Shown: piece after piece, positions 1 to 62,992 of the stretch
How positions within the stretch are numbered: the first letter of the stretch is position 1
How the letters are laid out: the number at the start of each line of letters is the position of its first letter
Assembly: GCA_949297445.1 (NCBI GenBank)
Contig: CASFSS010000004.1
Location: forward strand, 1 to 62,992
Length of the DNA stretch: 62,992 bases
Direction: 5' to 3'
DNA from: an uncultured bacterium
GTDB lineage: Bacteria; Bacillota_I; Bacilli_A; RFN20; CAG-826
Made by a program: the position numbers and the translations under genes
Notes under the pieces: generated by a model
What the model saw: the letters and a program-made list of their open reading frames with translations, nothing else
What the model was told of the DNA's origin: nothing
Database searches by the model: none

Positions 1-2
1 TG

Positions 3-58
3 TCTCCTTTCATATTAACGCGTTGGTCCGCATTAATATTGTAAGGAGATTTTATTTT
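3..58 (+). terminator. Terminator-like inverted repeat at left edge
   Basis: An interrupted stem pairs TCTCCTT (3-9) with AAGGAGA (43-49) and ATATTAA (12-18) with TTAATAT (33-39), followed by a T-rich run at 50-58. This looks like a rho-independent terminator for a plus-strand gene ending left of the window. The interrupted stem could instead be the end of a mobile element. Confidence 0.5.
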
Positions 59-84
59 GGGCAAAACTATAAGTTTTACCTCCT

Positions 85-106
85 CCCCAGACTATCTGGG
101 GGTTTT
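85..106 (+). terminator. Short hairpin with T run
   Basis: CCCCAGA (85-91) pairs with TCTGGGG (95-101) around a three-base loop and is followed by GTTTT. It is a compact GC-rich stem in AT-rich DNA and probably a second plus-strand terminator. Confidence 0.5.
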
Positions 107-142
107 AACTCGCTCAGCCTTTGCAGGACTGGCTCAGACAAC

Positions 143-174
143 AAAAAAAAGAATCTTAACGTAAGTTAAGACTC
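143..174 (-). terminator. Terminator downstream of the methyltransferase remnant
   Basis: GAATCTTAAC (151-160) pairs with GTTAAGACTC (165-174), with one G-T pair and a GTAA loop. On the minus strand it is followed by eight T (the A run at 143-150). It lies just past the stop of the minus-strand methyltransferase fragment and probably terminated that gene. Confidence 0.7.
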
Positions 175-199
175 TTAAAAATTTATTTTTCATTTTCAT

Positions 200-952
200 T
201 TATTTTTCAATTTCAACACCAAGTCTAGAGACAATTCCGCAAACAAGTGCATTGCCCATCATAACGTATCTACGTTTGTTTGGCATGCCAGAATTAGTCC
301 AATCATCAGGAAATTGATTTAATCTTTCACATTCTATTGGTGTGAGTAGTCGCATTCTATTAGTAGTAGGATCCTTTATAATATGAGTGCTACGATTAAT
401 AGTTCCTTCACTAGTTAACATTGTTCTTCCAAGAAGTGATAAGTCATCGTATGGTGACATAGCACCTTCAGAATAGAAGTACTCATGGCCGTTTGCATCA
501 ACTCTTGGAATTTTTTTACTGCCTCTAAGGTATTCTAATTTGGCAATTTGAGATTCACTCAAGTAATAATCTTCCAACGCATCATTTTGAATAATATGAC
601 CTAATGTGATTGGATTTTACTAATAGGATTAGACTTGATGGTGTAAATGATTTCTTTTTTCATAAGTCCTGTATTTTCAAAACAATACGCATATTTATTA
701 GAAACATCTACTAAATCATTATACCCATCAAAAATGCTAATTGATTTTTTTGCATTCAACATGATGTATAGGGAATGCCTTAGCAAATATGCCTTCTTTA
801 TTAAGTATTTTGTTTTCGTTTTTAATTAAATATATTTTGCGAATTCTTTGCCATTTTAATAAGCAAAAATATAAATACGTCTGCTTCTTTGAGGTAGTCC
901 ATATTCAGCTGCATTAATAATTCTCCATTCGACTGTATAATTGAAGTATTTA
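200..952 (-). pseudogene. C5 cytosine DNA methyltransferase, truncated and frameshifted
   Basis: Only the C-terminal half of a Dcm-type DNA (cytosine-5) methyltransferase remains. Reading leftward from about 952, the peptide YTVEWRIINAAEYGLPQRSR matches the motif VIII region. A stop and frame change follow near 850. The next piece (about 786-601) carries the FENTGLMKKEIIYTIK segment. A further frame change near 600 leads into LGHIIQNDALEDYYLSESQI and the last 125 codons (577-200), which hold the GRTMLTSEGTI, TPIECERLNQFPDDW and MMGNAL blocks of motifs IX-X. The catalytic PCQ and ENV motifs and the whole N-terminus are missing, and the break coincides with the end of the neighbouring ATPase gene. 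No active enzyme can be made. No cognate restriction gene is visible. Confidence 0.85.
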
Positions 953-2245
953 ATAATCGATAATTTCAGGGTCTAGCAAGAATTTTTCTATGCCGACATA
1001 CAGAATGCCGTTTTCGTCATGCCATGGTATGATATTGTCTTTTATCACGACTATTTTTTTAAATGAATCTTTAACGAGTTTATAGGGACGAATCTCTTGG
1101 AGTCGTTTTCCTTCCTCACCTATTGAGAAAGCGGATTGGATATAGTATTTCCTGTTTCCATCATTGGCGATGAAATCGATTTCGAGATTGCTCTTTTTGC
1201 TTTTTCCTTCTTTGTCTTTGTAGTTCCATTCCACAATGCCGATATCGACATTGAATCCCCTGAGGCAAAGCTCATTATACAAGATGTTTTCCATGATGTG
1301 GTTTTCTTCGTTTTGTCGAAAATTAAGCCTGGCATTCCTAAGACCGATGTCCGTGAAATAGTATTTATATGGTGAACCTATGTATTTTCTACCTTTCACA
1401 TCATAGCGAACTGCTTTGCTTATTAAAAAGGCATCGGTGAAATAATCAAGATATCGGGCTATCGTATCATCGGTTACCTTAATTCGTTTTACCGAAGCAA
1501 AAGTATCTGAAATCTTTTTGGGGTTAGTAAGGGAGCCTGTCGAGGAAGAAATTACATCCAAAAGATCGTCTAGTAAACCATTTTCTTTGATGTGCTGACG
1601 TTCCAAGATGTCGTTAATATAAATATTTTTGAATAAGTCTTTTAAATATTGGCTTTTTTCTTTATGGGTATTTAACGACAATAGAAACGGCATTCCTCCA
1701 TAGGTGAAATAGGTTGCCCAGGCATCCTTTTTATCTACCTGTAAGGCGTTATAGTATTCTTTAAAACTCAATGGATAAACGCGAATTTCGTCTCCTCTTC
1801 CCCTAAATTCTGTAAGAATGTCTGACGAAAGCATTTTGGAATTGCTCCCGGTGACATATAGGTCAACATTCTTTTTTTTCATTAAGCCGAGCAATACGTC
1901 GACAAATCCCACAGTTTCATCATCGCTATTTAGATAAGGGTTCTTAATGGTTTTGACTTTCTGTATCTCATCTAAAAATACATAGTAAATTTTATTTTCA
2001 TCGGTAAGAAAACTACGGATGTATTTTCCAAGTTCTAACGGGTTTCGATAGCGGATATTTTCATCATTATCTAAAGATAATTCGACGATTTGATCGGAAG
2101 AGATTCCGATCGACTTAAGGTAATTATGATATATTTCAAAAAGTAAGGTGCTTTTGCCGCATCGGCGAATACCGGTGATGACCTTGATCATCCCGTTTTC
2201 TTTTTTTAAGATTAACTTTTTCAAATAGTCGTTTCTCTCAATCAT
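950..2245 (-). CDS. AAA_14/DUF4143 family ATPase
   Basis: This 431-residue protein has the layout of the AAA_14-DUF4143 family, ATP-binding proteins of unknown role that are common in gut Firmicutes and Bacteroidetes and often near mobile DNA. The Walker A motif GIRRCGKST lies at residues 25-33 and the Walker B motif YVFLDEIQ at about 88-96. A GSNS sensor-like segment follows at about 135, then a winged-helix linker. The C-terminal DUF4143 part contains the EIDFIA motif typical of its nuclease-like fold. The start ATG is preceded by a GAGGAGA Shine-Dalgarno. Its stop abuts the break point of the methyltransferase remnant, so one may have been inserted into the other. The upstream DNA has several ATTCGAAT palindromes that may bind a regulator. 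Confidence 0.85.
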   Translation of the reverse strand: MIERNDYLKKLILKKENGMIKVITGIRRCGKSTLLFEIYHNYLKSIGISSDQIVELSLDNDENIRYRNPLELGKYIRSFLTDENKIYYVFLDEIQKVKTIKNPYLNSDDETVGFVDVLLGLMKKKNVDLYVTGSNSKMLSSDILTEFRGRGDEIRVYPLSFKEYYNALQVDKKDAWATYFTYGGMPFLLSLNTHKEKSQYLKDLFKNIYINDILERQHIKENGLLDDLLDVISSSTGSLTNPKKISDTFASVKRIKVTDDTIARYLDYFTDAFLISKAVRYDVKGRKYIGSPYKYYFTDIGLRNARLNFRQNEENHIMENILYNELCLRGFNVDIGIVEWNYKDKEGKSKKSNLEIDFIANDGNRKYYIQSAFSIGEEGKRLQEIRPYKLVKDSFKKIVVIKDNIIPWHDENGILYVGIEKFLLDPEIIDY

Positions 2246-2258
2246 TGTTGTCTCCTCA

Positions 2259-2373
2259 ATTCGAATATTTTTCGTATATACTAATTTTATTCGATTAAAT
2301 TTTACAAGTTTAAAGAAATGTAGTCAATCTTATTCGAAATAAATTCGTATTACTATCTTTTATTCGAATAAAA
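2259..2373. promoter_or_regulatory. Array of ATTCGAAT palindromes upstream of the ATPase
   Basis: Copies of an ATTCGAAT core lie at 2259-2266 (exact), 2289-2296 (ATTCGATT), 2332-2339 (ATTCGAAA) and 2362-2369 (exact), with a half-like AATTCGTAT at 2342-2350. The last exact core sits inside a perfect 16-bp palindrome, TTTTATTCGAATAAAA (2358-2373). Several spacings are near 30 or 43 bp, close to whole helical turns. This is the pattern of a multi-site operator for the divergent ATPase gene. The binding protein is unknown. Confidence 0.5.
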
Positions 2374-2572
2374 TTTAATGAATTCACCGTCTGTTTACGC
2401 TATGAAATTACTGATAGGCTTATTTGCTTGGTAAGTTTAAAACGAAGCTTGAAGCCATAAGGGCTAGGAAAACAGGGTGAGAGATGTATTTCGGGAAATA
2501 TCAATAACACCTACTTTTTGTTTCAAAAAAAGATTATTCTTGCTTTCCAAATTAAAATCTTCTAAAAAAGTT

Positions 2573-2628
2573 GATTGCCATTTGCAGGCCTAAAATAGGG
2601 GGTCGCAACTGTATCAAAATTGGCAATC
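2573..2628. repeat. Structured repeat, copy 1
   Basis: An 8-bp perfect stem, GATTGCCA (2573-2580) and TGGCAATC (2621-2628), encloses a core GGGGGTCGCAACTGTATC followed by AAAAT (2598-2620). The same core with a different but equally perfect stem occurs at 4775-4814. The family is not recognised; it could be an insertion-sequence end, a MITE-like element or a structured RNA. Confidence 0.6.
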
Positions 2629-2876
2629 ATTGTCATATTGAAAGTAGTGTTTGATATTGTAAATATTGCTTATCAAGCCTTTTTTTGTGCAAATATTAGA
2701 CGATGCAAATTTGAAATGGAATAGCATTATCTTTTTATAAATAAAGGATGATGTTTGAAAAATAATGAATTAGTCAGAAAATAAAAATAAAGCATTATTA
2801 AAAAGAACCAATATAACCATATAAAGAACCAAAAATATAAAGAGTTATAGTGTATAGTGTAGTTGGAGGTGGTAAT

Positions 2877-3916
2877 ATGTTGTTCCAAGAAAAACTAAAA
2901 AAAATTAAGAAAAGATAAAGGGATTTCTCAATATGATTTAGCTTTAATTTTGAATATTAGTAGAAGTGTTATTGCAAAATGGGAAACGGGATTAACATTA
3001 CCTAATGAAGAAAACATAAATATATTATGTGAATATTTTAATGTTACAAAAGATGAATTAATGGGTAATTTTGAAAATCAAGAAATAATCACTAAGAAAA
3101 ATCAAAAAAACACTATTCAAAAAAATTATTTATATTTTAACATCATTGTTATTAATAACCATAACGATTATTATCGTTCTAGCTTCAATTGGTCTTAAAA
3201 GTGAAGATATTAAAAATCCTTCGGTTGCTTCAGATATTACTTATACACTGCATACAAATGATAATGATGTTTATGAATTTGAAATTGAAAAATTAAAATC
3301 TTCTGATGAGTTTAATCAAGAAAAATATGGATATGTAATAACTGAGATTCCTTTAAATAGAGAGCAAAGTTTGACACTATTTAAAGATGATGAAGTCTTT
3401 GATGATGTAGAAATAAGATGGACTTGTAGCAATAATGATAAAGGAACAAGCGATAACCTTGGACGATATCATTTGTGGCAAGAAGGATTATACACTCTAA
3501 CTTTACTTGAAAATTTTTACGAAGAAAATCTTATTTATCTTGAAATAAAATTGGAAAAAGTCAGTACTATTTATCAAAAAATGAATCTTTATTTTGCCGA
3601 TAACTCTAAAAGTTATATCGCAATGAAACAAATAACACCAGAAACAGGTACTATTTTTAGTGGTTTGATATGGTGCTGGTATACAAATGATTGTGCGTTA
3701 GAAGCAGGTGATAAAATCTATTTTTCTAGTATAATAAGTATCACTAATGAAACATATATGTTAAATGGCTTTAAGGAATCCAGTATGTTTAACGAAATTT
3801 ATGATAATGAATATGATTGTTATTTTTTATTAGTAAAAGAAACACATTTATTTTCGACTATATTGTTAGAATATGATGGTGCTAAAATTAATATATTTTA
3901 TGAATATGGTAATTAG
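2877..3916 (+). pseudogene. XRE-family membrane regulator broken by two poly-A frameshifts
   Basis: The ATG at 2877 follows a good GGAGGTGG Shine-Dalgarno. The frame reads MLFQEKLKKIKKR and stops, because an A8 tract at 2897-2904 is one base too long. With A7 it would read LKKLRKDKGISQYDLALILN, a standard XRE helix-turn-helix. The second piece continues through SRSVIAKWETGLTLPNEENI to about 3119, where an A7 tract again shifts the frame. With A6 it would continue as QKIIYILTSLLLITITIIIV, a membrane segment, and then about 240 residues of predicted extracellular domain ending at 3916. The intact protein would be a DNA-binding domain joined through one membrane helix to an external sensor. The extracellular part is not recognised. 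Both lesions are single-A insertions, so reversible phase variation or sequencing error is possible as well as true decay. Confidence 0.8.
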
Positions 3917-3980
3917 AAAAGTTTAATATATATTATTAAAAATATATTCATTAACATTTAATTTCATTATAGAAAAATCA

Positions 3981-4006
3981 ATAGATACTGATAATAGATA
4001 CTGATC
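3981..4006. repeat. 13-bp tandem duplication
   Basis: ATAGATACTGATA (3981-3993) is directly followed by ATAGATACTGATC (3994-4006), a 13-bp tandem duplication with one difference. It lies in AT-rich DNA after the broken regulator and has no evident function. Confidence 0.7.
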
Positions 4007-4044
4007 TTTAATCAATTGCAGTATAAAATCCATGTAAAGCAATT

Positions 4045-4158
4045 AAGAAAAGGTTAATGATGAAACAATTAAAAAGCTTCTTGAACTAAATTGGTTGAAT
4101 TGGAATGAAGAGAGGTTATTTGATAATCTTGAGGCACTTACTAATGGAACCCTTTAGT
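4045..4158 (+). pseudogene. Short protein-coding remnant
   Basis: An open frame without a start codon reads EKVNDETIKKLLELNWL, then NWNEERLFDNLEALTNGTL and a stop. The composition (charged, leucine-rich, amphipathic) looks like the C-terminal tail of a real protein rather than random sequence. The family is not recognised. It sits between the broken regulator and a small membrane protein, and suggests deletion of a larger gene. Confidence 0.3.
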
Positions 4159-4198
4159 TAATTAAATTATAATATTTATCATGAATGGAACGGAATGA

Positions 4199-4759
4199 AT
4201 GAAAAAAATTACAATTATTTCTTGGTTTAATTTTGCGTTACTCTATATCTATGCTTGCTTTTTAATAACAATTATTATTTTTGCAAGCATAAACGTTGAA
4301 GAAAATACATCCAGTACTAATACTATTCAAATCTTACTTTTTACTTGTTTAGGAATTATTGGTGCTATTTTAATGTTAGGATTTACAAATTTAATTTTAT
4401 GTATTAAACACTCTAATGAAATAATTAACGGAGCCTTGTTAAAGACGTCTTTTAAAATTAAGTTAGGATTGATTCCATTCTTTATTGTTAACTTTATTTT
4501 TTGGGCAATATTTTGGCTTGGGACGTTTAACGTATTTTTAATTCTTCTTGCTCCAATTGTATGGGCAGTTTCTTTAATCACAACCTATTTATTTTTATTA
4601 ATAGAAGGAACTCCAAATATTGTTTTCTTGGCTAAAAAGTATATTATGTCCAAAGAGGTAATTTATTTAATTTATGCAATTTTGCATTTTATATATGTTG
4701 CTGATATTATAGGTTCCTTACTTGTTTATGAAAAAGAAAAAGTAAGACTGAGTTCTTGA
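4199..4759 (+). CDS. Small polytopic membrane protein
   Basis: This 186-residue protein has about five hydrophobic segments: residues 8-30, 45-68, 87-106, 108-136 and 155-176. It has short charged loops and a basic, glutamate-containing C-terminus. No family is recognised and no catalytic motif is visible. A GGAACGGA stretch just upstream could serve as a weak Shine-Dalgarno; a second ATG at 4195 is out of frame. The gene stands alone between degraded material and is followed by repeat copy 2 and a strong terminator at 4832-4856, consistent with its being transcribed. Its stop is TGA, evidence for the standard code. Confidence 0.6.
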   Translation: MKKITIISWFNFALLYIYACFLITIIIFASINVEENTSSTNTIQILLFTCLGIIGAILMLGFTNLILCIKHSNEIINGALLKTSFKIKLGLIPFFIVNFIFWAIFWLGTFNVFLILLAPIVWAVSLITTYLFLLIEGTPNIVFLAKKYIMSKEVIYLIYAILHFIYVADIIGSLLVYEKEKVRLSS

Positions 4760-4774
4760 ATTTAATGGGCGCAA

Positions 4775-4814
4775 AATTACCTAAGGGGGTGCAACTGTAT
4801 CAAAATAGGTAATT
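4775..4814. repeat. Structured repeat, copy 2
   Basis: AATTACCT (4775-4782) pairs perfectly with AGGTAATT (4807-4814) around a core GGGGGTGCAACTGTATC followed by AAAAT (4785-4806). The core matches the copy at 2598-2620 except for one base missing, whereas the stem differs in sequence but stays fully paired. A perfect terminator follows directly. Confidence 0.65.
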
Positions 4815-4831
4815 AATGCCATAAGACAATT

Positions 4832-4856
4832 AACCTCGAATTTTTCGAGGTTTTTT
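4832..4856 (+). terminator. Strong rho-independent terminator
   Basis: AACCTCGAA (832-840 of the 4 kb block) pairs with TTCGAGGTT (844-852) around a TTT loop, and the T run continues to 4856. It is well formed for plus-strand transcription from the membrane protein gene at 4199-4759 or from repeat copy 2. Confidence 0.85.
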
Positions 4857-5350
4857 AATTTCGTGAAAGAAAAATGAAAGAAAAAGAATATATATAGAGC
4901 AATTGATCTTTTATTTTTTTGATATAAGTTCGCGCAGTTATCAACGCAAAAAAATAAAATAATATTAATATTTCCTATAAAAACGTGAAATTCATTCATA
5001 GACTTGCAAATGTGCTTTATCCACCCACTCAATCGCTGTCCGTGTTTTTAAACTTTAGTCACTTTTTTATCTTTTGAATTAATTTTTTCGTTAATAATAT
5101 TTGCTCTTTCTTGTTTGCTGTGTCAGATTTTTTGCTGCCATAAGCTAAAATTCAAATGTTAGCTCGTGAAAGATGTTACTAACTAGCGGGTATATATATT
5201 TATATATTCACATGCAAACAAGATACGAGCGATATTCTTCTTTTCGGATGTGCCATGATACGATAAGTTTCGTTTTCTAGCTTCACCCACTTTTTTCATA
5301 TTCATAAATCAACATATAATAAAATAATGAATGCAAAAAAGGAGGCTAAT

Positions 5351-5689
5351 ATGGAAGTCGTGGCAACTTTTGCTGAAAGATTAAAAGAAGCGATGTACAT
5401 AAGAAATGTGCGAGCACGTGATATTACTGAAAATACAGGCATATCTTCATCCCAAATATCGCATTATTTAAAAGGCGATTATAATCCGAAACAACCAACA
5501 GTAACGCAATTGTCTCACTACCTTCGAGTAAACGAAGTTTGGTTGATTGGCTATAATTGCAACATGGAGCGATATGAACCGACGTTTGACGGAACATTAA
5601 AAGAGATTTTTGAGATGTGCGAAACACTCAGTAATAACGACCTTCAATGTATCAAAAATTTTATTAAAAATTATTTTATTAATCGCTAA
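5351..5689 (+). CDS. XRE-family transcriptional regulator
   Basis: A 112-residue protein with an XRE/Cro-type helix-turn-helix at about residues 8-62 (TFAERLKEAMYIRNV, then DITENTGISSSQISHYLKGD and PTVTQLSHYLRVNEVWLIGY). A short helical C-terminus (EIFEMCETLSNNDLQCIKNF) could mediate dimerisation. It probably binds DNA as a homodimer. The start was placed at 5351 because a GGAGG Shine-Dalgarno lies at 5341-5345; the in-frame ATG at 5327 is upstream of and overlaps that site. The gene is monocistronic and followed by a terminator. Its target is unknown. It resembles phage-type or stress repressors, but no phage genes are nearby. Confidence 0.85.
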   Translation: MEVVATFAERLKEAMYIRNVRARDITENTGISSSQISHYLKGDYNPKQPTVTQLSHYLRVNEVWLIGYNCNMERYEPTFDGTLKEIFEMCETLSNNDLQCIKNFIKNYFINR

Positions 5690-5701
5690 CACCAATTAAA
5701 A

Positions 5702-5753
5702 AGCCATTAAATCGCGGCTCATAATGGCTCAGTAATTTAATAAATTACTTTTT
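5702..5753 (+). terminator. Double hairpin terminator after the XRE gene
   Basis: AGCCATTA (5702-5709) pairs with TAATGGCT (5722-5729). Immediately after, AGTAATTTA (5731-5739) pairs with TAAATTACT (5741-5749) and runs into five T. The second hairpin is the likely terminator of the regulator gene ending at 5689. Confidence 0.75.
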
Positions 5754-5827
5754 CTAGATTCTTTATTTATTATTTCGAATTTATAGAAAAATGAGTGAAT
5801 TCATAAAAGCCTGGCGTATCTGATTCA

Positions 5828-5858
5828 ATAAAACAAAAAGTGCAGTTAAATGCACTTT
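5828..5858 (-). terminator. Terminator of the NUDIX-deoD operon
   Basis: AAAGTGCA (5838-5844, with flanking A) pairs with TGCACTTT (5851-5858) around GTTAAA. On the minus strand it is followed by TTTTGTTTTATT. It lies about 30 bases past the last gene of the minus-strand operon. Confidence 0.85.
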
Positions 5859-5891
5859 CCTTATCGATAGAATAATTTTAATAATACAATT

Positions 5892-6923
5892 TCATTCATT
5901 ATTATCGTTTGTATCATCGCCATCGATAGGCTTACTAACATTATTGTCTTCCTTTTTTTCTTCGGCCTTAGCCAAGAAATTATTTAATTTCTCTAGCTCC
6001 TCTTCGCTAAGATCATGCGCAGCTTTTAGCCGTTCGATATTCATTTTTGCTAAGTCAATGGTAGCTTGTTGGTAATAATCAAAATATTTAATATAAAGTT
6101 CGTTCAAAACATCGAAGTAATATGGCAAAAAGAAGAGCAATAAAAATGATGCACCATATAAGCCGAATAAAACAACTTTGTCTAAATCAAAATTTAAATA
6201 ATAGCCGAGCAAAACACCGGCCAGCATGCCAACCACCAATAAAATAATTCCTAAGAAATTGGCCTTAAAGTAATCGCGGTAAAATTGACGGCGAAAACGT
6301 TTAAAGGCAAAACGATAAGCGTAACTAATTTGTCGCATATAAGCTGCGCCACGCATGTGAGTAGCGCAATAAAATGATAACGAACTAATACCGACAGAAT
6401 GAATGAACATCCAAAAAGCGAAAAAGAAAGATACAACATAAGTAACGAGCATATAAATATAAAAGCTATCTCTCGCTAGTAAGGTATCGATAATTTCATA
6501 CATCTCTTCGTATGATGTTACGGCGTAGATTTGATTGACTAAGTCGTTTATGGCTGGGTCGACCGCCGAAATAATAGCGCCGCCGATTATGCCAATAGTA
6601 ACAAAAAAAGCCATATAGACTAAAAGTGCCTTTAGCGTAGAAATAATCAGCCGATAAACGCCATAATAAGACGGAGAATAATAACGTGAATACAATCTAA
6701 AAAAATTTTTAAATGAAAAGCGAATATTGGCGTTCGCGTTACTATTCATTGCTTGGAAAGCGAACAAAAAAGGAGCAATGATAAAAGGGACTAACAAAAT
6801 AGCCGTAACAGGATAAAAATACATCAAAGCGTAAGAAACAATTAAGAAAAAGGCAAAAAGCGCCACCGACGAGGTTTTATCAAAAAAATGTTCTTTGTAT
6901 TTTTTTAGCGCTGATTTCATCAA
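5892..6923 (-). CDS. Polytopic membrane protein of unknown function
   Basis: A 343-residue integral membrane protein with about six hydrophobic segments: a pair at residues 20-55, then segments near 90-115, 150-180, 215-240 and 243-262. It has a hydrophilic C-terminal tail of about 60 residues rich in Glu, Lys and Asn. The overall layout resembles DUF975-type membrane proteins, but the match is too weak to name. It is the last gene of a five-gene operon; its start overlaps the stop of the NERD-domain gene by four bases (ATGA), which implies translational coupling. The partner suggests a shared membrane role. No enzymatic motif was seen. Confidence 0.75.
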   Translation of the reverse strand: MMKSALKKYKEHFFDKTSSVALFAFFLIVSYALMYFYPVTAILLVPFIIAPFLFAFQAMNSNANANIRFSFKNFFRLYSRYYSPSYYGVYRLIISTLKALLVYMAFFVTIGIIGGAIISAVDPAINDLVNQIYAVTSYEEMYEIIDTLLARDSFYIYMLVTYVVSFFFAFWMFIHSVGISSLSFYCATHMRGAAYMRQISYAYRFAFKRFRRQFYRDYFKANFLGIILLVVGMLAGVLLGYYLNFDLDKVVLFGLYGASFLLLFFLPYYFDVLNELYIKYFDYYQQATIDLAKMNIERLKAAHDLSEEELEKLNNFLAKAEEKKEDNNVSKPIDGDDTNDNNE

Positions 6924-7546
6924 TTTTTCTCCGTATTATTTAATCTAGCAATATCTTGCACTGCATCTTTTAATTGTTCGTCGTTCATAGGACTTACATC
7001 GCGCTTTTCAATTGATTTAATTAATTTGCGTAATTTCATAAGCGGGCATAAAAAATTGTCTTTGCTTTTTCCATCAAATGAAGATAAATAACAATCATTA
7101 TTTATTAAGACAATTGAAATGAAGAGTGATTTATCAATACCAGTCGCCTTAGCGACTTTACTACGCCTAATGTCATTCATGCGTAAAGGATTATCAATAT
7201 ATTCTTTATAATAACGACCGTTCTTTTTTTGATAATATAACCAACTTTGGTCACGCTCTTTAGCAATTAAGCCACCACGATAATAACGGTCTTTAATTAG
7301 ATAAATATATTTTTCACCAAATAAAATATGATCGACTTCTACCAAACTCAAGTCCGTCAAAGTGATAGATAATTTATTTATTAAATAATAGTCATAATCT
7401 TGAGCTATGGAATAGACGTTCTTACCATAAATTTCCATATAATTTTTCAATAAATTGTGATTTTTAATAGGATAATACAAAATAGTAAAAAGGAAGAGCG
7501 CTAAAAACGCCAAACATAAAATTCCAAAAATTACTATTTCTAACAT
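6920..7546 (-). CDS. Membrane-anchored NERD-domain protein
   Basis: A 208-residue protein with one N-terminal membrane helix (residues 4-25) followed by a region resembling the NERD (nuclease-related) domain. That region has the segment VDHILFGEKYIYLIKDRYYRG, whose core VDHILF plus YIYLIK plus aromatic pattern is typical, then WLYY and a conserved NPLRMN at about 120. NERD domains have a restriction-endonuclease-like fold, but most members are uncharacterised and the catalytic Asp/Glu-x-Lys triad is only partly evident here (IKDRYY). An AAGG Shine-Dalgarno precedes the ATG, and the 3' end overlaps the next gene by four bases. The domain would face the cytoplasm. Confidence 0.7.
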   Translation of the reverse strand: MLEIVIFGILCLAFLALFLFTILYYPIKNHNLLKNYMEIYGKNVYSIAQDYDYYLINKLSITLTDLSLVEVDHILFGEKYIYLIKDRYYRGGLIAKERDQSWLYYQKKNGRYYKEYIDNPLRMNDIRRSKVAKATGIDKSLFISIVLINNDCYLSSFDGKSKDNFLCPLMKLRKLIKSIEKRDVSPMNDEQLKDAVQDIARLNNTEKN

Positions 7547-7564
7547 GTTTTAACCTTTTAGTAA

Positions 7565-8284
7565 TTAAGCGTATTTTTCGGCGACTAAAATGGCCGCATC
7601 AATCATTTTATAAAGGCCTTTTTGCCGCATGTCAGCAGTTACATTGTTGCCTTTTTTTATGAAGTGATCGGTGACCGTCACCATCGTTAAAGCCCTTTTT
7701 CCAAGCACTTTTGCGTTAATATATAAAGCAAACGATTCCATCTCAACTCCCATAACGCCGAGTTTTGCCCACTTTTTCCAAACATCTTTATCGTAATCGT
7801 AAAAAATATCGGCGGAAAAAATGTTGCCAACATGAAATGGGTAACCCTTTTCTTTTAATACATCATAAGCATCTTTAACGAGTTCAAAATCAGCGGTCGC
7901 ACTATAGGTGCCGTTTAAAGCAAATTGTGAAAGCCAATTTGAATCAGTTGATGCTGCCTCACATAGCAAAATGTCAAAAAAATCAATATCAGGTTGATAA
8001 GAACCGCATGTTCCAACGCGAATGATTGTTTCAACATCGTATTCAGCAAATAATTCGTGCGAATAAATACCAATAGATGGTTGGCCCATTCCAGATGCCA
8101 TTACGGAAATGCGCTTGCCGTTTTTAGTTAGACCAGTGAAACCCAAAACGCCACGAACATCATTGACCAATTTGACATCGGTTAAAAAATTATCGACAAT
8201 CCACTGGGCTCTTTTTGGATCGCCAGGCATTAAGACGACTTTGGCAAAGTCTCCTTTGTTTGCATTAATATGGGGTGTTGGCAT
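7565..8284 (-). CDS. deoD: Purine nucleoside phosphorylase, DeoD type
   Basis: This 239-residue protein is full length for hexameric DeoD purine nucleoside phosphorylase, which splits purine (deoxy)ribonucleosides with phosphate to give the base and (deoxy)ribose-1-phosphate in purine salvage. Family marks are the N-terminal PTPHINANKGDFA, the phosphate-loop VLMPGDPKRA, the RVGTCGSYQPDI block near residue 87 and GVMGVEMESFALY near 178, which holds the ribose-binding Met-Glu. The catalytic Asp corresponds to the VTVTDHF segment near 205. A strong GGAGG Shine-Dalgarno precedes the ATG. It is third in an operon after NUDIX and RDD genes, so nucleotide housekeeping is a plausible theme. Confidence 0.95.
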   Translation of the reverse strand: MPTPHINANKGDFAKVVLMPGDPKRAQWIVDNFLTDVKLVNDVRGVLGFTGLTKNGKRISVMASGMGQPSIGIYSHELFAEYDVETIIRVGTCGSYQPDIDFFDILLCEAASTDSNWLSQFALNGTYSATADFELVKDAYDVLKEKGYPFHVGNIFSADIFYDYDKDVWKKWAKLGVMGVEMESFALYINAKVLGKRALTMVTVTDHFIKKGNNVTADMRQKGLYKMIDAAILVAEKYA

Positions 8285-8296
8285 AATATTTCCTCC

Positions 8297-8761
8297 TTAA
8301 AAAACGTCGATGACAGCCGTCATAGCGACAACATCGTAATAACTCAATTTGAGTCTCCCTAATGAAATTATAAACAAATCGACAATCAAAGACACACCTA
8401 AAGTGAAAAGAACAAAAATAATTCTTAATAATTCGCGTAAACAAATGGCTTGTAACGTTAGCTTTGAACCATCATTAGAAACGATTTTTATGCCGAAAAG
8501 ACGCATTCCAATAGTTTGCCCGTTCCATAAAAATGGCACTAAAATCAAATAAACGATTATGGCAATAATAGCTAATGAGCCACCAAGAAAAGCTAATACA
8601 ATTAAAACGACTGAATCTATCGGCAAACGATTAATTGCATAATAGGCAGCAAGAATAATTGCTGGTATCAGCAAAACAAAGGCGCTAGAAACAGATAACA
8701 AAAAATCAAATATGCCGGCGCATAGACGATGAATTGGCTTAGCGTACTCTAATTTCTTCAC
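8297..8761 (-). CDS. RDD family membrane protein
   Basis: An RDD-family integral membrane protein of about 154 residues. Its first membrane helix follows the signature HRLCAGIFDFLL, three further hydrophobic segments follow, and the conserved GQTIGMRLFGIKIV motif is near the middle. RDD proteins are widespread; some act as Na+/H+ exchangers, but most have no assigned role. I place the start at the GTG at 8761 because AGGAG (8776-8772 on the minus strand) lies ten bases upstream. The alternative ATG at 8800 has no Shine-Dalgarno and would overlap the preceding NUDIX gene by 23 bases. The downstream gene is deoD, 12 bases away. Confidence 0.85.
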   Translation of the reverse strand: MKKLEYAKPIHRLCAGIFDFLLSVSSAFVLLIPAIILAAYYAINRLPIDSVVLIVLAFLGGSLAIIAIIVYLILVPFLWNGQTIGMRLFGIKIVSNDGSKLTLQAICLRELLRIIFVLFTLGVSLIVDLFIISLGRLKLSYYDVVAMTAVIDVF

Positions 8762-8777
8762 ACTAGCAATGCTCCTT

Positions 8778-9383
8778 TTAATCAATAAGCGTCTCGCCAT
8801 TTAAATAAGCATCATAAAAGCGACGCAGCTCATATATCGTTACTTTATTTGACATCATAGGCAAGTTATCGAAAGAGAAGAAGGCAACATCGTTAGTTTC
8901 GTGCGTGTGTTGATGAAATGATCCTCTAATCTTTCCTAAAAAAACCAACATATATTCAGGAATAGCACGGTTAGCTTTAAATGGTGTCCGTTCAGTAATG
9001 CCTAATAAACGTACGATGTCTACTTCGATTCCCGCCTCTTGACTCACTTCATTTTTGGCCGCTTCGACTGGCGAATCATACAGATCACACCACCCGCCAG
9101 GAACAGAATAAGTATTAGTATCGCTTTCTCGCACCAATAAAATTTCGCCTTTATCGTTAAAAATAAATGTTCGCGTAGAAACATTTGGGGTCGGATAATA
9201 ATCTTGCACAAAATAATTATTTCGCTCAATTTTTACATCTTGTAAATTTTCCAGCATTTCTTTCGTGATACTATTAATTTCATTGTAATTTTCTAAAGCA
9301 TAAGCATCTTTTGAGTATGTTAAACCGATCTTAGCAATCGAATGAATTTTCAATAGATAGTTATATAGCTCATCATATTTCAT
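8778..9383 (-). CDS. NUDIX hydrolase with N-terminal Nudix_N_2-like domain
   Basis: A NUDIX pyrophosphatase of about 201 residues. The NUDIX box spans residues 95-117 (GGWCDLYDSPVEAAKNEV, then SQEAGIE) and keeps the metal-binding glutamates. The N-terminal helical domain (IHSIAKIGLTYSKDAYALEN) matches a common Firmicutes subgroup often annotated as ADP-ribose pyrophosphatase-like. The true substrate cannot be read from sequence. The start was set at 9383 rather than the in-frame ATG at 9401, because a -10-like TATACT occupies 9397-9392. Transcription would then begin close to 9385 and give a leaderless message. It heads the operon NUDIX-RDD-deoD-NERD-membrane protein. Confidence 0.85.
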   Translation of the reverse strand: MKYDELYNYLLKIHSIAKIGLTYSKDAYALENYNEINSITKEMLENLQDVKIERNNYFVQDYYPTPNVSTRTFIFNDKGEILLVRESDTNTYSVPGGWCDLYDSPVEAAKNEVSQEAGIEVDIVRLLGITERTPFKANRAIPEYMLVFLGKIRGSFHQHTHETNDVAFFSFDNLPMMSNKVTIYELRRFYDAYLNGETLID

Positions 9384-9391
9384 ACTTAATA

Positions 9392-9443
9392 AGTATACCA
9401 CTCATTTAAAACCTATTCACAACTTTTACTTGTGATTTATAAT
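9392..9443. promoter_or_regulatory. Divergent promoters for NUDIX operon and stomatin-like gene
   Basis: On the minus strand a TATACT box at 9397-9392 lies just before the NUDIX ATG at 9383. On the plus strand TTCACA (9416-9421) and a perfect TATAAT (9438-9443) are 16 bases apart, with the ATG at 9451 only seven bases beyond. Both starts lack a Shine-Dalgarno, so both messages appear leaderless. Confidence 0.6.
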
Positions 9444-9450
9444 AAAAAAG

Positions 9451-9894
9451 ATGATTTACGAAGCAGTTTCTTTTGAAGGAAGTTTAATCGCCCTTGCTTG
9501 CGTTATTGCTATTGGCGTTTTATTGTTTGCTTTAACTGGTTTTATTCGTGTTAAAAAAAGTCATGTGGCTATAATAGAAAAAACGGCTCTATTCGTCGGA
9601 ATTTATCGTGGCGGTTTATACTATTTTGCCCCACTACTATATCGACGTGTTGGAATGTATCCAACAAAAGAAATTACGAGACATTTCATTATTAACCGCC
9701 AAGAATACATTTTAACTTATCAAATCTTAAATTTTAAAAAATACCACTATGAAGGACATCACGATATTGGAAGTGTCTTAAAAGCGTCGCTAAACGATAA
9801 CACCGACAATTTGACAATGGCTTTAACCGAAAGATCAAAAAGAATTGGTGTTCGCTTTATTAAATTAGAAAAAATTAAAGACAAACGTCGTTAA
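9451..9894 (+). CDS. Small membrane protein with partial SPFH/Band-7 resemblance
   Basis: A 147-residue protein with an N-terminal membrane helix (about residues 11-32), then VKKSHVAIIEKTALFVG and YRGGLYYFAPLLYR. These look like the first strands of an SPFH/stomatin domain (the v...A.VE..G...G.L..G.Y.. pattern). The domain is far too short to be complete (a full SPFH domain is about 180 residues), and the tail is basic and unassigned. Function is unknown. It runs alone between the divergent NUDIX operon and the convergent glmS, whose stop lies only four bases past its end. The start ATG is seven bases after a TATAAT box, implying leaderless translation. Confidence 0.65.
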   Translation: MIYEAVSFEGSLIALACVIAIGVLLFALTGFIRVKKSHVAIIEKTALFVGIYRGGLYYFAPLLYRRVGMYPTKEITRHFIINRQEYILTYQILNFKKYHYEGHHDIGSVLKASLNDNTDNLTMALTERSKRIGVRFIKLEKIKDKRR

Positions 9895-9898
9895 TTAG

Positions 9899-11674
9899 TT
9901 ATTCTACCGTTACTGATTTAGCCAAATTGCGTGGCTTATCAATGTTGACACCTTTATGCTTGGCGACAAAATAAGCAAGATATTGAGAGAAATAAACAGC
10001 AGGAATTACTTTAATGTAAGGTTTTACATAAGGCAAGGAAAAGACGTCTCCGCCGCGATAGACCGCTTCGGAAGAGACGATGAAAATAGAACCTTTACGC
10101 GTCTCTACCTCTTTAGCATTATTGCGTATAGCGGCATTTGTCATCGACTCGCAGTTAAAGGCAATAAGGGCAGTCTTATGATCAATTAAGGCAATTGGTC
10201 CATGCTTCATTTCACCACCAGGAAATGCTTCGGAATGAATATAAGTAATTTCCTTCATTTTTAAGCAAGCCTCTTTAGCGGCAATTAAATCATTACCACG
10301 GCCAATAAAGAACAATAAATTATAATTAAGTAATTTTTGAGCAATTAAATCGATATTTTCTTTTTGAGCCGTAATTTTTTCGAGAGCATCCACTAAAGTT
10401 CGCAAATGATCGATAACATTAAAACGATTTTCAATAGCGCCAACTAAAATGGCTAATAACGCTACCTGAGCCGAAAAAGCTTTCGTTGAAGCAACTGAAA
10501 CTTCTAAGCCGGCATTTAATAATAAAGAGTGAGTCGATTCACGATCAATCGATGAACCAGGAGTATTCGTTACGGAAATATTGATGAAACCATAATCATT
10601 AATTACTTTTTGACATTTTATTAAATCAGCAGTCTCACCAGATTGAGAAATCAATATAAATAACGGCTTTTTGCCGAAAATAACAGGCTCATAGGCCCAT
10701 TCACTTGCCACATACGCTTCCGATGCTTTTCCTAAATAACGCATGTAGCGAACGCCTTCAAGAGAGGCGTGGTAACTAGTGCCGCATGACAAAAAGATAA
10801 TAGTATCAGCACTTTTTAATGAACGAATTAAAGATTTAGAAAACTTGAATTCAGTGCCGTCAAAATAATTTGTACATAGACGAGAAATTATTGCTGGAGT
10901 TTCTTCAATCTCCTTTAGCATATAACTCTCATAACCATTTAGTTCTTTTTTTAATAACTCAACATTTTTGGTAATATAATGTTTAGGCACTTCATCATTT
11001 TTATAAAAGATTTTAATATCGCTAGAAGTTAAGAAACCATATTGTAAATCATCGATGTCAATAAATTTGTCAGTATAGCTAAGCAAAGGGACAGCATCAG
11101 AGGCAAGGTAATTCATACCTTGACCTTCCCCAATAATTAAGGGTGAATTCTTTTTGGCGAAATATAATTTATCAGGCTCTTTCGCGTGGATAATCGCTAG
11201 CGCATATGAGCCACGTAAACGCAAAATGAGCTTCTTAATAGCCGTTAAAACGCCATCGCTATGATGGTAAGAATATTCAAGATAATTCGCTATTATCTCA
11301 GTGTCAGTTTCTCCTTTAAACGCGTAACCTTCTTCTAATAATTTAGTTCTTAGCGATAAGAAATTTTCAATTACACCATTATGAACAATTACAAACTCTT
11401 TGTGCATCGAAACAATTGGATGAGCGTTATTTAAAGTTGGTGTTCCATGTGTTGCCCAACGAGTATGACCGATGCCAACAAAACCATTAAGTTCTTCAGG
11501 TGCTTTCTTTATTAAATCCTCCACCGTTCCGACAACTTTATAAGTTTTTATTCCGCCTTCATTAACGATTGTAACACCGGCTGAATCGTAACCACGATAA
11601 TCTAAACTAGAAAGGCCGTTCAACAAAAAATCGTGGTAATTACCTTTCCCAACCCCTCCGACTATTCCACACAT
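9899..11674 (-). CDS. glmS: Glutamine-fructose-6-phosphate aminotransferase (isomerising)
   Basis: Full-length GlmS (591 residues) makes glucosamine-6-phosphate from fructose-6-phosphate and glutamine, the first committed step to UDP-GlcNAc. The N-terminal glutaminase begins with the catalytic Cys right after Met (MCGIVGGVG) and carries GHTRWATHG near residue 73. Two SIS sugar-isomerase domains follow: the first near 275-410 contains SCGTSYHASLEG and SQSGETAD, the second ends the protein with the LAKSVTVE tail. It is the last gene of pgpA-cdaA-glmM-glmS, two bases after glmM, with an AGGA Shine-Dalgarno. No glmS ribozyme is present in front of it, since there is no leader, so control must act on the operon promoter or on enzymes. 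Confidence 0.97.
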   Translation of the reverse strand: MCGIVGGVGKGNYHDFLLNGLSSLDYRGYDSAGVTIVNEGGIKTYKVVGTVEDLIKKAPEELNGFVGIGHTRWATHGTPTLNNAHPIVSMHKEFVIVHNGVIENFLSLRTKLLEEGYAFKGETDTEIIANYLEYSYHHSDGVLTAIKKLILRLRGSYALAIIHAKEPDKLYFAKKNSPLIIGEGQGMNYLASDAVPLLSYTDKFIDIDDLQYGFLTSSDIKIFYKNDEVPKHYITKNVELLKKELNGYESYMLKEIEETPAIISRLCTNYFDGTEFKFSKSLIRSLKSADTIIFLSCGTSYHASLEGVRYMRYLGKASEAYVASEWAYEPVIFGKKPLFILISQSGETADLIKCQKVINDYGFINISVTNTPGSSIDRESTHSLLLNAGLEVSVASTKAFSAQVALLAILVGAIENRFNVIDHLRTLVDALEKITAQKENIDLIAQKLLNYNLLFFIGRGNDLIAAKEACLKMKEITYIHSEAFPGGEMKHGPIALIDHKTALIAFNCESMTNAAIRNNAKEVETRKGSIFIVSSEAVYRGGDVFSLPYVKPYIKVIPAVYFSQYLAYFVAKHKGVNIDKPRNLAKSVTVE

Positions 11675-11676
11675 AT

Positions 11677-13008
11677 TTAGTTCCTACTTTCAATTAAGTC
11701 AACAATTTCTTGACAATATTTTTCACATTCTTCGATAGTTTTCGCTTCTACCATAACACGAACTAACTCTTCAGTGCCACTTGGACGCACCAAAAGGCGA
11801 CCGTCATCACCTAATTTATTGCTCACTTCGTTAATTTTATCGATGATGATTTCATCATTCATAATTTTCTGCTTATTATGAGTTTTAACATTAATAAGTT
11901 TTTGTGGGTATATTTTTAACCGTTCAATTAACTGATCAAGCGTTAAATTGGTGCTGGCCATGATATTCAATATTTTAATCATCGTTAAAATACCGTCACC
12001 AGTATCTAAATCATCATAAAATATGATGTGGCCTGATTGTTCGCCACCAATCGATAATTTATATTTTTCTAGTTCGAGCTGAACATTTCTATCACCGACG
12101 CCCACTTCGCGGTATGCAATATTTTCGCTAGTCAGCGCTTTCTTTAAGCCAATGTTACTCATAACAGTTAACACGACAGTTTCACCGTTTAGTTCTCCTT
12201 CATCGCGCATCGCTAATGCGGCTAAATAAATAATGCCATCACCATCGACTAATCGGCCAGATTTAGTGAGTATTAAACAACGATCAGCATCACCATCAAA
12301 AGCAAAGGCAGCATCATAATTTTCCGTTTTAAGTATTTCTTTCAAATTTTCAATATGGGTAGAGCCACAATTCTCATTGATGTTATAGCCAGTTGGATTT
12401 ACATTGATACAAGTTGCATCAATACCTAGCGAGCGAAGCAATGTTGGAGCAATTTGATAAGCAGAACCATTAGCGCAATCAACCAAAATTTTAAATTTTT
12501 CAATTCCTTGAATGGCTTTCGAGCGCAAGAAAGCACTGTATTCACTTTTATAACGCGAATGATAAAGGGCACATCCAACTTTATCAGTTTTTGCTTTTGG
12601 CAAATCGTCTTCTATTCTATCGATATAAGTCTCGATTAAGTCTTCAAGTTTTTCATCAATCTTTTTGCCATCAGGACCAAAAATTTTTATACCATTATCA
12701 TAATAGGGATTATGCGAAGCAGAAATCATTATGCCATAATCAAATTTTAAATGTGTCACAAGATAAGAAACAGAAGGGGTTGTTGAAATGCCCAATAAAT
12801 GCAAATTTGATCCACTAGAAAGAACGCCGCTAGCAATTGCCGACGTAAAGAAATCTTTCGAAATACGCGTATCAGTAGCTAATAAAATTTTTTGATTTGT
12901 TTTAGGATATTGACCAATAAACCTACCGATTCGATAGGCAATAGAAGCCGTCAGTGTTTCGTTTGCGCGACCTCTAATTCCGTCTGTACCAAAATATTTA
13001 CCCATCAA
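11677..13008 (-). CDS. glmM: Phosphoglucosamine mutase
   Basis: This 443-residue enzyme interconverts glucosamine-6-phosphate and glucosamine-1-phosphate for peptidoglycan and UDP-GlcNAc synthesis. It has the N-terminal GTDGIRGRAN, the phosphoserine loop MISASHNPYYDNGIK with the active Ser near residue 98, the metal-binding DGDADRC near 240, the sugar-binding GEQSGHIIF near 320, and the C-terminal phosphate-binding RPSGTEELVRVM. Its start overlaps the end of cdaA by 11 bases and glmS follows after two bases. In Firmicutes GlmM is known to bind and inhibit CdaA, so this gene order links cell-wall precursor supply with c-di-AMP level. Confidence 0.97.
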   Translation of the reverse strand: MMGKYFGTDGIRGRANETLTASIAYRIGRFIGQYPKTNQKILLATDTRISKDFFTSAIASGVLSSGSNLHLLGISTTPSVSYLVTHLKFDYGIMISASHNPYYDNGIKIFGPDGKKIDEKLEDLIETYIDRIEDDLPKAKTDKVGCALYHSRYKSEYSAFLRSKAIQGIEKFKILVDCANGSAYQIAPTLLRSLGIDATCINVNPTGYNINENCGSTHIENLKEILKTENYDAAFAFDGDADRCLILTKSGRLVDGDGIIYLAALAMRDEGELNGETVVLTVMSNIGLKKALTSENIAYREVGVGDRNVQLELEKYKLSIGGEQSGHIIFYDDLDTGDGILTMIKILNIMASTNLTLDQLIERLKIYPQKLINVKTHNKQKIMNDEIIIDKINEVSNKLGDDGRLLVRPSGTEELVRVMVEAKTIEECEKYCQEIVDLIESRN

Positions 13009-13816
13009 TTTTCCCTTCGTTTTCGACGCTTTCTTCCACTTTCATAAACATATAATCTTCAAAAACGCGGAGAAAATTATCAGGAATTACTGGAGTTAGC
13101 TCACCAGCCACAGCAATTGAAATGCGACCTGTTTCTTCACTTACCACCACAGTGACCGAATCTGATACTTCACTGATGCCAATGGCGGCTCGATGCCGCG
13201 AACCATATTTACCGGTCAGTGGTTTTGTTGTAGGCGTATAATAAACAGAAGCAGCAAGAATTGTGTCACGTCTTACGACCACAGCGCCATCATGTAGGCG
13301 CGTGCCAGGATAAAAAATTGTCAATAGAAGTTCAGGAATTAACGGAGCGTTCAAAATTGTTCCAGTTTTAATCATGTCGTTTAAAGGGACGCCACGTTCG
13401 AAAGTCATGATTGCTCCAATTTTCTGTTTGCTCAAAGCAATCACAGCATCATTAACCTTGCGATAAAGAGCATGGCGATCGAAGACCCGATCAACTTCAG
13501 GCTTATGCATGTTTTTAGTGGCGAGTGAATTAGCAATCATCGAGCGCACTTCCCCAATATTAACAAAAATAAAGATTGACGCTCCAACAATTAAGGCGCC
13601 TAACGACAAAGACCAAAGAAGACGCAAACTAAAAATCCACGACGTAACTATGATAATTGAAGCGACGGAAAAATAAATTACAACAAAGCGGCGCTTTAGA
13701 ATACGCAATATAATAACAAAAAACAAAGCAATGAAAAGAATACTTAAAGCTAAATCAATCCATACGAGTGGATTGTTGCCATTAAATATTAGTTGATTGT
13801 TTTCAATAGAAAACAT
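12998..13816 (-). CDS. cdaA: Membrane diadenylate cyclase CdaA
   Basis: A 272-residue CdaA-type cyclase that condenses two ATP into cyclic di-AMP. Three membrane helices fill residues 17-95 and are followed by a DisA_N catalytic domain with both signature motifs: DGA within LHDGAVVVR near 174 and RHR within SRHRAAIGIS near 205. In most Firmicutes cdaA is followed by cdaR, a YbbR-domain activator, and then glmM. Here glmM follows directly with an 11-base overlap and cdaR is absent from the locus. The operon is otherwise conserved. The product c-di-AMP would control potassium and osmolyte balance; no c-di-AMP riboswitch was recognised in the window. Confidence 0.95.
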   Translation of the reverse strand: MFSIENNQLIFNGNNPLVWIDLALSILFIALFFVIILRILKRRFVVIYFSVASIIIVTSWIFSLRLLWSLSLGALIVGASIFIFVNIGEVRSMIANSLATKNMHKPEVDRVFDRHALYRKVNDAVIALSKQKIGAIMTFERGVPLNDMIKTGTILNAPLIPELLLTIFYPGTRLHDGAVVVRRDTILAASVYYTPTTKPLTGKYGSRHRAAIGISEVSDSVTVVVSEETGRISIAVAGELTPVIPDNFLRVFEDYMFMKVEESVENEGKIDG

Positions 13817-13831
13817 TCTTTTACTCCAAAA

Positions 13832-14317
13832 TTATTTAACCCAGCGATGAGCAAAACGCGATGCGGCACTAGCTGCGATAGCACCAACAATATCATCTAA
13901 AAATGTATTACAACGGCCAGTTCCTTTTCCCTCATCGTTTAATTTGGCGATAATACCGTATTTTTTCTTATCGATAAAACCGAAATTTGTTAAAGCTATT
14001 GAGCCATAAAGATTGCAAATTCCATAAGCGATAACTTCATCGACCCCATATAAACCTTCATCACGAAGAAGAATAGCTTCCAAATCTTTATCTTCCATAA
14101 CTTTTCTTTCAGCTAATTTGTCTAGTTCGATTGCTGTCATAATCGCATGTTGAACTTCACGCTTGGATAAAACGCTATGAACACTTTCTAATAGCTCTTC
14201 CAATTTTAAGTCAACATGATAATCAGCTTGTAAAAAACGTGCGCAGTCAGCAATATCTTCGATTGTAACGCCACGTTCTTTTAATAATTCAATACATTTT
14301 GTTCGATAATCTTCCAT
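13832..14317 (-). CDS. pgpA: Phosphatidylglycerophosphatase A family protein
   Basis: A 161-residue protein of the PgpA/YutG family, which in Bacillus relatives dephosphorylates phosphatidylglycerophosphate to phosphatidylglycerol. The C-terminal block RCNTFLDDIVGAIAAS and the preceding LYGSIALTNFG segment are diagnostic, and the acidic DD pair is the likely metal site. Unlike E. coli PgpA this Gram-positive form is short and helical with only weak hydrophobicity. A GAGGTG Shine-Dalgarno precedes the start. It heads the operon with cdaA, 15 bases upstream of that gene. Placement beside cdaA-glmM-glmS joins lipid and wall precursor genes, which may share the divergent control region at 14318-14511. 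Confidence 0.8.
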   Translation of the reverse strand: MEDYRTKCIELLKERGVTIEDIADCARFLQADYHVDLKLEELLESVHSVLSKREVQHAIMTAIELDKLAERKVMEDKDLEAILLRDEGLYGVDEVIAYGICNLYGSIALTNFGFIDKKKYGIIAKLNDEGKGTGRCNTFLDDIVGAIAASAASRFAHRWVK

Positions 14318-14421
14318 ATTTTCACCTCAATAATTACGAATAATAAAATAAACAACTAATAAATATAGATGCAATATGATTTTATCATAAAACAGATATC
14401 AATCAATATTCAAATCTTCAA

Positions 14422-14438
14422 GATGTATTATGTACATC
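14422..14438. promoter_or_regulatory. Palindrome in the pgpA/M3 divergent region
   Basis: GATGTA (14422-14427) and TACATC (14433-14438) form a perfect inverted repeat around TTATG, roughly midway between the divergent pgpA and M3 peptidase starts. It is a candidate operator; no regulator is known. Confidence 0.35.
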
Positions 14439-14511
14439 CTAATTTCCATTTTTAATGCGTTTAAATAAAAAATAGATTATGATAGTCAATTGAAATATAG
14501 AGGAGAAAAAA

Positions 14512-16197
14512 ATGACAAAATTTGAAGATTTTCCATTAATAATGTTCAACAAAAATAAAATTGTGAATAAATTAAACTACTTTATTGAAAAATTTAATGC
14601 ATCAACCAACGAATTTGAAGCGTATAAAATTTATAAAAAATATCGCAATTATATGCAAAAACTTTCTACCGATTCTTCGGTAATTATGATTCGCTTCTCG
14701 TTAAACACGAAAGATGAAGAAGTAAAAAAGGCAAATGATTTATTGACGGAAACAATGCCGTTTTTACAAGATTGTGACCAAAGATTTATTTTGGGACTAT
14801 TAAATTCAAAGTATCGCCCGTATATTGAAAGCAAAACGGGAATTTATTTATTTAAAATGTACGAAAATTCTATCAAAACATTTAACGAGAAAATTATTCC
14901 TAATTTAATCGAAGAGAAGCAATTAACCGATCGCTATGATGAATTGATTGCCGGCGCTAAAATTGCCTATAAAGGGGGCACATATAATATTCCGCAAATG
15001 GCCAAGTTTACCCAAGATAAGGATCGCGAGATTCGCAAAAGCTCATCTGTTGCCCTATATTCATTTTTGTCTTCAATTGAAAATGAATTAGCGGACATTT
15101 ATGACAAATTAGTACAAACGCGAACCAAAATGGCACATGAATTAGGCTTTAAAAATTACATTGAGCTAGGCTACCTAAAACTAGGCAGATTAGATTATGA
15201 TGCCAATGATGTGAAAAAATATCGCGAACAAATCGCTAGTGTCGTAACCAAAATAGCCACCCGGCTTAACAAAGAACGACTTGAGCGAGTTCAAATAAAA
15301 AAGCCAGCCTATTATGATGGTTCGATCAATTTCCTCGAAGGCAATCCTGTCCCTAACGGCGACGAAAAAGAGTTGGTCCAAAAAGCGAGCGTCATGTATC
15401 ACTCCTTAGCGAAAGAAACTGGTGAATTTTTTGATTTTATGGTTAAAAACCATTTGATGGATTTATCAGCGCGCGAAGGCAAGACCAGCGGAGGCTTTAT
15501 GTGCTATTTGCCGGCTTATAAATGTCCATTTATTTTTGCCAACTTTAACCACACGTCGGGAGATGTAGATGTCCTCACTCACGAATTTGGACACGCTTTC
15601 CAAACCTACATGTCATCCGCAATTAAAGTTCCAGAATATCAATCGCCGACGCTTGAAGCGTGCGAAATTCATTCGATGAGCATGGAATTTTTTGCTTACC
15701 CTTATATGAAAGATTTTTTCGATAATCCAAGTCACTACTACAAATCGCATTTAGAAGGAGCCATCGCATTTTTGCCATACGGGGCAACTGTCGATGAATT
15801 TCAGCATTATGTTTACGAAAATCCAAATGCAACGCATCAGGAACGTTGCCAAAAATGGCTCGAATTAGAGAAGAAATATACACCTTATAAAATAAACGAT
15901 GGTTGCGATTATTTGACGAAGGGACAACGTTGGATGCTCCAAAGTCATATTTTCCAAACGCCTTTCTATTATATCGATTATACCCTTGCGCAAGTTGTCG
16001 CTTTTGAGTTTTTCATTCAAGATAATAAAAACCACGAGAGAGCTTGGAAGAAATATGTTAAATTATGCAAAATGGGCGGTAAATATCCTTTTGTCGAGCT
16101 GCTTAATAAAGCTCATCTTAAATCGCCATTTATCGATGGGACAATCAAAAAAATAATGAAGCCATTGTTGGCAATTGACAAAAAAATAAGTAAGTAG
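14512..16197 (+). CDS. M3 family oligoendopeptidase
   Basis: A 561-residue cytoplasmic zinc peptidase of the M3/PepF-type family that cleaves short peptides. The HEFGH zinc motif is at residues 357-361 (DVLTHEFGHAFQTYM). The third ligand region follows about 25 residues later in LEACEIHSMSMEFFAYP, as expected for M3. The length fits the M3 oligoendopeptidase group that includes proteins of about 560 residues. No signal peptide is present. An AGAGGAG Shine-Dalgarno precedes the ATG. Two unknown genes follow on the same strand, 17 bases away, and may be cotranscribed. Confidence 0.93.
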   Translation: MTKFEDFPLIMFNKNKIVNKLNYFIEKFNASTNEFEAYKIYKKYRNYMQKLSTDSSVIMIRFSLNTKDEEVKKANDLLTETMPFLQDCDQRFILGLLNSKYRPYIESKTGIYLFKMYENSIKTFNEKIIPNLIEEKQLTDRYDELIAGAKIAYKGGTYNIPQMAKFTQDKDREIRKSSSVALYSFLSSIENELADIYDKLVQTRTKMAHELGFKNYIELGYLKLGRLDYDANDVKKYREQIASVVTKIATRLNKERLERVQIKKPAYYDGSINFLEGNPVPNGDEKELVQKASVMYHSLAKETGEFFDFMVKNHLMDLSAREGKTSGGFMCYLPAYKCPFIFANFNHTSGDVDVLTHEFGHAFQTYMSSAIKVPEYQSPTLEACEIHSMSMEFFAYPYMKDFFDNPSHYYKSHLEGAIAFLPYGATVDEFQHYVYENPNATHQERCQKWLELEKKYTPYKINDGCDYLTKGQRWMLQSHIFQTPFYYIDYTLAQVVAFEFFIQDNKNHERAWKKYVKLCKMGGKYPFVELLNKAHLKSPFIDGTIKKIMKPLLAIDKKISK

Positions 16198-16214
16198 GAT
16201 TTATTGTAAAACAA

Positions 16215-16988
16215 ATGGACAAAATATTATTCAAAGCCATTCATCTAAAAAATAAAAATTTGACAATCGATATTGATCAAATGGTTTTCGAAATGGGAAA
16301 AATTAATTGTCTATTAATAAAAAATAAAGAACTATTTAATTTGTTTGTGCGCTCGTTAAGAAAAAACAAAATTAATGTCATCCATCAAAAGAATGAAACA
16401 AACGAAGAACAAATTAAGAAACTTTCAAAATATATTGTTGATGAAAAAATTAATTACTATCTTTCAACAAGTAGTTATTTAAGAGCAAAAAAATATGAAT
16501 TGCTGACAGTTGATGAAAAGGCGAAATTAACCAACTTAGATAATTCATTAAAAAGCGAAGAAATTATCATTTTAATTGAACCATTTGCCAATAAAACCAA
16601 TCTATACATCGAGACACTTTATGAGCGATTAATGGCCAGCAAAGATAATATAACTATTGTTATTTTTCTTTCTAGTTTTAACGCTATTACCCGTCTAAAT
16701 AATTTTTATTTATACGAAAAGAATCTTTACCAATACGAACGGAATTACTCACAGGACAAAAAATATATCGTTAAATACGATGATTTATCTTCACTAGAAA
16801 AAATGCTCCATCAAAAGGGCCCTTACATCATGAAACGAATTAATAAAAACGAGATTGCCTTTTTAATTGCGGATAGCGACTTAAATGAAGCGATAAAACT
16901 AATAAAGACATCCAGTATACAAGGGTTACTAATACCACCTTACTCCGTCGAGGAAGAATGTTTAAAAATTATAGGAAAAGAAGCATAA
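16215..16988 (+). CDS. Unknown protein resembling an ABC ATPase without Walker A
   Basis: A 257-residue protein without a clear family. Its layout parallels an ABC ATPase. An N-terminal strand region (ILFKAIHLKNKNLTIDID) is followed by INCLLIKNKELFNLFVRSL, where a Walker A loop would sit but no GxxGxGKS is present. Next comes LTVDEKAKLTNLDNSLK where the LSGGQ signature would be, then IIILIEPFANKTNLYIETL, which looks like Walker B and the D-loop, and NITIVIFLSSFNAITRLNNF, which looks like the switch-His region. If right, it is a catalytically dead relative. It sits one base before a second protein with the same odd layout, so the two may form a heterodimer. This resemblance is by eye only. Confidence 0.55.
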   Translation: MDKILFKAIHLKNKNLTIDIDQMVFEMGKINCLLIKNKELFNLFVRSLRKNKINVIHQKNETNEEQIKKLSKYIVDEKINYYLSTSSYLRAKKYELLTVDEKAKLTNLDNSLKSEEIIILIEPFANKTNLYIETLYERLMASKDNITIVIFLSSFNAITRLNNFYLYEKNLYQYERNYSQDKKYIVKYDDLSSLEKMLHQKGPYIMKRINKNEIAFLIADSDLNEAIKLIKTSSIQGLLIPPYSVEEECLKIIGKEA

Positions 16989-16989
16989 G

Positions 16990-17727
16990 ATGAACACGAA
17001 ATTAATTTTAAAATTAATTGATGATAATAACTTGATTTTTCTATGTTCAAATTATTTGTCAAAATCTGATTGCGCTTCCTTGACAAAAACTTTTAAAGCG
17101 GACGGAATTTATTTTTTGAAAAAAAGATATTTTTCAATAAGAAGCATTGAATCTTTTTTGCGAAAAAATAATTTTTCGAATGAACAAATCAAACACCTAG
17201 TCAAAACTTTAAAATTATTGAATGAAAGGCGAAGACTATTTTCCCTAAATAATGAAGAGGCGATTCTTTTGGACTTTTTTGTCCGAATCAAAAAGGGTGA
17301 AAAAATAATTTTTCTTAATGATGCGCTAGACTACTTATCAATTACGCATTTATTTTTCATCTTAGAGACGATGAAGAACACCATCAAAAACATTCGTTTT
17401 ATAGCTTTTGGGGAATGGAATGAAATATACGCGCGCTATTTTGATGTCGTCTATTTGCTAGATAGGCATCGACAAGAAAAAAATATCTCTTTAAGAGCAT
17501 ACAGGGATCCGAAATTCCATACCTATCAAATTTCTTTCACTTCATTAAAAGATTTTCGAAAATACGAAAGCATCCCTAATAATTACCTTCGCACAAAAAA
17601 TATCGACAAAATGCAAATTACCGTGCGACTTTTGGATGAAAATATCCGCGATTTGCTACAAAAAATCGCTAAATGTAGCATTATTTCAATTCTCGAAATA
17701 CACGAACAAATTAGCGATTATTTTTAA
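16990..17727 (+). CDS. Second unknown protein with degenerate ABC-like layout
   Basis: A 245-residue protein immediately following its neighbour (one-base gap). It reads NERRRLFSLNNEEAILLDFF where an ABC signature helix would be, KGEKIIFLNDALDYLSITHL like a Walker B plus D-loop, and KNIRFIAFGEWNEIYARYFD like the switch strand before a final YDVVYLL-type strand. A Walker A motif is missing. The C-terminal 70 residues are unassigned. No permease partner is encoded nearby, so a transport role is not supported. It ends one base before the stop of the convergent guanine-deaminase-like gene. Codon usage and AT content match the surroundings. Confidence 0.5.
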   Translation: MNTKLILKLIDDNNLIFLCSNYLSKSDCASLTKTFKADGIYFLKKRYFSIRSIESFLRKNNFSNEQIKHLVKTLKLLNERRRLFSLNNEEAILLDFFVRIKKGEKIIFLNDALDYLSITHLFFILETMKNTIKNIRFIAFGEWNEIYARYFDVVYLLDRHRQEKNISLRAYRDPKFHTYQISFTSLKDFRKYESIPNNYLRTKNIDKMQITVRLLDENIRDLLQKIAKCSIISILEIHEQISDYF

Positions 17728-17728
17728 A

Positions 17729-18181
17729 TTAATAATGGGTTTTATCTTTGATGGCTTTATAGTCAGCAAATAGTTTTAAGCATTGTTTACGGTCCAATTC
17801 AATTACTAGATTTGAATGGTTTTCAAACATGTCATAAAACTTTTTGTCGCGGAAGCCGATATCTTCGGTATCAATGATATTGCAGCCATAATAAATCTTT
17901 TCCATATTTGACCACAAAATTGCTCCCATGCACATCGGGCAAGGCTCACCGGTTGTATAAATTTCGCAACCAGATAAATCAAATGTTTTCAATTTTTTAC
18001 AGGCAGAATGAATTGCCATCATCTCGCCATGGCAAGTAGGATCATTGTTTTTGACTACGCGGTTATGGCCACGTCCGACGATTTTACCATCTTTAACAAT
18101 GACGGCGCCAAATGGACCACCATGCCCAGCATTAATTCCTTTGTAAGCCTCTTTAATCGCGGCTCTCATAAATTTATTCAT
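17729..18181 (-). CDS. guaD: Guanine deaminase-like cytidine-deaminase-fold enzyme
   Basis: This 150-residue zinc-dependent deaminase matches the bacterial guanine deaminase group (GuaD, guanine to xanthine plus ammonia) within the CDA fold. The zinc and proton-shuttle motif CHGEMMAI falls near residues 50-56 and PCPMC at about 79-83. The N-terminal GHGGPFGAVIVKDGKIVGRG and the FDLSGCEIYTTGEPCPM region are typical of GuaD. The tRNA adenosine deaminase TadA is the main alternative, but the GPFGAVI and IGFRDKKFYDMF segments favour GuaD. The start was set at 18181 because AGGAG lies just upstream; the longer frame to 18214 would run into tRNA-Gly. Confidence 0.8.
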   Translation of the reverse strand: MNKFMRAAIKEAYKGINAGHGGPFGAVIVKDGKIVGRGHNRVVKNNDPTCHGEMMAIHSACKKLKTFDLSGCEIYTTGEPCPMCMGAILWSNMEKIYYGCNIIDTEDIGFRDKKFYDMFENHSNLVIELDRKQCLKLFADYKAIKDKTHY

Positions 18182-18209
18182 TTTGAAACTCCTTAATAAG
18201 AAAAGACGG

Positions 18210-18280
18210 AGCACCTAGCGGGAATCGAACCCGTACAATCAGCTTGGGAAGCTAACGTTCTACCATTAAACCATAGGTGC
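18210..18280 (-). tRNA. tRNA-Gly (anticodon UCC)
   Basis: The acceptor GCACCTA (18280-18274) pairs with TAGGTGC (18217-18211). The D-arm, an anticodon stem around CTTCCCAA with anticodon TCC, and a TPsiC arm with GGTTCGATTCC are all present. The discriminator is T and only CC of the CCA end is encoded. Confidence 0.95.
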
Positions 18281-18292
18281 ATAAGCCGTCAT

Positions 18293-18496
18293 TTAACGCT
18301 TTTGTATTTTACCTTTGTTTTTTCCTTTAGATGCGTGGAAAGCAGTTGAACCGCCTTGATTATCTGCTACTTTGTCAGCATAAGCCACCGCTTCTTCTTT
18401 GGTTTTAAATAATTTAATGGCTTTTTCAGCGCCGGCCGCTTTGACTTGCCATTTGCCGTCTTCTTTGCGTTTTGTGATATGGTATGTCTTCGCCAT
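18293..18496 (-). CDS. Stand-alone DUF2188 protein
   Basis: A 67-residue DUF2188 protein. The domain pattern YHITKRKEDGKWQVKAAGA, then KAIKLFKTKEEAVAYA and a basic tail with GKIQKR, is clear. The role of DUF2188 is unknown; members are small and highly charged, and the repeated aromatic and basic residues suggest nucleic-acid or protein binding. A GGAGGATA Shine-Dalgarno lies before the ATG. It is the third of three consecutive DUF2188 genes on this strand (20395-18293) and starts 30 bases after the large one. Confidence 0.85.
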   Translation of the reverse strand: MAKTYHITKRKEDGKWQVKAAGAEKAIKLFKTKEEAVAYADKVADNQGGSTAFHASKGKNKGKIQKR

Positions 18497-18526
18497 AAAA
18501 ATATCCTCCTATATATTTTATTTTAC

Positions 18527-20146
18527 TTAAATACTTCTTATTTTGCCATCACGGCCATGAACGCGAATTGAAATGCCCTGATTAGCGGCCATCTCTTTAG
18601 CGTATTTAATTGCCTCTTCTTGCGTATTAAACATTTTGATTGCTTTAGTAGAACCAGAGGCTTTAACTTGCCATTTGTTCATGTCTTGACGGCGCGAAAT
18701 ATGATAAGCTTTTACACCGCCATTTTCTGTCTTAGGAGCCGGCTTAGTTCTCGGCTTTGATCTGGTGTTATATTTTGATTTTGGCACCTTAGTGCCGCTC
18801 GATGAGGTAGTTTTTGAAGTCGATACATTAGCAGGCTTTTCTTCAGTTTTAGCTTTTTTGGTTTTCGTAGCACTTGCTTTAGCTTTTTCAGCCTTTTCTT
18901 CTTTAGGTGTAGCGACTTTCGCTTCGCTATTTTCATCCGCCGATTCAACAACTGCTTCGGGAGTAACGACATCTTCATCATTTACCTCAGCTACTTCTAC
19001 AGGCACAGGTATAATTTCAGGATTAGTTGTCGGCTCTTTCGCTTCTTCTTTAGAAACTTCTTCACTCTCTACTGCAAGAGGAATAACGGGTGCTTCTTCA
19101 ACAGCTTCTGGCACATTGACTCCCTTTTGCACATTAGTTTCAACTAATTGTGGCGCAGTTTCACCAGAAACATTATCGACTTGATTAGTCGCTAACGCGT
19201 TAAGTCTTTCTTCTTCGTTTAAGTTTAACTTATTTAACATTTTGAAAAATTTATGTTCAGCAATCAAATAACCAACCACAGGAAGGAAATGCCAAAAGAA
19301 ATAGGCACCAGGACCAATGCGATAATCAATTCCGCGACGTTCGGTCTCGCGTTTTAGACGACCGATAATCTTCAAATACCAAACAATTGGAAGAATAAAT
19401 AAGGTGAATACAGACAAAAAGAATACCGCCACAAAACTAAGCGGTTTACTCTCGTGTTCAGAAGTTAATTGAATTGTTTCTTTACGAATATGTGAACACA
19501 AAACTAAACGATAAATGCCAAGAGTGATGATAGTAAAGAATATGGCTTTAAAAACACCGCGCTTGTGGGGCAAGGAAATCTTTTTATTTTTTGAATCTTT
19601 TTTTGTTTTGCCACTAGCTTGAATAACTGGCTCGGAAGCAGCACCAGATGAAACATTAAGAGGAACTTCCGAAGAAGATTCGGTTGCGACATCACTAGCG
19701 GGCTCAGCTAATAATGGTTGAGAAGAGAGTCTTTTTAAACGAACCATGTCAATAATAAAGGCGACAATTAAAATTAGAATAGGCATCAAAGTTAGAGCAA
19801 GGACTATCAAAAATACCACTTCCATAAAAATATCTAAGCGATAATAAAACAATAAAAACATGCTTAAGTAAAATGGATACAATAAAAGACATCCTAAAAT
19901 CATGTCAATGCCAAACCAAATGGCTATTTTTTGTCCTTGACGAAGGCCTTTTACCATCCAAGGTATGCCAAATCCCAGTCCAAAAGCGAGTAAAAAGATA
20001 GCGCCAACTAAATAGACAATTATGGAAATAGAGATAGGACCATCTAAATTCACGAAAAATTCAATTAGGTTATAAATTCCAGCTCCTAAAAAAATGAGGC
20101 AATAAACACCTCCAATGATAGACAAAACAAGAGACGCTTTTTTCAT
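18527..20146 (-). CDS. DUF4234 membrane protein with C-terminal DUF2188 domain
   Basis: A 539-residue composite protein. Residues 5-145 form about four membrane helices. Residues 195-305 match DUF4234 (KRGVFKAIFFTIITLGIYRL and FWHFLPVVGYLIAEHKFF). Residues 310-465 are a low-complexity linker that is first acidic (Glu/Val/Pro) and then basic (Lys/Ala/Thr repeats). The last 70 residues are a DUF2188 domain (AYHISRRQDMNKWQVKASG). The polarity change along the linker suggests an extended cytoplasmic tail that presents the DUF2188 domain. Function is unknown. It shares an operon with two stand-alone DUF2188 genes, so the domain probably acts as a set. Confidence 0.8.
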   Translation of the reverse strand: MKKASLVLSIIGGVYCLIFLGAGIYNLIEFFVNLDGPISISIIVYLVGAIFLLAFGLGFGIPWMVKGLRQGQKIAIWFGIDMILGCLLLYPFYLSMFLLFYYRLDIFMEVVFLIVLALTLMPILILIVAFIIDMVRLKRLSSQPLLAEPASDVATESSSEVPLNVSSGAASEPVIQASGKTKKDSKNKKISLPHKRGVFKAIFFTIITLGIYRLVLCSHIRKETIQLTSEHESKPLSFVAVFFLSVFTLFILPIVWYLKIIGRLKRETERRGIDYRIGPGAYFFWHFLPVVGYLIAEHKFFKMLNKLNLNEEERLNALATNQVDNVSGETAPQLVETNVQKGVNVPEAVEEAPVIPLAVESEEVSKEEAKEPTTNPEIIPVPVEVAEVNDEDVVTPEAVVESADENSEAKVATPKEEKAEKAKASATKTKKAKTEEKPANVSTSKTTSSSGTKVPKSKYNTRSKPRTKPAPKTENGGVKAYHISRRQDMNKWQVKASGSTKAIKMFNTQEEAIKYAKEMAANQGISIRVHGRDGKIRSI

Positions 20147-20161
20147 ATGACCTCCTAAGAA

Positions 20162-20395
20162 CTACAAAGTTCGATTTTTTCCATCACGACCATGAAACAA
20201 TACTTTTGCCCCATAATCGTTAACAAGAATCTTGCCAAATTCAAGCGCTTCTATTTCGCGGGCAAAAAGTTTAATTGGTTCTTCCGCTCCTTCTTGACGA
20301 ATTTCCCACGCCAATAAATCTTGGCGATGAATAATATGAAAAACGCCATTCTTAACTTCGGCTTTATTTGGCAAAAGTCTTGCTTCTTTTTTCAT
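20162..20395 (-). CDS. Small DUF2188-type protein
   Basis: A 77-residue, mostly domain-only DUF2188 variant: GVFHIIHRQDLLAWEIRQEG, then EPIKLFAREIEALEFG and a terminal FHGRDGKNRTL that closely matches the VHGRDGKIRSI end of the large neighbour. This shared tail points to duplication within the locus. It is more diverged than the other two copies. It leads the three-gene set, ends 15 bases before the membrane-protein gene, and is preceded by AT-rich DNA with a TATAAT-like box near 20419-20424. Confidence 0.75.
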   Translation of the reverse strand: MKKEARLLPNKAEVKNGVFHIIHRQDLLAWEIRQEGAEEPIKLFAREIEALEFGKILVNDYGAKVLFHGRDGKNRTL

Positions 20396-20478
20396 AACAA
20401 TGGTATTTTACAACTTTTTATAATAAAAATGTTGAAAAAAATACAATATTTGATTGTTTTTTTGCATAAAGATATAAA

Positions 20479-20500
20479 AAATGCCACCAAAGCGGCATTT
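20479..20500 (-). terminator. Terminator after the tRNA-Val gene
   Basis: AAATGCC (20479-20485) pairs with GGCATTT (20494-20500) around ACCAAAGC. On the minus strand it runs into six T, as expected for termination of the tRNA-Thr/tRNA-Val transcript. Confidence 0.8.
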
Positions 20501-20512
20501 ATTTAAGCAAAC

Positions 20513-20588
20513 TGGTGGATGCTACAGGGCTCGAACCTGTGACCTTCTGTACGTCAAACAGATGCTCTCCCAGCTGAGCTAAACATCC
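20513..20588 (-). tRNA. tRNA-Val (anticodon GAC)
   Basis: The acceptor GGATGTT pairs with AGCATCC and a CCA end is encoded (20515-20513). The anticodon loop TTGACGT gives GAC, and the T-arm contains GGTTCGAGCC. It is cotranscribed with tRNA-Thr just upstream. Confidence 0.96.
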
Positions 20589-20622
20589 ATTTTGTTAGCT
20601 CTTCATGTAGCTCATTTATTGA

Positions 20623-20699
20623 TGGTGCCGTCGAAAGGACTTGAACCTTCAACCTACTGATTACGAGACAGTTGCTCTACCGAATTGAGCTACGACGGC
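20623..20699 (-). tRNA. tRNA-Thr (anticodon CGU)
   Basis: The acceptor GCCGTCG pairs with CGACGGC, the discriminator is A and CCA is encoded. The anticodon loop CTCGTAA gives CGT. The base pair closing the anticodon stem is T-T instead of the usual A-T, a small irregularity. The rest of the cloverleaf is normal. Confidence 0.93.
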
Positions 20700-20789
20700 G
20701 GAGCGCTTAATTATATTAAACGCTTTATAAAGATTTTTCAATTGCTTTTTTCGCTATTAATGTAGTTATCTAAGAAATTATTTAATAAT

Positions 20790-23546
20790 TTATTTTTTTA
20801 TAGCGTCAACTTTACGAGTGCGAATTTTATTAACGATGAATAAAATCAAAACAACTATTTCATGAATTACTAATGGCGATACTGCAAAGGCAAAGACATA
20901 TAACCATTCAATACCATCGATTTGATAACAATTGAAGAAATCAGAAATGCCAGGCACTTCTACCACAATGACTTGTAGCGCAATGCCGGCAAAGAAGGAA
21001 ACAATTAAGAACCAATTAATATTCTTTAATCCTACGACAAAAGATTTACGAATATTACGAATGCCAAGCATGTGGAACAATTGAGAAATGCCCAAAACAG
21101 AGAACGCCATTGTCTCTGACTTGCGCAAAAGCCATTCATAACTCGGATCATTTAATATGTTAATAATCGATTGAAGGGTGATGGTTTGACCGTTATTGCT
21201 TAATTCAATCATTGGGAACAGTAAGAAAGCTAGTAAAGTAATTAAACCAATAAACGCACCATATCCAAAAATCGTTGCGTATCCACCGCGTGAAAAGAGC
21301 GATTCTTTTATGCCACGTGGCTGTTCTTTCATTATATCTTTGTCTTTTGTGTCACTACCAAGAGCAATGGCAGGCAAAGAATCAGTAATTAAGTTCACCC
21401 ATAATATTTGAATGGCCACCAATGGGCTAGGCAAACCAATTAGCACCGCGACAAACATGGAAATAACTTCACCGACATTACTAGAGAGCAAAAACCAAAC
21501 CGTCTTTTTAATGTTGGCATAAATGCCACGTCCTTCTTCCACCGCCTTTTCAATCGACGCAAAATTATCGTCGGTCAAAACCATATCGGCAGCACCCTTA
21601 GCGACATCGGTGCCAGTAATTCCCATTGCAATACCAATGTCGGCAGCTTTTAATGAAGGAGCATCGTTGACGCCATCGCCCGTCATCGCGACGATTGAAC
21701 CATTAGCTTTAAAGGCCTTTACAATTTGTACTTTATTTTCAGGAGATACGCGGGCAAAAACACGAATGTTACGAACCTTTTCAGCAACTTCTTCGTCACT
21801 TAGATTATCAAGTTCACTGCCGCTTAAACATTGTTCGGGCGAATTACAAATGCCTAATTCAGAAGCAATAGCATACGCAGTATCTTTATGGTCACCAGTA
21901 ATCATAACAGTTGTTATGCCAGCGTTTTTAAATATATCGACCGCATGCTTGGCTTCCGGTCTAGCGGGATCAACCATTCCGACAAAGCCGACAAAGACAA
22001 GCTTCTCTTCCTCTAGCTTGGATGTTTTGCGATAAGCTAAAGCGAGCACGCGCAAAGCGGCTTTGGAGAATTCGCTAGCCTTCTTTTCAAGACACTTAAT
22101 ATCGTCTTTTGTAATAGGCTTTTCTTTACCATCTAAATAAATATGTGTCGTGTGTTTTAAGATATTATCAATTGCCCCTTTTGTAAACATAACGGGACCA
22201 TCGACATCATTGTGCAAAGTCGACATCATCTTTCGATTGGAATCAAAAGGAATTTCTTCGATGCGCGGGCACTTTTCTTCAAGAGCACTCTTTTTTAATC
22301 CAACCTTCTCGGCGAACTCGACAAGAGCGATTTCGGTCGGATCGCCATGAATGCCGTTTTCAATAGAGGCATTAGAACATAGAGCCATTCCCTTGGCCAA
22401 TAAGGCACAATTATTTTCATCAAAATCGCTCGAATTGATAATCGCACCATTAACATATATTTTAGTAACGGTCATTTTATTTTGAGTCAAAGTGCCCGTC
22501 TTATCAGAACAAACAAAGGAGACGGCTCCAAGCGTCTCGACGCTAGGCAATTTTCTTACAATTGTATTGGCCTTGACCATCCGTTGAACGCCGACAGCTA
22601 GCACGATTGTAACAACCGCTGGCAAGCCTTCAGGAACAGCCGCCACCGCCAAAGCAATTGCGTTCATAAATAAAGTAATCACTGAATTAACGCCTAATGT
22701 TGCAGCGACTGCTTCGTAAATTAATCCAACAGCAAACATTAATACGATAATGACAATAGCTAAAATTCCTAATAATTTTGATAAATCAGCAAGACGCTTT
22801 TGTAGAGGTGTTTGTTCATCCTTTTCTTCAGCTAACATAGAGGCTATTTTACCAATTTCCGACTGCATGCCAGTCGCTACAACCACTCCTTCCGCACGAC
22901 CATAAACCGAAGGCGTCGACATATATGCACAATTAATGCGATCGCCAGCGCCAACATCCTCATTAAAAACATAAGAAGCATCTTTTTCCACTGGCAACGA
23001 TTCACCGGTTAAAGATGATTCGTCAGTTTTAAAATTATGCGTTTCAATTAAACGGACATCCGCTCCGATGGTATCGCCTTCTTCTAAAATCAAGATATCA
23101 CCAGGCACTAAATCTTCAGACTTTATTTTCACTAATTTGCCATCGCGACGAACGTGGCTTTCTGGACTGGATAATTTTTTCAATGCTTCCAAGGCGTTCT
23201 CTGCCTTAATTTCTTGAATTGTACCGATAATGGCGTTTAGCAAAATGACTGCCACAATGATAATTACATCGGCAAAAGATTCAATTCCGCCTTCGTCACC
23301 AGCAGCGCTTATCACCTCGTAAATTGCTATGCCTAAAGATATTAAAGCGGCAGCTAACAAAATATAAATCATCGGATCATTTAGTTGCGATAAAAAGATT
23401 AAAAAGAAATTTTTTCTTTTCTTTTCCGCCAAAGCGTTTTTTCCGTATTGTTCTTTTCGTCTAGCAGCTTCTTCCGAAGATAATCCTTCTTTTGGATTAA
23501 CATCGAATTCTTTAAATAATTCGTGAGTGGTCTTTGTTTCAAACAT
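20790..23546 (-). CDS. P2-type cation-transporting ATPase, probably Mn2+/Ca2+ export
   Basis: A 918-residue P-type ATPase of the SERCA/PMCA-like P2 group. Its parts are an N-terminal cation-ATPase segment, the actuator loop TDESSLTGESLPVEK, the M4 motif VPEGLP near residue 303, the phosphorylation loop SDKTGTLTQNKMT with Asp at about 347, the hinge MTGDGVNDAPSLKAADIGIA, and the M6 ligands in NLITDSLPAIALG. It pumps divalent cations out of the cell with ATP. The yybP-ykoY Mn2+ riboswitch directly upstream makes manganese the best-supported substrate, as for the Lactococcus homologue YoaB; calcium is the alternative. The start was set at 23546 because the Shine-Dalgarno AGGGAGG lies six bases upstream. 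The in-frame ATG at 23564 lies upstream of that site. Confidence 0.93.
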   Translation of the reverse strand: MFETKTTHELFKEFDVNPKEGLSSEEAARRKEQYGKNALAEKKRKNFFLIFLSQLNDPMIYILLAAALISLGIAIYEVISAAGDEGGIESFADVIIIVAVILLNAIIGTIQEIKAENALEALKKLSSPESHVRRDGKLVKIKSEDLVPGDILILEEGDTIGADVRLIETHNFKTDESSLTGESLPVEKDASYVFNEDVGAGDRINCAYMSTPSVYGRAEGVVVATGMQSEIGKIASMLAEEKDEQTPLQKRLADLSKLLGILAIVIIVLMFAVGLIYEAVAATLGVNSVITLFMNAIALAVAAVPEGLPAVVTIVLAVGVQRMVKANTIVRKLPSVETLGAVSFVCSDKTGTLTQNKMTVTKIYVNGAIINSSDFDENNCALLAKGMALCSNASIENGIHGDPTEIALVEFAEKVGLKKSALEEKCPRIEEIPFDSNRKMMSTLHNDVDGPVMFTKGAIDNILKHTTHIYLDGKEKPITKDDIKCLEKKASEFSKAALRVLALAYRKTSKLEEEKLVFVGFVGMVDPARPEAKHAVDIFKNAGITTVMITGDHKDTAYAIASELGICNSPEQCLSGSELDNLSDEEVAEKVRNIRVFARVSPENKVQIVKAFKANGSIVAMTGDGVNDAPSLKAADIGIAMGITGTDVAKGAADMVLTDDNFASIEKAVEEGRGIYANIKKTVWFLLSSNVGEVISMFVAVLIGLPSPLVAIQILWVNLITDSLPAIALGSDTKDKDIMKEQPRGIKESLFSRGGYATIFGYGAFIGLITLLAFLLFPMIELSNNGQTITLQSIINILNDPSYEWLLRKSETMAFSVLGISQLFHMLGIRNIRKSFVVGLKNINWFLIVSFFAGIALQVIVVEVPGISDFFNCYQIDGIEWLYVFAFAVSPLVIHEIVVLILFIVNKIRTRKVDAIKK

Positions 23547-23575
23547 ACTCTTCCTCCCTAACAAAAAAATAAACT

Positions 23576-23651
23576 ATTAGGTCTGGCTCATTTCTGATGA
23601 GGTCCGGAATGAATCGTGATGTCGAAGCACTCATTTCGCTACTCCCCTAAT
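23576..23651 (-). ncRNA. yybP-ykoY manganese riboswitch
   Basis: On the minus strand ATTAGG (23651-23646) opens a P1 stem closed by CCTAAT (23581-23576). The conserved GGGGAGTAGC box and the GCCAGACC box lie inside it, with a hairpin CTCAT/ATGAG between them, matching the yybP-ykoY class that binds Mn2+. The gene downstream is a P2 ATPase, a usual partner. The closing strand CCTAA can alternatively pair with TTAGG (23561-23557), which overlaps the Shine-Dalgarno AGGGAGG. This suggests control of translation: Mn2+ would stabilise P1 and free the ribosome site. A T run after P1 leaves transcriptional control possible as well. Confidence 0.8.
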
Positions 23652-23786
23652 GAATATTATTTAAGCATAGACACGCGTTTGTTTCAAATAATTATCTATA
23701 AGCAAATCTATTAACTATTTTGAACAAAGTCAAAAATAAAGTTCTCTTTATTCAATACTTAACATTCAATATGCTAAACTATATTT

Positions 23787-25091
23787 ATGAAAAAAGAACT
23801 TTTAACGAGCGTTATTTATCAAGTGTATACGCGAAATTTTACCAAGGAAGGTACTTTCAAAGCTTTAATAAAAAAGCTGGACTATTTAAAAGAATTAGGA
23901 GTCGATATTCTCTATCTTTTGCCCATTTCTCCCATCGGTTTAATTGCTAGAAAAGGTAAGTTAGGCAGTCCTTATTCGATTCAAAATTATTTAAAAATTA
24001 ACGATGAATTGGGCAGCGAAACAGATTTTGTGAATTTGATCAAAGAAACACATGATAAAAGGATGAAGTTGATGATTGACATCGTTTTTAACCACACATC
24101 AAGAGATTCATGGATTAAAGAAAATCACCCGGAATGGATGTATCGTAACAAAGAAAATAAATTTGCCAATAAAGCTGGCGATTGGTCCGATGTTTATGAC
24201 TTAGATTTAGCCAATGAAGAATTAATTAATTATTTAGTTGGCGTCATCGAGCATTATTGCGAGTTAGGCGTAGATGGCTTTCGCTTCGATGTCGCTAGTC
24301 TATTGACCGCTAATTTTTATATAAAACTCAAGAAAATGTTAAATGAAAAGTATCCTAATACGATTTTATTGGCCGAATCTGTTCACCCGGGATTTGTTAA
24401 TTTTCTTCGCTCAAATGGTTATAACGCTTTGAGCGACGCCGAATTATATATATATGGTTTTGATTTGGAATACACATATAGTTCGTTTGATTTTTTGAAA
24501 GATTATTTAATTAACGATGATAAAAACGCCCTCTCACAGTTTAAACTTGCGCTTTTTAACGAAGAGGCGAATAACCCTCGCGACGCTTTAAAAATTCGCG
24601 GTTATGAAAATCATGATCAAAAACGCTTTGTCGAATATATAAGCGACCAAAAACTAATTCATTCACTCATGGCGCTTCCAGTCTTCATGAAAGGGCCTAT
24701 GTTTATATATAATGGTTTAGAAACCAAAACCGACCATTGTTTAAATTTGTTTGACAAAGACCCAATTAATTGGGAAATAGACACCGAGCAATATTCATTT
24801 TTAACAAAGTTGATTAAGTACAAAAAAGAAAAGTTTAATAATAATTTGCTAACCAGCATACCTGCACTTGCTGATGGCGAATATATTTTTATTCAAAATA
24901 ATTATCAAGACGGCAAAAAGGCTTTTGGCTTTTTCCCTTTAAACAAACGAGGATATGCGGCAATAATTAATGATTTGCCCAATGGTAAATATAAAGATTA
25001 TTTGTCAAACAAAGTCATCGAAATTAAAAATCACCAATTAAAAAGCGATTGCCCGCTTTATCTTTTTCCTTATGCGCATAGTTACTTTTAA
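23787..25091 (+). CDS. GH13 alpha-amylase family glycosidase
   Basis: A 434-residue cytoplasmic GH13 enzyme with a short (beta/alpha)8 barrel and no signal peptide. The four conserved regions are present: DIVFNHTS (I), GFRFDVAS with the nucleophile Asp at about 168 (II), LLAES with the acid/base Glu at about 197 (III) and ENHDQKR near 275 (IV). It hydrolyses or transfers alpha-linked glucosides such as oligosaccharides or sucrose; the exact specificity cannot be read. A C-terminal beta domain of about 70 residues is present. No clear Shine-Dalgarno precedes the ATG; a TATGCT box 11 bases upstream suggests a short or absent leader. The 3' end overlaps exonuclease III by 20 bases. Confidence 0.87.
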   Translation: MKKELLTSVIYQVYTRNFTKEGTFKALIKKLDYLKELGVDILYLLPISPIGLIARKGKLGSPYSIQNYLKINDELGSETDFVNLIKETHDKRMKLMIDIVFNHTSRDSWIKENHPEWMYRNKENKFANKAGDWSDVYDLDLANEELINYLVGVIEHYCELGVDGFRFDVASLLTANFYIKLKKMLNEKYPNTILLAESVHPGFVNFLRSNGYNALSDAELYIYGFDLEYTYSSFDFLKDYLINDDKNALSQFKLALFNEEANNPRDALKIRGYENHDQKRFVEYISDQKLIHSLMALPVFMKGPMFIYNGLETKTDHCLNLFDKDPINWEIDTEQYSFLTKLIKYKKEKFNNNLLTSIPALADGEYIFIQNNYQDGKKAFGFFPLNKRGYAAIINDLPNGKYKDYLSNKVIEIKNHQLKSDCPLYLFPYAHSYF

Positions 25092-25830
25092 TATTAATGG
25101 TCTAAGAGCCATCCTCCAAAAAAACTTCCTTGCTGATTTAAAAACCCTCGACGCAGACATTTATGCTTTTCAAGAAACAAAATATAGCGAGGATACATTC
25201 CCGCCGCTATTAGAAGATTATTATCTTTACTTCACTAATTCAAAAAACAAAAAAGGTTATTCTGGGACATTGGTTTTATCTAAGAAAAAGCCTCTTAATG
25301 TTCACTATGGTCTTGAAAATGGCAAATATGATGATGAAGGTAGAGTAATAACTCTAGAGTTCGCTTCCTTTTATTTTATTAACGCCTATGTTCCTAATGC
25401 GGGAGAAAATTTAAAAAGACTTCCGTATCGAATGCAATTTGAAGAAGACATGCGCTCTTATATGATGAAACTAGATAAAATAAAACCAGTCATATATTGT
25501 GGTGATTTAAATGTTGCCCATCAAGAAATCGACTTAAAAAATCCTAATAGCAACCGCCATAATCCTGGTTTTACTGACGAAGAAAGAAATAAATTTAGCG
25601 TTTTGCTAAACGCTGGTTTCGAAGATGTCTATCGTTACTATAATCCAACCACCATCAAATATTCTTGGTGGTCATATCGTTTTAACGCAAGAGTCAAAAA
25701 CGCCGGTTGGAGAATTGACTATTTCGTCATTTCAAAAAGAATTATCAATCGTGTTAAAAATATTGATATCCACGATGAAATATATGGATCGGATCATTGT
25801 CCGGTTTCTTTAGAAATTGCTGTCGATTAA
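25072..25830 (+). CDS. Exodeoxyribonuclease III / AP endonuclease
   Basis: This 252-residue protein is a full-length ExoIII-family AP endonuclease for base-excision repair. The marks are the start MRIVTFNINGLRA with the metal-binding Asn, FQETKYSE with the catalytic Glu, GDLNVAHQEIDLKNP in the active-site strand, and the terminal GSDHCPVSL with the Asp-His pair. It is closest to the B. subtilis ExoA type. Its start overlaps the preceding glycosidase by 20 bases in another frame, indicating cotranscription. The stop overlaps the convergent flavin-reductase-like gene by four bases. Confidence 0.94.
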   Translation: MRIVTFNINGLRAILQKNFLADLKTLDADIYAFQETKYSEDTFPPLLEDYYLYFTNSKNKKGYSGTLVLSKKKPLNVHYGLENGKYDDEGRVITLEFASFYFINAYVPNAGENLKRLPYRMQFEEDMRSYMMKLDKIKPVIYCGDLNVAHQEIDLKNPNSNRHNPGFTDEERNKFSVLLNAGFEDVYRYYNPTTIKYSWWSYRFNARVKNAGWRIDYFVISKRIINRVKNIDIHDEIYGSDHCPVSLEIAVD

Positions 25831-26747
25831 CGTTTCTTTTCTTGATTACGCTTGTCGTTAATGGCATCCATCGTTTTGCCATCAATGAGCGTTATATTAT
25901 TTTCTTTAGCGTATTTTACGCAACCTTGTAAAACTAACTTCAAAAAGACGCGCGGCACTTTAACCAATTTTGCGCATGCATCTTCGGTAAATTTAATTTT
26001 GTCGTCGATACGATTGGCGGCATATTTGACACTTTCGATATCGGCTTCTTTGCCGGCAGGAATAGGAGCTTTGATTGGTCGACGAAATTTCGTGTACCAA
26101 AAATAAGTGGAATCACGATAACCATAGTCGACGGGAACATTTGGGAAATTATTGGCTTTTACGCCATTTATAATTGAGTTATAAAATTTTTCTTTCATCA
26201 AAATCTTGTCAATTTTTAAGATAAAATGGCAACCAAATTTAGAAGTGATGCCGTTAAAGCTGCGATATGGTCCTTCTACACCGTCGAGTTGACCAACTTT
26301 CTTTTTATCTTGATAAGCATCCTCTAATTTATCATCCCAGCTGCATTCAAAAACTTGATAAGCCTTTTTAACTACCAATGGCCTAGTTCCCTCCGCCAAG
26401 CCCTTCTCTAGTTCAAAAGGACAATTTTTCATCTTTTCTTTTGAGGTTTCTCCCGGGAAACCCAATTTAACTGTTTCGAAAAAATCTTTTTTATTGTCTT
26501 CTAAGAAATTTAAGGCGCAAACGCCTCTTTTTAAAAGATTTTGTGCGGTATTAGATGAGTTGCGACATTGGAGGACCATCGCGTAATAATCTTTTCCAGC
26601 AATATAATACGGAAAGCATAGCGAATAAGCGCCTATAGTTGTTCTTCCTTCATCATCTAGCGTCGATATTAAAATGGTGGGCATCGGAAAAAATGCGCTT
26701 GTTTGATAAAAATTATCAACTATTCTTAAATCTTTAAATGAACTCAT
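25827..26747 (-). CDS. Flavin-reductase-like FMN-binding protein
   Basis: A 306-residue protein whose first 190 residues resemble the FMN-binding split-barrel flavin reductase family. It opens with YQTSAFFPMPTILISTLDDE, followed by TIGAYSLCFPYYI, SSNTAQNLLKRGVCALNF and a later KFGCHFILKIDKILM. Such proteins use FMN with NAD(P)H or a partner protein; the substrate is unknown. The last 100 residues are basic and helical and do not belong to the usual fold, so this is an extended variant. The gene is alone on the strand and faces exonuclease III. An AAGGAG Shine-Dalgarno lies just before the ATG. Confidence 0.75.
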   Translation of the reverse strand: MSSFKDLRIVDNFYQTSAFFPMPTILISTLDDEGRTTIGAYSLCFPYYIAGKDYYAMVLQCRNSSNTAQNLLKRGVCALNFLEDNKKDFFETVKLGFPGETSKEKMKNCPFELEKGLAEGTRPLVVKKAYQVFECSWDDKLEDAYQDKKKVGQLDGVEGPYRSFNGITSKFGCHFILKIDKILMKEKFYNSIINGVKANNFPNVPVDYGYRDSTYFWYTKFRRPIKAPIPAGKEADIESVKYAANRIDDKIKFTEDACAKLVKVPRVFLKLVLQGCVKYAKENNITLIDGKTMDAINDKRNQEKKR

Positions 26748-26831
26748 AAAAACTCCTTCTCTTTAATTTTATTACAGCCATACAAAAATTTATTGATCTT
26801 ATAAAAAATTATTTAGGTTATAATTAAAATA

Positions 26832-26952
26832 GTTGAGGTAATCAACTCCCCCAAATAATAGAAGCTAGTGGTTTTGAATTAGTTTCTACCCCCGTTTGGA
26901 GGTGATTGATTGTTGCTATATTAAGTCTTCATTAGTGATTAAGGTTTTTTGT
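26832..26952 (+). promoter_or_regulatory. Structured leader candidate before the lipoprotein gene
   Basis: A nested fold can be drawn by eye. The inner stem TAGAAGCTA (26859-26867) pairs with TAGTTTCTA (26880-26888), with one G-T pair. Outer stems are AAA (26853-26855) with TTT (26895-26897), CTCC (26846-26849) with GGAG (26898-26901), and ATCAA (26841-26845) with TTGAT (26906-26910). A run of six T follows at 26945-26950, then the gene's Shine-Dalgarno. No known riboswitch class fits. It may be a leader RNA, an attenuator or a small RNA. Confidence 0.4.
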
Positions 26953-26982
26953 TTGTGTTTGTTAAGAAAGGAGAAATAACAA

Positions 26983-28614
26983 ATGAAAAGAACATCATTA
27001 ATTGGATTATTAGGCGCTTTTGCTTTGCTATTAAGTGGCTGTGTGTCCAATAGTCAATCAACCGAACCATCTACTTCAACAACAGAAGATTCGGGTTCCA
27101 CTTATGAAAATTGTAATAGCATTTTAGAAGCGCGGTTAGGCGCTGATGACGACTCTTTTATTGTCAAGGGGGTAGTCGCTCAATTCACCTATGGTTATAG
27201 CGGAGCAGAAGCGTTTTACTTGGTCGATGAAACGGGCAGTATTTTAATATATGCTCCTTCGTTCGCTAAAAATTTGCAAGTTGGCTACACGGTTGGAGTC
27301 AGTGGGGTAATTGACCACTACCAATCCGAACAGGAATCATCCGTTGGCCAAGAAATAGGCTATTATGGTGCACTTCAAATTGTGGCTGAAAATGTAGATA
27401 TATTGAGCCAAGAAATTAGAAGCATACCATTAGATAGCGTCCAAGAAACACGCATTAAATATATTTCAGAAACTGATTTTCGAACCGAAGATTTATCTTC
27501 GCGCATTTTTAAAACAAAAGCAACCATTGTCGAGGCGAAAGAAACCGGTTATACAAATTATTATTTTTATGACTTATCAATGGATCAATCGGTCTATTGC
27601 TATTCAAAAATGAGCGGTTCAGATTTTGAATATCTTGCCGAGTACGATCAACAATCTCGCGAAGTGCTTATCGCCGTTCATTCGATGCGTCCGCGCGATG
27701 AGGCGTGGCGCATCATACCAATCGCTATTTTAGATGAAGTTTCTGCTAGCGACGATGATATCGCCACATTTGCACTCGATAGATTAGAAGACCAATTTTT
27801 AGAAACATACACCGCAAGTACATCGATTGAGCTTGCTGGTCAAGATAGCAAATTGCTCGATGAAGCTACAATATCTTACACATCGGATAGTCAGACACAA
27901 ACTATCAATATTGTCGATGGAACTTACACATTAAATATCGACATCAATAGTCCTGAAACATTCACTGTTACAATTTCTTTAGTCTATAAAGGCACGACAT
28001 ATCTTCGCGATGTAAAAATAACCGTCAGCGACTGGGTAGACTATAATCCATTAACTATCCAAGAAGTCAAAGAAGCCGAAGAAGGTGAAACGGTCGTCGT
28101 CGAAGGTATCTATGTTAAATTCGCCGCTAATTGTAGCGGATTATATATCACTGATTCTACCGGAATATTAGTCGTTTATTACTCTAGTTTAAATATCGGC
28201 GATTATATTGAAGGAGAGTTGATGACATTTGAAGGCACGGTGACGCGCGATTTTGTCATCGATGGAGTGTACGAAGGCCATAATCGTCTCGCTAATGCGA
28301 CTTTGCTTCAACATGATAGCGAAGTCCATGAATGGAACAAATCAATAGTGACTGGCAATAGTTCAATCTCAGAAATTTACAATAATTTCACTGTCGATAT
28401 GATAGGTAAAATTTATTTAATTGAAGCCTATGTCGAATTATTCGATGCTGGATACTATACGAATATGCGCATTTATGATGCAGATACTGGCGAATACATG
28501 AGCCTATATTGCAGCAATGCCTCACAACTATCATGGCTAAATGAATATGATGGCATTACTCAAATTATTATCTATATATCCGCGATTCAAAAAGTGGATC
28601 AAGCGCTAGAATAG
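26983..28614 (+). CDS. Lipoprotein with two OB-fold-like repeats
   Basis: A 543-residue lipoprotein. The signal peptide ends in LLLSGC with Cys20 as the lipidation site, followed by a Ser/Thr-rich spacer. Two similar domains follow the pattern of OB-fold (YhcR/DUF5689-like) modules: one around residues 45-150 (SFIVKGVVAQFTYGYSG and FYLVDETGSILIYAP) and one around 360-470 (ETVVVEGIYVKFAANCSG and LYITDSTGILVVYYSS). Between them is a possible Ig-like segment near 270-350. Its role is unknown; OB modules in surface proteins often bind nucleic acid or sugars. AGAAAGGAG before the ATG is the Shine-Dalgarno. A strong bidirectional terminator follows. Confidence 0.8.
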   Translation: MKRTSLIGLLGAFALLLSGCVSNSQSTEPSTSTTEDSGSTYENCNSILEARLGADDDSFIVKGVVAQFTYGYSGAEAFYLVDETGSILIYAPSFAKNLQVGYTVGVSGVIDHYQSEQESSVGQEIGYYGALQIVAENVDILSQEIRSIPLDSVQETRIKYISETDFRTEDLSSRIFKTKATIVEAKETGYTNYYFYDLSMDQSVYCYSKMSGSDFEYLAEYDQQSREVLIAVHSMRPRDEAWRIIPIAILDEVSASDDDIATFALDRLEDQFLETYTASTSIELAGQDSKLLDEATISYTSDSQTQTINIVDGTYTLNIDINSPETFTVTISLVYKGTTYLRDVKITVSDWVDYNPLTIQEVKEAEEGETVVVEGIYVKFAANCSGLYITDSTGILVVYYSSLNIGDYIEGELMTFEGTVTRDFVIDGVYEGHNRLANATLLQHDSEVHEWNKSIVTGNSSISEIYNNFTVDMIGKIYLIEAYVELFDAGYYTNMRIYDADTGEYMSLYCSNASQLSWLNEYDGITQIIIYISAIQKVDQALE

Positions 28615-28651
28615 AAATAATTGATATTGCCGATTAAAGCGCTATAGTATT

Positions 28652-28677
28652 AAAAACGCCCATATGGGCGTTTTTTT
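28652..28677. terminator. Bidirectional terminator
   Basis: AAAAACGCCCAT and ATGGGCGTTTTT (28652-28675) form a perfect 12-bp palindrome with A and T runs on both sides. It separates the convergent lipoprotein genes at 26983-28614 and 28690-29433 and can stop transcription from either direction. Confidence 0.93.
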
Positions 28678-28689
28678 ATAAATAATACT

Positions 28690-29433
28690 TTATCCTTCAA
28701 CTAAAGTGGAATATTGTGACACGACCGGAAAAACATAGAAAGAATATATTTGAATGATGACGCCATCCTTCTTTTCAAAGAAAGGGAAATCAAAAGGCAA
28801 GCGCAATGAATATCCACTAAATTCAGAAAAAAGCGAAGTGGGTAAATCGATGGTAAAATGGGGATTTTCTTTTGTGCCAGATAAATGAGCCGTATAGGTA
28901 TATGTATAATTCGCATCTTCATCGCGGATGGAATAATATGCGTAACGCCCTTTGTCTTCTTCGCTCGATGAGTCGTTTAATTGATATACTTCATCAATGT
29001 TGTTATCAGCATTTTGCAAAATAATACGAATGGTAAAATCTATTTCGTCACCAAAGACTAAAGACATGCCGGCAAATTGAACGTACATATCGCGATAAAA
29101 ACTTTCAAAAAAGGCAATTAAACTATCGGCGCTTGCATAAATATCGTTAGTTGGCACTTCGATGTTATTACGAACATTCCAATAATAAAAAGTATATTCC
29201 CAATCGACACGAGTGAGGATTGTTTTAAGAACATTTCTAATGGATGTATTGGCAAGTTCCGAATAATCTGTCGCGGCCGACATTTCATCCCAATTTATTT
29301 CTTTGCATTCGCCACTATAATCAAATTGATAGTTATAAAGCGGATCGGGCAATTCAACATTGCTACAGCTTGAAAGCGCCGCTGGTAAAATTAAAACCGA
29401 GAAAATGAGATACGGTATCTTTTTAACTTGCAT
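28690..29433 (-). CDS. Lipoprotein of unknown function
   Basis: A 247-residue lipoprotein with signal peptide MQVKKIPYLIFSVLILPAAL and lipobox LSSC (Cys at about 23). The mature part is rich in aromatic and acidic residues (YNYQFDYSGECKEINWDEM, FYRDMYVQFAGMSL, YAYYSIRDEDANYTYTYTAH), a pattern of surface beta-sheet proteins. No domain is recognised. It is monocistronic and converges with the OB-fold lipoprotein through a shared terminator. No clear Shine-Dalgarno was seen; AGAGT lies close to the start. Confidence 0.7.
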   Translation of the reverse strand: MQVKKIPYLIFSVLILPAALSSCSNVELPDPLYNYQFDYSGECKEINWDEMSAATDYSELANTSIRNVLKTILTRVDWEYTFYYWNVRNNIEVPTNDIYASADSLIAFFESFYRDMYVQFAGMSLVFGDEIDFTIRIILQNADNNIDEVYQLNDSSSEEDKGRYAYYSIRDEDANYTYTYTAHLSGTKENPHFTIDLPTSLFSEFSGYSLRLPFDFPFFEKKDGVIIQIYSFYVFPVVSQYSTLVEG

Positions 29434-29613
29434 AATAACTCTTCCATTTTTATATTACAACGCGCGAATTTTTTTAACAGCAATTGCTTCATCAAAAAAC
29501 TATTAACAGCAATAAACGAAACGCAAAATTATTTATTTGCAGTATTATTTATTTCTCATTTAAACTAATAATAAGTTAAATTATAATTAAACTATACTTA
29601 TGGGGATTTTTTT

Positions 29614-32088
29614 ATGAGTAAATTTAATTTCAAACATTTTATAGGAATTTTTATAGTTACCGCTTTGATAGCGACGGTTACAATCGCGACTTGCCAAAGC
29701 AAATTTGTTTTGTCTATTTCTGGTGCGAATCCTGATTACACGATAACAATGAATAATGAAACAACGGACGATTGGGAATTTTTGAGTAAAAGCGGTTATA
29801 GAACTGACAGCAAAACTTTTAGATATACCGATTTTACTTTTGAAGATTCAATTCGTGCCACCACTACACCTAAACAGCTTCAATTAAAAGAAAGTTCTGG
29901 CAAAGTATATAATACAACCGCCATTAATGGCTTATTATCCATGACTATTAATTATACATCCAGCACTAAATTAAAAGCTTATTTTGGCTCCACCATAAAT
30001 CCAACAACTTCTAGCTTTGAAATAGTCTCGGGAACAACATATGATTTAACAAGTTATTCTAACAATACATATCTAGCGATTGGAACAGGCGAAAAATATG
30101 CCACCATAAGTTCGATTAGTATTACTTATTCTTGCGTTCCAGCAACCGCTGCAACTTTAACTAATTTAGAAATAGAATCGTTACCCGATAAAACTACATA
30201 CGCAGTAGGCGACGCATTAAATACTAGCGGTTTAATAATTAACGCAATATATAATAATGGACAAAAAATAAATGTCACTGACCAATGCACCCTTTCAATT
30301 GCTGATGGCGAACTTTTGACCGCCACCGGTTCAAAGACAATTACATGTCAATATAGCGAAGGAAATATAACTCTTGAAACTAGTTTCACTATATTAGTCA
30401 TTGACTCATCCACCGCTTCGATGCCTGATATTATCGTGGTAACTAATTACACTGATACATATTCTATTGGTGACACATTAGATTTGACAAATGTTGAAGT
30501 TATCGGAATGTATGAAGATGGTCGTGAAGTAGATGTGACTGATGAGTGCACATTTTCAATGGTAGATGGCACTAAATTGGATACTGCTGGTACCTTTGAA
30601 ATTACTTGTACACATGTTCCTTCAGGTTTAACTGATAGCTTTACGATAACGGTTGTGGGCAAAGCAGAGATTTTAGAAAAAGAAGAAACAAAATACGATT
30701 ACGTCGATTACACTCGCAACTACATTTATAACACTCCTTCAATGCCTTCTAGCGGTGATAATAAAATATTAGTAGTGCCAATTTGGTTTAAAGACTCGAG
30801 TTCTTTCATTAAAAGCTCAGAAAAAAATCAAATTAGAGAAGATATCAATACTGCCTATTTTGGCGAAGCTGGTTCCACTAACCTTCCATGGCATTCTGTA
30901 AAAAGCTACTACGAAGAAGAATCAAGAGGAAAATTTACTTTAGAAGGAACGGTTACAGATTGGTATAATGCAACAAATTATTCGGCCAAAACTATTACAA
31001 GCGAAGGAGTTGATGATCTAGTAATAGAAGTTGGAGATTATCTAAAAACAAATTTGGGCACCTCCACATTCAACCAATATGACACCGATAAAGATGGCTA
31101 TATTGATGCATTAATTTTGATATATGGCGCGCCAAATTGTAGCAATAATAGCAGCGTAAGCGAGGAACTTTGGGCCTATTGCTATTGGATTCAAGAAATC
31201 AACAATAATGTAAACAGTCCGATTGTTAACACCTATTTTTGGGCGTCATACGACTTTATGTACGAAAACCGTAAATCAAATGACACAACAAGTGTCGACG
31301 CGCACACATATATACATGAAATGGGGCACGTTTTAGGATTAAGTGATTATTATGATTATGCATATAATTACGGAAATAATCCTGCTGCAGGTTTCTCGAT
31401 GCAAGACATGAATGTCGGCAGTCATGATCCGTTTTCTCAAATGGCTTTAGGCTGGGTAGAACCATACGTTCCGCGCACGAGTGTGACAATTGAAATTCAA
31501 AGTTTCCAAGAAACAGGTGACATTATATTGCTTTCACCTGATTGGGATGGATCGCCTTTTGACGAATATCTTTTGCTGGAATTATATACGCCTACAGGAT
31601 TAAATGAACAAGATGTTCAAACGGCCTATGCTGGCAATTATCCACAAGGACCGAACGATGTCGGCATTAGATTATGGCATGTCGACGCAAGAATGCGAGG
31701 ATTATATAAATCAGGTAATTATTACTATTATAGAAGCGGCTACTATACAGATATCATCAATGGCAATTATTATTCAATTGCCATGAGCAATACAACATAT
31801 GTTGCAAATCAAGGATTAGAAGGTTATTATGCCGACCTTGAAGAAGATCGCAATTATGATTTATTAAATTTAATTCGTAACACGCGCGCTAATGATAGCG
31901 AGATGAACGACTATTTAAGTTCATCAATGCTATTCAAAGAGGGTGATAGTTTCTCAATGAATGAATATCGTAGTTCGTTCTACAATGGAACATCATTAAA
32001 TAGTGGTTCATCTTTAGGCTTTGATTTCGAAATACTAGATATCGATAAAGTCAATTGCACCGCTACAATTCAAATCAACAAACTTTAG
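29614..32088 (+). CDS. Secreted M6 metalloprotease with Ig-like domains
   Basis: An 824-residue secreted protease. A signal peptide fills residues 1-35. A beta-rich N-terminal part spans about 36-180. Two bacterial Ig-like domains follow at about 182-265 (TYAVGDALNTSGLIINAIYN) and 270-350 (YSIGDTLDLTNVEVIGMYED). The immune-inhibitor-A-like (M6) catalytic domain runs from about 370. The zinc motif HEMGH is at 568-572, followed by VLGLSDYYDY, whose Asp is the probable third-ligand region. The C-terminal 180 residues form the usual beta domain. It would cleave extracellular proteins. There is no sortase or membrane anchor, so it is probably released. The start follows GGGGA. A closely related context is gut mucus or host-protein use, but this is inference. 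Confidence 0.88.
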   Translation: MSKFNFKHFIGIFIVTALIATVTIATCQSKFVLSISGANPDYTITMNNETTDDWEFLSKSGYRTDSKTFRYTDFTFEDSIRATTTPKQLQLKESSGKVYNTTAINGLLSMTINYTSSTKLKAYFGSTINPTTSSFEIVSGTTYDLTSYSNNTYLAIGTGEKYATISSISITYSCVPATAATLTNLEIESLPDKTTYAVGDALNTSGLIINAIYNNGQKINVTDQCTLSIADGELLTATGSKTITCQYSEGNITLETSFTILVIDSSTASMPDIIVVTNYTDTYSIGDTLDLTNVEVIGMYEDGREVDVTDECTFSMVDGTKLDTAGTFEITCTHVPSGLTDSFTITVVGKAEILEKEETKYDYVDYTRNYIYNTPSMPSSGDNKILVVPIWFKDSSSFIKSSEKNQIREDINTAYFGEAGSTNLPWHSVKSYYEEESRGKFTLEGTVTDWYNATNYSAKTITSEGVDDLVIEVGDYLKTNLGTSTFNQYDTDKDGYIDALILIYGAPNCSNNSSVSEELWAYCYWIQEINNNVNSPIVNTYFWASYDFMYENRKSNDTTSVDAHTYIHEMGHVLGLSDYYDYAYNYGNNPAAGFSMQDMNVGSHDPFSQMALGWVEPYVPRTSVTIEIQSFQETGDIILLSPDWDGSPFDEYLLLELYTPTGLNEQDVQTAYAGNYPQGPNDVGIRLWHVDARMRGLYKSGNYYYYRSGYYTDIINGNYYSIAMSNTTYVANQGLEGYYADLEEDRNYDLLNLIRNTRANDSEMNDYLSSSMLFKEGDSFSMNEYRSSFYNGTSLNSGSSLGFDFEILDIDKVNCTATIQINKL

Positions 32089-32151
32089 AAATTAAAAAAC
32101 GTCTAAACTAAATTCAAAAATTTTTAATAGTGTTTTTTGTTTTGTCAGAAA

Positions 32152-32228
32152 TGGCGCGCCTAATAGGAGTCGAACCTACGACCTCAACCTTCGGAGGGTT
32201 GCGCTCTATCCAACTGAGCTATAGGCGC
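32152..32228 (-). tRNA. tRNA-Arg (anticodon CCG)
   Basis: The acceptor GCGCCTA pairs with TAGGCGC, the discriminator is G and CCA is encoded. The anticodon loop CTCCGAA gives CCG, and the T-arm has GGTTCGACTCC. It is a single gene, separated from the main cluster by about 1.2 kb. Confidence 0.95.
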
Positions 32229-32540
32229 ATAAACAATTATTTATTATTAACTTTGGCTATGCTTGAACTTTCTATTGTCTTTCTTAAGCCATAAATTAAC
32301 ACAAGCATTATAGCACAATCACTGCAAATTATTTCTATGCAGAAAAATTTAAAAAATCTATTAAACGATTGATTTATTTCATGGCAATTTCAACTATAAA
32401 TCCATTTTCAAGCGAATAAAAAATGGTCGCAAATCCATGCAAAAATACGCAAAAAGCAGTTATTTTCAGCAATTTCTAAATATAATATTGCATTTTTCTC
32501 TATATTTAGAAAAACAATTTAAATGTGTCAAAATAATCTA
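32229..32540. other. Intergenic region without identified features
   Basis: About 310 AT-rich bases between tRNA-Arg(CCG) and the secreted-protein gene ending at 32541. I see no open frame, hairpin with T run or strong repeat; presumably it holds the tRNA promoter and the 3' end of the secreted-protein transcript. Confidence 0.5.
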
Positions 32541-33350
32541 TTAATTTGCTAAATAATCTTCAATTGCAGCAATTTTGGTCGTGTTAATGTTATTAATTAC
32601 TGCCGTGGCAAATAAACCAGTTATAGAATTATCGGTATCCAGTTTTGTAAAGTCAGAAGCATCAACATATAAGTAATAATTGACCTCGCTTAAATCGGTT
32701 GAACAAGAGATTTCTAACCGGTCAAATGTTAAATAATTTTCACCATCAACTAAAGGATTTGTGTAGCATGGTGCAATAAAATACATAAATTCTTTTAGCA
32801 AAGCATCTTTATTTGAGAGACTATCATCAAACGTCAATTGATATCGATTTTCGACGCCTTCAACAGGAGAAAAATAAGATGCAAGATTATTGTTTAATGA
32901 CATATATTTTATTTTGTGCAAGGTTCCAAAACCTTCAAACTCATGAATATCATATTGGCCGTCATTTCGATCAACTACCACGCTATCTTTTGTGCCATTA
33001 ATATCCTCATGACCATTTTTTAAATAATAATGCAGCATATTTCCATTTTGATTTAAATAACCGGAATTCACGCCTTCGGAAGCAGAATTATTATGCATAA
33101 ATAAACCTTGTTTAGTCCAAAGAGTCGTTCTTGTTTGAGTAAATTCAAAGTAGTTTACATCTTTAATTTCATTATATGCATCAGCGTTAAAAAACATTGT
33201 GGTTGTTCTCGTGTAATTATAATCGGCGGCTTCTAAAATGCTGGTTGCGCTATAATCGCCATTAATCGCTTCTTCTTTATTAACGGTTTCGGTTGAAAAC
33301 AATCCCGCAAACAATAATGGTAATAAGCATATTCCTTTAATAAATGTCAT
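32541..33350 (-). CDS. Secreted protein of unknown function
   Basis: A 269-residue exported protein with a signal peptide (TFIKGICLLPLLFAGLFSTE) that has no lipobox Cys, so it is probably released or processed by signal peptidase I. The mature part is rich in Asn, Tyr and acidic residues (ADYNYTRTTTMFFNADAY, LASYFSPVEGVENRYQLTFD). No domain is recognised; the pattern suggests a beta-rich surface protein. The start was placed at 33350 because GAGGTG lies nine bases upstream. The in-frame ATG at 33365 would sit inside the Shine-Dalgarno region. Length and composition resemble the lipoprotein at 28690-29433, without detectable identity. Confidence 0.65.
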   Translation of the reverse strand: MTFIKGICLLPLLFAGLFSTETVNKEEAINGDYSATSILEAADYNYTRTTTMFFNADAYNEIKDVNYFEFTQTRTTLWTKQGLFMHNNSASEGVNSGYLNQNGNMLHYYLKNGHEDINGTKDSVVVDRNDGQYDIHEFEGFGTLHKIKYMSLNNNLASYFSPVEGVENRYQLTFDDSLSNKDALLKEFMYFIAPCYTNPLVDGENYLTFDRLEISCSTDLSEVNYYLYVDASDFTKLDTDNSITGLFATAVINNINTTKIAAIEDYLAN

Positions 33351-33403
33351 ACTAAAACACCTCATGCTTATTATATACCAATATTCGTTTTGTTTGAATT
33401 ATT

Positions 33404-33424
33404 AAAAAATCTCCTACTAGGAGA
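33404..33424 (-). terminator. Terminator of the tRNA cluster
   Basis: TCTCCTA (33410-33416) and TAGGAGA (33418-33424) form a stem whose minus-strand copy runs into six T (33409-33404). It lies past tRNA-Ser and probably ends the seven-tRNA transcript. Confidence 0.8.
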
Positions 33425-33456
33425 CTAACTATATTAGAGATGACTTAGCAATAAAC

Positions 33457-33549
33457 TGGCGGAAGGTGAGGGATTCGAACCCCCGGACACGTTAAGGGCG
33501 TCGCTCGATTTCAAGTCGAGTGCATTCAACCGGACTCTGCCAACCTTCC
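33457..33549 (-). tRNA. tRNA-Ser (anticodon UGA)
   Basis: A 93-base class II tRNA with a long variable arm. The acceptor GGAAGGT pairs with ACCTTCC, the discriminator is G and CCA is encoded. The anticodon loop CTTGAAA gives TGA. It is the last gene of the seven-tRNA cluster on the minus strand. Confidence 0.95.
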
Positions 33550-33595
33550 ATCTATATAAATCGTGAGCCAATTAAGGCTAAGGCAATAAACTTTT

Positions 33596-33671
33596 TGGTG
33601 GACCAACTAGGATTCGAACCTAGAACCGACCCGTTATGAGCGGGGAGCTCTGACCGTTGAGCTATTGGTCC
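33596..33671 (-). tRNA. tRNA with CAU anticodon, probably tRNA-Ile2
   Basis: The acceptor GGACCAA pairs with TTGGTCC, the discriminator is A and CCA is encoded. The anticodon loop is CTCATAA. The GGACC acceptor and GCTCATAAC loop context match bacterial tRNA-Ile2, whose C34 is changed to lysidine by TilS, better than elongator Met. The neighbouring CAU tRNA has the Met pattern. Confidence 0.85.
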
Positions 33672-33673
33672 AT

Positions 33674-33750
33674 TGGTGGCTGTGGGGAGATTTGAACTCT
33701 CGACACACCGGGTATGAGCCGATTGCTCTGACCAGCTGAGCTACACAGCC
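33674..33750 (-). tRNA. tRNA-Met (anticodon CAU)
   Basis: The acceptor GGCTGTG pairs with CACAGCC, the discriminator is A and CCA is encoded. The anticodon loop CTCATAC fits elongator tRNA-Met. The first acceptor pair is G-C, so it is not the initiator type, which has an unpaired first base. Confidence 0.88.
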
Positions 33751-33761
33751 AATGGATTTAA

Positions 33762-33837
33762 TGGTGGAGTTAAGGGGGATCGAACCCCCGACCTCTAGAA
33801 TGCAAATCTAGCGCTCTCCCAGCTGAGCTATAACCCC
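33762..33837 (-). tRNA. tRNA-Ala (anticodon UGC)
   Basis: The acceptor GGGGTTA pairs with TAACTCC, with a G-T pair at the third position as expected of alanine tRNAs that carry the G-U identity wobble. CCA is encoded. The anticodon loop TTTGCAT gives TGC. Confidence 0.95.
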
Positions 33838-33839
33838 AA

Positions 33840-33916
33840 TGGTCGGGATGACAGGATTTGAACCTGCGGCCTTCTGCTCCCAAAGCAGACGCGATACCAA
33901 GCTACGCTACATCCCG
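33840..33916 (-). tRNA. tRNA-Pro (anticodon UGG)
   Basis: The acceptor CGGGATG pairs with CATCCCG, the discriminator is A and CCA is encoded. The anticodon loop TTTGGGA gives TGG. It lies two bases from the start of tRNA-Ala. Confidence 0.95.
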
Positions 33917-33920
33917 ATAA

Positions 33921-33997
33921 TGGCGCGCCTAACAGGAATCGAACCTGCAACCTCCAGATTCGTAGTCTGATACTCTATCCAGTTGAGCTATAGGCGC
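33921..33997 (-). tRNA. tRNA-Arg (anticodon ACG)
   Basis: The acceptor GCGCCTA pairs with TAGGCGC, the discriminator is G and CCA is encoded. The anticodon loop CTACGAA gives ACG, so A34 should be changed to inosine by TadA. Its acceptor is identical to that of tRNA-Arg(CCG). Confidence 0.95.
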
Positions 33998-34053
33998 ACG
34001 CCAAGAGTTACTATACTACCCAAAATCAATCTTAACAAGAAAAATTTAGGGAG

Positions 34054-34127
34054 TGGAGGTTCCGATCGGAGTTGAACCGACGCTCATTGAGTTGCAGTCA
34101 ATTGCCTTACCACTTGGCTACGGAACC
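34054..34127 (-). tRNA. tRNA-Cys (anticodon GCA)
   Basis: The acceptor GGTTCCG pairs with CGGAACC, the discriminator is T as usual for tRNA-Cys, and CCA is encoded. The anticodon loop CTGCAAC gives GCA. It is the first gene of the minus-strand cluster. Confidence 0.95.
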
Positions 34128-34220
34128 AGCGCAAAAGATTATAACAAACGATTTTACATTCGTAAAGTTATAAATATATAAAATTGACGATTAAACCGAT
34201 TAGATGAGTAAACTCATTCG

Positions 34221-35801
34221 TTAAGCTTCTTTGCGCATTTCACGATGAAGTTTGCGCCTTTTATTTTTTTGAACTTTTTTGACGATAAAAAACGCGACGG
34301 CTCCACCACCAATTGCTAGTTCAACCGACAAAACGACAATTGCCCACGTTGGTAAAGAATTATTGCGAACAATTTCCCACATATCGATGACGGCATTATT
34401 TTGGTCACCGAAATCATTCATAATAGCCAAATTTGCCAGGTCACTACTTTCGGGATATTGGGCTCTTAATTGTCGATTCCATTGTTCCTCATCGACATGC
34501 AAGATAGCATCTTCACTATTTTCGATTGTGCCATCGAAAAAATAAGAAATATCGTATTCCACATATTCTTCCTCGTCTTCAGCACCAATTTCGCCACGAA
34601 GATCATAGCAATCGTAGACATATTCCAAAATGGCATCTCCGGCCACGGCTGGTGTATAGCCAACATAATACATGTTCATTTCAGCGATAACTGGATCGTA
34701 TAAGAAGTTAATAAATTCTTGAGCTAATTCTTTATTTAACGAATCACTCTTCGGCATTGCAAGACCATCAAACCAAATATTGCTACCTTCGGTCGGTATT
34801 GAATAATATAAAGTTTTTGCATCTTCGCCTAAATCTTCATTTTCAGCTTCATCTAATGAATAAACAGCGTCGCCGCTCCAGGCCAAATTGCCGGCTACTT
34901 TGCCAGTTACAACATCATTTTTTCCGCTATCAACCTCGAAGCCAAAACTATTGTCTTTTAAAGCGAGCATATCCTCTAACACGAGAGCAATTGTTTCGTC
35001 GTCACAGCGATTAAATATCTCACTTAATTTAGCGTTATAAGTTGTTTCATCGGCCGGCAAATATTGTTCTTTTAACTGAGCAATTTCGTCTTTATAAGCG
35101 TGAATGACGCTGACAGCATAGACATCGCGCATGCTATCTTTAATAAATAAAGAACCTTTATAGCGCTCATCATACATGACATCCCAGCTAGAAAAATCTT
35201 CGATGACTTCATCGACTGTCAAGCCTTGATCAACATAGGATTGATATTCAGGATTATAGACCAAACCAACAGTTCCCCACATATATGGCAAGGAATATTG
35301 AATTAAAGATACTTCTTCGCCGCTATTGCCAGATGTTGCCTTGATATTGTTAAAAATTTCACGCAAATATGGCGACAAATAATTATCGACATTTTCCATA
35401 ATAAAATCTTCATCAAAAGGCTCAAGCATGTCGTTAGCAATCATTCTTTGTAGCATATAATCGCTTGGAATAATGATGTCGTATGTCATTTTGCCGGTTT
35501 GCAATTCATTAAACATGGTTTCGTTCGTATCAAATGTGTCATAGACATAAGATATTTTTTCACCGGTTTTTTCATAAATGTATTCGACAAACTGATCCAT
35601 GACATCTAGTTCCGGATAACCGTCCTCGACCGAAGATGAATCGGCTTCATAAATATAATCTTCCCAATTGAGAACTCTTAAAACAGTTTCACCACCATTA
35701 TTGGAAGTTGAATCATCGTTTGAAGCGCAACCTCCTAGTGACAACAAAGTAATTCCTAAACTAAAAGAGACAAGCAAAAAATGTTTTAAATGATTAAGCA
35801 T
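34221..35801 (-). CDS. potD: Spermidine/putrescine-binding lipoprotein with C-terminal membrane helix
   Basis: A 526-residue substrate-binding protein of the PotD family, the receptor of a polyamine ABC importer. The lipobox LSLGGC has its Cys near residue 25. The mature part opens with LRVLNWEDYIYE, typical of PotD, and continues through TYDIIIPSDYMLQRM, GTVGLVYNPEYQ and SNIWFDGLAMPKSD. A hydrophobic helix (WAIVVLSVELAIGGGAVAFF) and a basic tail close the protein, so it may be anchored at both ends, which is uncommon for PotD. It is also longer than the usual 350 residues. The start was placed at 35801, ten bases after TAGGAGG; an ATG at 35855 is upstream of that site. It overlaps potC by eight bases. 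Confidence 0.9.
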   Translation of the reverse strand: MLNHLKHFLLVSFSLGITLLSLGGCASNDDSTSNNGGETVLRVLNWEDYIYEADSSSVEDGYPELDVMDQFVEYIYEKTGEKISYVYDTFDTNETMFNELQTGKMTYDIIIPSDYMLQRMIANDMLEPFDEDFIMENVDNYLSPYLREIFNNIKATSGNSGEEVSLIQYSLPYMWGTVGLVYNPEYQSYVDQGLTVDEVIEDFSSWDVMYDERYKGSLFIKDSMRDVYAVSVIHAYKDEIAQLKEQYLPADETTYNAKLSEIFNRCDDETIALVLEDMLALKDNSFGFEVDSGKNDVVTGKVAGNLAWSGDAVYSLDEAENEDLGEDAKTLYYSIPTEGSNIWFDGLAMPKSDSLNKELAQEFINFLYDPVIAEMNMYYVGYTPAVAGDAILEYVYDCYDLRGEIGAEDEEEYVEYDISYFFDGTIENSEDAILHVDEEQWNRQLRAQYPESSDLANLAIMNDFGDQNNAVIDMWEIVRNNSLPTWAIVVLSVELAIGGGAVAFFIVKKVQKNKRRKLHREMRKEA

Positions 35802-36648
35802 TTTCTTTTGGCCTCCTAAATTTCTTATGTGTCGATTTATATTGTCGATAAACACTGATAAAAATAACGATAGCTAAAACGATTAAAAAGATAATTAAGG
35901 TCAAAGCGCGCATTTCAACAGGAATAGGTCCGCGCTTGATTGAAGCTTGAATGAGAGTCGAAAGCGTTTCGATGTTACCATTACCAGATAATAATCCAGC
36001 ACCACGGGTGAAAGCTGTAATGATAAAATCATCGAGCGACAAAGTTATCGCCAACAAAAAGCCTGAAAAAATGCCGGGAGAAATTTGTGGCAAAATAATT
36101 TTCCATAATCCTTGTCTAGGTGTGGCGCCTAAATCAAGAGCAGCTTCGTATAGATGTGGATCCATTTGCTGCAATTTTGGGCGAACGGACAAATAGACAA
36201 ATGGCAATGATAGAACGACATGGCCAATTAATAAAGTCCAGAAAGAAAACAAATTGGCTTTAAAAATGTATGTTCCTAAAAAGACGAACATGACAACTAG
36301 CGATAAAGCCATAACAATTTCCGAGTTGACAACGGGAATTTGCGTTATGGTCTCGGCCACTTTTTTAGGTTTTTGACGCATGTAGAAAACACCGATGGCA
36401 CCCAAAGTGCCTAAAACGACACTCACAATCGAAGAAACAACAGCGATAATTAATGTATTACCCACCGCAATCCAAATGTCGATTGAGTCAGACGAAAATA
36501 ACGAGGCATAAACATCAAAGCTAAACCCTTCCCATTGACCGATGTTAGTTGCCGTCGTAAAAGAAAAGGCAATGATTACCAATATTGGCAAATATATTAA
36601 AAGAAGGATTAGATAAATATAAGCGTTTGCGAGAATCTTTTTTACCAT
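35794..36648 (-). CDS. potC: Polyamine ABC transporter permease PotC
   Basis: A 284-residue inner-membrane permease with six membrane helices and the EAA loop DLGATPRQGLWKIILPQISP near residue 180 that docks on the PotA ATPase. It pairs with PotB to move spermidine or putrescine into the cell. The C-terminus is basic (YRQYKSTHKKFRRPKENA). The gene overlaps potB by seven bases and potD by eight, giving a tightly coupled operon in the order potA-potB-potC-potD. Confidence 0.95.
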   Translation of the reverse strand: MVKKILANAYIYLILLLIYLPILVIIAFSFTTATNIGQWEGFSFDVYASLFSSDSIDIWIAVGNTLIIAVVSSIVSVVLGTLGAIGVFYMRQKPKKVAETITQIPVVNSEIVMALSLVVMFVFLGTYIFKANLFSFWTLLIGHVVLSLPFVYLSVRPKLQQMDPHLYEAALDLGATPRQGLWKIILPQISPGIFSGFLLAITLSLDDFIITAFTRGAGLLSGNGNIETLSTLIQASIKRGPIPVEMRALTLIIFLIVLAIVIFISVYRQYKSTHKKFRRPKENA

Positions 36649-37439
36649 GTTGAGACCCCCTTATTCGCTGACAAATTTTTCTTTTCACGAGTAAAGAGCA
36701 TGAAGACCAAGACACATAAGAGTAAAAATAGTGCCATGAAAGAACCATCATTCCACTGATTTTGCGTGAAATTTAAGTAAATAGAATTACCGATTAAATA
36801 GATGTTGCCTTCGCTTAATGCATCAGAGATGACATAGCTAGACATAACGGGCATAAACACCATTGAGATGGCAGAAATTATGCCTGGTAACGATTGAGGT
36901 AAAATCGAAGTAATAAAAACTTGGAAAGGATTAGCTCCTAAGTCACTAGCCGCCTCGTTAAGGGAGTTATCAATTTTTAGCATAGTCGAATACAAAGGCA
37001 AGACAGTAAAAGGCAAGAAATTATAAACCATGCCAATCAAAGTGGCTGTATATGGATATGTCCCACCGTTAATGCCTATCCAGAATAACAAATCACGAGT
37101 AGCGGCTGTTCTTAAAACAAAGTTAATCCAAGTTGGCATGACAAATAACATGACAAGCACAACGTTTTTATTATATTTTTTAGACGCTAGAAAATAGGCA
37201 AGCGGATAAGCAATAACTAAACAAATTATCGTTGTTTGAATCGAGATAAAAAAGGAGACCAAAATGGCGTTCCATTTACTTGGAGTTGTAAAAAATTTAA
37301 TCATCGAATCAAGCGAAAGGGCTCCGCTAGCATCCGAAAAAGCGTAATAGACAATGAGAAAAATTGGTATTACAACAAATAGGCTTAAAAATAACAAGTA
37401 AGGAATTGATAAATATTTCCTTTGAAACCTAAACTTCAT
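36642..37439 (-). CDS. potB: Polyamine ABC transporter permease PotB
   Basis: A 265-residue permease with about six membrane helices and the EAA loop DLGANPFQVFITSILPQSLP near residue 155. It starts with a basic segment (MKFRFQRKYLSIPYLL), typical of PotB. It partners PotC and PotA. Its start overlaps the end of potA by 11 bases and its end overlaps potC by seven, so translation is coupled. Confidence 0.95.
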   Translation of the reverse strand: MKFRFQRKYLSIPYLLFLSLFVVIPIFLIVYYAFSDASGALSLDSMIKFFTTPSKWNAILVSFFISIQTTIICLVIAYPLAYFLASKKYNKNVVLVMLFVMPTWINFVLRTAATRDLLFWIGINGGTYPYTATLIGMVYNFLPFTVLPLYSTMLKIDNSLNEAASDLGANPFQVFITSILPQSLPGIISAISMVFMPVMSSYVISDALSEGNIYLIGNSIYLNFTQNQWNDGSFMALFLLLCVLVFMLFTREKKNLSANKGVSTW

Positions 37440-38943
37440 ATTCGGAAATATCTCCTTTTAAGGTCAGCTTAATATCTTTTTTATCAATTTTGATGCCGAC
37501 GATATCTCCCACGTTATAAACATATTGTGTATCGATGATAAAATCTTCATCGTCCTCACTTTTAGCCACCACTTGATAGTGATCACCAATATAAATGTTT
37601 GACACAATTTTACCAGTTGCTTGGCCAAATTCGGTATCATCGGAAAACTCAATCTTATCCAAAGGTATTTCGGCATTAACTTTTGCACCGGTCAAATCAT
37701 ATTTTTGACCCTTTTTAGAAACAAGATAACCGTCATCATCAATGTGACTGTCTTTTAATAATTGCGTTAAATCAACTTCGAATGTCGTATCTGCCAATTC
37801 AATCTCGTTCTTTTTCGTGACCGTTAAACCAGGATAGAAATTAGAAGTATTCGTTTTCTTCATAATATGAATGGCATCTTTTCCAATGCAAATGCCAATC
37901 TCTTGTTCTAATGGATAATCTTTTGTAGATTGAGCAATAATTTCGTTTTTGCCAACCATGATTGAGTATTCGTAATGAACTCCTTTGAAAATTTTATTTT
38001 CAATTTTACCGACAATATCGCCTTTAGCCTTTTCGACGATTTCCACATCTTCGGGGCGAACTACTACATCAACCATCTCGCCTAAAGGGAAATCGTCTAA
38101 GCAAGGGAAGGTGTGGCCTAAAAAGCGTACCGATAATTTATCAATCATTGAGCCATTATAAATGTTTGATTCGCCAATAAAGTCGGCCACAAAAGCATTA
38201 ACTGGTTCATTATAAACATCAATTGGAGAACCGATTTGTTGGATGACACCATCTTTCATGACGACAATCACATCAGACATCGTCAAGGCTTCTTCTTGAT
38301 CGTGCGTTACATAAATGAAGGTGATGCCAAGCTTCTTATGCATCTCTTTTAATTCGATTTGCATGTCTTTGCGCATTTTTAAATCCAAGGCGCCAAGCGG
38401 CTCGTCAAGCAACAATATTTCTGGCTTATTGACAATGCATCTAGCGATGGCAACTCGCTGTTGTTGCCCACCAGATAAAGTGGCGACATCGCGGTCCTCT
38501 AGCTCTTCCAAATCAACAATTTGAAGAGCCTTCAAAACCATTTCATCAATGGTCTGAGCAGAAAGATGTTTCATCTTTGTCTTTTTCTTACCAAAAATGG
38601 TCGTTACTTCAGTCGGAACCTTTTTTAATTTAAGCCCAAAAGCAACATTATCATAAACATCTAAATGCGGAAACAAAGCATATCGTTGAAACACGGTATT
38701 AACTGGTCGCTTATAAGGAGGTAAATTGGTTATATCTTGCCCGGAAAGCATTATCTTTCCGCTTGTCGGCATTTCAAAACCAGCAATCATTCGCAAAGTG
38801 GTTGTTTTGCCGCAGCCAGAAGGGCCTAACAAGGTAACAAATTGACCTTTTTGGATGCGCAAAGAAAAATTCTCCACCGCCACGTAGCCATCAAATTCCT
38901 TACGCACATTATCTAAATTAATAATTACTTCATCGGATGCCAT
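37429..38943 (-). CDS. potA: Polyamine ABC transporter ATPase PotA, extended
   Basis: A 504-residue ATPase, clearly longer than the usual 350-380. The first 240 residues hold Walker A GPSGCGKTT near 43, the Q-loop, the LSGGQQQRVAIARC signature, Walker B EILLLDEPLGALD and the TFIYVTHDQEEA switch. The TOBE region then begins (VVVRPEDVEIVEKAKGDIVG). An unusual insert follows from about 340 (TSNFYPGLTVTKKNEIELAD) and a second OB-like segment ends the chain (GQATGKIVSNIYIGDHYQVV), as if the regulatory domain had been extended. The start was set at 38943 because GGAGG lies eight bases upstream. It heads the potABCD operon and diverges from a thioredoxin-like lipoprotein gene. Confidence 0.93.
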   Translation of the reverse strand: MASDEVIINLDNVRKEFDGYVAVENFSLRIQKGQFVTLLGPSGCGKTTTLRMIAGFEMPTSGKIMLSGQDITNLPPYKRPVNTVFQRYALFPHLDVYDNVAFGLKLKKVPTEVTTIFGKKKTKMKHLSAQTIDEMVLKALQIVDLEELEDRDVATLSGGQQQRVAIARCIVNKPEILLLDEPLGALDLKMRKDMQIELKEMHKKLGITFIYVTHDQEEALTMSDVIVVMKDGVIQQIGSPIDVYNEPVNAFVADFIGESNIYNGSMIDKLSVRFLGHTFPCLDDFPLGEMVDVVVRPEDVEIVEKAKGDIVGKIENKIFKGVHYEYSIMVGKNEIIAQSTKDYPLEQEIGICIGKDAIHIMKKTNTSNFYPGLTVTKKNEIELADTTFEVDLTQLLKDSHIDDDGYLVSKKGQKYDLTGAKVNAEIPLDKIEFSDDTEFGQATGKIVSNIYIGDHYQVVAKSEDDEDFIIDTQYVYNVGDIVGIKIDKKDIKLTLKGDISEYEV

Positions 38944-39055
38944 AAGCACGTCCTCCATAACGTCTCAATTCCAATAATGGATAATTTTTTAAGACAATTA
39001 AATATAAACGAATTTACAAACAAAATACAAACAATTTTTTTGATATTTTTTTTCA

Positions 39056-39105
39056 TCGAGAAAAATATGGCAATTTTTAAAACATTTTCTCGAATAATTC
39101 GAGAA
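39056..39105. promoter_or_regulatory. Overlapping inverted repeats in the potA divergent region
   Basis: TTCTCGAA (39087-39094) and TTCGAGAA (39098-39105) form an 8-bp perfect palindrome. The same half TTTTCTCG also pairs with CGAGAAAA near 39056-39063, so two alternative hairpins compete. They lie between the divergent potA and lipoprotein genes. They could be an operator with several CGAGAA half-sites or an RNA switch in the potA leader. Confidence 0.4.
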
Positions 39106-39120
39106 TCGATAATATTTTTA

Positions 39121-39150
39121 TTGCAAAAAAAGCGCTTATTATTATATGAT
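39121..39150 (+). promoter_or_regulatory. Promoter of the thioredoxin-like lipoprotein
   Basis: TTGCAA (39121-39126) and TATGAT (39145-39150) are 18 bases apart. The predicted start of transcription falls within a few bases of the ATG at 39159, and no Shine-Dalgarno is present, so the message is likely leaderless. Confidence 0.5.
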
Positions 39151-39158
39151 TTTTTTGT

Positions 39159-40268
39159 ATGAAAAATTTAGCAAAACTTTCTTGTTTATTTCTCTTAGCG
39201 GCCTTGCCGTTATCTAGTTGTAATGGTGAAGGCAAAATTCAACTTGTTTATGGTCAATGTTATAGCGATGATGTCGTAGCAATTACACATAGCGAGTTGT
39301 CCGGTTTGGTCGGTGACGATATGAGTTTTGTTGTCATCGTCACTCCCGTCAGTAATTGTTCTTGTTGGTCAACGTTTCGTAATCAAGTCATCAAACCTTA
39401 TATTGAAGAAACCAACTTGCTGGTTTATGCCTTGAACTACAATGATTTCTTTACCGCATCCACCAGCCTTGATACTTTTGGAATAGATATACGTGCCGAT
39501 CGACAGACGTTTGCCATTTTTAATCTTGGTAATTTGCAAATCAATTTAGCCTACGATAGTTCAAATTATATTTTTAAAGACTATGGCACCTTCAAAAATT
39601 TTATGGATGAGAATGTTCTTTTGCCAAAAATTATCGATATAAAAAATGCGCAACTTGAAGCATTATACCTGCAAAACGAAGACTTTTTAATTTATTTTGG
39701 CCGTTCTTTATGTGGCGATTGTTCATATATTGATTCGCACTTTTTAATGGAATATGTTAAGAAACATCCCGATATGCAATACATCTATTACTTTGATGGC
39801 GAAGAAGTGCGCGAATATGACGATGATGGTAATTTGACCGAACAAGGTGAAGCAAATTGGATTGCGTTTAAAAACAAATATGGGCTAAGCGAAGCAACTA
39901 ATCCCAAATATGGATACGGCGAAGGATATGTCCCAACATTTTTCTATGTCTCGCCAAACGGCACTTCTACTAGTAGCGAGGTTGTCCAAGATGGAGCCGT
40001 CTACTTTAACGACACGATTGCGCTTAACGAAAATAACGAATACTTTGTTGAAATAACTTATTATTCTAATTCGAGAGTAAGCAACTTAAAGTATCTAGGC
40101 GACCTAGAGGCGCTAGAAGGAACTATTCTTTCAAGCGATGAGGTGTTAGTAAGTGAAAGCGGAGCAATTTATTGGAAACAAGCCAGCGCTGCCGTTTATC
40201 ACGATAAATATTTAGAAAACTTTTTGAATTACTACATTCCATCACTTAGTTCAGAAATATTGATTTAA
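39159..40268 (+). CDS. Thioredoxin-fold lipoprotein with two cysteine motifs
   Basis: A 369-residue lipoprotein with signal peptide and lipobox LPLSSC (Cys near 21). The mature protein seems to hold two thioredoxin-like units. The first (residues 55-150) starts with SFVVIVTPVSNCSCW and has a CxC pair at Cys67 and Cys69. The second (170-290) has a classic CxxC, Cys185 and Cys188, in YFGRSLCGDCSYID, plus a probable cis-Pro in EGYVPTFFYVSP. It may reduce or isomerise disulphides of surface proteins or carry out related redox work; the partner is unknown. The start lacks a Shine-Dalgarno and follows a -10 box closely. It converges with the amidohydrolase gene, five bases apart. Confidence 0.7.
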   Translation: MKNLAKLSCLFLLAALPLSSCNGEGKIQLVYGQCYSDDVVAITHSELSGLVGDDMSFVVIVTPVSNCSCWSTFRNQVIKPYIEETNLLVYALNYNDFFTASTSLDTFGIDIRADRQTFAIFNLGNLQINLAYDSSNYIFKDYGTFKNFMDENVLLPKIIDIKNAQLEALYLQNEDFLIYFGRSLCGDCSYIDSHFLMEYVKKHPDMQYIYYFDGEEVREYDDDGNLTEQGEANWIAFKNKYGLSEATNPKYGYGEGYVPTFFYVSPNGTSTSSEVVQDGAVYFNDTIALNENNEYFVEITYYSNSRVSNLKYLGDLEALEGTILSSDEVLVSESGAIYWKQASAAVYHDKYLENFLNYYIPSLSSEILI

Positions 40269-40272
40269 ACAA

Positions 40273-41541
40273 TTATTTAGCAATATATTTTTTCAAGCGA
40301 TTGCTGATGGCGGTCGCTTTTTTATATATCTTAGTAACACTTTCACCGAGATAATAATGTCCATCGTAATAAAGTATTCTACCACCGCTCATTGTCATCT
40401 TAATGAGTGAGGATGAACCAGCGTAAACCAAATTAGCAACGATATCATTTTCTGGCTGCATAGATGGGTGTTTCATATCAATCATAATAATATCCGCCCT
40501 TTGGCCGGCTTCTAAGTATAAAGAGTCATTCCTATTGACGGCTTTTAACACATTGACATTGGCCATTTTTAAAGCTGAAAAAGGCTCAATTAAGGAGGCA
40601 TCATTAAACAAAACTTTGCTCAAAGAGGCGGATAAAAATAATTCCTTAAACATATTTAAAGAGTTATTGCTTGAAGCGCCATCTGTTCCTAAACCAACGT
40701 TTAAACCGGCGGATAAATATTTGGCAATTGGACAAATGCCACTAGCGAGTTTTAAATTGCTAGAAGGATTAGAGATAATTGAAATATTGTATTTTTTGCA
40801 TAAAGCGATATCATCGTCAGTCAAATAAATACCATGGAAAATGGCTCCTCCATAATTAAAGGCGCCTTTTTTGCATAAATATTGTAGGATTGTTTCTTGA
40901 TGCAATTTATAAAAATTGTCAGCCTCAGTTCGCGTTTCTAAAGCATGCAAGTAAAATGGTCTTTGATGCTTATTGACATAAGCAATCGCTTCATCGAGTT
41001 CCTCTTGCGAGGTTGTATAAATGGCATGAATGCCGAAAGTAGTTTCTAAAGTTGGCATCGCGTTTTTGATAGCTGCGTATCGCTCATCAAAATCATTCGA
41101 TACGCATAATAAGATGTCTGCTCTTAGCCCGAACTCATCGAACGCTTGCTTCATCTCTAATGGTTCAAAATACATCTCGTGCGCATATGTAATGCCATTT
41201 CTTATATACTCAAGCAAAGCAACCTTTGTTAGATGGTAAATGTCTCCTTTTCGAAAATGTTTTTCCATTGGAAAAATAACGTGATAGAGCCACTCTTCTA
41301 ATTTTTGGGTATCAGCAATCGAACGAGCAAAAATCATGGCACTATGGGCGTGACCATTCTTAAAAGAAGGCATCAATAAATTATTTTTGACATCGATTAT
41401 TTTAGAAAATGGGGCATATTGATCTATCTTTAAACCAACATAGACAATCTTGTCACCTCCAATAACAACATTGCCTTTTGTTATCTCGGCAGTTCTTAAT
41501 GACAAAATGCGCGCGTTTTTAAGTAAAATCCGTTCTTCCAT
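40273..41541 (-). CDS. Amidohydrolase of the MtaD/SAH-deaminase-like group
   Basis: A 422-residue metal-dependent amidohydrolase with the TIM-barrel layout of 5-methylthioadenosine/S-adenosylhomocysteine deaminases and related chlorohydrolases. Metal ligands are visible as the HAH pair in FKNGHAHSAMIFA near residue 63, a His in YLHALETRTEAD, a later His in IFHGIYL, and the Asp in LGTDGASSNNSL. Such enzymes usually deaminate adenine- or guanine-containing compounds; the substrate here is uncertain. It is the last gene of a three-gene operon behind an AMP-forming ligase and a membrane acyltransferase, five bases from the ligase, which hints at a joint pathway not known to me. No strong Shine-Dalgarno precedes the ATG. 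Confidence 0.85.
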   Translation of the reverse strand: MEERILLKNARILSLRTAEITKGNVVIGGDKIVYVGLKIDQYAPFSKIIDVKNNLLMPSFKNGHAHSAMIFARSIADTQKLEEWLYHVIFPMEKHFRKGDIYHLTKVALLEYIRNGITYAHEMYFEPLEMKQAFDEFGLRADILLCVSNDFDERYAAIKNAMPTLETTFGIHAIYTTSQEELDEAIAYVNKHQRPFYLHALETRTEADNFYKLHQETILQYLCKKGAFNYGGAIFHGIYLTDDDIALCKKYNISIISNPSSNLKLASGICPIAKYLSAGLNVGLGTDGASSNNSLNMFKELFLSASLSKVLFNDASLIEPFSALKMANVNVLKAVNRNDSLYLEAGQRADIIMIDMKHPSMQPENDIVANLVYAGSSSLIKMTMSGGRILYYDGHYYLGESVTKIYKKATAISNRLKKYIAK

Positions 41542-41546
41542 GCTTA

Positions 41547-43169
41547 TTATGACAATTGTTTAGTATCAACTTTGCCGACTAATGTGTGTGGCAATTTCTC
41601 AAGAAAGACAATCTCTTTTGGCTTAGCGTATATTCCACACTTATTGACAATCGCCTCATTGATTAAATCTTCTGGTTTTTCGACATGCACATTGCGATTT
41701 AAAACAACAAATAACTTGACCATATGACCGCGTTTCGTATCGTCGACACCAATTGCAGCTGTTTCAAAAACAAAACCAGTTGACATGACAGCATCCTCAA
41801 TATTTGAGGGGAAAACAGGAATCCCATTAACTTTAATAATACGTTTCATTCGTTGTTTAAAGATTAAAAAATTATCTTTATCGAGCGAGCAGCAGTCACC
41901 GGTTTTTACCCATTTCACACCTTCTTGATCTATTGTGAAAACTTGCTCATTTGCGTCAGCAGGACAAAAACGATAACCATTCATTAATGTTTCTCCTGCT
42001 ATATACAGTTCGCCTTCTTGATTTATCCCTAAATCTTTGCCAGAAATCGTATCAACAATTTTAAATTTCACATTAGGAAGCGGTTGACCCACTGTTCCTG
42101 GCCGATTATTTTTTAATAAATTAACAGAACAAACAGTAACAGTTTCTGTAAGTCCATAGCCTTCTAAAAGGCGGCAACTAGAACCAGCTTCTTCCATTCG
42201 TTTGTTAAATCTATCAATAAGCGAAGTGGCTACAAAGTCACCACCAACAAAGCAAGTTAATAAATTTTTCAATTTTTTTCCTGAAAAATTAGGTTTGCTT
42301 AAAAGGGCTTCGAATAGTTGCGGTATACCAATAATATAATTGATTTGTCCTTTTGATAAATAACGGATAGTTTCTTTAGTGGAAAATTTAGGCATCAAAA
42401 CAATTGCTCCACCATGCGCTAGAAGAGCCATAACGCCCATGCATAATCCAAAACCATGGAACATCGGCAAAACAGCTAACATGTGTTTATCTTCAGCACA
42501 ATCAATATCCAAGATATAAGCGCCATTAGAACACAACGCATTGATTGCAAAGGCAGATAACGCTATTGTTTTAGATTTACCAGATGTACCGCCAGAATGC
42601 AAATAAATAGAATCTTTCAAATAATCCTTTTCATATTGATATAGCGGTTCAGCTTTATAAAATTTTGTAAGTTTATTCTTTTTGGGAATCTTTTTAATTG
42701 TTGGATTAATTTGAGCATATAAAAATTTCTTAACAAAGCATAATTCTTGCGTGGGAGAACAAGCATATACTGTGATTCCTTGATTGCATAAAGGAGCAAA
42801 TTTTTCAAAATTTAAGTCTAGACAAAATAGAATTTTGCTACCGGTCAACTGCAAGTTTTCTTTCATCTGTTCATAATTAAAAAGCGGATGAACCATATTG
42901 CCAATCGCCCCAATTTGACTAATTGCGTACAAAAGATAGACAGCCTCGGGAATATTTGGCAAACAAACCGTCACAACGTCGTCTTTTTTTATGCCAAGTT
43001 CTTTCATCGCTCTAGCAAAACGATTCACCATGTGTATTACATGCAAATATGTGAACTTTTTATTTTGAAAATAAAAGGCTACATTGGCAAAATATTTGCT
43101 ACTGGCATTCAAGATATTTTCATAAATTGTCGCGTCTTTACGACAGGCAATATACTCGCGTCTATTCAT
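41547..43169 (-). CDS. AMP-forming acyl-CoA synthetase / ligase
   Basis: A 540-residue class I adenylate-forming enzyme that activates a carboxylic acid with ATP, usually to an acyl-CoA. The P-loop IYLHSGGTSGKSKTIALS near 195 and the adenine motif LLEGYGLTETVTVCSVN near 340 are clear. The hinge and C-terminal lysine region (MKRIIKVNGIPVFPSNIED and HTLVGKVDTKQLS) complete the fold. The substrate cannot be read; the sequence resembles long- or medium-chain fatty acid CoA ligases. It starts one base after the membrane acyltransferase gene and ends five bases before the amidohydrolase. Activation by this enzyme may supply acyl groups to the acyltransferase. Confidence 0.87.
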   Translation of the reverse strand: MNRREYIACRKDATIYENILNASSKYFANVAFYFQNKKFTYLHVIHMVNRFARAMKELGIKKDDVVTVCLPNIPEAVYLLYAISQIGAIGNMVHPLFNYEQMKENLQLTGSKILFCLDLNFEKFAPLCNQGITVYACSPTQELCFVKKFLYAQINPTIKKIPKKNKLTKFYKAEPLYQYEKDYLKDSIYLHSGGTSGKSKTIALSAFAINALCSNGAYILDIDCAEDKHMLAVLPMFHGFGLCMGVMALLAHGGAIVLMPKFSTKETIRYLSKGQINYIIGIPQLFEALLSKPNFSGKKLKNLLTCFVGGDFVATSLIDRFNKRMEEAGSSCRLLEGYGLTETVTVCSVNLLKNNRPGTVGQPLPNVKFKIVDTISGKDLGINQEGELYIAGETLMNGYRFCPADANEQVFTIDQEGVKWVKTGDCCSLDKDNFLIFKQRMKRIIKVNGIPVFPSNIEDAVMSTGFVFETAAIGVDDTKRGHMVKLFVVLNRNVHVEKPEDLINEAIVNKCGIYAKPKEIVFLEKLPHTLVGKVDTKQLS

Positions 43170-43170
43170 A

Positions 43171-44295
43171 CTAAATTATCAACTCCATTCCACAAGCGTA
43201 AAAAATTGCTGCCATTACCAAAATAATAATTGGTTGATGCAAAAAATAAATCCATATCGTGTGTTTACCAGGGAAAATAATCGGCGAACACCAGCGATTT
43301 AAATCATCGTTTAATTTTAGCATACGATCTTGACCATTTTCGTCAAAGCGACGATGGCAAAAAAAGATTCGTAATATGCTTTCTTTGTTTTGATAAATTG
43401 TCTCGCCTAAAAATCCACCTAAAAAGGTATAGAAAACAAACGGAAATAATCCCAACCAATCTGAACCATATTGATAAGCACCTAAACAAATTAATATCAC
43501 TTTGCGCGCCGTATCTAATCCATCCACTCCTTCATAAGAAGAAAGAATCGGTGAATACCAGCCGGAAAATACTAAAAAAATGTTACCGTCTTTCCATAAA
43601 TCAGTTCGATTAGAAAAATTAAAAGTACACCAATCAGGATTAAATTTAATATAACAAGTCGTTAAGAAAAAAATTAAAACAAATGCTAAGCACCACCACT
43701 TCCAAGATTTCGGGTTTTTGTTGGCAACGTATGGCTTTATTTTTAATTCTTCTGAATTGGTGGTTTTATTATAGTTATGTCGTTGAATTATATTATAAAT
43801 TAGAACATATAATTTTCTTATTCCGGCATAAATCAATATGCACAAACCGATGCATGTTAAGGTGGCCATAATCACACCATATGTTCGATTTGTTAAATAA
43901 GAAAAAAGGAACATGCCACCGGTCAAAAGACCGCCAGCTACTAGCACTAACACGCCTCGTAAAGCGTTGTTTTTGGAAAATTTACAACTGATACCGCAAA
44001 TAATAAGCAACATCATTAAGCCGATATAACGAATTAAGCTTCTCCATGGTTCCATCCAATAGCCGTTTAAGGAAAAATTTTGCATGAAAGTAACCCATTC
44101 GGGTTTAGTTGCGCCGCTTGCAGCAAATAAATATGGGTATAAATACCAAAAGTTACCAATGAAATGGTCGATACACATCCCCCAAATTATAATTCCTCGT
44201 GCTAAATCAATTTCAAAAATACGATGCTTGGTTTTTTTATATGTCCGATCGGCATTAATTAAACTTAATTCTGATATGGGGACGGCTTTTTCCAT
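43171..44295 (-). CDS. DUF1624/HGSNAT-like membrane acyltransferase
   Basis: A 374-residue integral membrane protein with about eight hydrophobic segments. It has the hallmark RIFEIDLARGIIIWGMCIDH near residue 27, typical of the DUF1624 / heparan-alpha-glucosaminide N-acetyltransferase-like family, which transfers acyl groups across the membrane to sugar amines. The acceptor here is unknown; a cell-surface polymer or glycolipid is plausible. The neighbouring ligase could provide the activated acyl donor. It heads the three-gene operon. The start has no Shine-Dalgarno; a TAGAAT box lies about 12 bases upstream of the ATG, so the leader is very short. Confidence 0.8.
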   Translation of the reverse strand: MEKAVPISELSLINADRTYKKTKHRIFEIDLARGIIIWGMCIDHFIGNFWYLYPYLFAASGATKPEWVTFMQNFSLNGYWMEPWRSLIRYIGLMMLLIICGISCKFSKNNALRGVLVLVAGGLLTGGMFLFSYLTNRTYGVIMATLTCIGLCILIYAGIRKLYVLIYNIIQRHNYNKTTNSEELKIKPYVANKNPKSWKWWCLAFVLIFFLTTCYIKFNPDWCTFNFSNRTDLWKDGNIFLVFSGWYSPILSSYEGVDGLDTARKVILICLGAYQYGSDWLGLFPFVFYTFLGGFLGETIYQNKESILRIFFCHRRFDENGQDRMLKLNDDLNRWCSPIIFPGKHTIWIYFLHQPIIILVMAAIFYACGMELII

Positions 44296-44420
44296 GTTTA
44301 TTAATATTCTACATTAGTTTTTACATTATATTAATACTTTTTTTATGCGCTCGTAAAAGAGGAACAAAAAACATTTCTTTGTTCAATGCTAGCCGTATAT
44401 AATAATAATTTGATTGTTAT

Positions 44421-45416
44421 ATGTTAATTATAAATATTTTATCAAGTATTCTAATTAATTTTATTGATATTCCTGCTTGGGGAATTATATTAATTGTTTT
44501 TGGTTGTATATTTTTGTTCTTTCTTTTGCTACTACCTTTATATTTGGGCAAATTTTTCTTTAATATTTCTTTTGTAAGACTCAAAAATGACAATAAATTT
44601 TCCGAAAACGAAAACGAAAAATTCAAAAAAACACCCTGGCGAATTTGGCTGATGAATGCGCAAAAAGAAAGAATTGAATTAAACACTAACGACAAATTAA
44701 AACTAGTAGGATATTTTATCCCCGGGGCAAGCAAACACAGATATATTATCACAATTCATGGTTATCATGGCCGTTATTATTCAAACGATCGTATTGCCTA
44801 TCACTTTCATAAGCGAGGTTATAATGTGCTAATGTATAACCAACGTGGCCACGATGAAAGCGACGGCAAATATGTTTATTTAGGAGCAAAAGAAAAAGGT
44901 GATTTGCTATTATTTATTAATGCCATAATTAGTCGCGACAAAAATGCACAAATTATCCTTTATGGCGTCTCAATGGGAGCTTTCATTGTTATGACTACCA
45001 TCGATGAAAACTGTCCAAAAAACGTCAAATGTGCCGTCGAAGATTGTGGCTACTCTTCCATCTATCGAGAACTAACCCACCAAGTTTTACATGTAGCGAA
45101 AATAAAGGCGCCAAGAATGGTTTTATTTTTTAGCGAAATTTATGCGCGTCTATTCCACCATTTTAATTTTCGGTTAAAGACAAAAGATTCGCTTAAAAAC
45201 AGTCAGATTCCGACATTATTTATTCATGGTGAAGACGATGATTTTGTTCCTTGTGAAGAAGTAAAAATTAATTACAACAATTTAAACCCAAACATTTATA
45301 AGGAATTACATATTTTTCCGTTGGCTTCACATAATGAATCTTACGCTTATTATCCGGATGAATATGAAAAAATAATTGATAATTTTGCTGATAAATTTAT
45401 TAAAAATGAAGATTAA
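44421..45416 (+). CDS. Membrane-anchored alpha/beta hydrolase
   Basis: A 331-residue protein with two N-terminal hydrophobic segments (residues 5-20 and 25-50) followed by an alpha/beta-hydrolase domain. The nucleophile elbow GVSMGA has Ser near 184. The oxyanion HGYHGRYY motif lies near 111, MYNQRGHDESDG near 143, the acid in HGEDDDFVP near 275 and the His in SHNESYAYYP near 302. It resembles the YqkD/BAAT-like group of bacterial esterases; the substrate is unknown. A TATAAT box at 44398-44403 lies only 18 bases before the ATG and no Shine-Dalgarno is seen. The next gene overlaps its end by 11 bases. Confidence 0.87.
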   Translation: MLIINILSSILINFIDIPAWGIILIVFGCIFLFFLLLLPLYLGKFFFNISFVRLKNDNKFSENENEKFKKTPWRIWLMNAQKERIELNTNDKLKLVGYFIPGASKHRYIITIHGYHGRYYSNDRIAYHFHKRGYNVLMYNQRGHDESDGKYVYLGAKEKGDLLLFINAIISRDKNAQIILYGVSMGAFIVMTTIDENCPKNVKCAVEDCGYSSIYRELTHQVLHVAKIKAPRMVLFFSEIYARLFHHFNFRLKTKDSLKNSQIPTLFIHGEDDDFVPCEEVKINYNNLNPNIYKELHIFPLASHNESYAYYPDEYEKIIDNFADKFIKNED

Positions 45417-46494
45417 AAATAGTACCGAATTAAGAGAATACATTGACTATCTTTTGTTAACAAAAGAAGACAACATGCTATCGGCAGAAATATATATTGA
45501 TTATTTATCTAATAATTATTGCGCTTTAATTGATGAAGGTGAATCAGAGAAAAACATTTTTAATAATTTTGTCGATGTTTTATCGCTCAATTTATGTGAT
45601 GAAGGAACGAACTATTTAGTTCGTAAAAATAAAATTGATGTTTTCAAAAAACTCACTGTTGATGACTACGTTAATGATCCATATTATCAAAACGTAAATA
45701 GCGTGTCATTTAGCCAAGGCGGCATAGTTTTAAAAAAAGAAACATATCCAGCTTATCTAGCGTTTGTCTATGACGATTTGATAATCGATATAGATGATGG
45801 CTATCGAGAAATCACGCCGATGGGTTATTTTACTAAAGATTTTTCATATTTGTCTTTAAGCAAAGACGATGTTGTTTGGATGAGCGTTATACCGCACGAA
45901 ATAAATACAATGAGACGCCCTATCTCAAGCGCTAAGGGGAAGGTACTTGTTCTAGGCTTAGGACTTGGCTATTACGCTTATATGATTGCCAAAAAAGAAA
46001 ATGTTGAAACCATTACAATAATTGAAAACGATATAGATGTAATTGAAGTGTTTCAAAAAGCCATTTTTCCTCAATTTTCTAAATCTATGCAAAGCAAGAT
46101 TGCCATTGTGAACGATGACGCTTATGCTTATTTAGCAAAATCAAATAACATTTATGACGAAATATTCGTGGATATTTATCATAACGCTAGCGATGGAATC
46201 ATTCATTATTTCAAAATTAAAAGTCTCTTAAAAAATAATGAATCTCAAAGTCATTTATCGTTTTGGATCGAGACCTCTTTACTTGCACTATTTAGGCGCC
46301 AAATGTTGACATTAATCGAGGAACAAATTAATGGCTACGATGAAAATGATTATAAGAAAGAAAGAAATATAAACGATAAGATAATTAATCGTCTTTATTG
46401 GCAAACAAAAAATTTAGAAATCATGAGTAAAGAACAACTAAAAAAATTTCTATCGGATGAAAATCTAAAAAAATTGGCCGAAGATGTGCTCTAA
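45406..46494 (+). CDS. SAM-binding Rossmann-fold protein, spermidine-synthase-like
   Basis: A 362-residue protein with a central Rossmann fold (KVLVLGLGLGYYAYMIAKKE near residue 187, then TITIIENDIDVIEVFQ and a DEIFVDIYHNASD strand). This matches SAM-dependent methyltransferase and spermidine-synthase folds. The GLGLGYY loop is the SAM/dcSAM site. The first 130 residues form a separate helical domain and the last 90 are helical. The substrate is unknown, and polyamine synthase activity is not certain since the spermidine-synthase acceptor motifs are not obvious. I start it at the ATG at 45406 rather than 45376, because the longer frame only adds a hydrophobic leader copied from the hydrolase's end. 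It overlaps the hydrolase by 11 bases. Confidence 0.65.
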   Translation: MKIKNSTELREYIDYLLLTKEDNMLSAEIYIDYLSNNYCALIDEGESEKNIFNNFVDVLSLNLCDEGTNYLVRKNKIDVFKKLTVDDYVNDPYYQNVNSVSFSQGGIVLKKETYPAYLAFVYDDLIIDIDDGYREITPMGYFTKDFSYLSLSKDDVVWMSVIPHEINTMRRPISSAKGKVLVLGLGLGYYAYMIAKKENVETITIIENDIDVIEVFQKAIFPQFSKSMQSKIAIVNDDAYAYLAKSNNIYDEIFVDIYHNASDGIIHYFKIKSLLKNNESQSHLSFWIETSLLALFRRQMLTLIEEQINGYDENDYKKERNINDKIINRLYWQTKNLEIMSKEQLKKFLSDENLKKLAEDVL

Positions 46495-46559
46495 CAAAGA
46501 ATATTATTTGTAAAAAAATATATCTTTTGTAAGAATATTATGGTGTGAGGTAAAGAAAA

Positions 46560-47927
46560 ATGTATCGAAAAAATGTTTGGCTTGAGAAGCAAAATTCTTA
46601 TGAACAAATTATGAATTTTGCCGAAGATTATAAAAAGTTTCTCAACATATCAAAAACCGAAAGGGAATTCGTGACCAATTCCGTGGTCCTACTAAGGAGG
46701 GCTGGCTATTTAAATTTAAACGAAGTTTCTTCAATCAAAGCGGGCGATAAAGTTTATCTTGTCAATCGCGATAAAAACGTAATTGCTTTTACGATTGGCA
46801 AGAAGCCTTTGAAAGATGGACTTCATATTTTAGGTGCTCATGTCGATTCACCACGCTTGGACGTCAAACAAAATCCTTTATATGAACGTGGCGATTTTGT
46901 CTATCTTGACACGCATTATTATGGCGGTATCAAAAAATATCAGTGGGTGACAATTCCTCTTGCTCTTCATGGTGTCGTATATTTAACCAACAATACAAAA
47001 ATTGAATTAATTATTGGCGAACGCGACGATGATCCTATTTTAGGAATTTCAGACCTATTAATTCATCTATCCAAAGATCAGCTACAAAAGAACGCTCGAG
47101 AAGTTATTGGCGGGGAAGATTTAGATGTAACTTTAGGCAATATCCCGCTTAAAGGCGTCGATAAAGAGCCAATTAAAAATTTCGTCTTACGCTTTTTGAA
47201 AGAAAAATACGCACTTGAAGAGGAAGACTTTGTCTCAGCCGAATTAGAAATTGTTCCGGCAATTAAAGCGCGCGACTACGGTTTAGATCGCTCGATGGTT
47301 GCCGCTTATGGTCACGACGATAAAGTTTGCGCTTACATGTGTTTAAGGGCCGAGTTAGAAACGACTGATAAAGAATATACATCTTGCTTATTTTTAGTCG
47401 ACAAGGAAGAAATTGGCTCAGTGGGCGCTACTGGCGCACATTCAGTCTTCTTTTTTAACTCTATTGCTAAAGTTGCTGAAAAGTTAGGAGCTCCAGATCC
47501 TTATTTTTACGCCAAAAAAGCGCTTGAAAATAGTCGCGCTTTATCTTGCGATGTTTCGGCCGGCGAAGATCCTTTATATCCTGGTACCAGCGATGAAAAA
47601 AATGGATCACATCTAGGATATGGTTTAACTTTTAACAAATATACTGGTTCAGGTGGCAAAGGCGGCTCAAATGATGCTAATGCGGAATTTGTCGCCTATT
47701 TAAGAAACATTATGAACGAAAATAATATTTGTTATCAAACTGCTGAGCTTGGCAAAGTTGACCAAGGAGGCGGCGGCACCATTGCATACATATTTGCCAA
47801 TCACAATATGGAGGTAATTGATTCTGGTGTCGGCGTCTTAAGCATGCATTCACCGATGGAAATTATTTCAAAGGCAGATTTATACGAAGGGTTTATGGGG
47901 TATAGGGCATTTTTAAAGGCAAAATAA
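46560..47927 (+). CDS. M18 family aspartyl aminopeptidase
   Basis: A 455-residue cytoplasmic aminopeptidase of family M18 that removes N-terminal residues, often acidic ones. The metal-binding motif HILGAHVDSPRLDV lies near residue 92, GHDDKVCAYM near 252 and DKEEIGSVGATG near 284, with a final His in SMHSPMEII near 430. The length fits the family. A GAGG Shine-Dalgarno precedes the ATG. It is followed after one base by an unknown membrane protein, so the two are probably cotranscribed. Confidence 0.93.
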   Translation: MYRKNVWLEKQNSYEQIMNFAEDYKKFLNISKTEREFVTNSVVLLRRAGYLNLNEVSSIKAGDKVYLVNRDKNVIAFTIGKKPLKDGLHILGAHVDSPRLDVKQNPLYERGDFVYLDTHYYGGIKKYQWVTIPLALHGVVYLTNNTKIELIIGERDDDPILGISDLLIHLSKDQLQKNAREVIGGEDLDVTLGNIPLKGVDKEPIKNFVLRFLKEKYALEEEDFVSAELEIVPAIKARDYGLDRSMVAAYGHDDKVCAYMCLRAELETTDKEYTSCLFLVDKEEIGSVGATGAHSVFFFNSIAKVAEKLGAPDPYFYAKKALENSRALSCDVSAGEDPLYPGTSDEKNGSHLGYGLTFNKYTGSGGKGGSNDANAEFVAYLRNIMNENNICYQTAELGKVDQGGGGTIAYIFANHNMEVIDSGVGVLSMHSPMEIISKADLYEGFMGYRAFLKAK

Positions 47928-47928
47928 A

Positions 47929-49899
47929 ATGGTAGATACAATTCAAGACGCAAATATAAAAATCGAAAATAGACACTCAACCACTCCTTCTAGCAAGCAT
48001 AAACCCGTCAAAAGAAAGGGTTTAACTGCCTTATGGATTATTTTGGCCGTCTTACTTTGCGTCATCATTATTCCACCAGCAATAACTTATGCCCTCCTTT
48101 TTGACAATACACAAGAAGAAGTAAAGGCAACAAACATTGATAATGTAGAAACATATATAAGCGATTTATTAGTCGATAGTTTTGACACGGCTAGCGAGGG
48201 ACATTTATCGATTACATTTAATCAGGATGACTTAAATGGATTCATTCAATTGGCTACTAGTCAAATTGAACAAAATGAAATTGTCAATAATATATACTGC
48301 TTAATCGATAACGAAGAATATAGTTTCTACCTTGAATTACAAATTCCTTTATTGCCAACAAGAGTTAAATTAACCACGGAACTAGTTGAATCTAGTCCCA
48401 CTTCTAACGAATTATTTTTATTTAAAATAAAAGATTTAAAAATTGGTAATATTGGCGGCTTATACGGAATAGCACGTTCTCTTATAGCTACATATAATTT
48501 AGATGATGCGATTGAAAATGCACTAGCTTCACAAAATCTTTCGTTCGTCTTTGATTGGACAAACGGGACCATCTCTTATTCGAAAGAAAATCTAATAAAA
48601 GATTTACAATCTTTAATTAACGGAATCGAAGGCGATGAAAATGGCATTTATAAACTAATTATCAACCAGTTGTTAGTGCCAAAAAACTTTACCACTACTG
48701 CCGAAGAAAAAGGTGTCGCTTTTGCCATTTCATTGGAGGATATAAAAACCGATGAAGCGGAGTTAGACCCTAGTGCAAGCATCAATTTAAACACAGAAGA
48801 TTATGCTTATTTAGTGGAAACATTGCTAAATGATGGTCAAATTAGTAGCGATCAAATTCAATCAGCCTTTGATTTTTTATATTTTGGTTACTCAGCAATT
48901 GAAGGGACAAGCTTCGCTAATATAGTAGAAGCGATTGATTGGCAAACATATAGTGATTTAATTGGTGCAAATATCACCGACCCTTCCTTATATGAAGGCC
49001 TCCCTTGTGGCGACATAAGCGCCACTTCAAATTTTATTGCCGAACAAATTAATAATGTTGATCCAAAAAATTTCGTCAATAATGATTCATCATTTGAATT
49101 GGCGTATATTGAACAAGAAATTCTCAACGAAGAATTGCGCGCTATCGATGCGATAGGGCATACAGTTCCTTTCTCTTATCAACGAAGCGATGGAACTTAT
49201 AATTTGAGTTATATAACAGTCAATGATTTTTATTGCATGTTTAATGGCGAAAAAATTAATCTTGTTGTCGGATTAGATATCAACGGTTTCCACACCGCCA
49301 TCGTGCTAGAAAATTCTATTTTAGAAAGCGCTAATTCAAACTTTGTTTTCACATTAAACTTAGATGATGTTATTTTAGGCACCTTAGAAAGTAACAAAGA
49401 GGCAGAAGATGCAGTTTTTAATATGTTGAATACATTGACAGGAAATTATAATCTTTTTGTTATTGATAAAGAAAATAATCAAATAGATTTTGATATTGAA
49501 GCTATTTTAGCCGATTCACTATATCGATTTGTAGAATTTACACCATATATTGATTTGAGCATTGAAGTAAACGAAAATAGCACCCTCAATGAAGATGTTC
49601 TATGGATTTATTGCGTAAGTAGTTATCGAGTGGATGTCGAGGTCTCTGCGGGCGATGATGGCCAATCAATTGTGATTGATAATTTGGAAATACCGGACGA
49701 TTTACAAGGCTTTTTAGATGATTATGTCGCTGATCATGACGAGTATGCCACCACCGATGAATTAATTCAGTCAGTAGTTAATGAGTATGTCGAAAATTAT
49801 ATTAATGAAGGCGGCGATATTAACGAATTGATTGACATGATAAACAATAACGAGAATTGGACGTGGGAAAATTTAGACTCCTTGCTCGGTAATATTTGA
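47929..49899 (+). CDS. Large membrane-anchored extracellular protein, unknown
   Basis: A 656-residue protein with a cytoplasmic basic N-terminus, one membrane helix at about residues 33-56 (LTALWIILAVLLCVIIIPPA) and a long extracellular part. The outer part is acidic and rich in Asn, with repeated LSITFNQDDLNGFIQLATSQ and VKLTTELVES type segments, and looks like a beta-rich lipid- or ligand-binding domain (an ...IENRI..A pattern), but no family is recognised. It follows the M18 peptidase gene after one base and ends in an acidic region (NNENWTWENLDSLLGN). A role in envelope maintenance is only a guess. Confidence 0.65.
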   Translation: MVDTIQDANIKIENRHSTTPSSKHKPVKRKGLTALWIILAVLLCVIIIPPAITYALLFDNTQEEVKATNIDNVETYISDLLVDSFDTASEGHLSITFNQDDLNGFIQLATSQIEQNEIVNNIYCLIDNEEYSFYLELQIPLLPTRVKLTTELVESSPTSNELFLFKIKDLKIGNIGGLYGIARSLIATYNLDDAIENALASQNLSFVFDWTNGTISYSKENLIKDLQSLINGIEGDENGIYKLIINQLLVPKNFTTTAEEKGVAFAISLEDIKTDEAELDPSASINLNTEDYAYLVETLLNDGQISSDQIQSAFDFLYFGYSAIEGTSFANIVEAIDWQTYSDLIGANITDPSLYEGLPCGDISATSNFIAEQINNVDPKNFVNNDSSFELAYIEQEILNEELRAIDAIGHTVPFSYQRSDGTYNLSYITVNDFYCMFNGEKINLVVGLDINGFHTAIVLENSILESANSNFVFTLNLDDVILGTLESNKEAEDAVFNMLNTLTGNYNLFVIDKENNQIDFDIEAILADSLYRFVEFTPYIDLSIEVNENSTLNEDVLWIYCVSSYRVDVEVSAGDDGQSIVIDNLEIPDDLQGFLDDYVADHDEYATTDELIQSVVNEYVENYINEGGDINELIDMINNNENWTWENLDSLLGNI

Positions 49900-49968
49900 A
49901 TCATATAAAAATTTTTTAAACATTTTTTCTTTGAAAATAATAAAAAAACATAGACAATTAATTAATTT

Positions 49969-51459
49969 ATGGGGAATTTTTCATTATTACTTTTACTAAT
50001 TCTGCTCTTTCCATCGAATGTCCTTTTAACACCGAACGAAACAAGCGAAAATAAGGAAATATCGACATATTTAAATGCTGATACAACATTAGGAATATTT
50101 CGAGATTATAGCAGCGAAGAAATTAAAAACTATTATATTGATTTAGCCGACGATAAAGGCATTAAAGGCGATGAACTATTAGACAATTTGCAGCCTATTC
50201 TCGCCAATAATCATAAAAAGATTAGTCATAGCGCTGCGTGGGATAGCTCGTGGAACTTTTTTTTATTACTCGATCGTGATTATGAACTTGATCCATTAAG
50301 CGACGAAGAAATTTCTAATCAAAAATGGAAAACGGACAATGTCGTTGTACGACCATTATATACGGATATTCAAACATGGATTAAATCCGAGACTCGTTAT
50401 TTTGACCGCGAACACATGTGGCCAAAATCGCGCGGATTTAAAGATAAATATGATACGTCCGAGACATTATCTGAACAACCGTACGCGGCAACTGATATGC
50501 ACAACTTAAGAATGGGCGAGAGAACCAACAATCAACAAGGTCACAACAACTATCCATATGGCGAGGTAGTCGATAAAAACGCTTCTACCACAACCAAAAT
50601 TGTCGATACATATACTAATGAGGTGACTGGATATCGCGGACTAAACATAAATGGATATACCGTTTATGAACCGCGCGATGAGGACAAAGGCGATATCGCT
50701 CGGGCGCTATTTTATATGGCCACACGCTATCATAACTATATTGATACAGAAACCTTCCAACCATCATTAAAATTAGTGAGCGAATTTGACGATGATTATA
50801 ACGCAACAATAACATGCGACTCGACGAAGGAAAAAAGCGCCACTTATGGAATTTTAAGTGATTTATTAAAGTGGCACATCGAAGATCCTGCAAGCGATTT
50901 TGAACGTCATAGAAATAATCTTTGCTACACAATAGTTCAAAATAATCGTAATCCTTATATTGATTATCCGGAATGGGCTTTGGTGGCTTTTGGCGATGTT
51001 GACTATGGGATCAATTTAGACAGTGATATAGGTGTCGACAAGGAGGGCTTATCTATTTCCATAAATATCGAACAGCTGGAAATAGATGATATTTTGCTGG
51101 GCGAAAATATAAAGATTACTTATATCGATGAAAATAACATCGAACAAACCATCACTTTGGACGATCCGAATTTAAGCATAACTATAACGCATAATGGCCA
51201 AGAAGAAACATTTGATGGTGAGTATACTTTTATAGAACAAGGTGAATACATAATCGAAGCAAAATACACTATCGGTGATACTACCTACATAGCAACTAAA
51301 ACGATTACCATAACCGATAATAACGCTCCAACAACCTTTTTTGATGACTATAAATATTATATCTATATAGGAGCGGTTGCCCTTTTCATAATAATAGTCG
51401 TCGCCATTATTAGTGGAGCCATGTCTAAAAAGAAAAGGCGCAAAAAAAGACGCAAATAA
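49969..51459 (+). CDS. Cell-surface endonuclease I with Ig-like domain and C-terminal anchor
   Basis: A 496-residue exported nuclease. The signal peptide (LLLLILLFPSNVLLTPN) has no lipobox. The catalytic EndA/endonuclease I domain spans about 70-340 and contains DREHMWPKSRGF with the active His, TDMHNLRMGERTNNQQGHNN and DIARALFYMATRYHN. A beta-sandwich of about 100 residues follows (SISINIEQLEIDDILLGENI), then a membrane helix (YYIYIGAVALFIIIVVAIIS) and a KKKRRKKRRK tail that keep the enzyme on the outer face. It would degrade external DNA, perhaps for nutrients or biofilm work. The gene begins without a Shine-Dalgarno. This layout, nuclease plus Ig plus C-terminal helix, is uncommon but clear. 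Confidence 0.88.
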   Translation: MGNFSLLLLLILLFPSNVLLTPNETSENKEISTYLNADTTLGIFRDYSSEEIKNYYIDLADDKGIKGDELLDNLQPILANNHKKISHSAAWDSSWNFFLLLDRDYELDPLSDEEISNQKWKTDNVVVRPLYTDIQTWIKSETRYFDREHMWPKSRGFKDKYDTSETLSEQPYAATDMHNLRMGERTNNQQGHNNYPYGEVVDKNASTTTKIVDTYTNEVTGYRGLNINGYTVYEPRDEDKGDIARALFYMATRYHNYIDTETFQPSLKLVSEFDDDYNATITCDSTKEKSATYGILSDLLKWHIEDPASDFERHRNNLCYTIVQNNRNPYIDYPEWALVAFGDVDYGINLDSDIGVDKEGLSISINIEQLEIDDILLGENIKITYIDENNIEQTITLDDPNLSITITHNGQEETFDGEYTFIEQGEYIIEAKYTIGDTTYIATKTITITDNNAPTTFFDDYKYYIYIGAVALFIIIVVAIISGAMSKKKRRKKRRK

Positions 51460-51498
51460 TGGTAGATTTGCATATATTTTGATTAAATTACGAGGTTT

Positions 51499-52449
51499 TC
51501 ACAAAGGAAAAGTAGTTATATCTTCAGTTTCTAAATACTTTTTAAAATCAATTTCTTTAATTTCTAACTCCTCATACGTCGAGTAGTAAAATTTCATATT
51601 ATTCACATCAAATAAAGAAGTGTAAATTGTAATTTCAAAATTACCCGACGAGGCTTTGCACATTCCATTAGTTAAACTCATTGCATAAAAAATATGAAAA
51701 AGTTCTTTAACAATATTTGCCTTCGATAAATCAAATTTTAATAATTGAGATTTTAAATATGTAGAGCGAACGAAGCGTGATGGAGAGGATGGATCACCAG
51801 GCAAGCCACGCGCAGGAAGACCGACGCAAAATGAATCAAGATTATTTAATGTGGTAAAACTATTAACGTGAAATTCCGGAGAGATGTTTCCATACATTTT
51901 AATGTTATCTAAATGAAATGGAAATGAAGGATTGTTTGTTAAAATACCATAAGGATTGTCATATATTTTAATACCATCTTCGTTTGGTTCTATTACGATT
52001 GAAGATGTTTTATCCGCCAAAAGGAAGTGTAAATAACTAAGCGGCATATTTTCTTTAAATGGCTCTGCGACAAGACGAATATTTGTTAGGAGTGCTTTGG
52101 CTTCGTTAACCGTCTTGGCATTACCGAGCAAATAAAGAATTAGTTCGTAGGGAGCTAGATTAGTATTATCTTTCGTAGTATTAGGAAAATAATAAGCATT
52201 AGGAAAATAATTTAATCCAGCTATGCAAAGGCCACTTTCATTCATTGCTTCGGCATAAAGAGGATAACCATCCACCACTGTTCCGATACCAATTAAGGCG
52301 GTATCTAAAGTTATATTTGGCAAAAATTTGAAATTTATTACGTGGCGGCGCGGCACCACGATTGGCAGTTCACCAAAATGATAATCTAAATCGAGATTGC
52401 GGCCAAAATAAAATTGATCTTTATAATTGAATGTTAAAGCGAGACACAT
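51499..52449 (-). CDS. Choloylglycine hydrolase family protein (bile salt hydrolase-like)
   Basis: A 316-residue Ntn-hydrolase of the choloylglycine hydrolase/penicillin V acylase family. The nucleophile is Cys2, freed by removal of Met, with Arg17 and Asp20 in FGRNLDLDYHFGE, Asn near 172 in GILTNNPSFPFH and Arg near 225 in SPSRFVRS. The length fits bile salt hydrolases (about 317-330). It removes glycine or taurine from conjugated bile acids, or acyl groups from N-acyl amides, and probably acts in the cytoplasm as no signal peptide is seen. Presence of this enzyme supports a gut habitat. AAAGGAAGG precedes the ATG, with a TATAAT box nearby, so it has its own promoter after the ESCRT-like operon. 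Confidence 0.88.
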   Translation of the reverse strand: MCLALTFNYKDQFYFGRNLDLDYHFGELPIVVPRRHVINFKFLPNITLDTALIGIGTVVDGYPLYAEAMNESGLCIAGLNYFPNAYYFPNTTKDNTNLAPYELILYLLGNAKTVNEAKALLTNIRLVAEPFKENMPLSYLHFLLADKTSSIVIEPNEDGIKIYDNPYGILTNNPSFPFHLDNIKMYGNISPEFHVNSFTTLNNLDSFCVGLPARGLPGDPSSPSRFVRSTYLKSQLLKFDLSKANIVKELFHIFYAMSLTNGMCKASSGNFEITIYTSLFDVNNMKFYYSTYEELEIKEIDFKKYLETEDITTFPL

Positions 52450-52514
52450 TGTATATCACCTTCCTTTATTCAATTATACTTTATAAATATGCTTATGCTA
52501 ATACACTATAAAAT

Positions 52515-55500
52515 TTACCTAGCGTAATATCCTATCAAAAGAACTATTCCGCAGATAATTAGGCAATTGAAAAGCCAATAAACAAAATTCCTAATGTTAA
52601 AATTCCGTTTCCAATGAATAGTTCTTAGCAAAAACGTCAATACAGTAAATACTAGTGGGTAAATAGCAAAATACTCGAATGGAAGATTAACAAAAATAGA
52701 ATTTGAAACAATTATACTTAGTGGGCTGGCATCAGGAAAAATTCCTAGTCGGCTTAAAATTAGCGGAATCCCTACCACCGTTATCGTAAAAAATAAGGCG
52801 GCAAAACCAAAACATATAAAAAATTTAGCTATATCTGTTCTCTTCTTGAAAAAATTGCGAGATTGAACAATTATGCAAATTGATGTAAACGGAATTAAAA
52901 ACACAACTAACAAATTAAATAAGTAAGAAACTGATGAATACCATACTGACGAATCAACATCTAGGTTAGCAGAGAAATATAGTAGATATAACATCAAATT
53001 TACAAAATAAGTAAAACCATACAAAACATCGCCTTCTTTAACGGTTTTAACGGATTTTTCAGCGTGCAATTTGCTGGCTTCCTCAATTTTTGTTTTGTAG
53101 TCATTCAAAACGGCATTAAAAGCATTTTTTAAATTGTCCTCTCCGTTATTAATTGTTGCCAAAAAGTTTAATGACTCTTTGGCATTAGATTCGAACAATG
53201 ATAAGTGCGCTTGTCGAATTGATTTAATTGTCGAAACCATTTCATTTTGATTATTTAAAAGCAATAATCTGAGGCTCATTATGTTGCTAGGAATATATTG
53301 AACATTTTCTTCGGAAGATTTAATTAAAATATTGTTATATAGTTCAACATCGTCACTATAATCGTCACCAATTAGCAAATCAAAATTTGTTCGTAAGTGC
53401 TTGTCGGCTTTTAATATGTTCCAATGCGTTCTATAATCGTCGATACCATTAGAGATCAATTCTTTTGAGAGTTGCATCGATAAATTATATTTTTTTAGCA
53501 TTAAAAGTTTTTCACTAAAATCTGTAACTTTATCATAAAAATAAGAATTATAAACATCTTCTTTTGTATACGCTTTTGCGTTCGGCAAAATCGATAAAAT
53601 TGAGGTAAACAAAAAATACGCGTTATTAACGTTTGTTTTGGAATATTTGATGCACATGTCAATCATTTGATTTATATAATTGTTTTGCTTATTTTTAATT
53701 TTGTAGCCACCGCTTAACATGTTTTCAATTGTTTCAATGATATAAGCGCATCGCTTTTTGCTTTTAAACAATGATGGAATGCGGGAATCGTCAGATATTT
53801 TGAAGCGTAAACACATCTTATTCCACAGTGCATCAGGATCTGCTTTAAATAATTCTAAAGCAAGGTTTTGATACCTTTCGCTTTCTTCAAAAAAGTATTT
53901 TTTACGGAAGGCTCTTGCGACACTATCGTAATAATTTATAACTCCTTTGGTACCAATTTGTGTTAAAACAGGGTAGATAGTTTTTGTTACATATTCAACG
54001 GCTGGGAGATGTTTTTTATTTACACAATTATCAATGTCATCAATCAATTTATTTATTATTAACTCTGTTAAATCCAACTCTGTTTTTGAATCAACATATT
54101 TCAATAATATGTTATACAAAGAGACACCGGCATTTAAAAATTGATTTATCGATGTTTTACACTGAGTTACTAAAATATTAAGTTTTTCGATTGCTACCGA
54201 TTCGGGAGCGTAACTGAAAAAATTAAAAAGCAGTTGAGATGCTTTTTCCTCGTCTATTAAGAATATATAATTTTTTAATGTTTCATCTAAAAAAGCTTGG
54301 TTATCACATAAGTAAAGATACCAATAAGCTAGATAGTTTTCTTCGTTTTGGGCGATAATAGAATTTAATGTTTTTCTTGCAGCATTAAAATATTCATTCG
54401 CCTTTCGCGCTTTAGAAATTGTCATAACGCCTTTTTCAATTGTTTGAAGGGCATTTGTTAACAAAATATCTTCACTTGGTTTAATGACAATTTTCTCTTT
54501 GCTGGCTCGAAAGCCAGTCTTTTCAATTTTTACTTCTGCGACGCTGATTGGTTTTACACTAACATTAACATCTTTTTCTTTAATGCTTGTTTTAATTCTT
54601 CTTTTAACATTATCTTTTAAAACTGAATTTAAATTTTTATAAAACGAAGGATCATAATTCAATGCTTGGAGTTTGGCTAATTTCGAAGGAAGGGATTCAA
54701 TTTTTATCTTATTTGATACAACGCTCACCATGGCGATATTGGAATTTTCTTCTTTTCGCTTTAAAAATCTAGTCCACTCATTTCTAACCCACGGGGCATT
54801 TATATAGTCAACATCGTCGGTACAAATTAATAAGAAAACACTAGCTGAATATAATGCATGATAGATAATTGGCTCATATTCACTGCCGGCCTTGCGCTTT
54901 AATGTTTCTTCGGAATAAAAGACACGGTATCCATTCTTTGATAAATAGTCATATATTTCACGAGCAATCTTGTCATCGGCTGTATAGCCTTTTTTGTCGA
55001 ACGTTTTGACTTTTAAAGAAATAAAAACATCATATGGTTCGTCATCGGAACACTTATCAAACGCTGCACTTCTTATTGCTTCAATTTGTGCTGCGCTTTC
55101 TTTGTAATTCTTTAAGGCTTCGCCTTTAGAATTAATGATTGCATTTTGATAATTTGCATTATTTAAACACGGATTTGGCGACAATCTATTAATAGTTGGT
55201 TTATTAAGCGTTACTCCGTCTTCATCGACATAAACTATTCCATAATCACAAAGAAATTTTTGAAAATAAATTTCTCCTAATACAGAATTGTTTTCTAACG
55301 CTTTTTTGTCTTTTAATAAACCATCAATTTCTTCTTCACACCTATCAAAATTTAAAGTGTTGCGCAATTCAATTATTTTTTCTAATTTCGCAATTAAATC
55401 GCCGTCATTAGAATCGAACTTTGGCAAAACAAAATCGTTATAACAGTGTTTGCATCGATAGACTCCTCTACCTAGCGATTCAAAAGGTCCTGGAGCACCA

Positions 55501-55523
55501 CATCTATTACATTTAAAATCCAT
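52515..55523 (-). CDS. Zinc-ribbon/TIR/multi-helix membrane protein
   Basis: A 1002-residue protein with an unusual build. Residues 4-30 are a zinc ribbon (CNRCG, then CKHC). A TIR domain follows at about 163-300, with YDVFISLKVKTFDKKG, the TADDKIAREIYDYL helix and NAPWVRNEWTRF, where the Glu near 249 matches the catalytic Glu of NAD+-cleaving TIRs. Residues 320-830 are helical, like a repeat solenoid (TPR-like). Residues 830-1002 hold about five to six membrane helices. It may deplete NAD+ when triggered or act as a scaffold that couples signal to membrane; both are inference. It ends the seven-gene operon with an SPFH protein, ESCRT-like subunits and two AAA ATPases, four bases from the BrxL-like gene. 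Confidence 0.8.
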   Translation of the reverse strand: MDFKCNRCGAPGPFESLGRGVYRCKHCYNDFVLPKFDSNDGDLIAKLEKIIELRNTLNFDRCEEEIDGLLKDKKALENNSVLGEIYFQKFLCDYGIVYVDEDGVTLNKPTINRLSPNPCLNNANYQNAIINSKGEALKNYKESAAQIEAIRSAAFDKCSDDEPYDVFISLKVKTFDKKGYTADDKIAREIYDYLSKNGYRVFYSEETLKRKAGSEYEPIIYHALYSASVFLLICTDDVDYINAPWVRNEWTRFLKRKEENSNIAMVSVVSNKIKIESLPSKLAKLQALNYDPSFYKNLNSVLKDNVKRRIKTSIKEKDVNVSVKPISVAEVKIEKTGFRASKEKIVIKPSEDILLTNALQTIEKGVMTISKARKANEYFNAARKTLNSIIAQNEENYLAYWYLYLCDNQAFLDETLKNYIFLIDEEKASQLLFNFFSYAPESVAIEKLNILVTQCKTSINQFLNAGVSLYNILLKYVDSKTELDLTELIINKLIDDIDNCVNKKHLPAVEYVTKTIYPVLTQIGTKGVINYYDSVARAFRKKYFFEESERYQNLALELFKADPDALWNKMCLRFKISDDSRIPSLFKSKKRCAYIIETIENMLSGGYKIKNKQNNYINQMIDMCIKYSKTNVNNAYFLFTSILSILPNAKAYTKEDVYNSYFYDKVTDFSEKLLMLKKYNLSMQLSKELISNGIDDYRTHWNILKADKHLRTNFDLLIGDDYSDDVELYNNILIKSSEENVQYIPSNIMSLRLLLLNNQNEMVSTIKSIRQAHLSLFESNAKESLNFLATINNGEDNLKNAFNAVLNDYKTKIEEASKLHAEKSVKTVKEGDVLYGFTYFVNLMLYLLYFSANLDVDSSVWYSSVSYLFNLLVVFLIPFTSICIIVQSRNFFKKRTDIAKFFICFGFAALFFTITVVGIPLILSRLGIFPDASPLSIIVSNSIFVNLPFEYFAIYPLVFTVLTFLLRTIHWKRNFNIRNFVYWLFNCLIICGIVLLIGYYAR

Positions 55524-55526
55524 ATC

Positions 55527-56951
55527 TTATTCTCCTTTGATTTTAAAAATTGGCATTTGAACTTTTTTATATTCTGTATCCAAAATTTGTAATTGATTTT
55601 TTATATCTTGTCGCATCATAACCGCGCGATTTAGACAATATGTTCGGAAAGCATTTATATCGACATCTTCAACACGACGGTAATGAGGGAACAATAATTT
55701 TAAATACGCTGTTGCAATCTTTTTTACTGCAGAGATGTCGCGCGTGTCACCATCTATTTCGCCAAGCAAATCATCGACAAGTTTACTATAAGTTGCATCA
55801 TCTCTTAATAAATGCAATATCTCGGTGAAATATTCACTATTCATCGATAAATCATTTACTTTCATTGATTCAGTCATACGAGGAATATCCCACCCTCTTA
55901 TAAATCCATGAACACGATCCAACAAGGCCGAATCCTGAAATAAAGAGGAAAGCTCTTGTACCATATTCTTGGTAGTATCCATGTTTTCTTGCTTGATATT
56001 TCCAAGAAAAACCAATCCAGCAGACGAGATATTCTTTTTATTTCCTACCGCGAATTCTCCATTCTCTAAATAACCTTTTAAGGCACCTTGTATTTCACTC
56101 AATTCGTTAAATTTAATTGTACCGATTTCATCGAGCGCTACGACATCATAACAACCAAGCAAGCCTATTGCGTGATTTTTCATGTCATAAAATAATTTTG
56201 CTCTAGTAACGATGCCACCAGAATTTAGCCAAACATATTTGGAAAGGCGAGAATAAACATACGACTTTCCCGTTCCCTTAGGGGCTAATTCAATGAGATT
56301 TACTCGCTTTTCGGCAAATGGCAAAAGACGAGAAATCATACAAAGACGTTCTTCGTCGCTTTTAAATGCTTCCGAATTATAATCCATTGCGCCTAAAATC
56401 AACGCTTCCCATTCGCTTAATGTAAAATGCTTTCTGGCTTCTATAAAATAATTAACATCTATGCGATATGGGCGGAAGGGAACAAACTTTTCCATATATA
56501 TTTTTCTTTGTTTGTTCAGCTGCAAGGTATTAATGGAAATAACTCCCCAGAAATCTCCATCTAGAAAAACATTTTCGCTTTTTATTGCTTGCCACGCATC
56601 ATCGCTAACAAGCGTTTGAGTAAAATCCACATCTAAATCTGGAAGCGCGAAGCAAACATAAGCCGCTTTCAAATTTATATTTATTTTAATTCTCGCTAAA
56701 AAAGTTTCCGTTTTGTTAGCCAAAACAATTTTATCTAAAATCAAGGGCCACGTTTCTTTGGTTGGTATTAATTGTTTTACTTTCTCGGCAATTAGTGAAG
56801 AATCGTAACTGCCATCTTGGTTTGAGTATCTTCTAATAAAATAATCACGAATATAACAAGGCAATGCTAGATGCGAAAAAAGGTTAGATGCTTGTTTTTT
56901 ATATAGCGACATTTCAGGAAAAAAAGTGAGCAGTTTATCTTTAATATCCAT
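55527..56951 (-). CDS. BrxL-like AAA ATPase without Lon protease domain
   Basis: A 474-residue AAA ATPase similar to the BREX system protein BrxL. The Walker A loop APKGTGKSYVYSRL lies near residue 221. The GGIVTRAKLFYDM segment, the CYDVVALDEIGTIKF Walker B region near 265, and NGEFAVGNKKNISSAGLVFL and DRVHGFIRGWDIP later in the chain match BrxL closely, as does FVPFRPYRIDVN upstream of the ATPase core. Typical BrxL continues with a Lon-like protease domain; here the chain stops at 474 residues and that domain is absent. No other BREX gene (pglX, pglZ, brxC) is present in the window. It lies between the MIT-AAA gene, two bases away, and the TIR gene. A role as a DNA or protein remodeller is possible. 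Confidence 0.8.
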   Translation of the reverse strand: MDIKDKLLTFFPEMSLYKKQASNLFSHLALPCYIRDYFIRRYSNQDGSYDSSLIAEKVKQLIPTKETWPLILDKIVLANKTETFLARIKININLKAAYVCFALPDLDVDFTQTLVSDDAWQAIKSENVFLDGDFWGVISINTLQLNKQRKIYMEKFVPFRPYRIDVNYFIEARKHFTLSEWEALILGAMDYNSEAFKSDEERLCMISRLLPFAEKRVNLIELAPKGTGKSYVYSRLSKYVWLNSGGIVTRAKLFYDMKNHAIGLLGCYDVVALDEIGTIKFNELSEIQGALKGYLENGEFAVGNKKNISSAGLVFLGNIKQENMDTTKNMVQELSSLFQDSALLDRVHGFIRGWDIPRMTESMKVNDLSMNSEYFTEILHLLRDDATYSKLVDDLLGEIDGDTRDISAVKKIATAYLKLLFPHYRRVEDVDINAFRTYCLNRAVMMRQDIKNQLQILDTEYKKVQMPIFKIKGE

Positions 56952-56953
56952 AA

Positions 56954-58396
56954 TTAAATCCCCAAATCATTGTCTTCAATCGGCGCTTGAACATTTATTG
57001 AAAAAGTTCCAACTAATTTGTTATCAAATACTTTTACTAAGTATTTTCCACTCTTTTCTAAGATAAATTCATTGCTCGTATAATTCTTTATATTTTTTGT
57101 CGTCGCAACTTTTTGGTTATTTACTTCTATATAAATTGATTGGTGTTCGCCGCTCAAATAGAATTCAACGGAATATTTATTGTTTGGATTAAGCATCAAA
57201 TTGGAATCTTTAACGATTATTTCTTCCTGCTGATCGTTATTCAAATCAACTGTTTTTGTTTCATTCATACCGATGTTCAAACCGGCATATTTTTCAAAAC
57301 GAGCAATATCAACAGTATTAATATTTCGTTTTATAAAAGCTATTTCATTGAAAAAATCTTTTCTTTCAATATTAACAACGTTATTTGTAGTAAAAGATTC
57401 CACCAGCGCTCGTTGTTTAGCACGGTCACATAAAGAAAATAAATCGGCGCCAGAAAAAGATTCAGTCTCTTTTGCTAATTCATCGATGTCCACATTTGAA
57501 TCAAGGGGCAAATCGGCTAAATATTTTTTTAATATTTCAACTCGGTCATTAAAATTCGGTAGCGGAATATATATCTTGCTCGAAAATCGTCCGCTTCGCA
57601 TGGCGGCAGAATCAATGTCCCATGGTTTATTTGTTGAACCCAAAATGAGCAAATTAGGATTTTTGCCAACAAAACCATCAATTTGCTGCAAAAATTCGTT
57701 CACACGTCGATCATTATGAATATCTTGCCCGCGCCCGGCAAACAATGTGTCCATTTCGTCTATAAAAATAATTGCACGATCATCTTTGCGAGCAGTTTCA
57801 AATAAGGAAGCGATATTTTTTTCTGATTCCCCGACCCATTTAGAAACAATGTCAGAAGAGCGGACTAAATAAAATTTTGCTTTAACTTCGTGAGCGACAG
57901 CCCTTGCAAGCATTGTTTTACCAGTGCCAGGAGGACCATATAATAAAACACCACCGCCGCTTTCTTTCCGATAAAGTTTATATTTATCTGGGTGGATAAC
58001 CGGATAAATCATTGCTATTTTTATTTCTTCTTTAGCGTCTTCTAATCCAATTACATCATCAAATGAAACGTTGGGAATTTCGACGCTATGCCACATTTTT
58101 TCATCCGAATCAGTGGAACTAACTGATTTAAATGTGTTAAATTTGCCTTCAGTGCTTGGACGAACATTTTGCTTTGTAACCTCTAAATTATCGGCGTACT
58201 CAATTAAACGATTGGCCTTATCTTGTCTAGTTTGTTTGAGCTCTGGTGTTGAAAGTTTGCTAGCAAGAAGAAGCTGTTTAGCTGCTAGATAATAATTTCT
58301 TTTGGCCAAATCAATTTTAGCGCTAGCCTCATATTTCTTTGCTAACGAAAAATAGCGGTCAAATTTCTCCATCAAAAAAGATAAATTATTATCCAT
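56954..58396 (-). CDS. MIT-like/AAA ATPase of the Vps4/spastin type
   Basis: A 480-residue AAA ATPase. Residues 8-75 read like an MIT three-helix bundle (AKIDLAKRNYYLAAKQLLLA, then TRQDKANRLIEYADNL), the module by which eukaryotic Vps4 grips ESCRT-III tails. A linker leads to the ATPase core, with VSFDDVIGLEDAKEEIK, Walker A YGPPGTGKTML near 153, SDIVSKWVGESEKNIASLF as in Vps4/katanin, Walker B IIFIDEMDTL near 210 and the arginine finger region MRSGRFSSKIYI. The last 100 residues are a beta-sheet domain (NNKYSVEFYLSGEHQSIYIE) not present in Vps4. It probably disassembles polymers of the two coiled-coil neighbours. It overlaps the preceding gene by eight bases. Confidence 0.82.
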   Translation of the reverse strand: MDNNLSFLMEKFDRYFSLAKKYEASAKIDLAKRNYYLAAKQLLLASKLSTPELKQTRQDKANRLIEYADNLEVTKQNVRPSTEGKFNTFKSVSSTDSDEKMWHSVEIPNVSFDDVIGLEDAKEEIKIAMIYPVIHPDKYKLYRKESGGGVLLYGPPGTGKTMLARAVAHEVKAKFYLVRSSDIVSKWVGESEKNIASLFETARKDDRAIIFIDEMDTLFAGRGQDIHNDRRVNEFLQQIDGFVGKNPNLLILGSTNKPWDIDSAAMRSGRFSSKIYIPLPNFNDRVEILKKYLADLPLDSNVDIDELAKETESFSGADLFSLCDRAKQRALVESFTTNNVVNIERKDFFNEIAFIKRNINTVDIARFEKYAGLNIGMNETKTVDLNNDQQEEIIVKDSNLMLNPNNKYSVEFYLSGEHQSIYIEVNNQKVATTKNIKNYTSNEFILEKSGKYLVKVFDNKLVGTFSINVQAPIEDNDLGI

Positions 58397-58976
58397 TTTT
58401 TTCGTTCCTAATCTTGCCGTCTAAGGTTTGTAAAATATTATCTAAATCATCAGATTTTTCGTCTAAATTAATTTCTTCATCAATCAATGACATAATTTCT
58501 TCATTAGATACGTCGGGCGTTTCCCCAATCGAAGAGAAAGAATCTTTTGAATCTTCTAAAAACAATTCAACTCGTTCTTTTTGTTTTTCGGTCGACATCA
58601 TGGCAAGACCAAATTGCTTTGCAACTTTGCTAAATTGTCGATCGTCTGTCAATTTAACCATGTCTTTTGATAATGTCTTCATTCCTTCAAGAAATTCTGA
58701 GGTTGTTTTTAGCATATCCTTTAGCGAAATCATTATTTCAAAATTAATTTTCATTTCGCGAATTTTCTTCTCTTGCGCCATCGCGCTTTTTAAGGCTGAA
58801 ATAGCCAAATTAAGTTCATTTGGCAAACCATGTTTTTTTGCTTCTTTGGCTTTTTCAATGTAGATGTTTTTTTGTTCTTGCAACACTTTTAACTGTTTGC
58901 CCATTTCATTGACAGTCTTTTTAAGCGTAATCTTCTTTTCAAATTCTTTTGTTTCTTTGCTTTTAAATATTTGCAT
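58389..58976 (-). CDS. ESCRT-III/PspA-like coiled-coil protein with MIM-like tail
   Basis: A 195-residue charged helical protein. It starts MQIFKSKETKEFEKKITLKK, then long helices (LNLAISALKSAMAQEKKIRE and EFLEGMKTLSKDMVKLTDDR), and an acidic C-terminal region with NEEIMSLIDEEINLDEKSDD. The order of basic helix hairpin, hinge and acidic tail follows Snf7/ESCRT-III proteins. The end DDLDNILQTLDGK has the LxxxLxxL spacing of the MIM1 motif that MIT domains bind. The partner gene next to it encodes an MIT-like AAA protein. The start was set at 58976, where GAGG lies eight bases upstream; the longer frame to 58997 would overlap the neighbour by 35 bases. Resemblance is by eye; profile searches are needed. 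Confidence 0.65.
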   Translation of the reverse strand: MQIFKSKETKEFEKKITLKKTVNEMGKQLKVLQEQKNIYIEKAKEAKKHGLPNELNLAISALKSAMAQEKKIREMKINFEIMISLKDMLKTTSEFLEGMKTLSKDMVKLTDDRQFSKVAKQFGLAMMSTEKQKERVELFLEDSKDSFSSIGETPDVSNEEIMSLIDEEINLDEKSDDLDNILQTLDGKIRNEKNG

Positions 58977-59550
58977 TTTTTTCGCCCTCTTCGCCAAATT
59001 GTTCTTCGTTTAAATCCTCGCCTTCTTCAAACATAGCAAGTAGTTGATCATCATTTTTATTTATTCCGTATATTCTCTCGTCAGGCGAGTATGAATCTTT
59101 TATTTGATTAAAGATATCATCTGCGCTGGTCATGATTTCTTCGCTCTTAATCCTAGTTTTCAAAATTTTATTCAAAAACTGAGCTAAATTCTTTTGGTCT
59201 CCCAACAACTCTTGAAGCGAAACACCGCTGGCCGAAGTGACGAATTCTTTATCTTCCATTGCATCTTTAAGTTGCTTTAAAAGTTGGGTGTTATACATAA
59301 TATAAAGACTTCGTTGCAATAGATTTTGTTGATCACTTTTTAAAGCATCAATTTTTTTAGCGTACAATAAACGCAACTGACGATTGGTCTCTTTCTTTCC
59401 CTTTTCAAACAATTCTTTTTCTTCGTTGCTTTTGCTGACAATTTCTTCTTCAAGCGACTTTAATCGGCTATCTAAACTAAGCAAAGCGTCCAATACTTCT
59501 TCTCGACGCAAAGTTTTAAATTTATTTTTCTTAAATGGCCAAAATGACAT
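58963..59550 (-). CDS. Second ESCRT-III/PspA-like coiled-coil protein
   Basis: A 195-residue helical protein of similar size and order to its neighbour. It begins MSFWPFKKNKFKTLRREEVL, a basic start like those of Snf7 and PspA, followed by long heptad-rich helices (LDSRLKSLEEEIVSKSNEEK and RQLRLLYAKKIDALKSDQQN), a hinge region with ASGVSLQELLGDQ, and an acidic end (LLAMFEEGEDLNEEQFGEEG). It may co-polymerise with the other coiled-coil protein on membranes. A clear MIM1 motif was not seen here. The end overlaps the next gene by 14 bases and the start follows AGGT, nine bases after the small helical gene. Confidence 0.6.
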   Translation of the reverse strand: MSFWPFKKNKFKTLRREEVLDALLSLDSRLKSLEEEIVSKSNEEKELFEKGKKETNRQLRLLYAKKIDALKSDQQNLLQRSLYIMYNTQLLKQLKDAMEDKEFVTSASGVSLQELLGDQKNLAQFLNKILKTRIKSEEIMTSADDIFNQIKDSYSPDERIYGINKNDDQLLAMFEEGEDLNEEQFGEEGEKNANI

Positions 59551-59558
59551 AAAAGTAC

Positions 59559-59900
59559 CTAGAATTCTTTTCTTAATTGTTTTCTTCTGGCTATTTGCAT
59601 GCGCAGTTCATCACACAAATTAGTAATTTTTTTATTGTCTAAATCGTTATCTTTAATCGCCTTATTTGCCGCTAGCAATAAGTCATCTAAAGATGATTGA
59701 ATTTTATTGTCGAGTTTGCTGCTTCCAGCAACGGGAACAAAATATTTAATAGTTTCGCCAAAAGATAAAAGCACTTGTTTTATTTCGGCGTTTTTATCGC
59801 CAAGCACATTTAAAATTACATCAATCGTCGATAGCATTGAGTCAATGCGGTTTTTTGCATCGACTTCTTTGTCATATTCTGTCTTTCTACTAAAAATCAT
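59559..59900 (-). CDS. Small helical accessory protein
   Basis: A 113-residue protein with a basic N-terminus (MIFSRKTEYDKEVDAKNRID) and two or three amphipathic helices (SMLSTIDVILNVLGDKNAEI, SSLDDLLLAANKAIKDNDLD, ITNLCDELRMQIARRKQLRK). No family is recognised. The position between an SPFH gene and the coiled-coil genes, within tight spacing (9 and 14 bases), indicates a dedicated subunit. The two-helix build with a charged end could be a capping or adaptor piece in an ESCRT-III-like filament. GAGGG before the ATG serves as the Shine-Dalgarno. Confidence 0.65.
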   Translation of the reverse strand: MIFSRKTEYDKEVDAKNRIDSMLSTIDVILNVLGDKNAEIKQVLLSFGETIKYFVPVAGSSKLDNKIQSSLDDLLLAANKAIKDNDLDNKKITNLCDELRMQIARRKQLRKEF

Positions 59901-59914
59901 TTTTAATCCCTCGC

Positions 59915-61045
59915 TTATTGAACTTTATGGCCACAATACGGACAAAACGTTACATCGGCAGGCAATTCTTTGTGACAATTTGGACACGTAGTAGTTGCAT
60001 ATTTTTCTAGTTTCCCACCGTCTCTAGGACAAAATTGAATATCGCCCACATATTTTGCCTTACAAATAGGACAAATCTTCTTTTCTCCTTTTGCGACAGC
60101 TTTTTTTGCCTGTTTAGCGGTTGCTTTTGGTTGACCGCCATCAGTCGGCCAGCCCAATATTTTCAGCACTTCAAAATATTTGTCGCGATCTTGGCTCTCT
60201 AGTTGACGCAAAATTTTATTGCGCTCAAATGCCTTATCGGATAAACGCTCAAGTTCCGCCGCAATCTCCTTAGCATCTTTTTTATCTTCACGCTTTTTAT
60301 TGATGCTATGTCTTCTTTGCTCAAGCATATCAATCTCTTCATTCAATGGGGAAATATTCCCAACAACAAACGAGCATATTTCTAGTCCGTAATCCTCGGC
60401 GAAAATTTTTGATAAACTTTCTTTTATCGATGCGGCAATTTCTAACTTGTACATGCTAATTTCATCGAATGATATATGATTCTCTTTGATGGTTTTGTAC
60501 ACGACAGGTTCAGCTTCTGAAACAAGGCGACCGAGCAATCTATTTTGCAAATCACTAATTGTAAAGTTTTTGTCTGAACCGACTAATTCGGCATAAAATT
60601 TGCGCGGATTAGAAACTCGAACTTCAAATTCTCCATAAGCCCGAATATGAATGAGTAAATCGGTTAATTCGTCACGAAAACTAAATGGGTCGGGCGTACC
60701 CCAATAAACGCGTAGTCTAGCAGTTTTACTAATAAAGACTAAATCAACACTAACAGCACCTACTTTTTGGGTTACAAGACCGAATAACTTTTTCTTTTGC
60801 TCAAAAATAGGATAACGTCCACCATGCAATTCATCCATAAACATACCATCTTTTACATAAATTACTGTATGTGTTTCTGGAACTATAATTTCTGCATTTG
60901 GGTTCAAAACATCAGCTTGAAATCTCCAAAATAGCGCGTTATTATCGCCTTCAAATTTAATATATCTTAAATTCTTAGCGCTTTTTTCGGAAATTTGTTC
61001 AATTTCATCTGAACCATTTTCCAATTTTGTTACCTTTTTACTCAT
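59915..61045 (-). CDS. SPFH/Band-7 protein with two C-terminal zinc ribbons
   Basis: A 376-residue protein of the SPFH (stomatin/flotillin-like) superfamily with the YdjI-type build, known in Bacillus as the partner that recruits PspA to membranes. The SPFH domain covers about 45-240 (AEIIVPETHTVIYVKDG, then GTPDPFSFRDELTDLLIHIR). A coiled-coil with QRRHSINKKREDKKDAKEIA follows to about 310. Two zinc ribbons close the chain (CPICKAKYVGDIQFCPRDG and CPNCHKELPADVTFCPYCG). There is no membrane helix, so it may sit on membranes by its SPFH domain. It heads the operon, directly behind the promoter with the C tract. AAAGGAGG lies upstream of the ATG. Confidence 0.87.
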   Translation of the reverse strand: MSKKVTKLENGSDEIEQISEKSAKNLRYIKFEGDNNALFWRFQADVLNPNAEIIVPETHTVIYVKDGMFMDELHGGRYPIFEQKKKLFGLVTQKVGAVSVDLVFISKTARLRVYWGTPDPFSFRDELTDLLIHIRAYGEFEVRVSNPRKFYAELVGSDKNFTISDLQNRLLGRLVSEAEPVVYKTIKENHISFDEISMYKLEIAASIKESLSKIFAEDYGLEICSFVVGNISPLNEEIDMLEQRRHSINKKREDKKDAKEIAAELERLSDKAFERNKILRQLESQDRDKYFEVLKILGWPTDGGQPKATAKQAKKAVAKGEKKICPICKAKYVGDIQFCPRDGGKLEKYATTTCPNCHKELPADVTFCPYCGHKVQ

Positions 61046-61155
61046 TACAATTTTCCTCCTTTTTAATTTGTAAAAATTTTTATGTGAAATTTAATTTTTT
61101 AGCAGATATTAAGGGTTATTTTTAATAAAAAATCAGTGTTGTATTTTTCATAAAA

Positions 61156-61187
61156 ATAGTACCCCCCCCCCCCCAGCTTCTTGTCAA
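61156..61187 (-). promoter_or_regulatory. Promoter with poly-G spacer for the SPFH-TIR operon
   Basis: On the minus strand TTGACA (61187-61182, consensus -35) is followed by AGAAGCT, 13 G and then TACTAT (61161-61156, -10). The spacer is 20 bp. The usual optimum is 17 bp, which would need 10 G. Slippage of the G run would therefore set promoter strength, as in known phase-variable promoters with spacer homopolymers. The predicted start of transcription is near 61149 and gives a leader of about 100 bases ending in AAAGGAGG. Confidence 0.75.
61162..61174. repeat. Homopolymer of 13 C
   Basis: An uninterrupted run of 13 C in very AT-rich surroundings. I saw no other G/C run near this length while reading the window. 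It sits inside a promoter spacer, where length changes have a direct effect. Confidence 0.95.
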
Positions 61188-61673
61188 CAATTAATTTTGT
61201 CGTCATTTGAAACAAAAATATATCAGTGATTTAATAGCAAAAATTCAACAGGAAAAGAGAATACTATTAACACTTTGCAAGATGCTTCCAAAACATTTAT
61301 GTTTTTCCTATGACAAAATTAAGATTTACAAAAAAATGATTTACAATTTTGATAAAAATACCTTCGTTTTTTGTTTTCATTAAAAAATGAGTACAGCGAA
61401 TGATTAAAATAAATTTAACCAAATATATTTTTAAGACGTTTGCCAAAATTCGTGCTAGCCACGACAAATGTAGCTTTTTTATTAAACCAATTTTCCAGCA
61501 GTTTTTTGTTGCATCGAAATATTTATATGATTTTTTCTATTATGTTAGCAAAGTTGATTAAAATGAAAAGCAATATTTATTAAAACAAGGGCAAACGACT
61601 CAGTATTATAAAATTTGGTTTAATAAAGTTTATAAGTATATATCTATGTTCACTTTTGGAATAAAACAAGCTT

Positions 61674-62450
61674 TTAAATAATTTTATTTAATTCAGCAAT
61701 CATCTCATTTAATGTTTCTTTTAGAATGTCGGAATCATTAAACATTGAATTAAACAATTTATTAATATTTTCTTCAAAATTAGATGGCAATATGTTACAT
61801 TGATTGACCGCTAATGAGACAAGGCGCTTTTCACCTGGATGCGTTAACTCATTCAAAGCAAATATTATGTCAAAATAAGAAGCCATAAATTCGCTAACGC
61901 GATGATTAACACTATTCAAATCACCTCTAGCGCTGGCTTTTAAAATTTGCCTATCAAAAGCTGGCAAACTATCGTGAAGCAATTTCATGTTTCGATTAAT
62001 GATATTGTTTTTTAATGTTTGTGGATAAGGGCAATTGTATTTCTCTTTTAATCGTTTTAGTTTGCCGTGCCGGTCAAAAAGAATTTTGCAATTTTTTAAA
62101 TTGTGCCACATACATGTCGTATAAGAATTATGAGCATTACAATCATCTACTACTGAGGAAATCTCTTTCGTGAAGTCATCTAGATTTCGATATAAAATAT
62201 CAATATCAACTCCGTTATTTAAGACGCAATTATCTTCATATTCCCAAAAGTGATTTCCCAATTCAATCTTCGAACAATATTTGCTTAATATTTTTAATCT
62301 AGTCGCTTCGGCAATCGGACTATTAATGTATAAATATACATCATAATCTGATTTTTGATCATAAACCTCTCCGGCTCTAGATCCACCTAAGGCAATACTT
62401 TCTACTTCTATTAATGAACTTAATTCATCTATTAATTTTTCAAACAACAT
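61674..62450 (-). CDS. Nucleotidyltransferase-fold protein
   Basis: A 258-residue protein with an N-terminal nucleotidyltransferase (pol-beta-like) motif: ALGGSRAGEVYDQKSDYDVY, with the GGS loop at residues 22-24 and the metal-binding Asp35 and Asp37. The C-terminal half is helical, with ENINKLFNSMFNDSDILKET at the end, resembling DUF4037-type or aminoglycoside-nucleotidyltransferase-like proteins. The target is unknown; it may be antibiotic-related or a toxin-type modifier, but no antitoxin partner is visible. The start was set at 62450, six bases after AGAGG; the frame can extend to 62477 but that would overlap the Shine-Dalgarno. It is a separate transcript from the SPFH operon. Confidence 0.75.
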   Translation of the reverse strand: MLFEKLIDELSSLIEVESIALGGSRAGEVYDQKSDYDVYLYINSPIAEATRLKILSKYCSKIELGNHFWEYEDNCVLNNGVDIDILYRNLDDFTKEISSVVDDCNAHNSYTTCMWHNLKNCKILFDRHGKLKRLKEKYNCPYPQTLKNNIINRNMKLLHDSLPAFDRQILKASARGDLNSVNHRVSEFMASYFDIIFALNELTHPGEKRLVSLAVNQCNILPSNFEENINKLFNSMFNDSDILKETLNEMIAELNKII

Positions 62451-62477
62451 ATCTAACCTCTTCTTATATTTTAACAA

Positions 62478-62907
62478 AATGGTTGCAATGAAATTAATCT
62501 GTTTTTATTTCAAAAAACATCACTCATATAACCGTTTTCGTTATTTTTTGCCTTTCCATGACGTTTTTAAACCGGCAAAACCAAGCGTACAAACTTTTTG
62601 CATTAATTTTTATGATGCTTTATTCAATTTATATGTTATTAACAATGTTATAGATACATAGTAATTTCAAGCAATTTCGTAAAAGTTGAAGAAGAAATAA
62701 CAATCAAAAAAGCATGCATAAATGCCAATCAATAGGCAGGAATCCTATCTCGTTTTTCCTTCTATAACATCAAGAATATAGTCACTGTTTATCCAAAAAC
62801 ACTGTTTTGTATATTCTGTTGCTCCGGTCAATACATCTGGAACCGGTAAAGGTGAACTTTCCCCATTTCTTTTGACCATGGGTTTTTAACTCTTACTTTA
62901 TTTAATA
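62478..62907. other. Right-end intergenic region
   Basis: About 430 bases without a supported gene. A short inverted repeat ATAGG/CCTAT (about 62738-62754) followed by CTCGTTTTT may be a weak plus-strand terminator. The stretch next to 62907 may be the non-coding end of the insertion sequence whose transposase tail lies beyond it. Confidence 0.5.
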
Positions 62908-62992
62908 CTACAACATTTGATTTTCCAATAATTTATTTTTGTACATAACTGGACTCATATGGAATTTGTTAACAATTCTTTCTTCATTATAA
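62908..62992 (-). pseudogene. C-terminal end of an IS3-type transposase (runs off the window)
   Basis: The minus strand entering at the right edge reads YNEERIVNKFHMSPVMYKNK, then LLENQML and a TAG stop. This is the usual ending of IS3/IS150-family DDE transposases (a Y-N-x-x-R-I ... SPxxYR pattern). Only 27 codons are in the window, so whether the full gene is intact cannot be told. Expect the rest of the element to the right. Confidence 0.6.

What the first reader, a model, noticed from the sequence alone, without database searches (positions are those of the whole stretch)
52515..61045. Seven-gene operon joining an ESCRT-like membrane machine to a TIR protein and a BrxL-like ATPase
The order is SPFH plus zinc ribbons, small helical protein, two coiled-coil proteins, MIT-like AAA, BrxL-like AAA, and zinc-ribbon/TIR/membrane protein, all on one strand with gaps of 15 bases or less or short overlaps. 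SPFH proteins of the YdjI type are known to work with PspA, which belongs to the same superfamily as ESCRT-III. An MIT-AAA next to Snf7-like chains is the Vps4/ESCRT-III pairing of eukaryotes and archaea. Adding a TIR domain and a BrxL-like ATPase suggests a defence or envelope-stress system. I know of no described system with this exact set. The gene content is seen; the functional link is inference.
Basis: partly seen in the sequence, partly recalled or inferred. Interest (0 to 1): 0.93.

Follow-up and report, generated by a model that had tools for sequence, protein, structure and literature searches.

The report
Bacterial ESCRT-like operon with TIR protein
A gut bacterium carries a compact operon whose proteins resemble the ESCRT membrane-cutting machine of eukaryotes and archaea, joined to a membrane-anchored TIR immune-type protein; dozens of other Bacilli and Clostridia carry versions of it, although ESCRT systems have been described as absent from bacteria.

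Summary
Seven minus-strand genes (52515-61045), with gaps of 14 bases or less or short overlaps, encode SPFH-zinc ribbon, a small helical protein, CC1, CC2, MIT-AAA, BrxL-type ATPase and zinc ribbon-TIR-TM. The same seven genes, in the same order, occur in a genome of another family. The core (SPFH, small helical, CC1, CC2, MIT-AAA) recurs in about 50 Bacilli and Clostridia genomes, usually with a TIR protein, often with a zinc-ribbon trypsin-like protease. BrxL occurs in only two loci and is an add-on.

CC2 is an ESCRT-III homologue: profile match to eukaryotic ESCRT-III (90.5%, E 1.4e-6), Pfam Snf7 in 21 of 38 relatives, and a C-terminal MIM1-like motif in 34 of 38 (shuffled mean 5.5). CC1 resembles ESCRT-III by fold only. 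The AAA has an MIT domain but forms its own clade outside the sampled Vps4/CdvC and Cdc48.

I infer an ESCRT-type membrane-remodelling machine coupled to a TIR effector. Patchy distribution, swappable modules and a possible phase-variable promoter favour defence or damage response; no function was tested. A 2024 survey confines Vps4 plus ESCRT-III systems to archaea and eukaryotes, so this looks new.

The parts
59915..61045 (-). SPFH (Band_7_1) protein with C-terminal coiled coil and double zinc ribbon, 376 aa
   Evidence: Pfam Band_7_1 6.4e-21, Zn_ribbon_15, DZR; 61% identical in L010
59559..59900 (-). small helical protein, 113 aa, no Pfam family; a recurring family (SML) that carries an N-terminal membrane segment in L066, L074 and L085
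   Evidence: the SML and CC1 regions appear as one ORF in L030, L036/L037, L052/L053 and L054 (read by eye)
58963..59550 (-). CC1, 195 aa, ESCRT-III-like by fold, with conserved C-terminal LLAMFE motif
   Evidence: AF2 pLDDT 63.6; the first nine Foldseek PDB hits are all ESCRT-III (CdvB2, Asgard ESCRT-IIIB, CdvB), prob up to 0.98, E 0.07-0.27; no sequence-profile support; alignment A12
58389..58976 (-). CC2, 195 aa, ESCRT-III/Snf7 homologue with C-terminal MIM1-like motif (LDNILQTL)
   Evidence: hhalign against eukaryotic ESCRT-III 90.5%, E 1.4e-6; Pfam Snf7 in 21 of 38 members, collinear over the domain; MIM1-like motif 34/38 against shuffled 5.5; AF2 pLDDT 80.7
56954..58396 (-). MIT-AAA ATPase, 480 aa, Walker A GPPGTGKT 154, Walker B IIFIDE 209, pore loop KWVG 186, plus a C-terminal extension
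   Evidence: Pfam AAA 3.6e-39 and AAA_lid_3; NCBIfam CdvC best model; Pfam MIT E 0.028 for the window, 3e-5 best in 20 relatives; motifs; tree
55527..56951 (-). short BrxL-type AAA+ ATPase, 474 aa, Walker A GTGKS 226, Walker B VVALDE 270
   Evidence: BrxL_ATPase 3.1e-105, BrxL_N 6.4e-16; TIGR02688 over its cut-off; PADLOC BrxL 561 bits; motifs
52515..55523 (-). zinc ribbon-TIR-helical-TM protein, 1002 aa, candidate catalytic Glu in VFYSEETL (residue 201 on)
   Evidence: TIR_2 2.1e-11; CxxC pairs at 5 and 24 and the FYSE motif; Glu conserved in 26 of 35 relatives; hydrophobic segments 859-1002
61156..61187 (-). candidate phase-variable promoter: TTGACA - 7 nt - G13 - TACTAT, spacer 20
   Evidence: the only G/C run of 8 or more in the window; the same layout upstream of SPFH in L028 and L086

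Best explanation
The operon encodes a bacterial ESCRT-type membrane machine with an immune-type effector. Inferred from homology: the SPFH protein forms a membrane-bound scaffold that recruits the two ESCRT-III-like proteins CC1 and CC2. These polymerise on the inner face of the membrane. The MIT domain of the AAA grips the MIM1-like tail of CC2, and the ATPase pulls subunits out, remodelling or resealing the membrane. Inferred from gene linkage: the zinc ribbon-TIR-TM protein sits in the membrane next to this polymer. When damage (for example phage entry or lysis proteins) locks or overloads the polymer, the TIR domain is switched on and consumes NAD+ or makes a signal that arrests the cell. 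BrxL is an optional extra ATPase in two loci. The operon may be switched on and off by slippage of a G tract in its promoter. My estimates: the ESCRT-type machine part about 0.85; the damage-triggered defence part about 0.45.
For: Homology: CC2 to eukaryotic ESCRT-III 90.5%, E 1.4e-6 over 144 columns, against 19.7% for an MIT profile and under 1% for CC1. Pfam Snf7 is the family hit by most CC2 members, 21 of 38, best 6.1e-6, while it is not among the families listed for the CC1 set. CC1 model: the first nine PDB hits are ESCRT-III. MIT in AAA N-termini. MIM1-like tail in 34 of 38 CC2. Linkage: core gene order conserved across Bacilli and Clostridia. Defence-like traits: patchy presence, in 14 of 279 genomes of the order, 10 of 395 of the class and 9 of 392 of the phylum, and CC2 not found in the two congeners G001 and G002. 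Partner modules change between loci: TIR, zinc-ribbon trypsin-like protease, LRR, BrxL, vWA/PP2C/kinase. TIR catalytic Glu kept in 26 of 35. G tract between TTGACA and a -10-like box upstream of SPFH in three loci.
Against: The window's own CC2 and CC1 do not reach Pfam thresholds alone, and Foldseek E-values are 0.07 or worse. CC1 has no sequence-profile support. The AAA is outside the sampled Vps4/CdvC clade. No match in viral contigs, phages or plasmids, and nothing in the visible flanks of the window looks like a defence island. Some TIRs lack the Glu. No functional data.
Confidence: 0.6

Rival explanations
1. Envelope-stress and membrane-repair machine, not defence: the polymer and ATPase reseal or stabilise the membrane as PspA/YdjI do in Bacillus, and the TIR and zinc-ribbon proteins act as scaffolds or sensors without killing.
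For: SPFH is linked with PspA in Bacillus subtilis YdjI (reported in PMC10936438); the core occurs without TIR in L033, L036/L037, L050/L051, L052-L054; several TIRs lack the catalytic Glu; vWA, PP2C phosphatase and kinase in L050/L051 look regulatory.
Against: Patchy distribution and exchangeable modules are unusual for housekeeping repair; most TIRs keep the catalytic Glu.
Confidence: 0.3
2. Cargo sorting or vesicle production: a bacterial counterpart of the archaeal Meth_adaptin ESCRT, with SPFH-zinc ribbon and zinc-ribbon adaptor proteins choosing membrane cargo and the polymer budding it off.
For: Meth_adaptin systems also pair Vps4, ESCRT-III and an SPFH protein with coiled coil and zinc ribbon (PMC10936438); many partners here are zinc-ribbon proteins.
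Against: No cargo protein or adaptin appendage domain was identified by Pfam; the TIR and BrxL parts are unexplained by sorting.
Confidence: 0.12
3. Not ESCRT: generic coiled-coil proteins served by a Cdc48-like unfoldase.
For: AAA domain scores equally against p97 D2 (211 bits) and CdvC (210 bits); AAA clade separate from Vps4/CdvC; CC1 has no sequence support; Foldseek E above 0.001.
Against: CC2 profile match E 1.4e-6, Snf7 in 21 of 38, MIT domain, MIM1-like tail and CC1 fold hits agree independently.
Confidence: 0.1

Closest known systems
Archaeal ESCRT systems of the Meth_adaptin clade (Makarova et al. 2024, PMC10936438)
   Same: Vps4-type MIT-AAA with ESCRT-III and an SPFH protein carrying coiled coil and zinc ribbons
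   Different: Here in bacteria; no winged-helix or adaptin domains identified by Pfam; adds TIR, trypsin-like protease, LRR and BrxL modules; [quoted passage not shown]
CdvB/CdvC cell-division system of Thermoproteota
   Same: ESCRT-III gene directly before an MIT-AAA gene; CC1 model resembles CdvB2
   Different: No CdvA identified; AAA not in the CdvC clade; accessory and patchy
Bacillus YdjFGHI (PspA-SPFH)
   Same: SPFH with zinc ribbon linked to an ESCRT-III-superfamily protein
   Different: No PspA_IM30 family hit among those listed for CC1 or CC2; has an MIT-AAA
Bacterial Vps4-like AAA and PspA/Snf7-AAA operons (Ravi et al. 2024, PMC11237479)
   Same: Vps4-like AAA in bacteria
   Different: There snf7 is displaced by a TPR/6TM protein, or Snf7 has a TM segment with transporter partners; no SPFH plus two ESCRT-III-like plus MIT-AAA plus TIR set described in the text read
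BREX BrxL
   Same: Full-length match to short BrxL
   Different: No PglZ in the whole genome; operon is not BREX
TIR defence proteins (Thoeris, SpbK)
   Same: TIR domain with the bacterial Glu motif
   Different: Zinc ribbon and TM architecture, ESCRT-type partners; Thoeris ThcB4 model far under its cut-off

Membership tests
ESCRT system (ESCRT-III plus Vps4) | ESCRT-III/Snf7-fold subunit | tested here: met
   CC2: hhalign 90.5%, E 1.4e-6; Pfam Snf7 21/38, best 6.1e-6; the window copy alone is below Pfam threshold
ESCRT system (ESCRT-III plus Vps4) | second ESCRT-III paralogue | tested here: inconclusive
   CC1: fold hits only, low-confidence model; no profile support
ESCRT system (ESCRT-III plus Vps4) | AAA ATPase with N-terminal MIT domain | tested here: met
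   Pfam MIT in 8 of 20 N-termini, best 3e-5, window 0.028; PDB hits include archaeal and human MIT domains, alongside TPR proteins
ESCRT system (ESCRT-III plus Vps4) | MIM motif on ESCRT-III C-terminus | tested here: met
   MIM1-like pattern in 34/38, shuffled mean 5.5, sd 2.1; binding not tested
ESCRT system (ESCRT-III plus Vps4) | polymerisation and ATP-driven membrane remodelling | not testable with these tools
   needs biochemistry
Vps4/CdvC orthologues | AAA nests within the Vps4/CdvC clade | tested here: not met
   own group, support 95/87, outside Vps4, CdvC and Cdc48; euryarchaeal Vps4 not sampled
BREX | BrxL protein | tested here: met
BREX | PglZ and other BREX genes | tested here: not met
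   no PglZ in the genome; none in the operon
TIR NADase effectors | TIR domain with catalytic Glu | tested here: met
   TIR_2 2e-11; FYSE motif, 26/35
TIR NADase effectors | NAD+ cleavage | not testable with these tools
   needs assay
PSP/YdjFGHI | PspA_IM30 protein | tested here: not met
   not among families listed for CC1 or CC2 sets

The most novel reading that the evidence does not exclude
Bacteria possess true ESCRT-III plus MIT-AAA systems as a widespread accessory module in Bacilli and Clostridia, used as a membrane-damage sensor that fires TIR (and elsewhere protease) effectors against phages, with phase-variable expression.
Probability: 0.4. Interest if true: 0.95.

Novelty: new variant of a known kind. 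Interest (0 to 1): 0.88.

Why it matters
[quoted passage not shown] This operon and about 50 relatives put such a pairing in Bacilli and Clostridia, which bears on how the ESCRT machine arose or spread. If the TIR and protease partners are effectors, it would also be a defence strategy that senses membrane state through an ESCRT-type polymer, testable in a laboratory strain.

Tried and rejected
Degenerate-pattern scan of viral contigs with the AAA pair and with CC2: no relatives. CC2 against phages and plasmids: no match. hhalign CC1 against CC2 and against eukaryotic ESCRT-III: no significant match, so CC1 is called ESCRT-III-like by fold only. VIA-align on CC2: mixed helical matches with Shrub/Snf7 and Vipp1 among them at Z about 10, inside the range noise gives for helical proteins. 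Vps4 orthology rejected by tree. BREX membership rejected. Pfam Snf7 on the own genome did not ring.
Full report
Observation. Domain assignments hold: Band_7_1 with zinc ribbons, AAA with lid, BrxL_N plus BrxL_ATPase, and TIR_2 behind an N-terminal zinc-ribbon-like region, followed by about five C-terminal hydrophobic segments. CC1, CC2 and the small protein match no Pfam family on their own above threshold.

Do the genes travel together? In G091, a genome of another family in the same order, all seven genes recur in the same order (L010), at 33% (small protein; 34% in the pairwise run) to 73% (CC2) identity (BrxL 67%). A CC2 profile found relatives in 14 of 279 genomes of the order, 10 of 395 of the class and 9 of 392 of the phylum. 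A scan of GTDB genomes returned 36 loci, mostly uncultured Clostridia and some Bacilli. Across 50 loci the order SPFH, small, CC1, CC2, AAA is the constant part. The two congeners gave no CC2 match, and in one of them synteny stops at the endonuclease gene two genes away from the operon, where the window has the choloylglycine hydrolase gene and then the operon.

What varies. TIR proteins are common partners. A zinc-ribbon trypsin-like protease is in 17 loci (Trypsin_2 9e-26). One TIR protein carries BspA-type leucine-rich repeats (L090). In L050 and L051 the core sits between genes whose sequences suggest vWA, PP2C phosphatase, kinase and RCC1-type proteins (read by eye). BrxL is only in the window and L010. 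L026 and L027 have the operon without BrxL. The Clostridia AAA is about 690 aa, MIT plus two AAA domains; L070 has an AAA with the CbxX-type lid AAA_lid_6 instead.

CC2 is ESCRT-III. The alignment of 38 CC2 relatives matches a six-sequence eukaryotic ESCRT-III profile at 90.5% probability, E 1.4e-6, over 144 columns. The MIT profile as a helical control gives 19.7%. Pfam Snf7 is hit by 21 of the 38 members, best E 6.1e-6. Of ten members examined singly, five show a Snf7 hit at E 0.05 or better that runs collinearly through most of the Snf7 model, though below Pfam's cut-off. The CC1 set does not list Snf7. The AlphaFold model (pLDDT 80.7) has helices 7-48, 52-110, 113-146 and 158-194; Foldseek lists CdvB, CHMP2A-CHMP3, Asgard ESCRT-IIIB and CHMP1B among other helical proteins at E 0.4 or worse.

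CC1 is ESCRT-III-like by fold. Its model is weaker (pLDDT 63.6), yet the first nine PDB hits are all ESCRT-III chains (CdvB2, Asgard ESCRT-IIIB, CdvB), with CHMP3, IST1, PspA and Vipp1 further down. Profile comparison finds nothing, so this remains a fold-level statement.

The ATPase. N-termini of 20 relatives hit Pfam MIT in 8 cases, best 3e-5, window 0.028. CC2 tails carry an LxxxLxxL motif like MIM1 in 34 of 38, against a shuffled mean of 5.5 (sd 2.1, maximum 12 in 2,000 shuffles); related sequences inflate such counts, but the motif holds in most of the divergent members too. The AAA domain is equidistant from p97 D2 and CdvC (211 and 210 bits) and forms its own group on a tree (95/87) apart from Vps4, CdvC and Cdc48. 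Euryarchaeal Vps4 could not be sampled, so the origin is open.

TIR. The motif VFYSEETL aligns with the bacterial TIR Glu motif (my own reading of the family). The Glu is kept in 26 of 35 domains, 21 of 30 after removing duplicate contigs. Those with P, D, K or Q may be inactive.

Promoter. The only G/C run of 8 or more in the window is a G13 between TTGACA and TACTAT, its start 129 bases before the SPFH start; the spacer is 20, and 10 G would make it 17. L028 has TTGACA-N6-G8 before a TATTAT-like box, 57 bases upstream of SPFH. L086 has TTGACA-AAA-G9-TAGACT-TATAAT about 50 bases before SPFH. Runs of 7 or more occur 12 times in 811 kb of these loci, so about 0.16 would be expected in 32 upstream regions of 330 bases. 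Assembly error in homopolymers is possible, and no length variation was shown.

Interpretation. Shown: gene content, order, recurrence, ESCRT-III homology of CC2, MIT-AAA, intact catalytic motifs. Inferred: scaffold by SPFH, polymer, disassembly by the AAA, and TIR firing on damage. Patchiness, module exchange and possible phase variation resemble conflict systems; lack of a defence island in the visible flanks and of phage or plasmid carriage are neutral to negative.

Literature. Makarova et al. [quoted passage not shown] Ravi et al. 2024 report Vps4-like AAA in bacteria with snf7 displaced, and some PspA/Snf7-AAA operons. Searches of the open library found no description of this set. Subscription papers and most preprints were not searchable, so a recent report could exist.

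Noticed in passing
window 61156-61187: G13 tract between TTGACA and a -10-like box upstream of the operon; similar G tracts upstream of SPFH in L028 and L086. Candidate phase-variable promoters.
   Followed up: partly
L104 653-2455 (NZ_CP128401.1, Candidatus Chlorohelix allophototropha plasmid): Two short helical proteins (the first at 1-633) followed by an MIT-AAA and a kinase-WD40 protein, a possible Chloroflexota cousin; the CC1 profile hits the first protein weakly (E 9.9e-5 in a three-sequence search).
   Followed up: partly
L010 3391-5214, L026 3088-4881, L027 13659-15452: A lipoprotein-like gene of about 600 aa follows TIR in three loci but not in the window; no Pfam family.
   Followed up: no
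window 56954-58396, C-terminal ~80 residues: The AAA of the window, L010, L026 and L027 has a C-terminal extension that looks beta-rich, perhaps Ig-like, by eye.
   Followed up: no
L050 and L051: Core operon embedded among vWA, PP2C-like phosphatase, kinase and RCC1-like genes, recalling kinases and phosphatases at archaeal ESCRT loci.
   Followed up: no
L010 3033-3053, L067 9094-9110, L080 17746-17764: Further G or C tracts within TTGACA promoter-like layouts near other genes.
   Followed up: no
window 51499-52449: Choloylglycine (bile salt) hydrolase next to the operon; nearest matches in the two congeners are only 39% identical.
   Followed up: no
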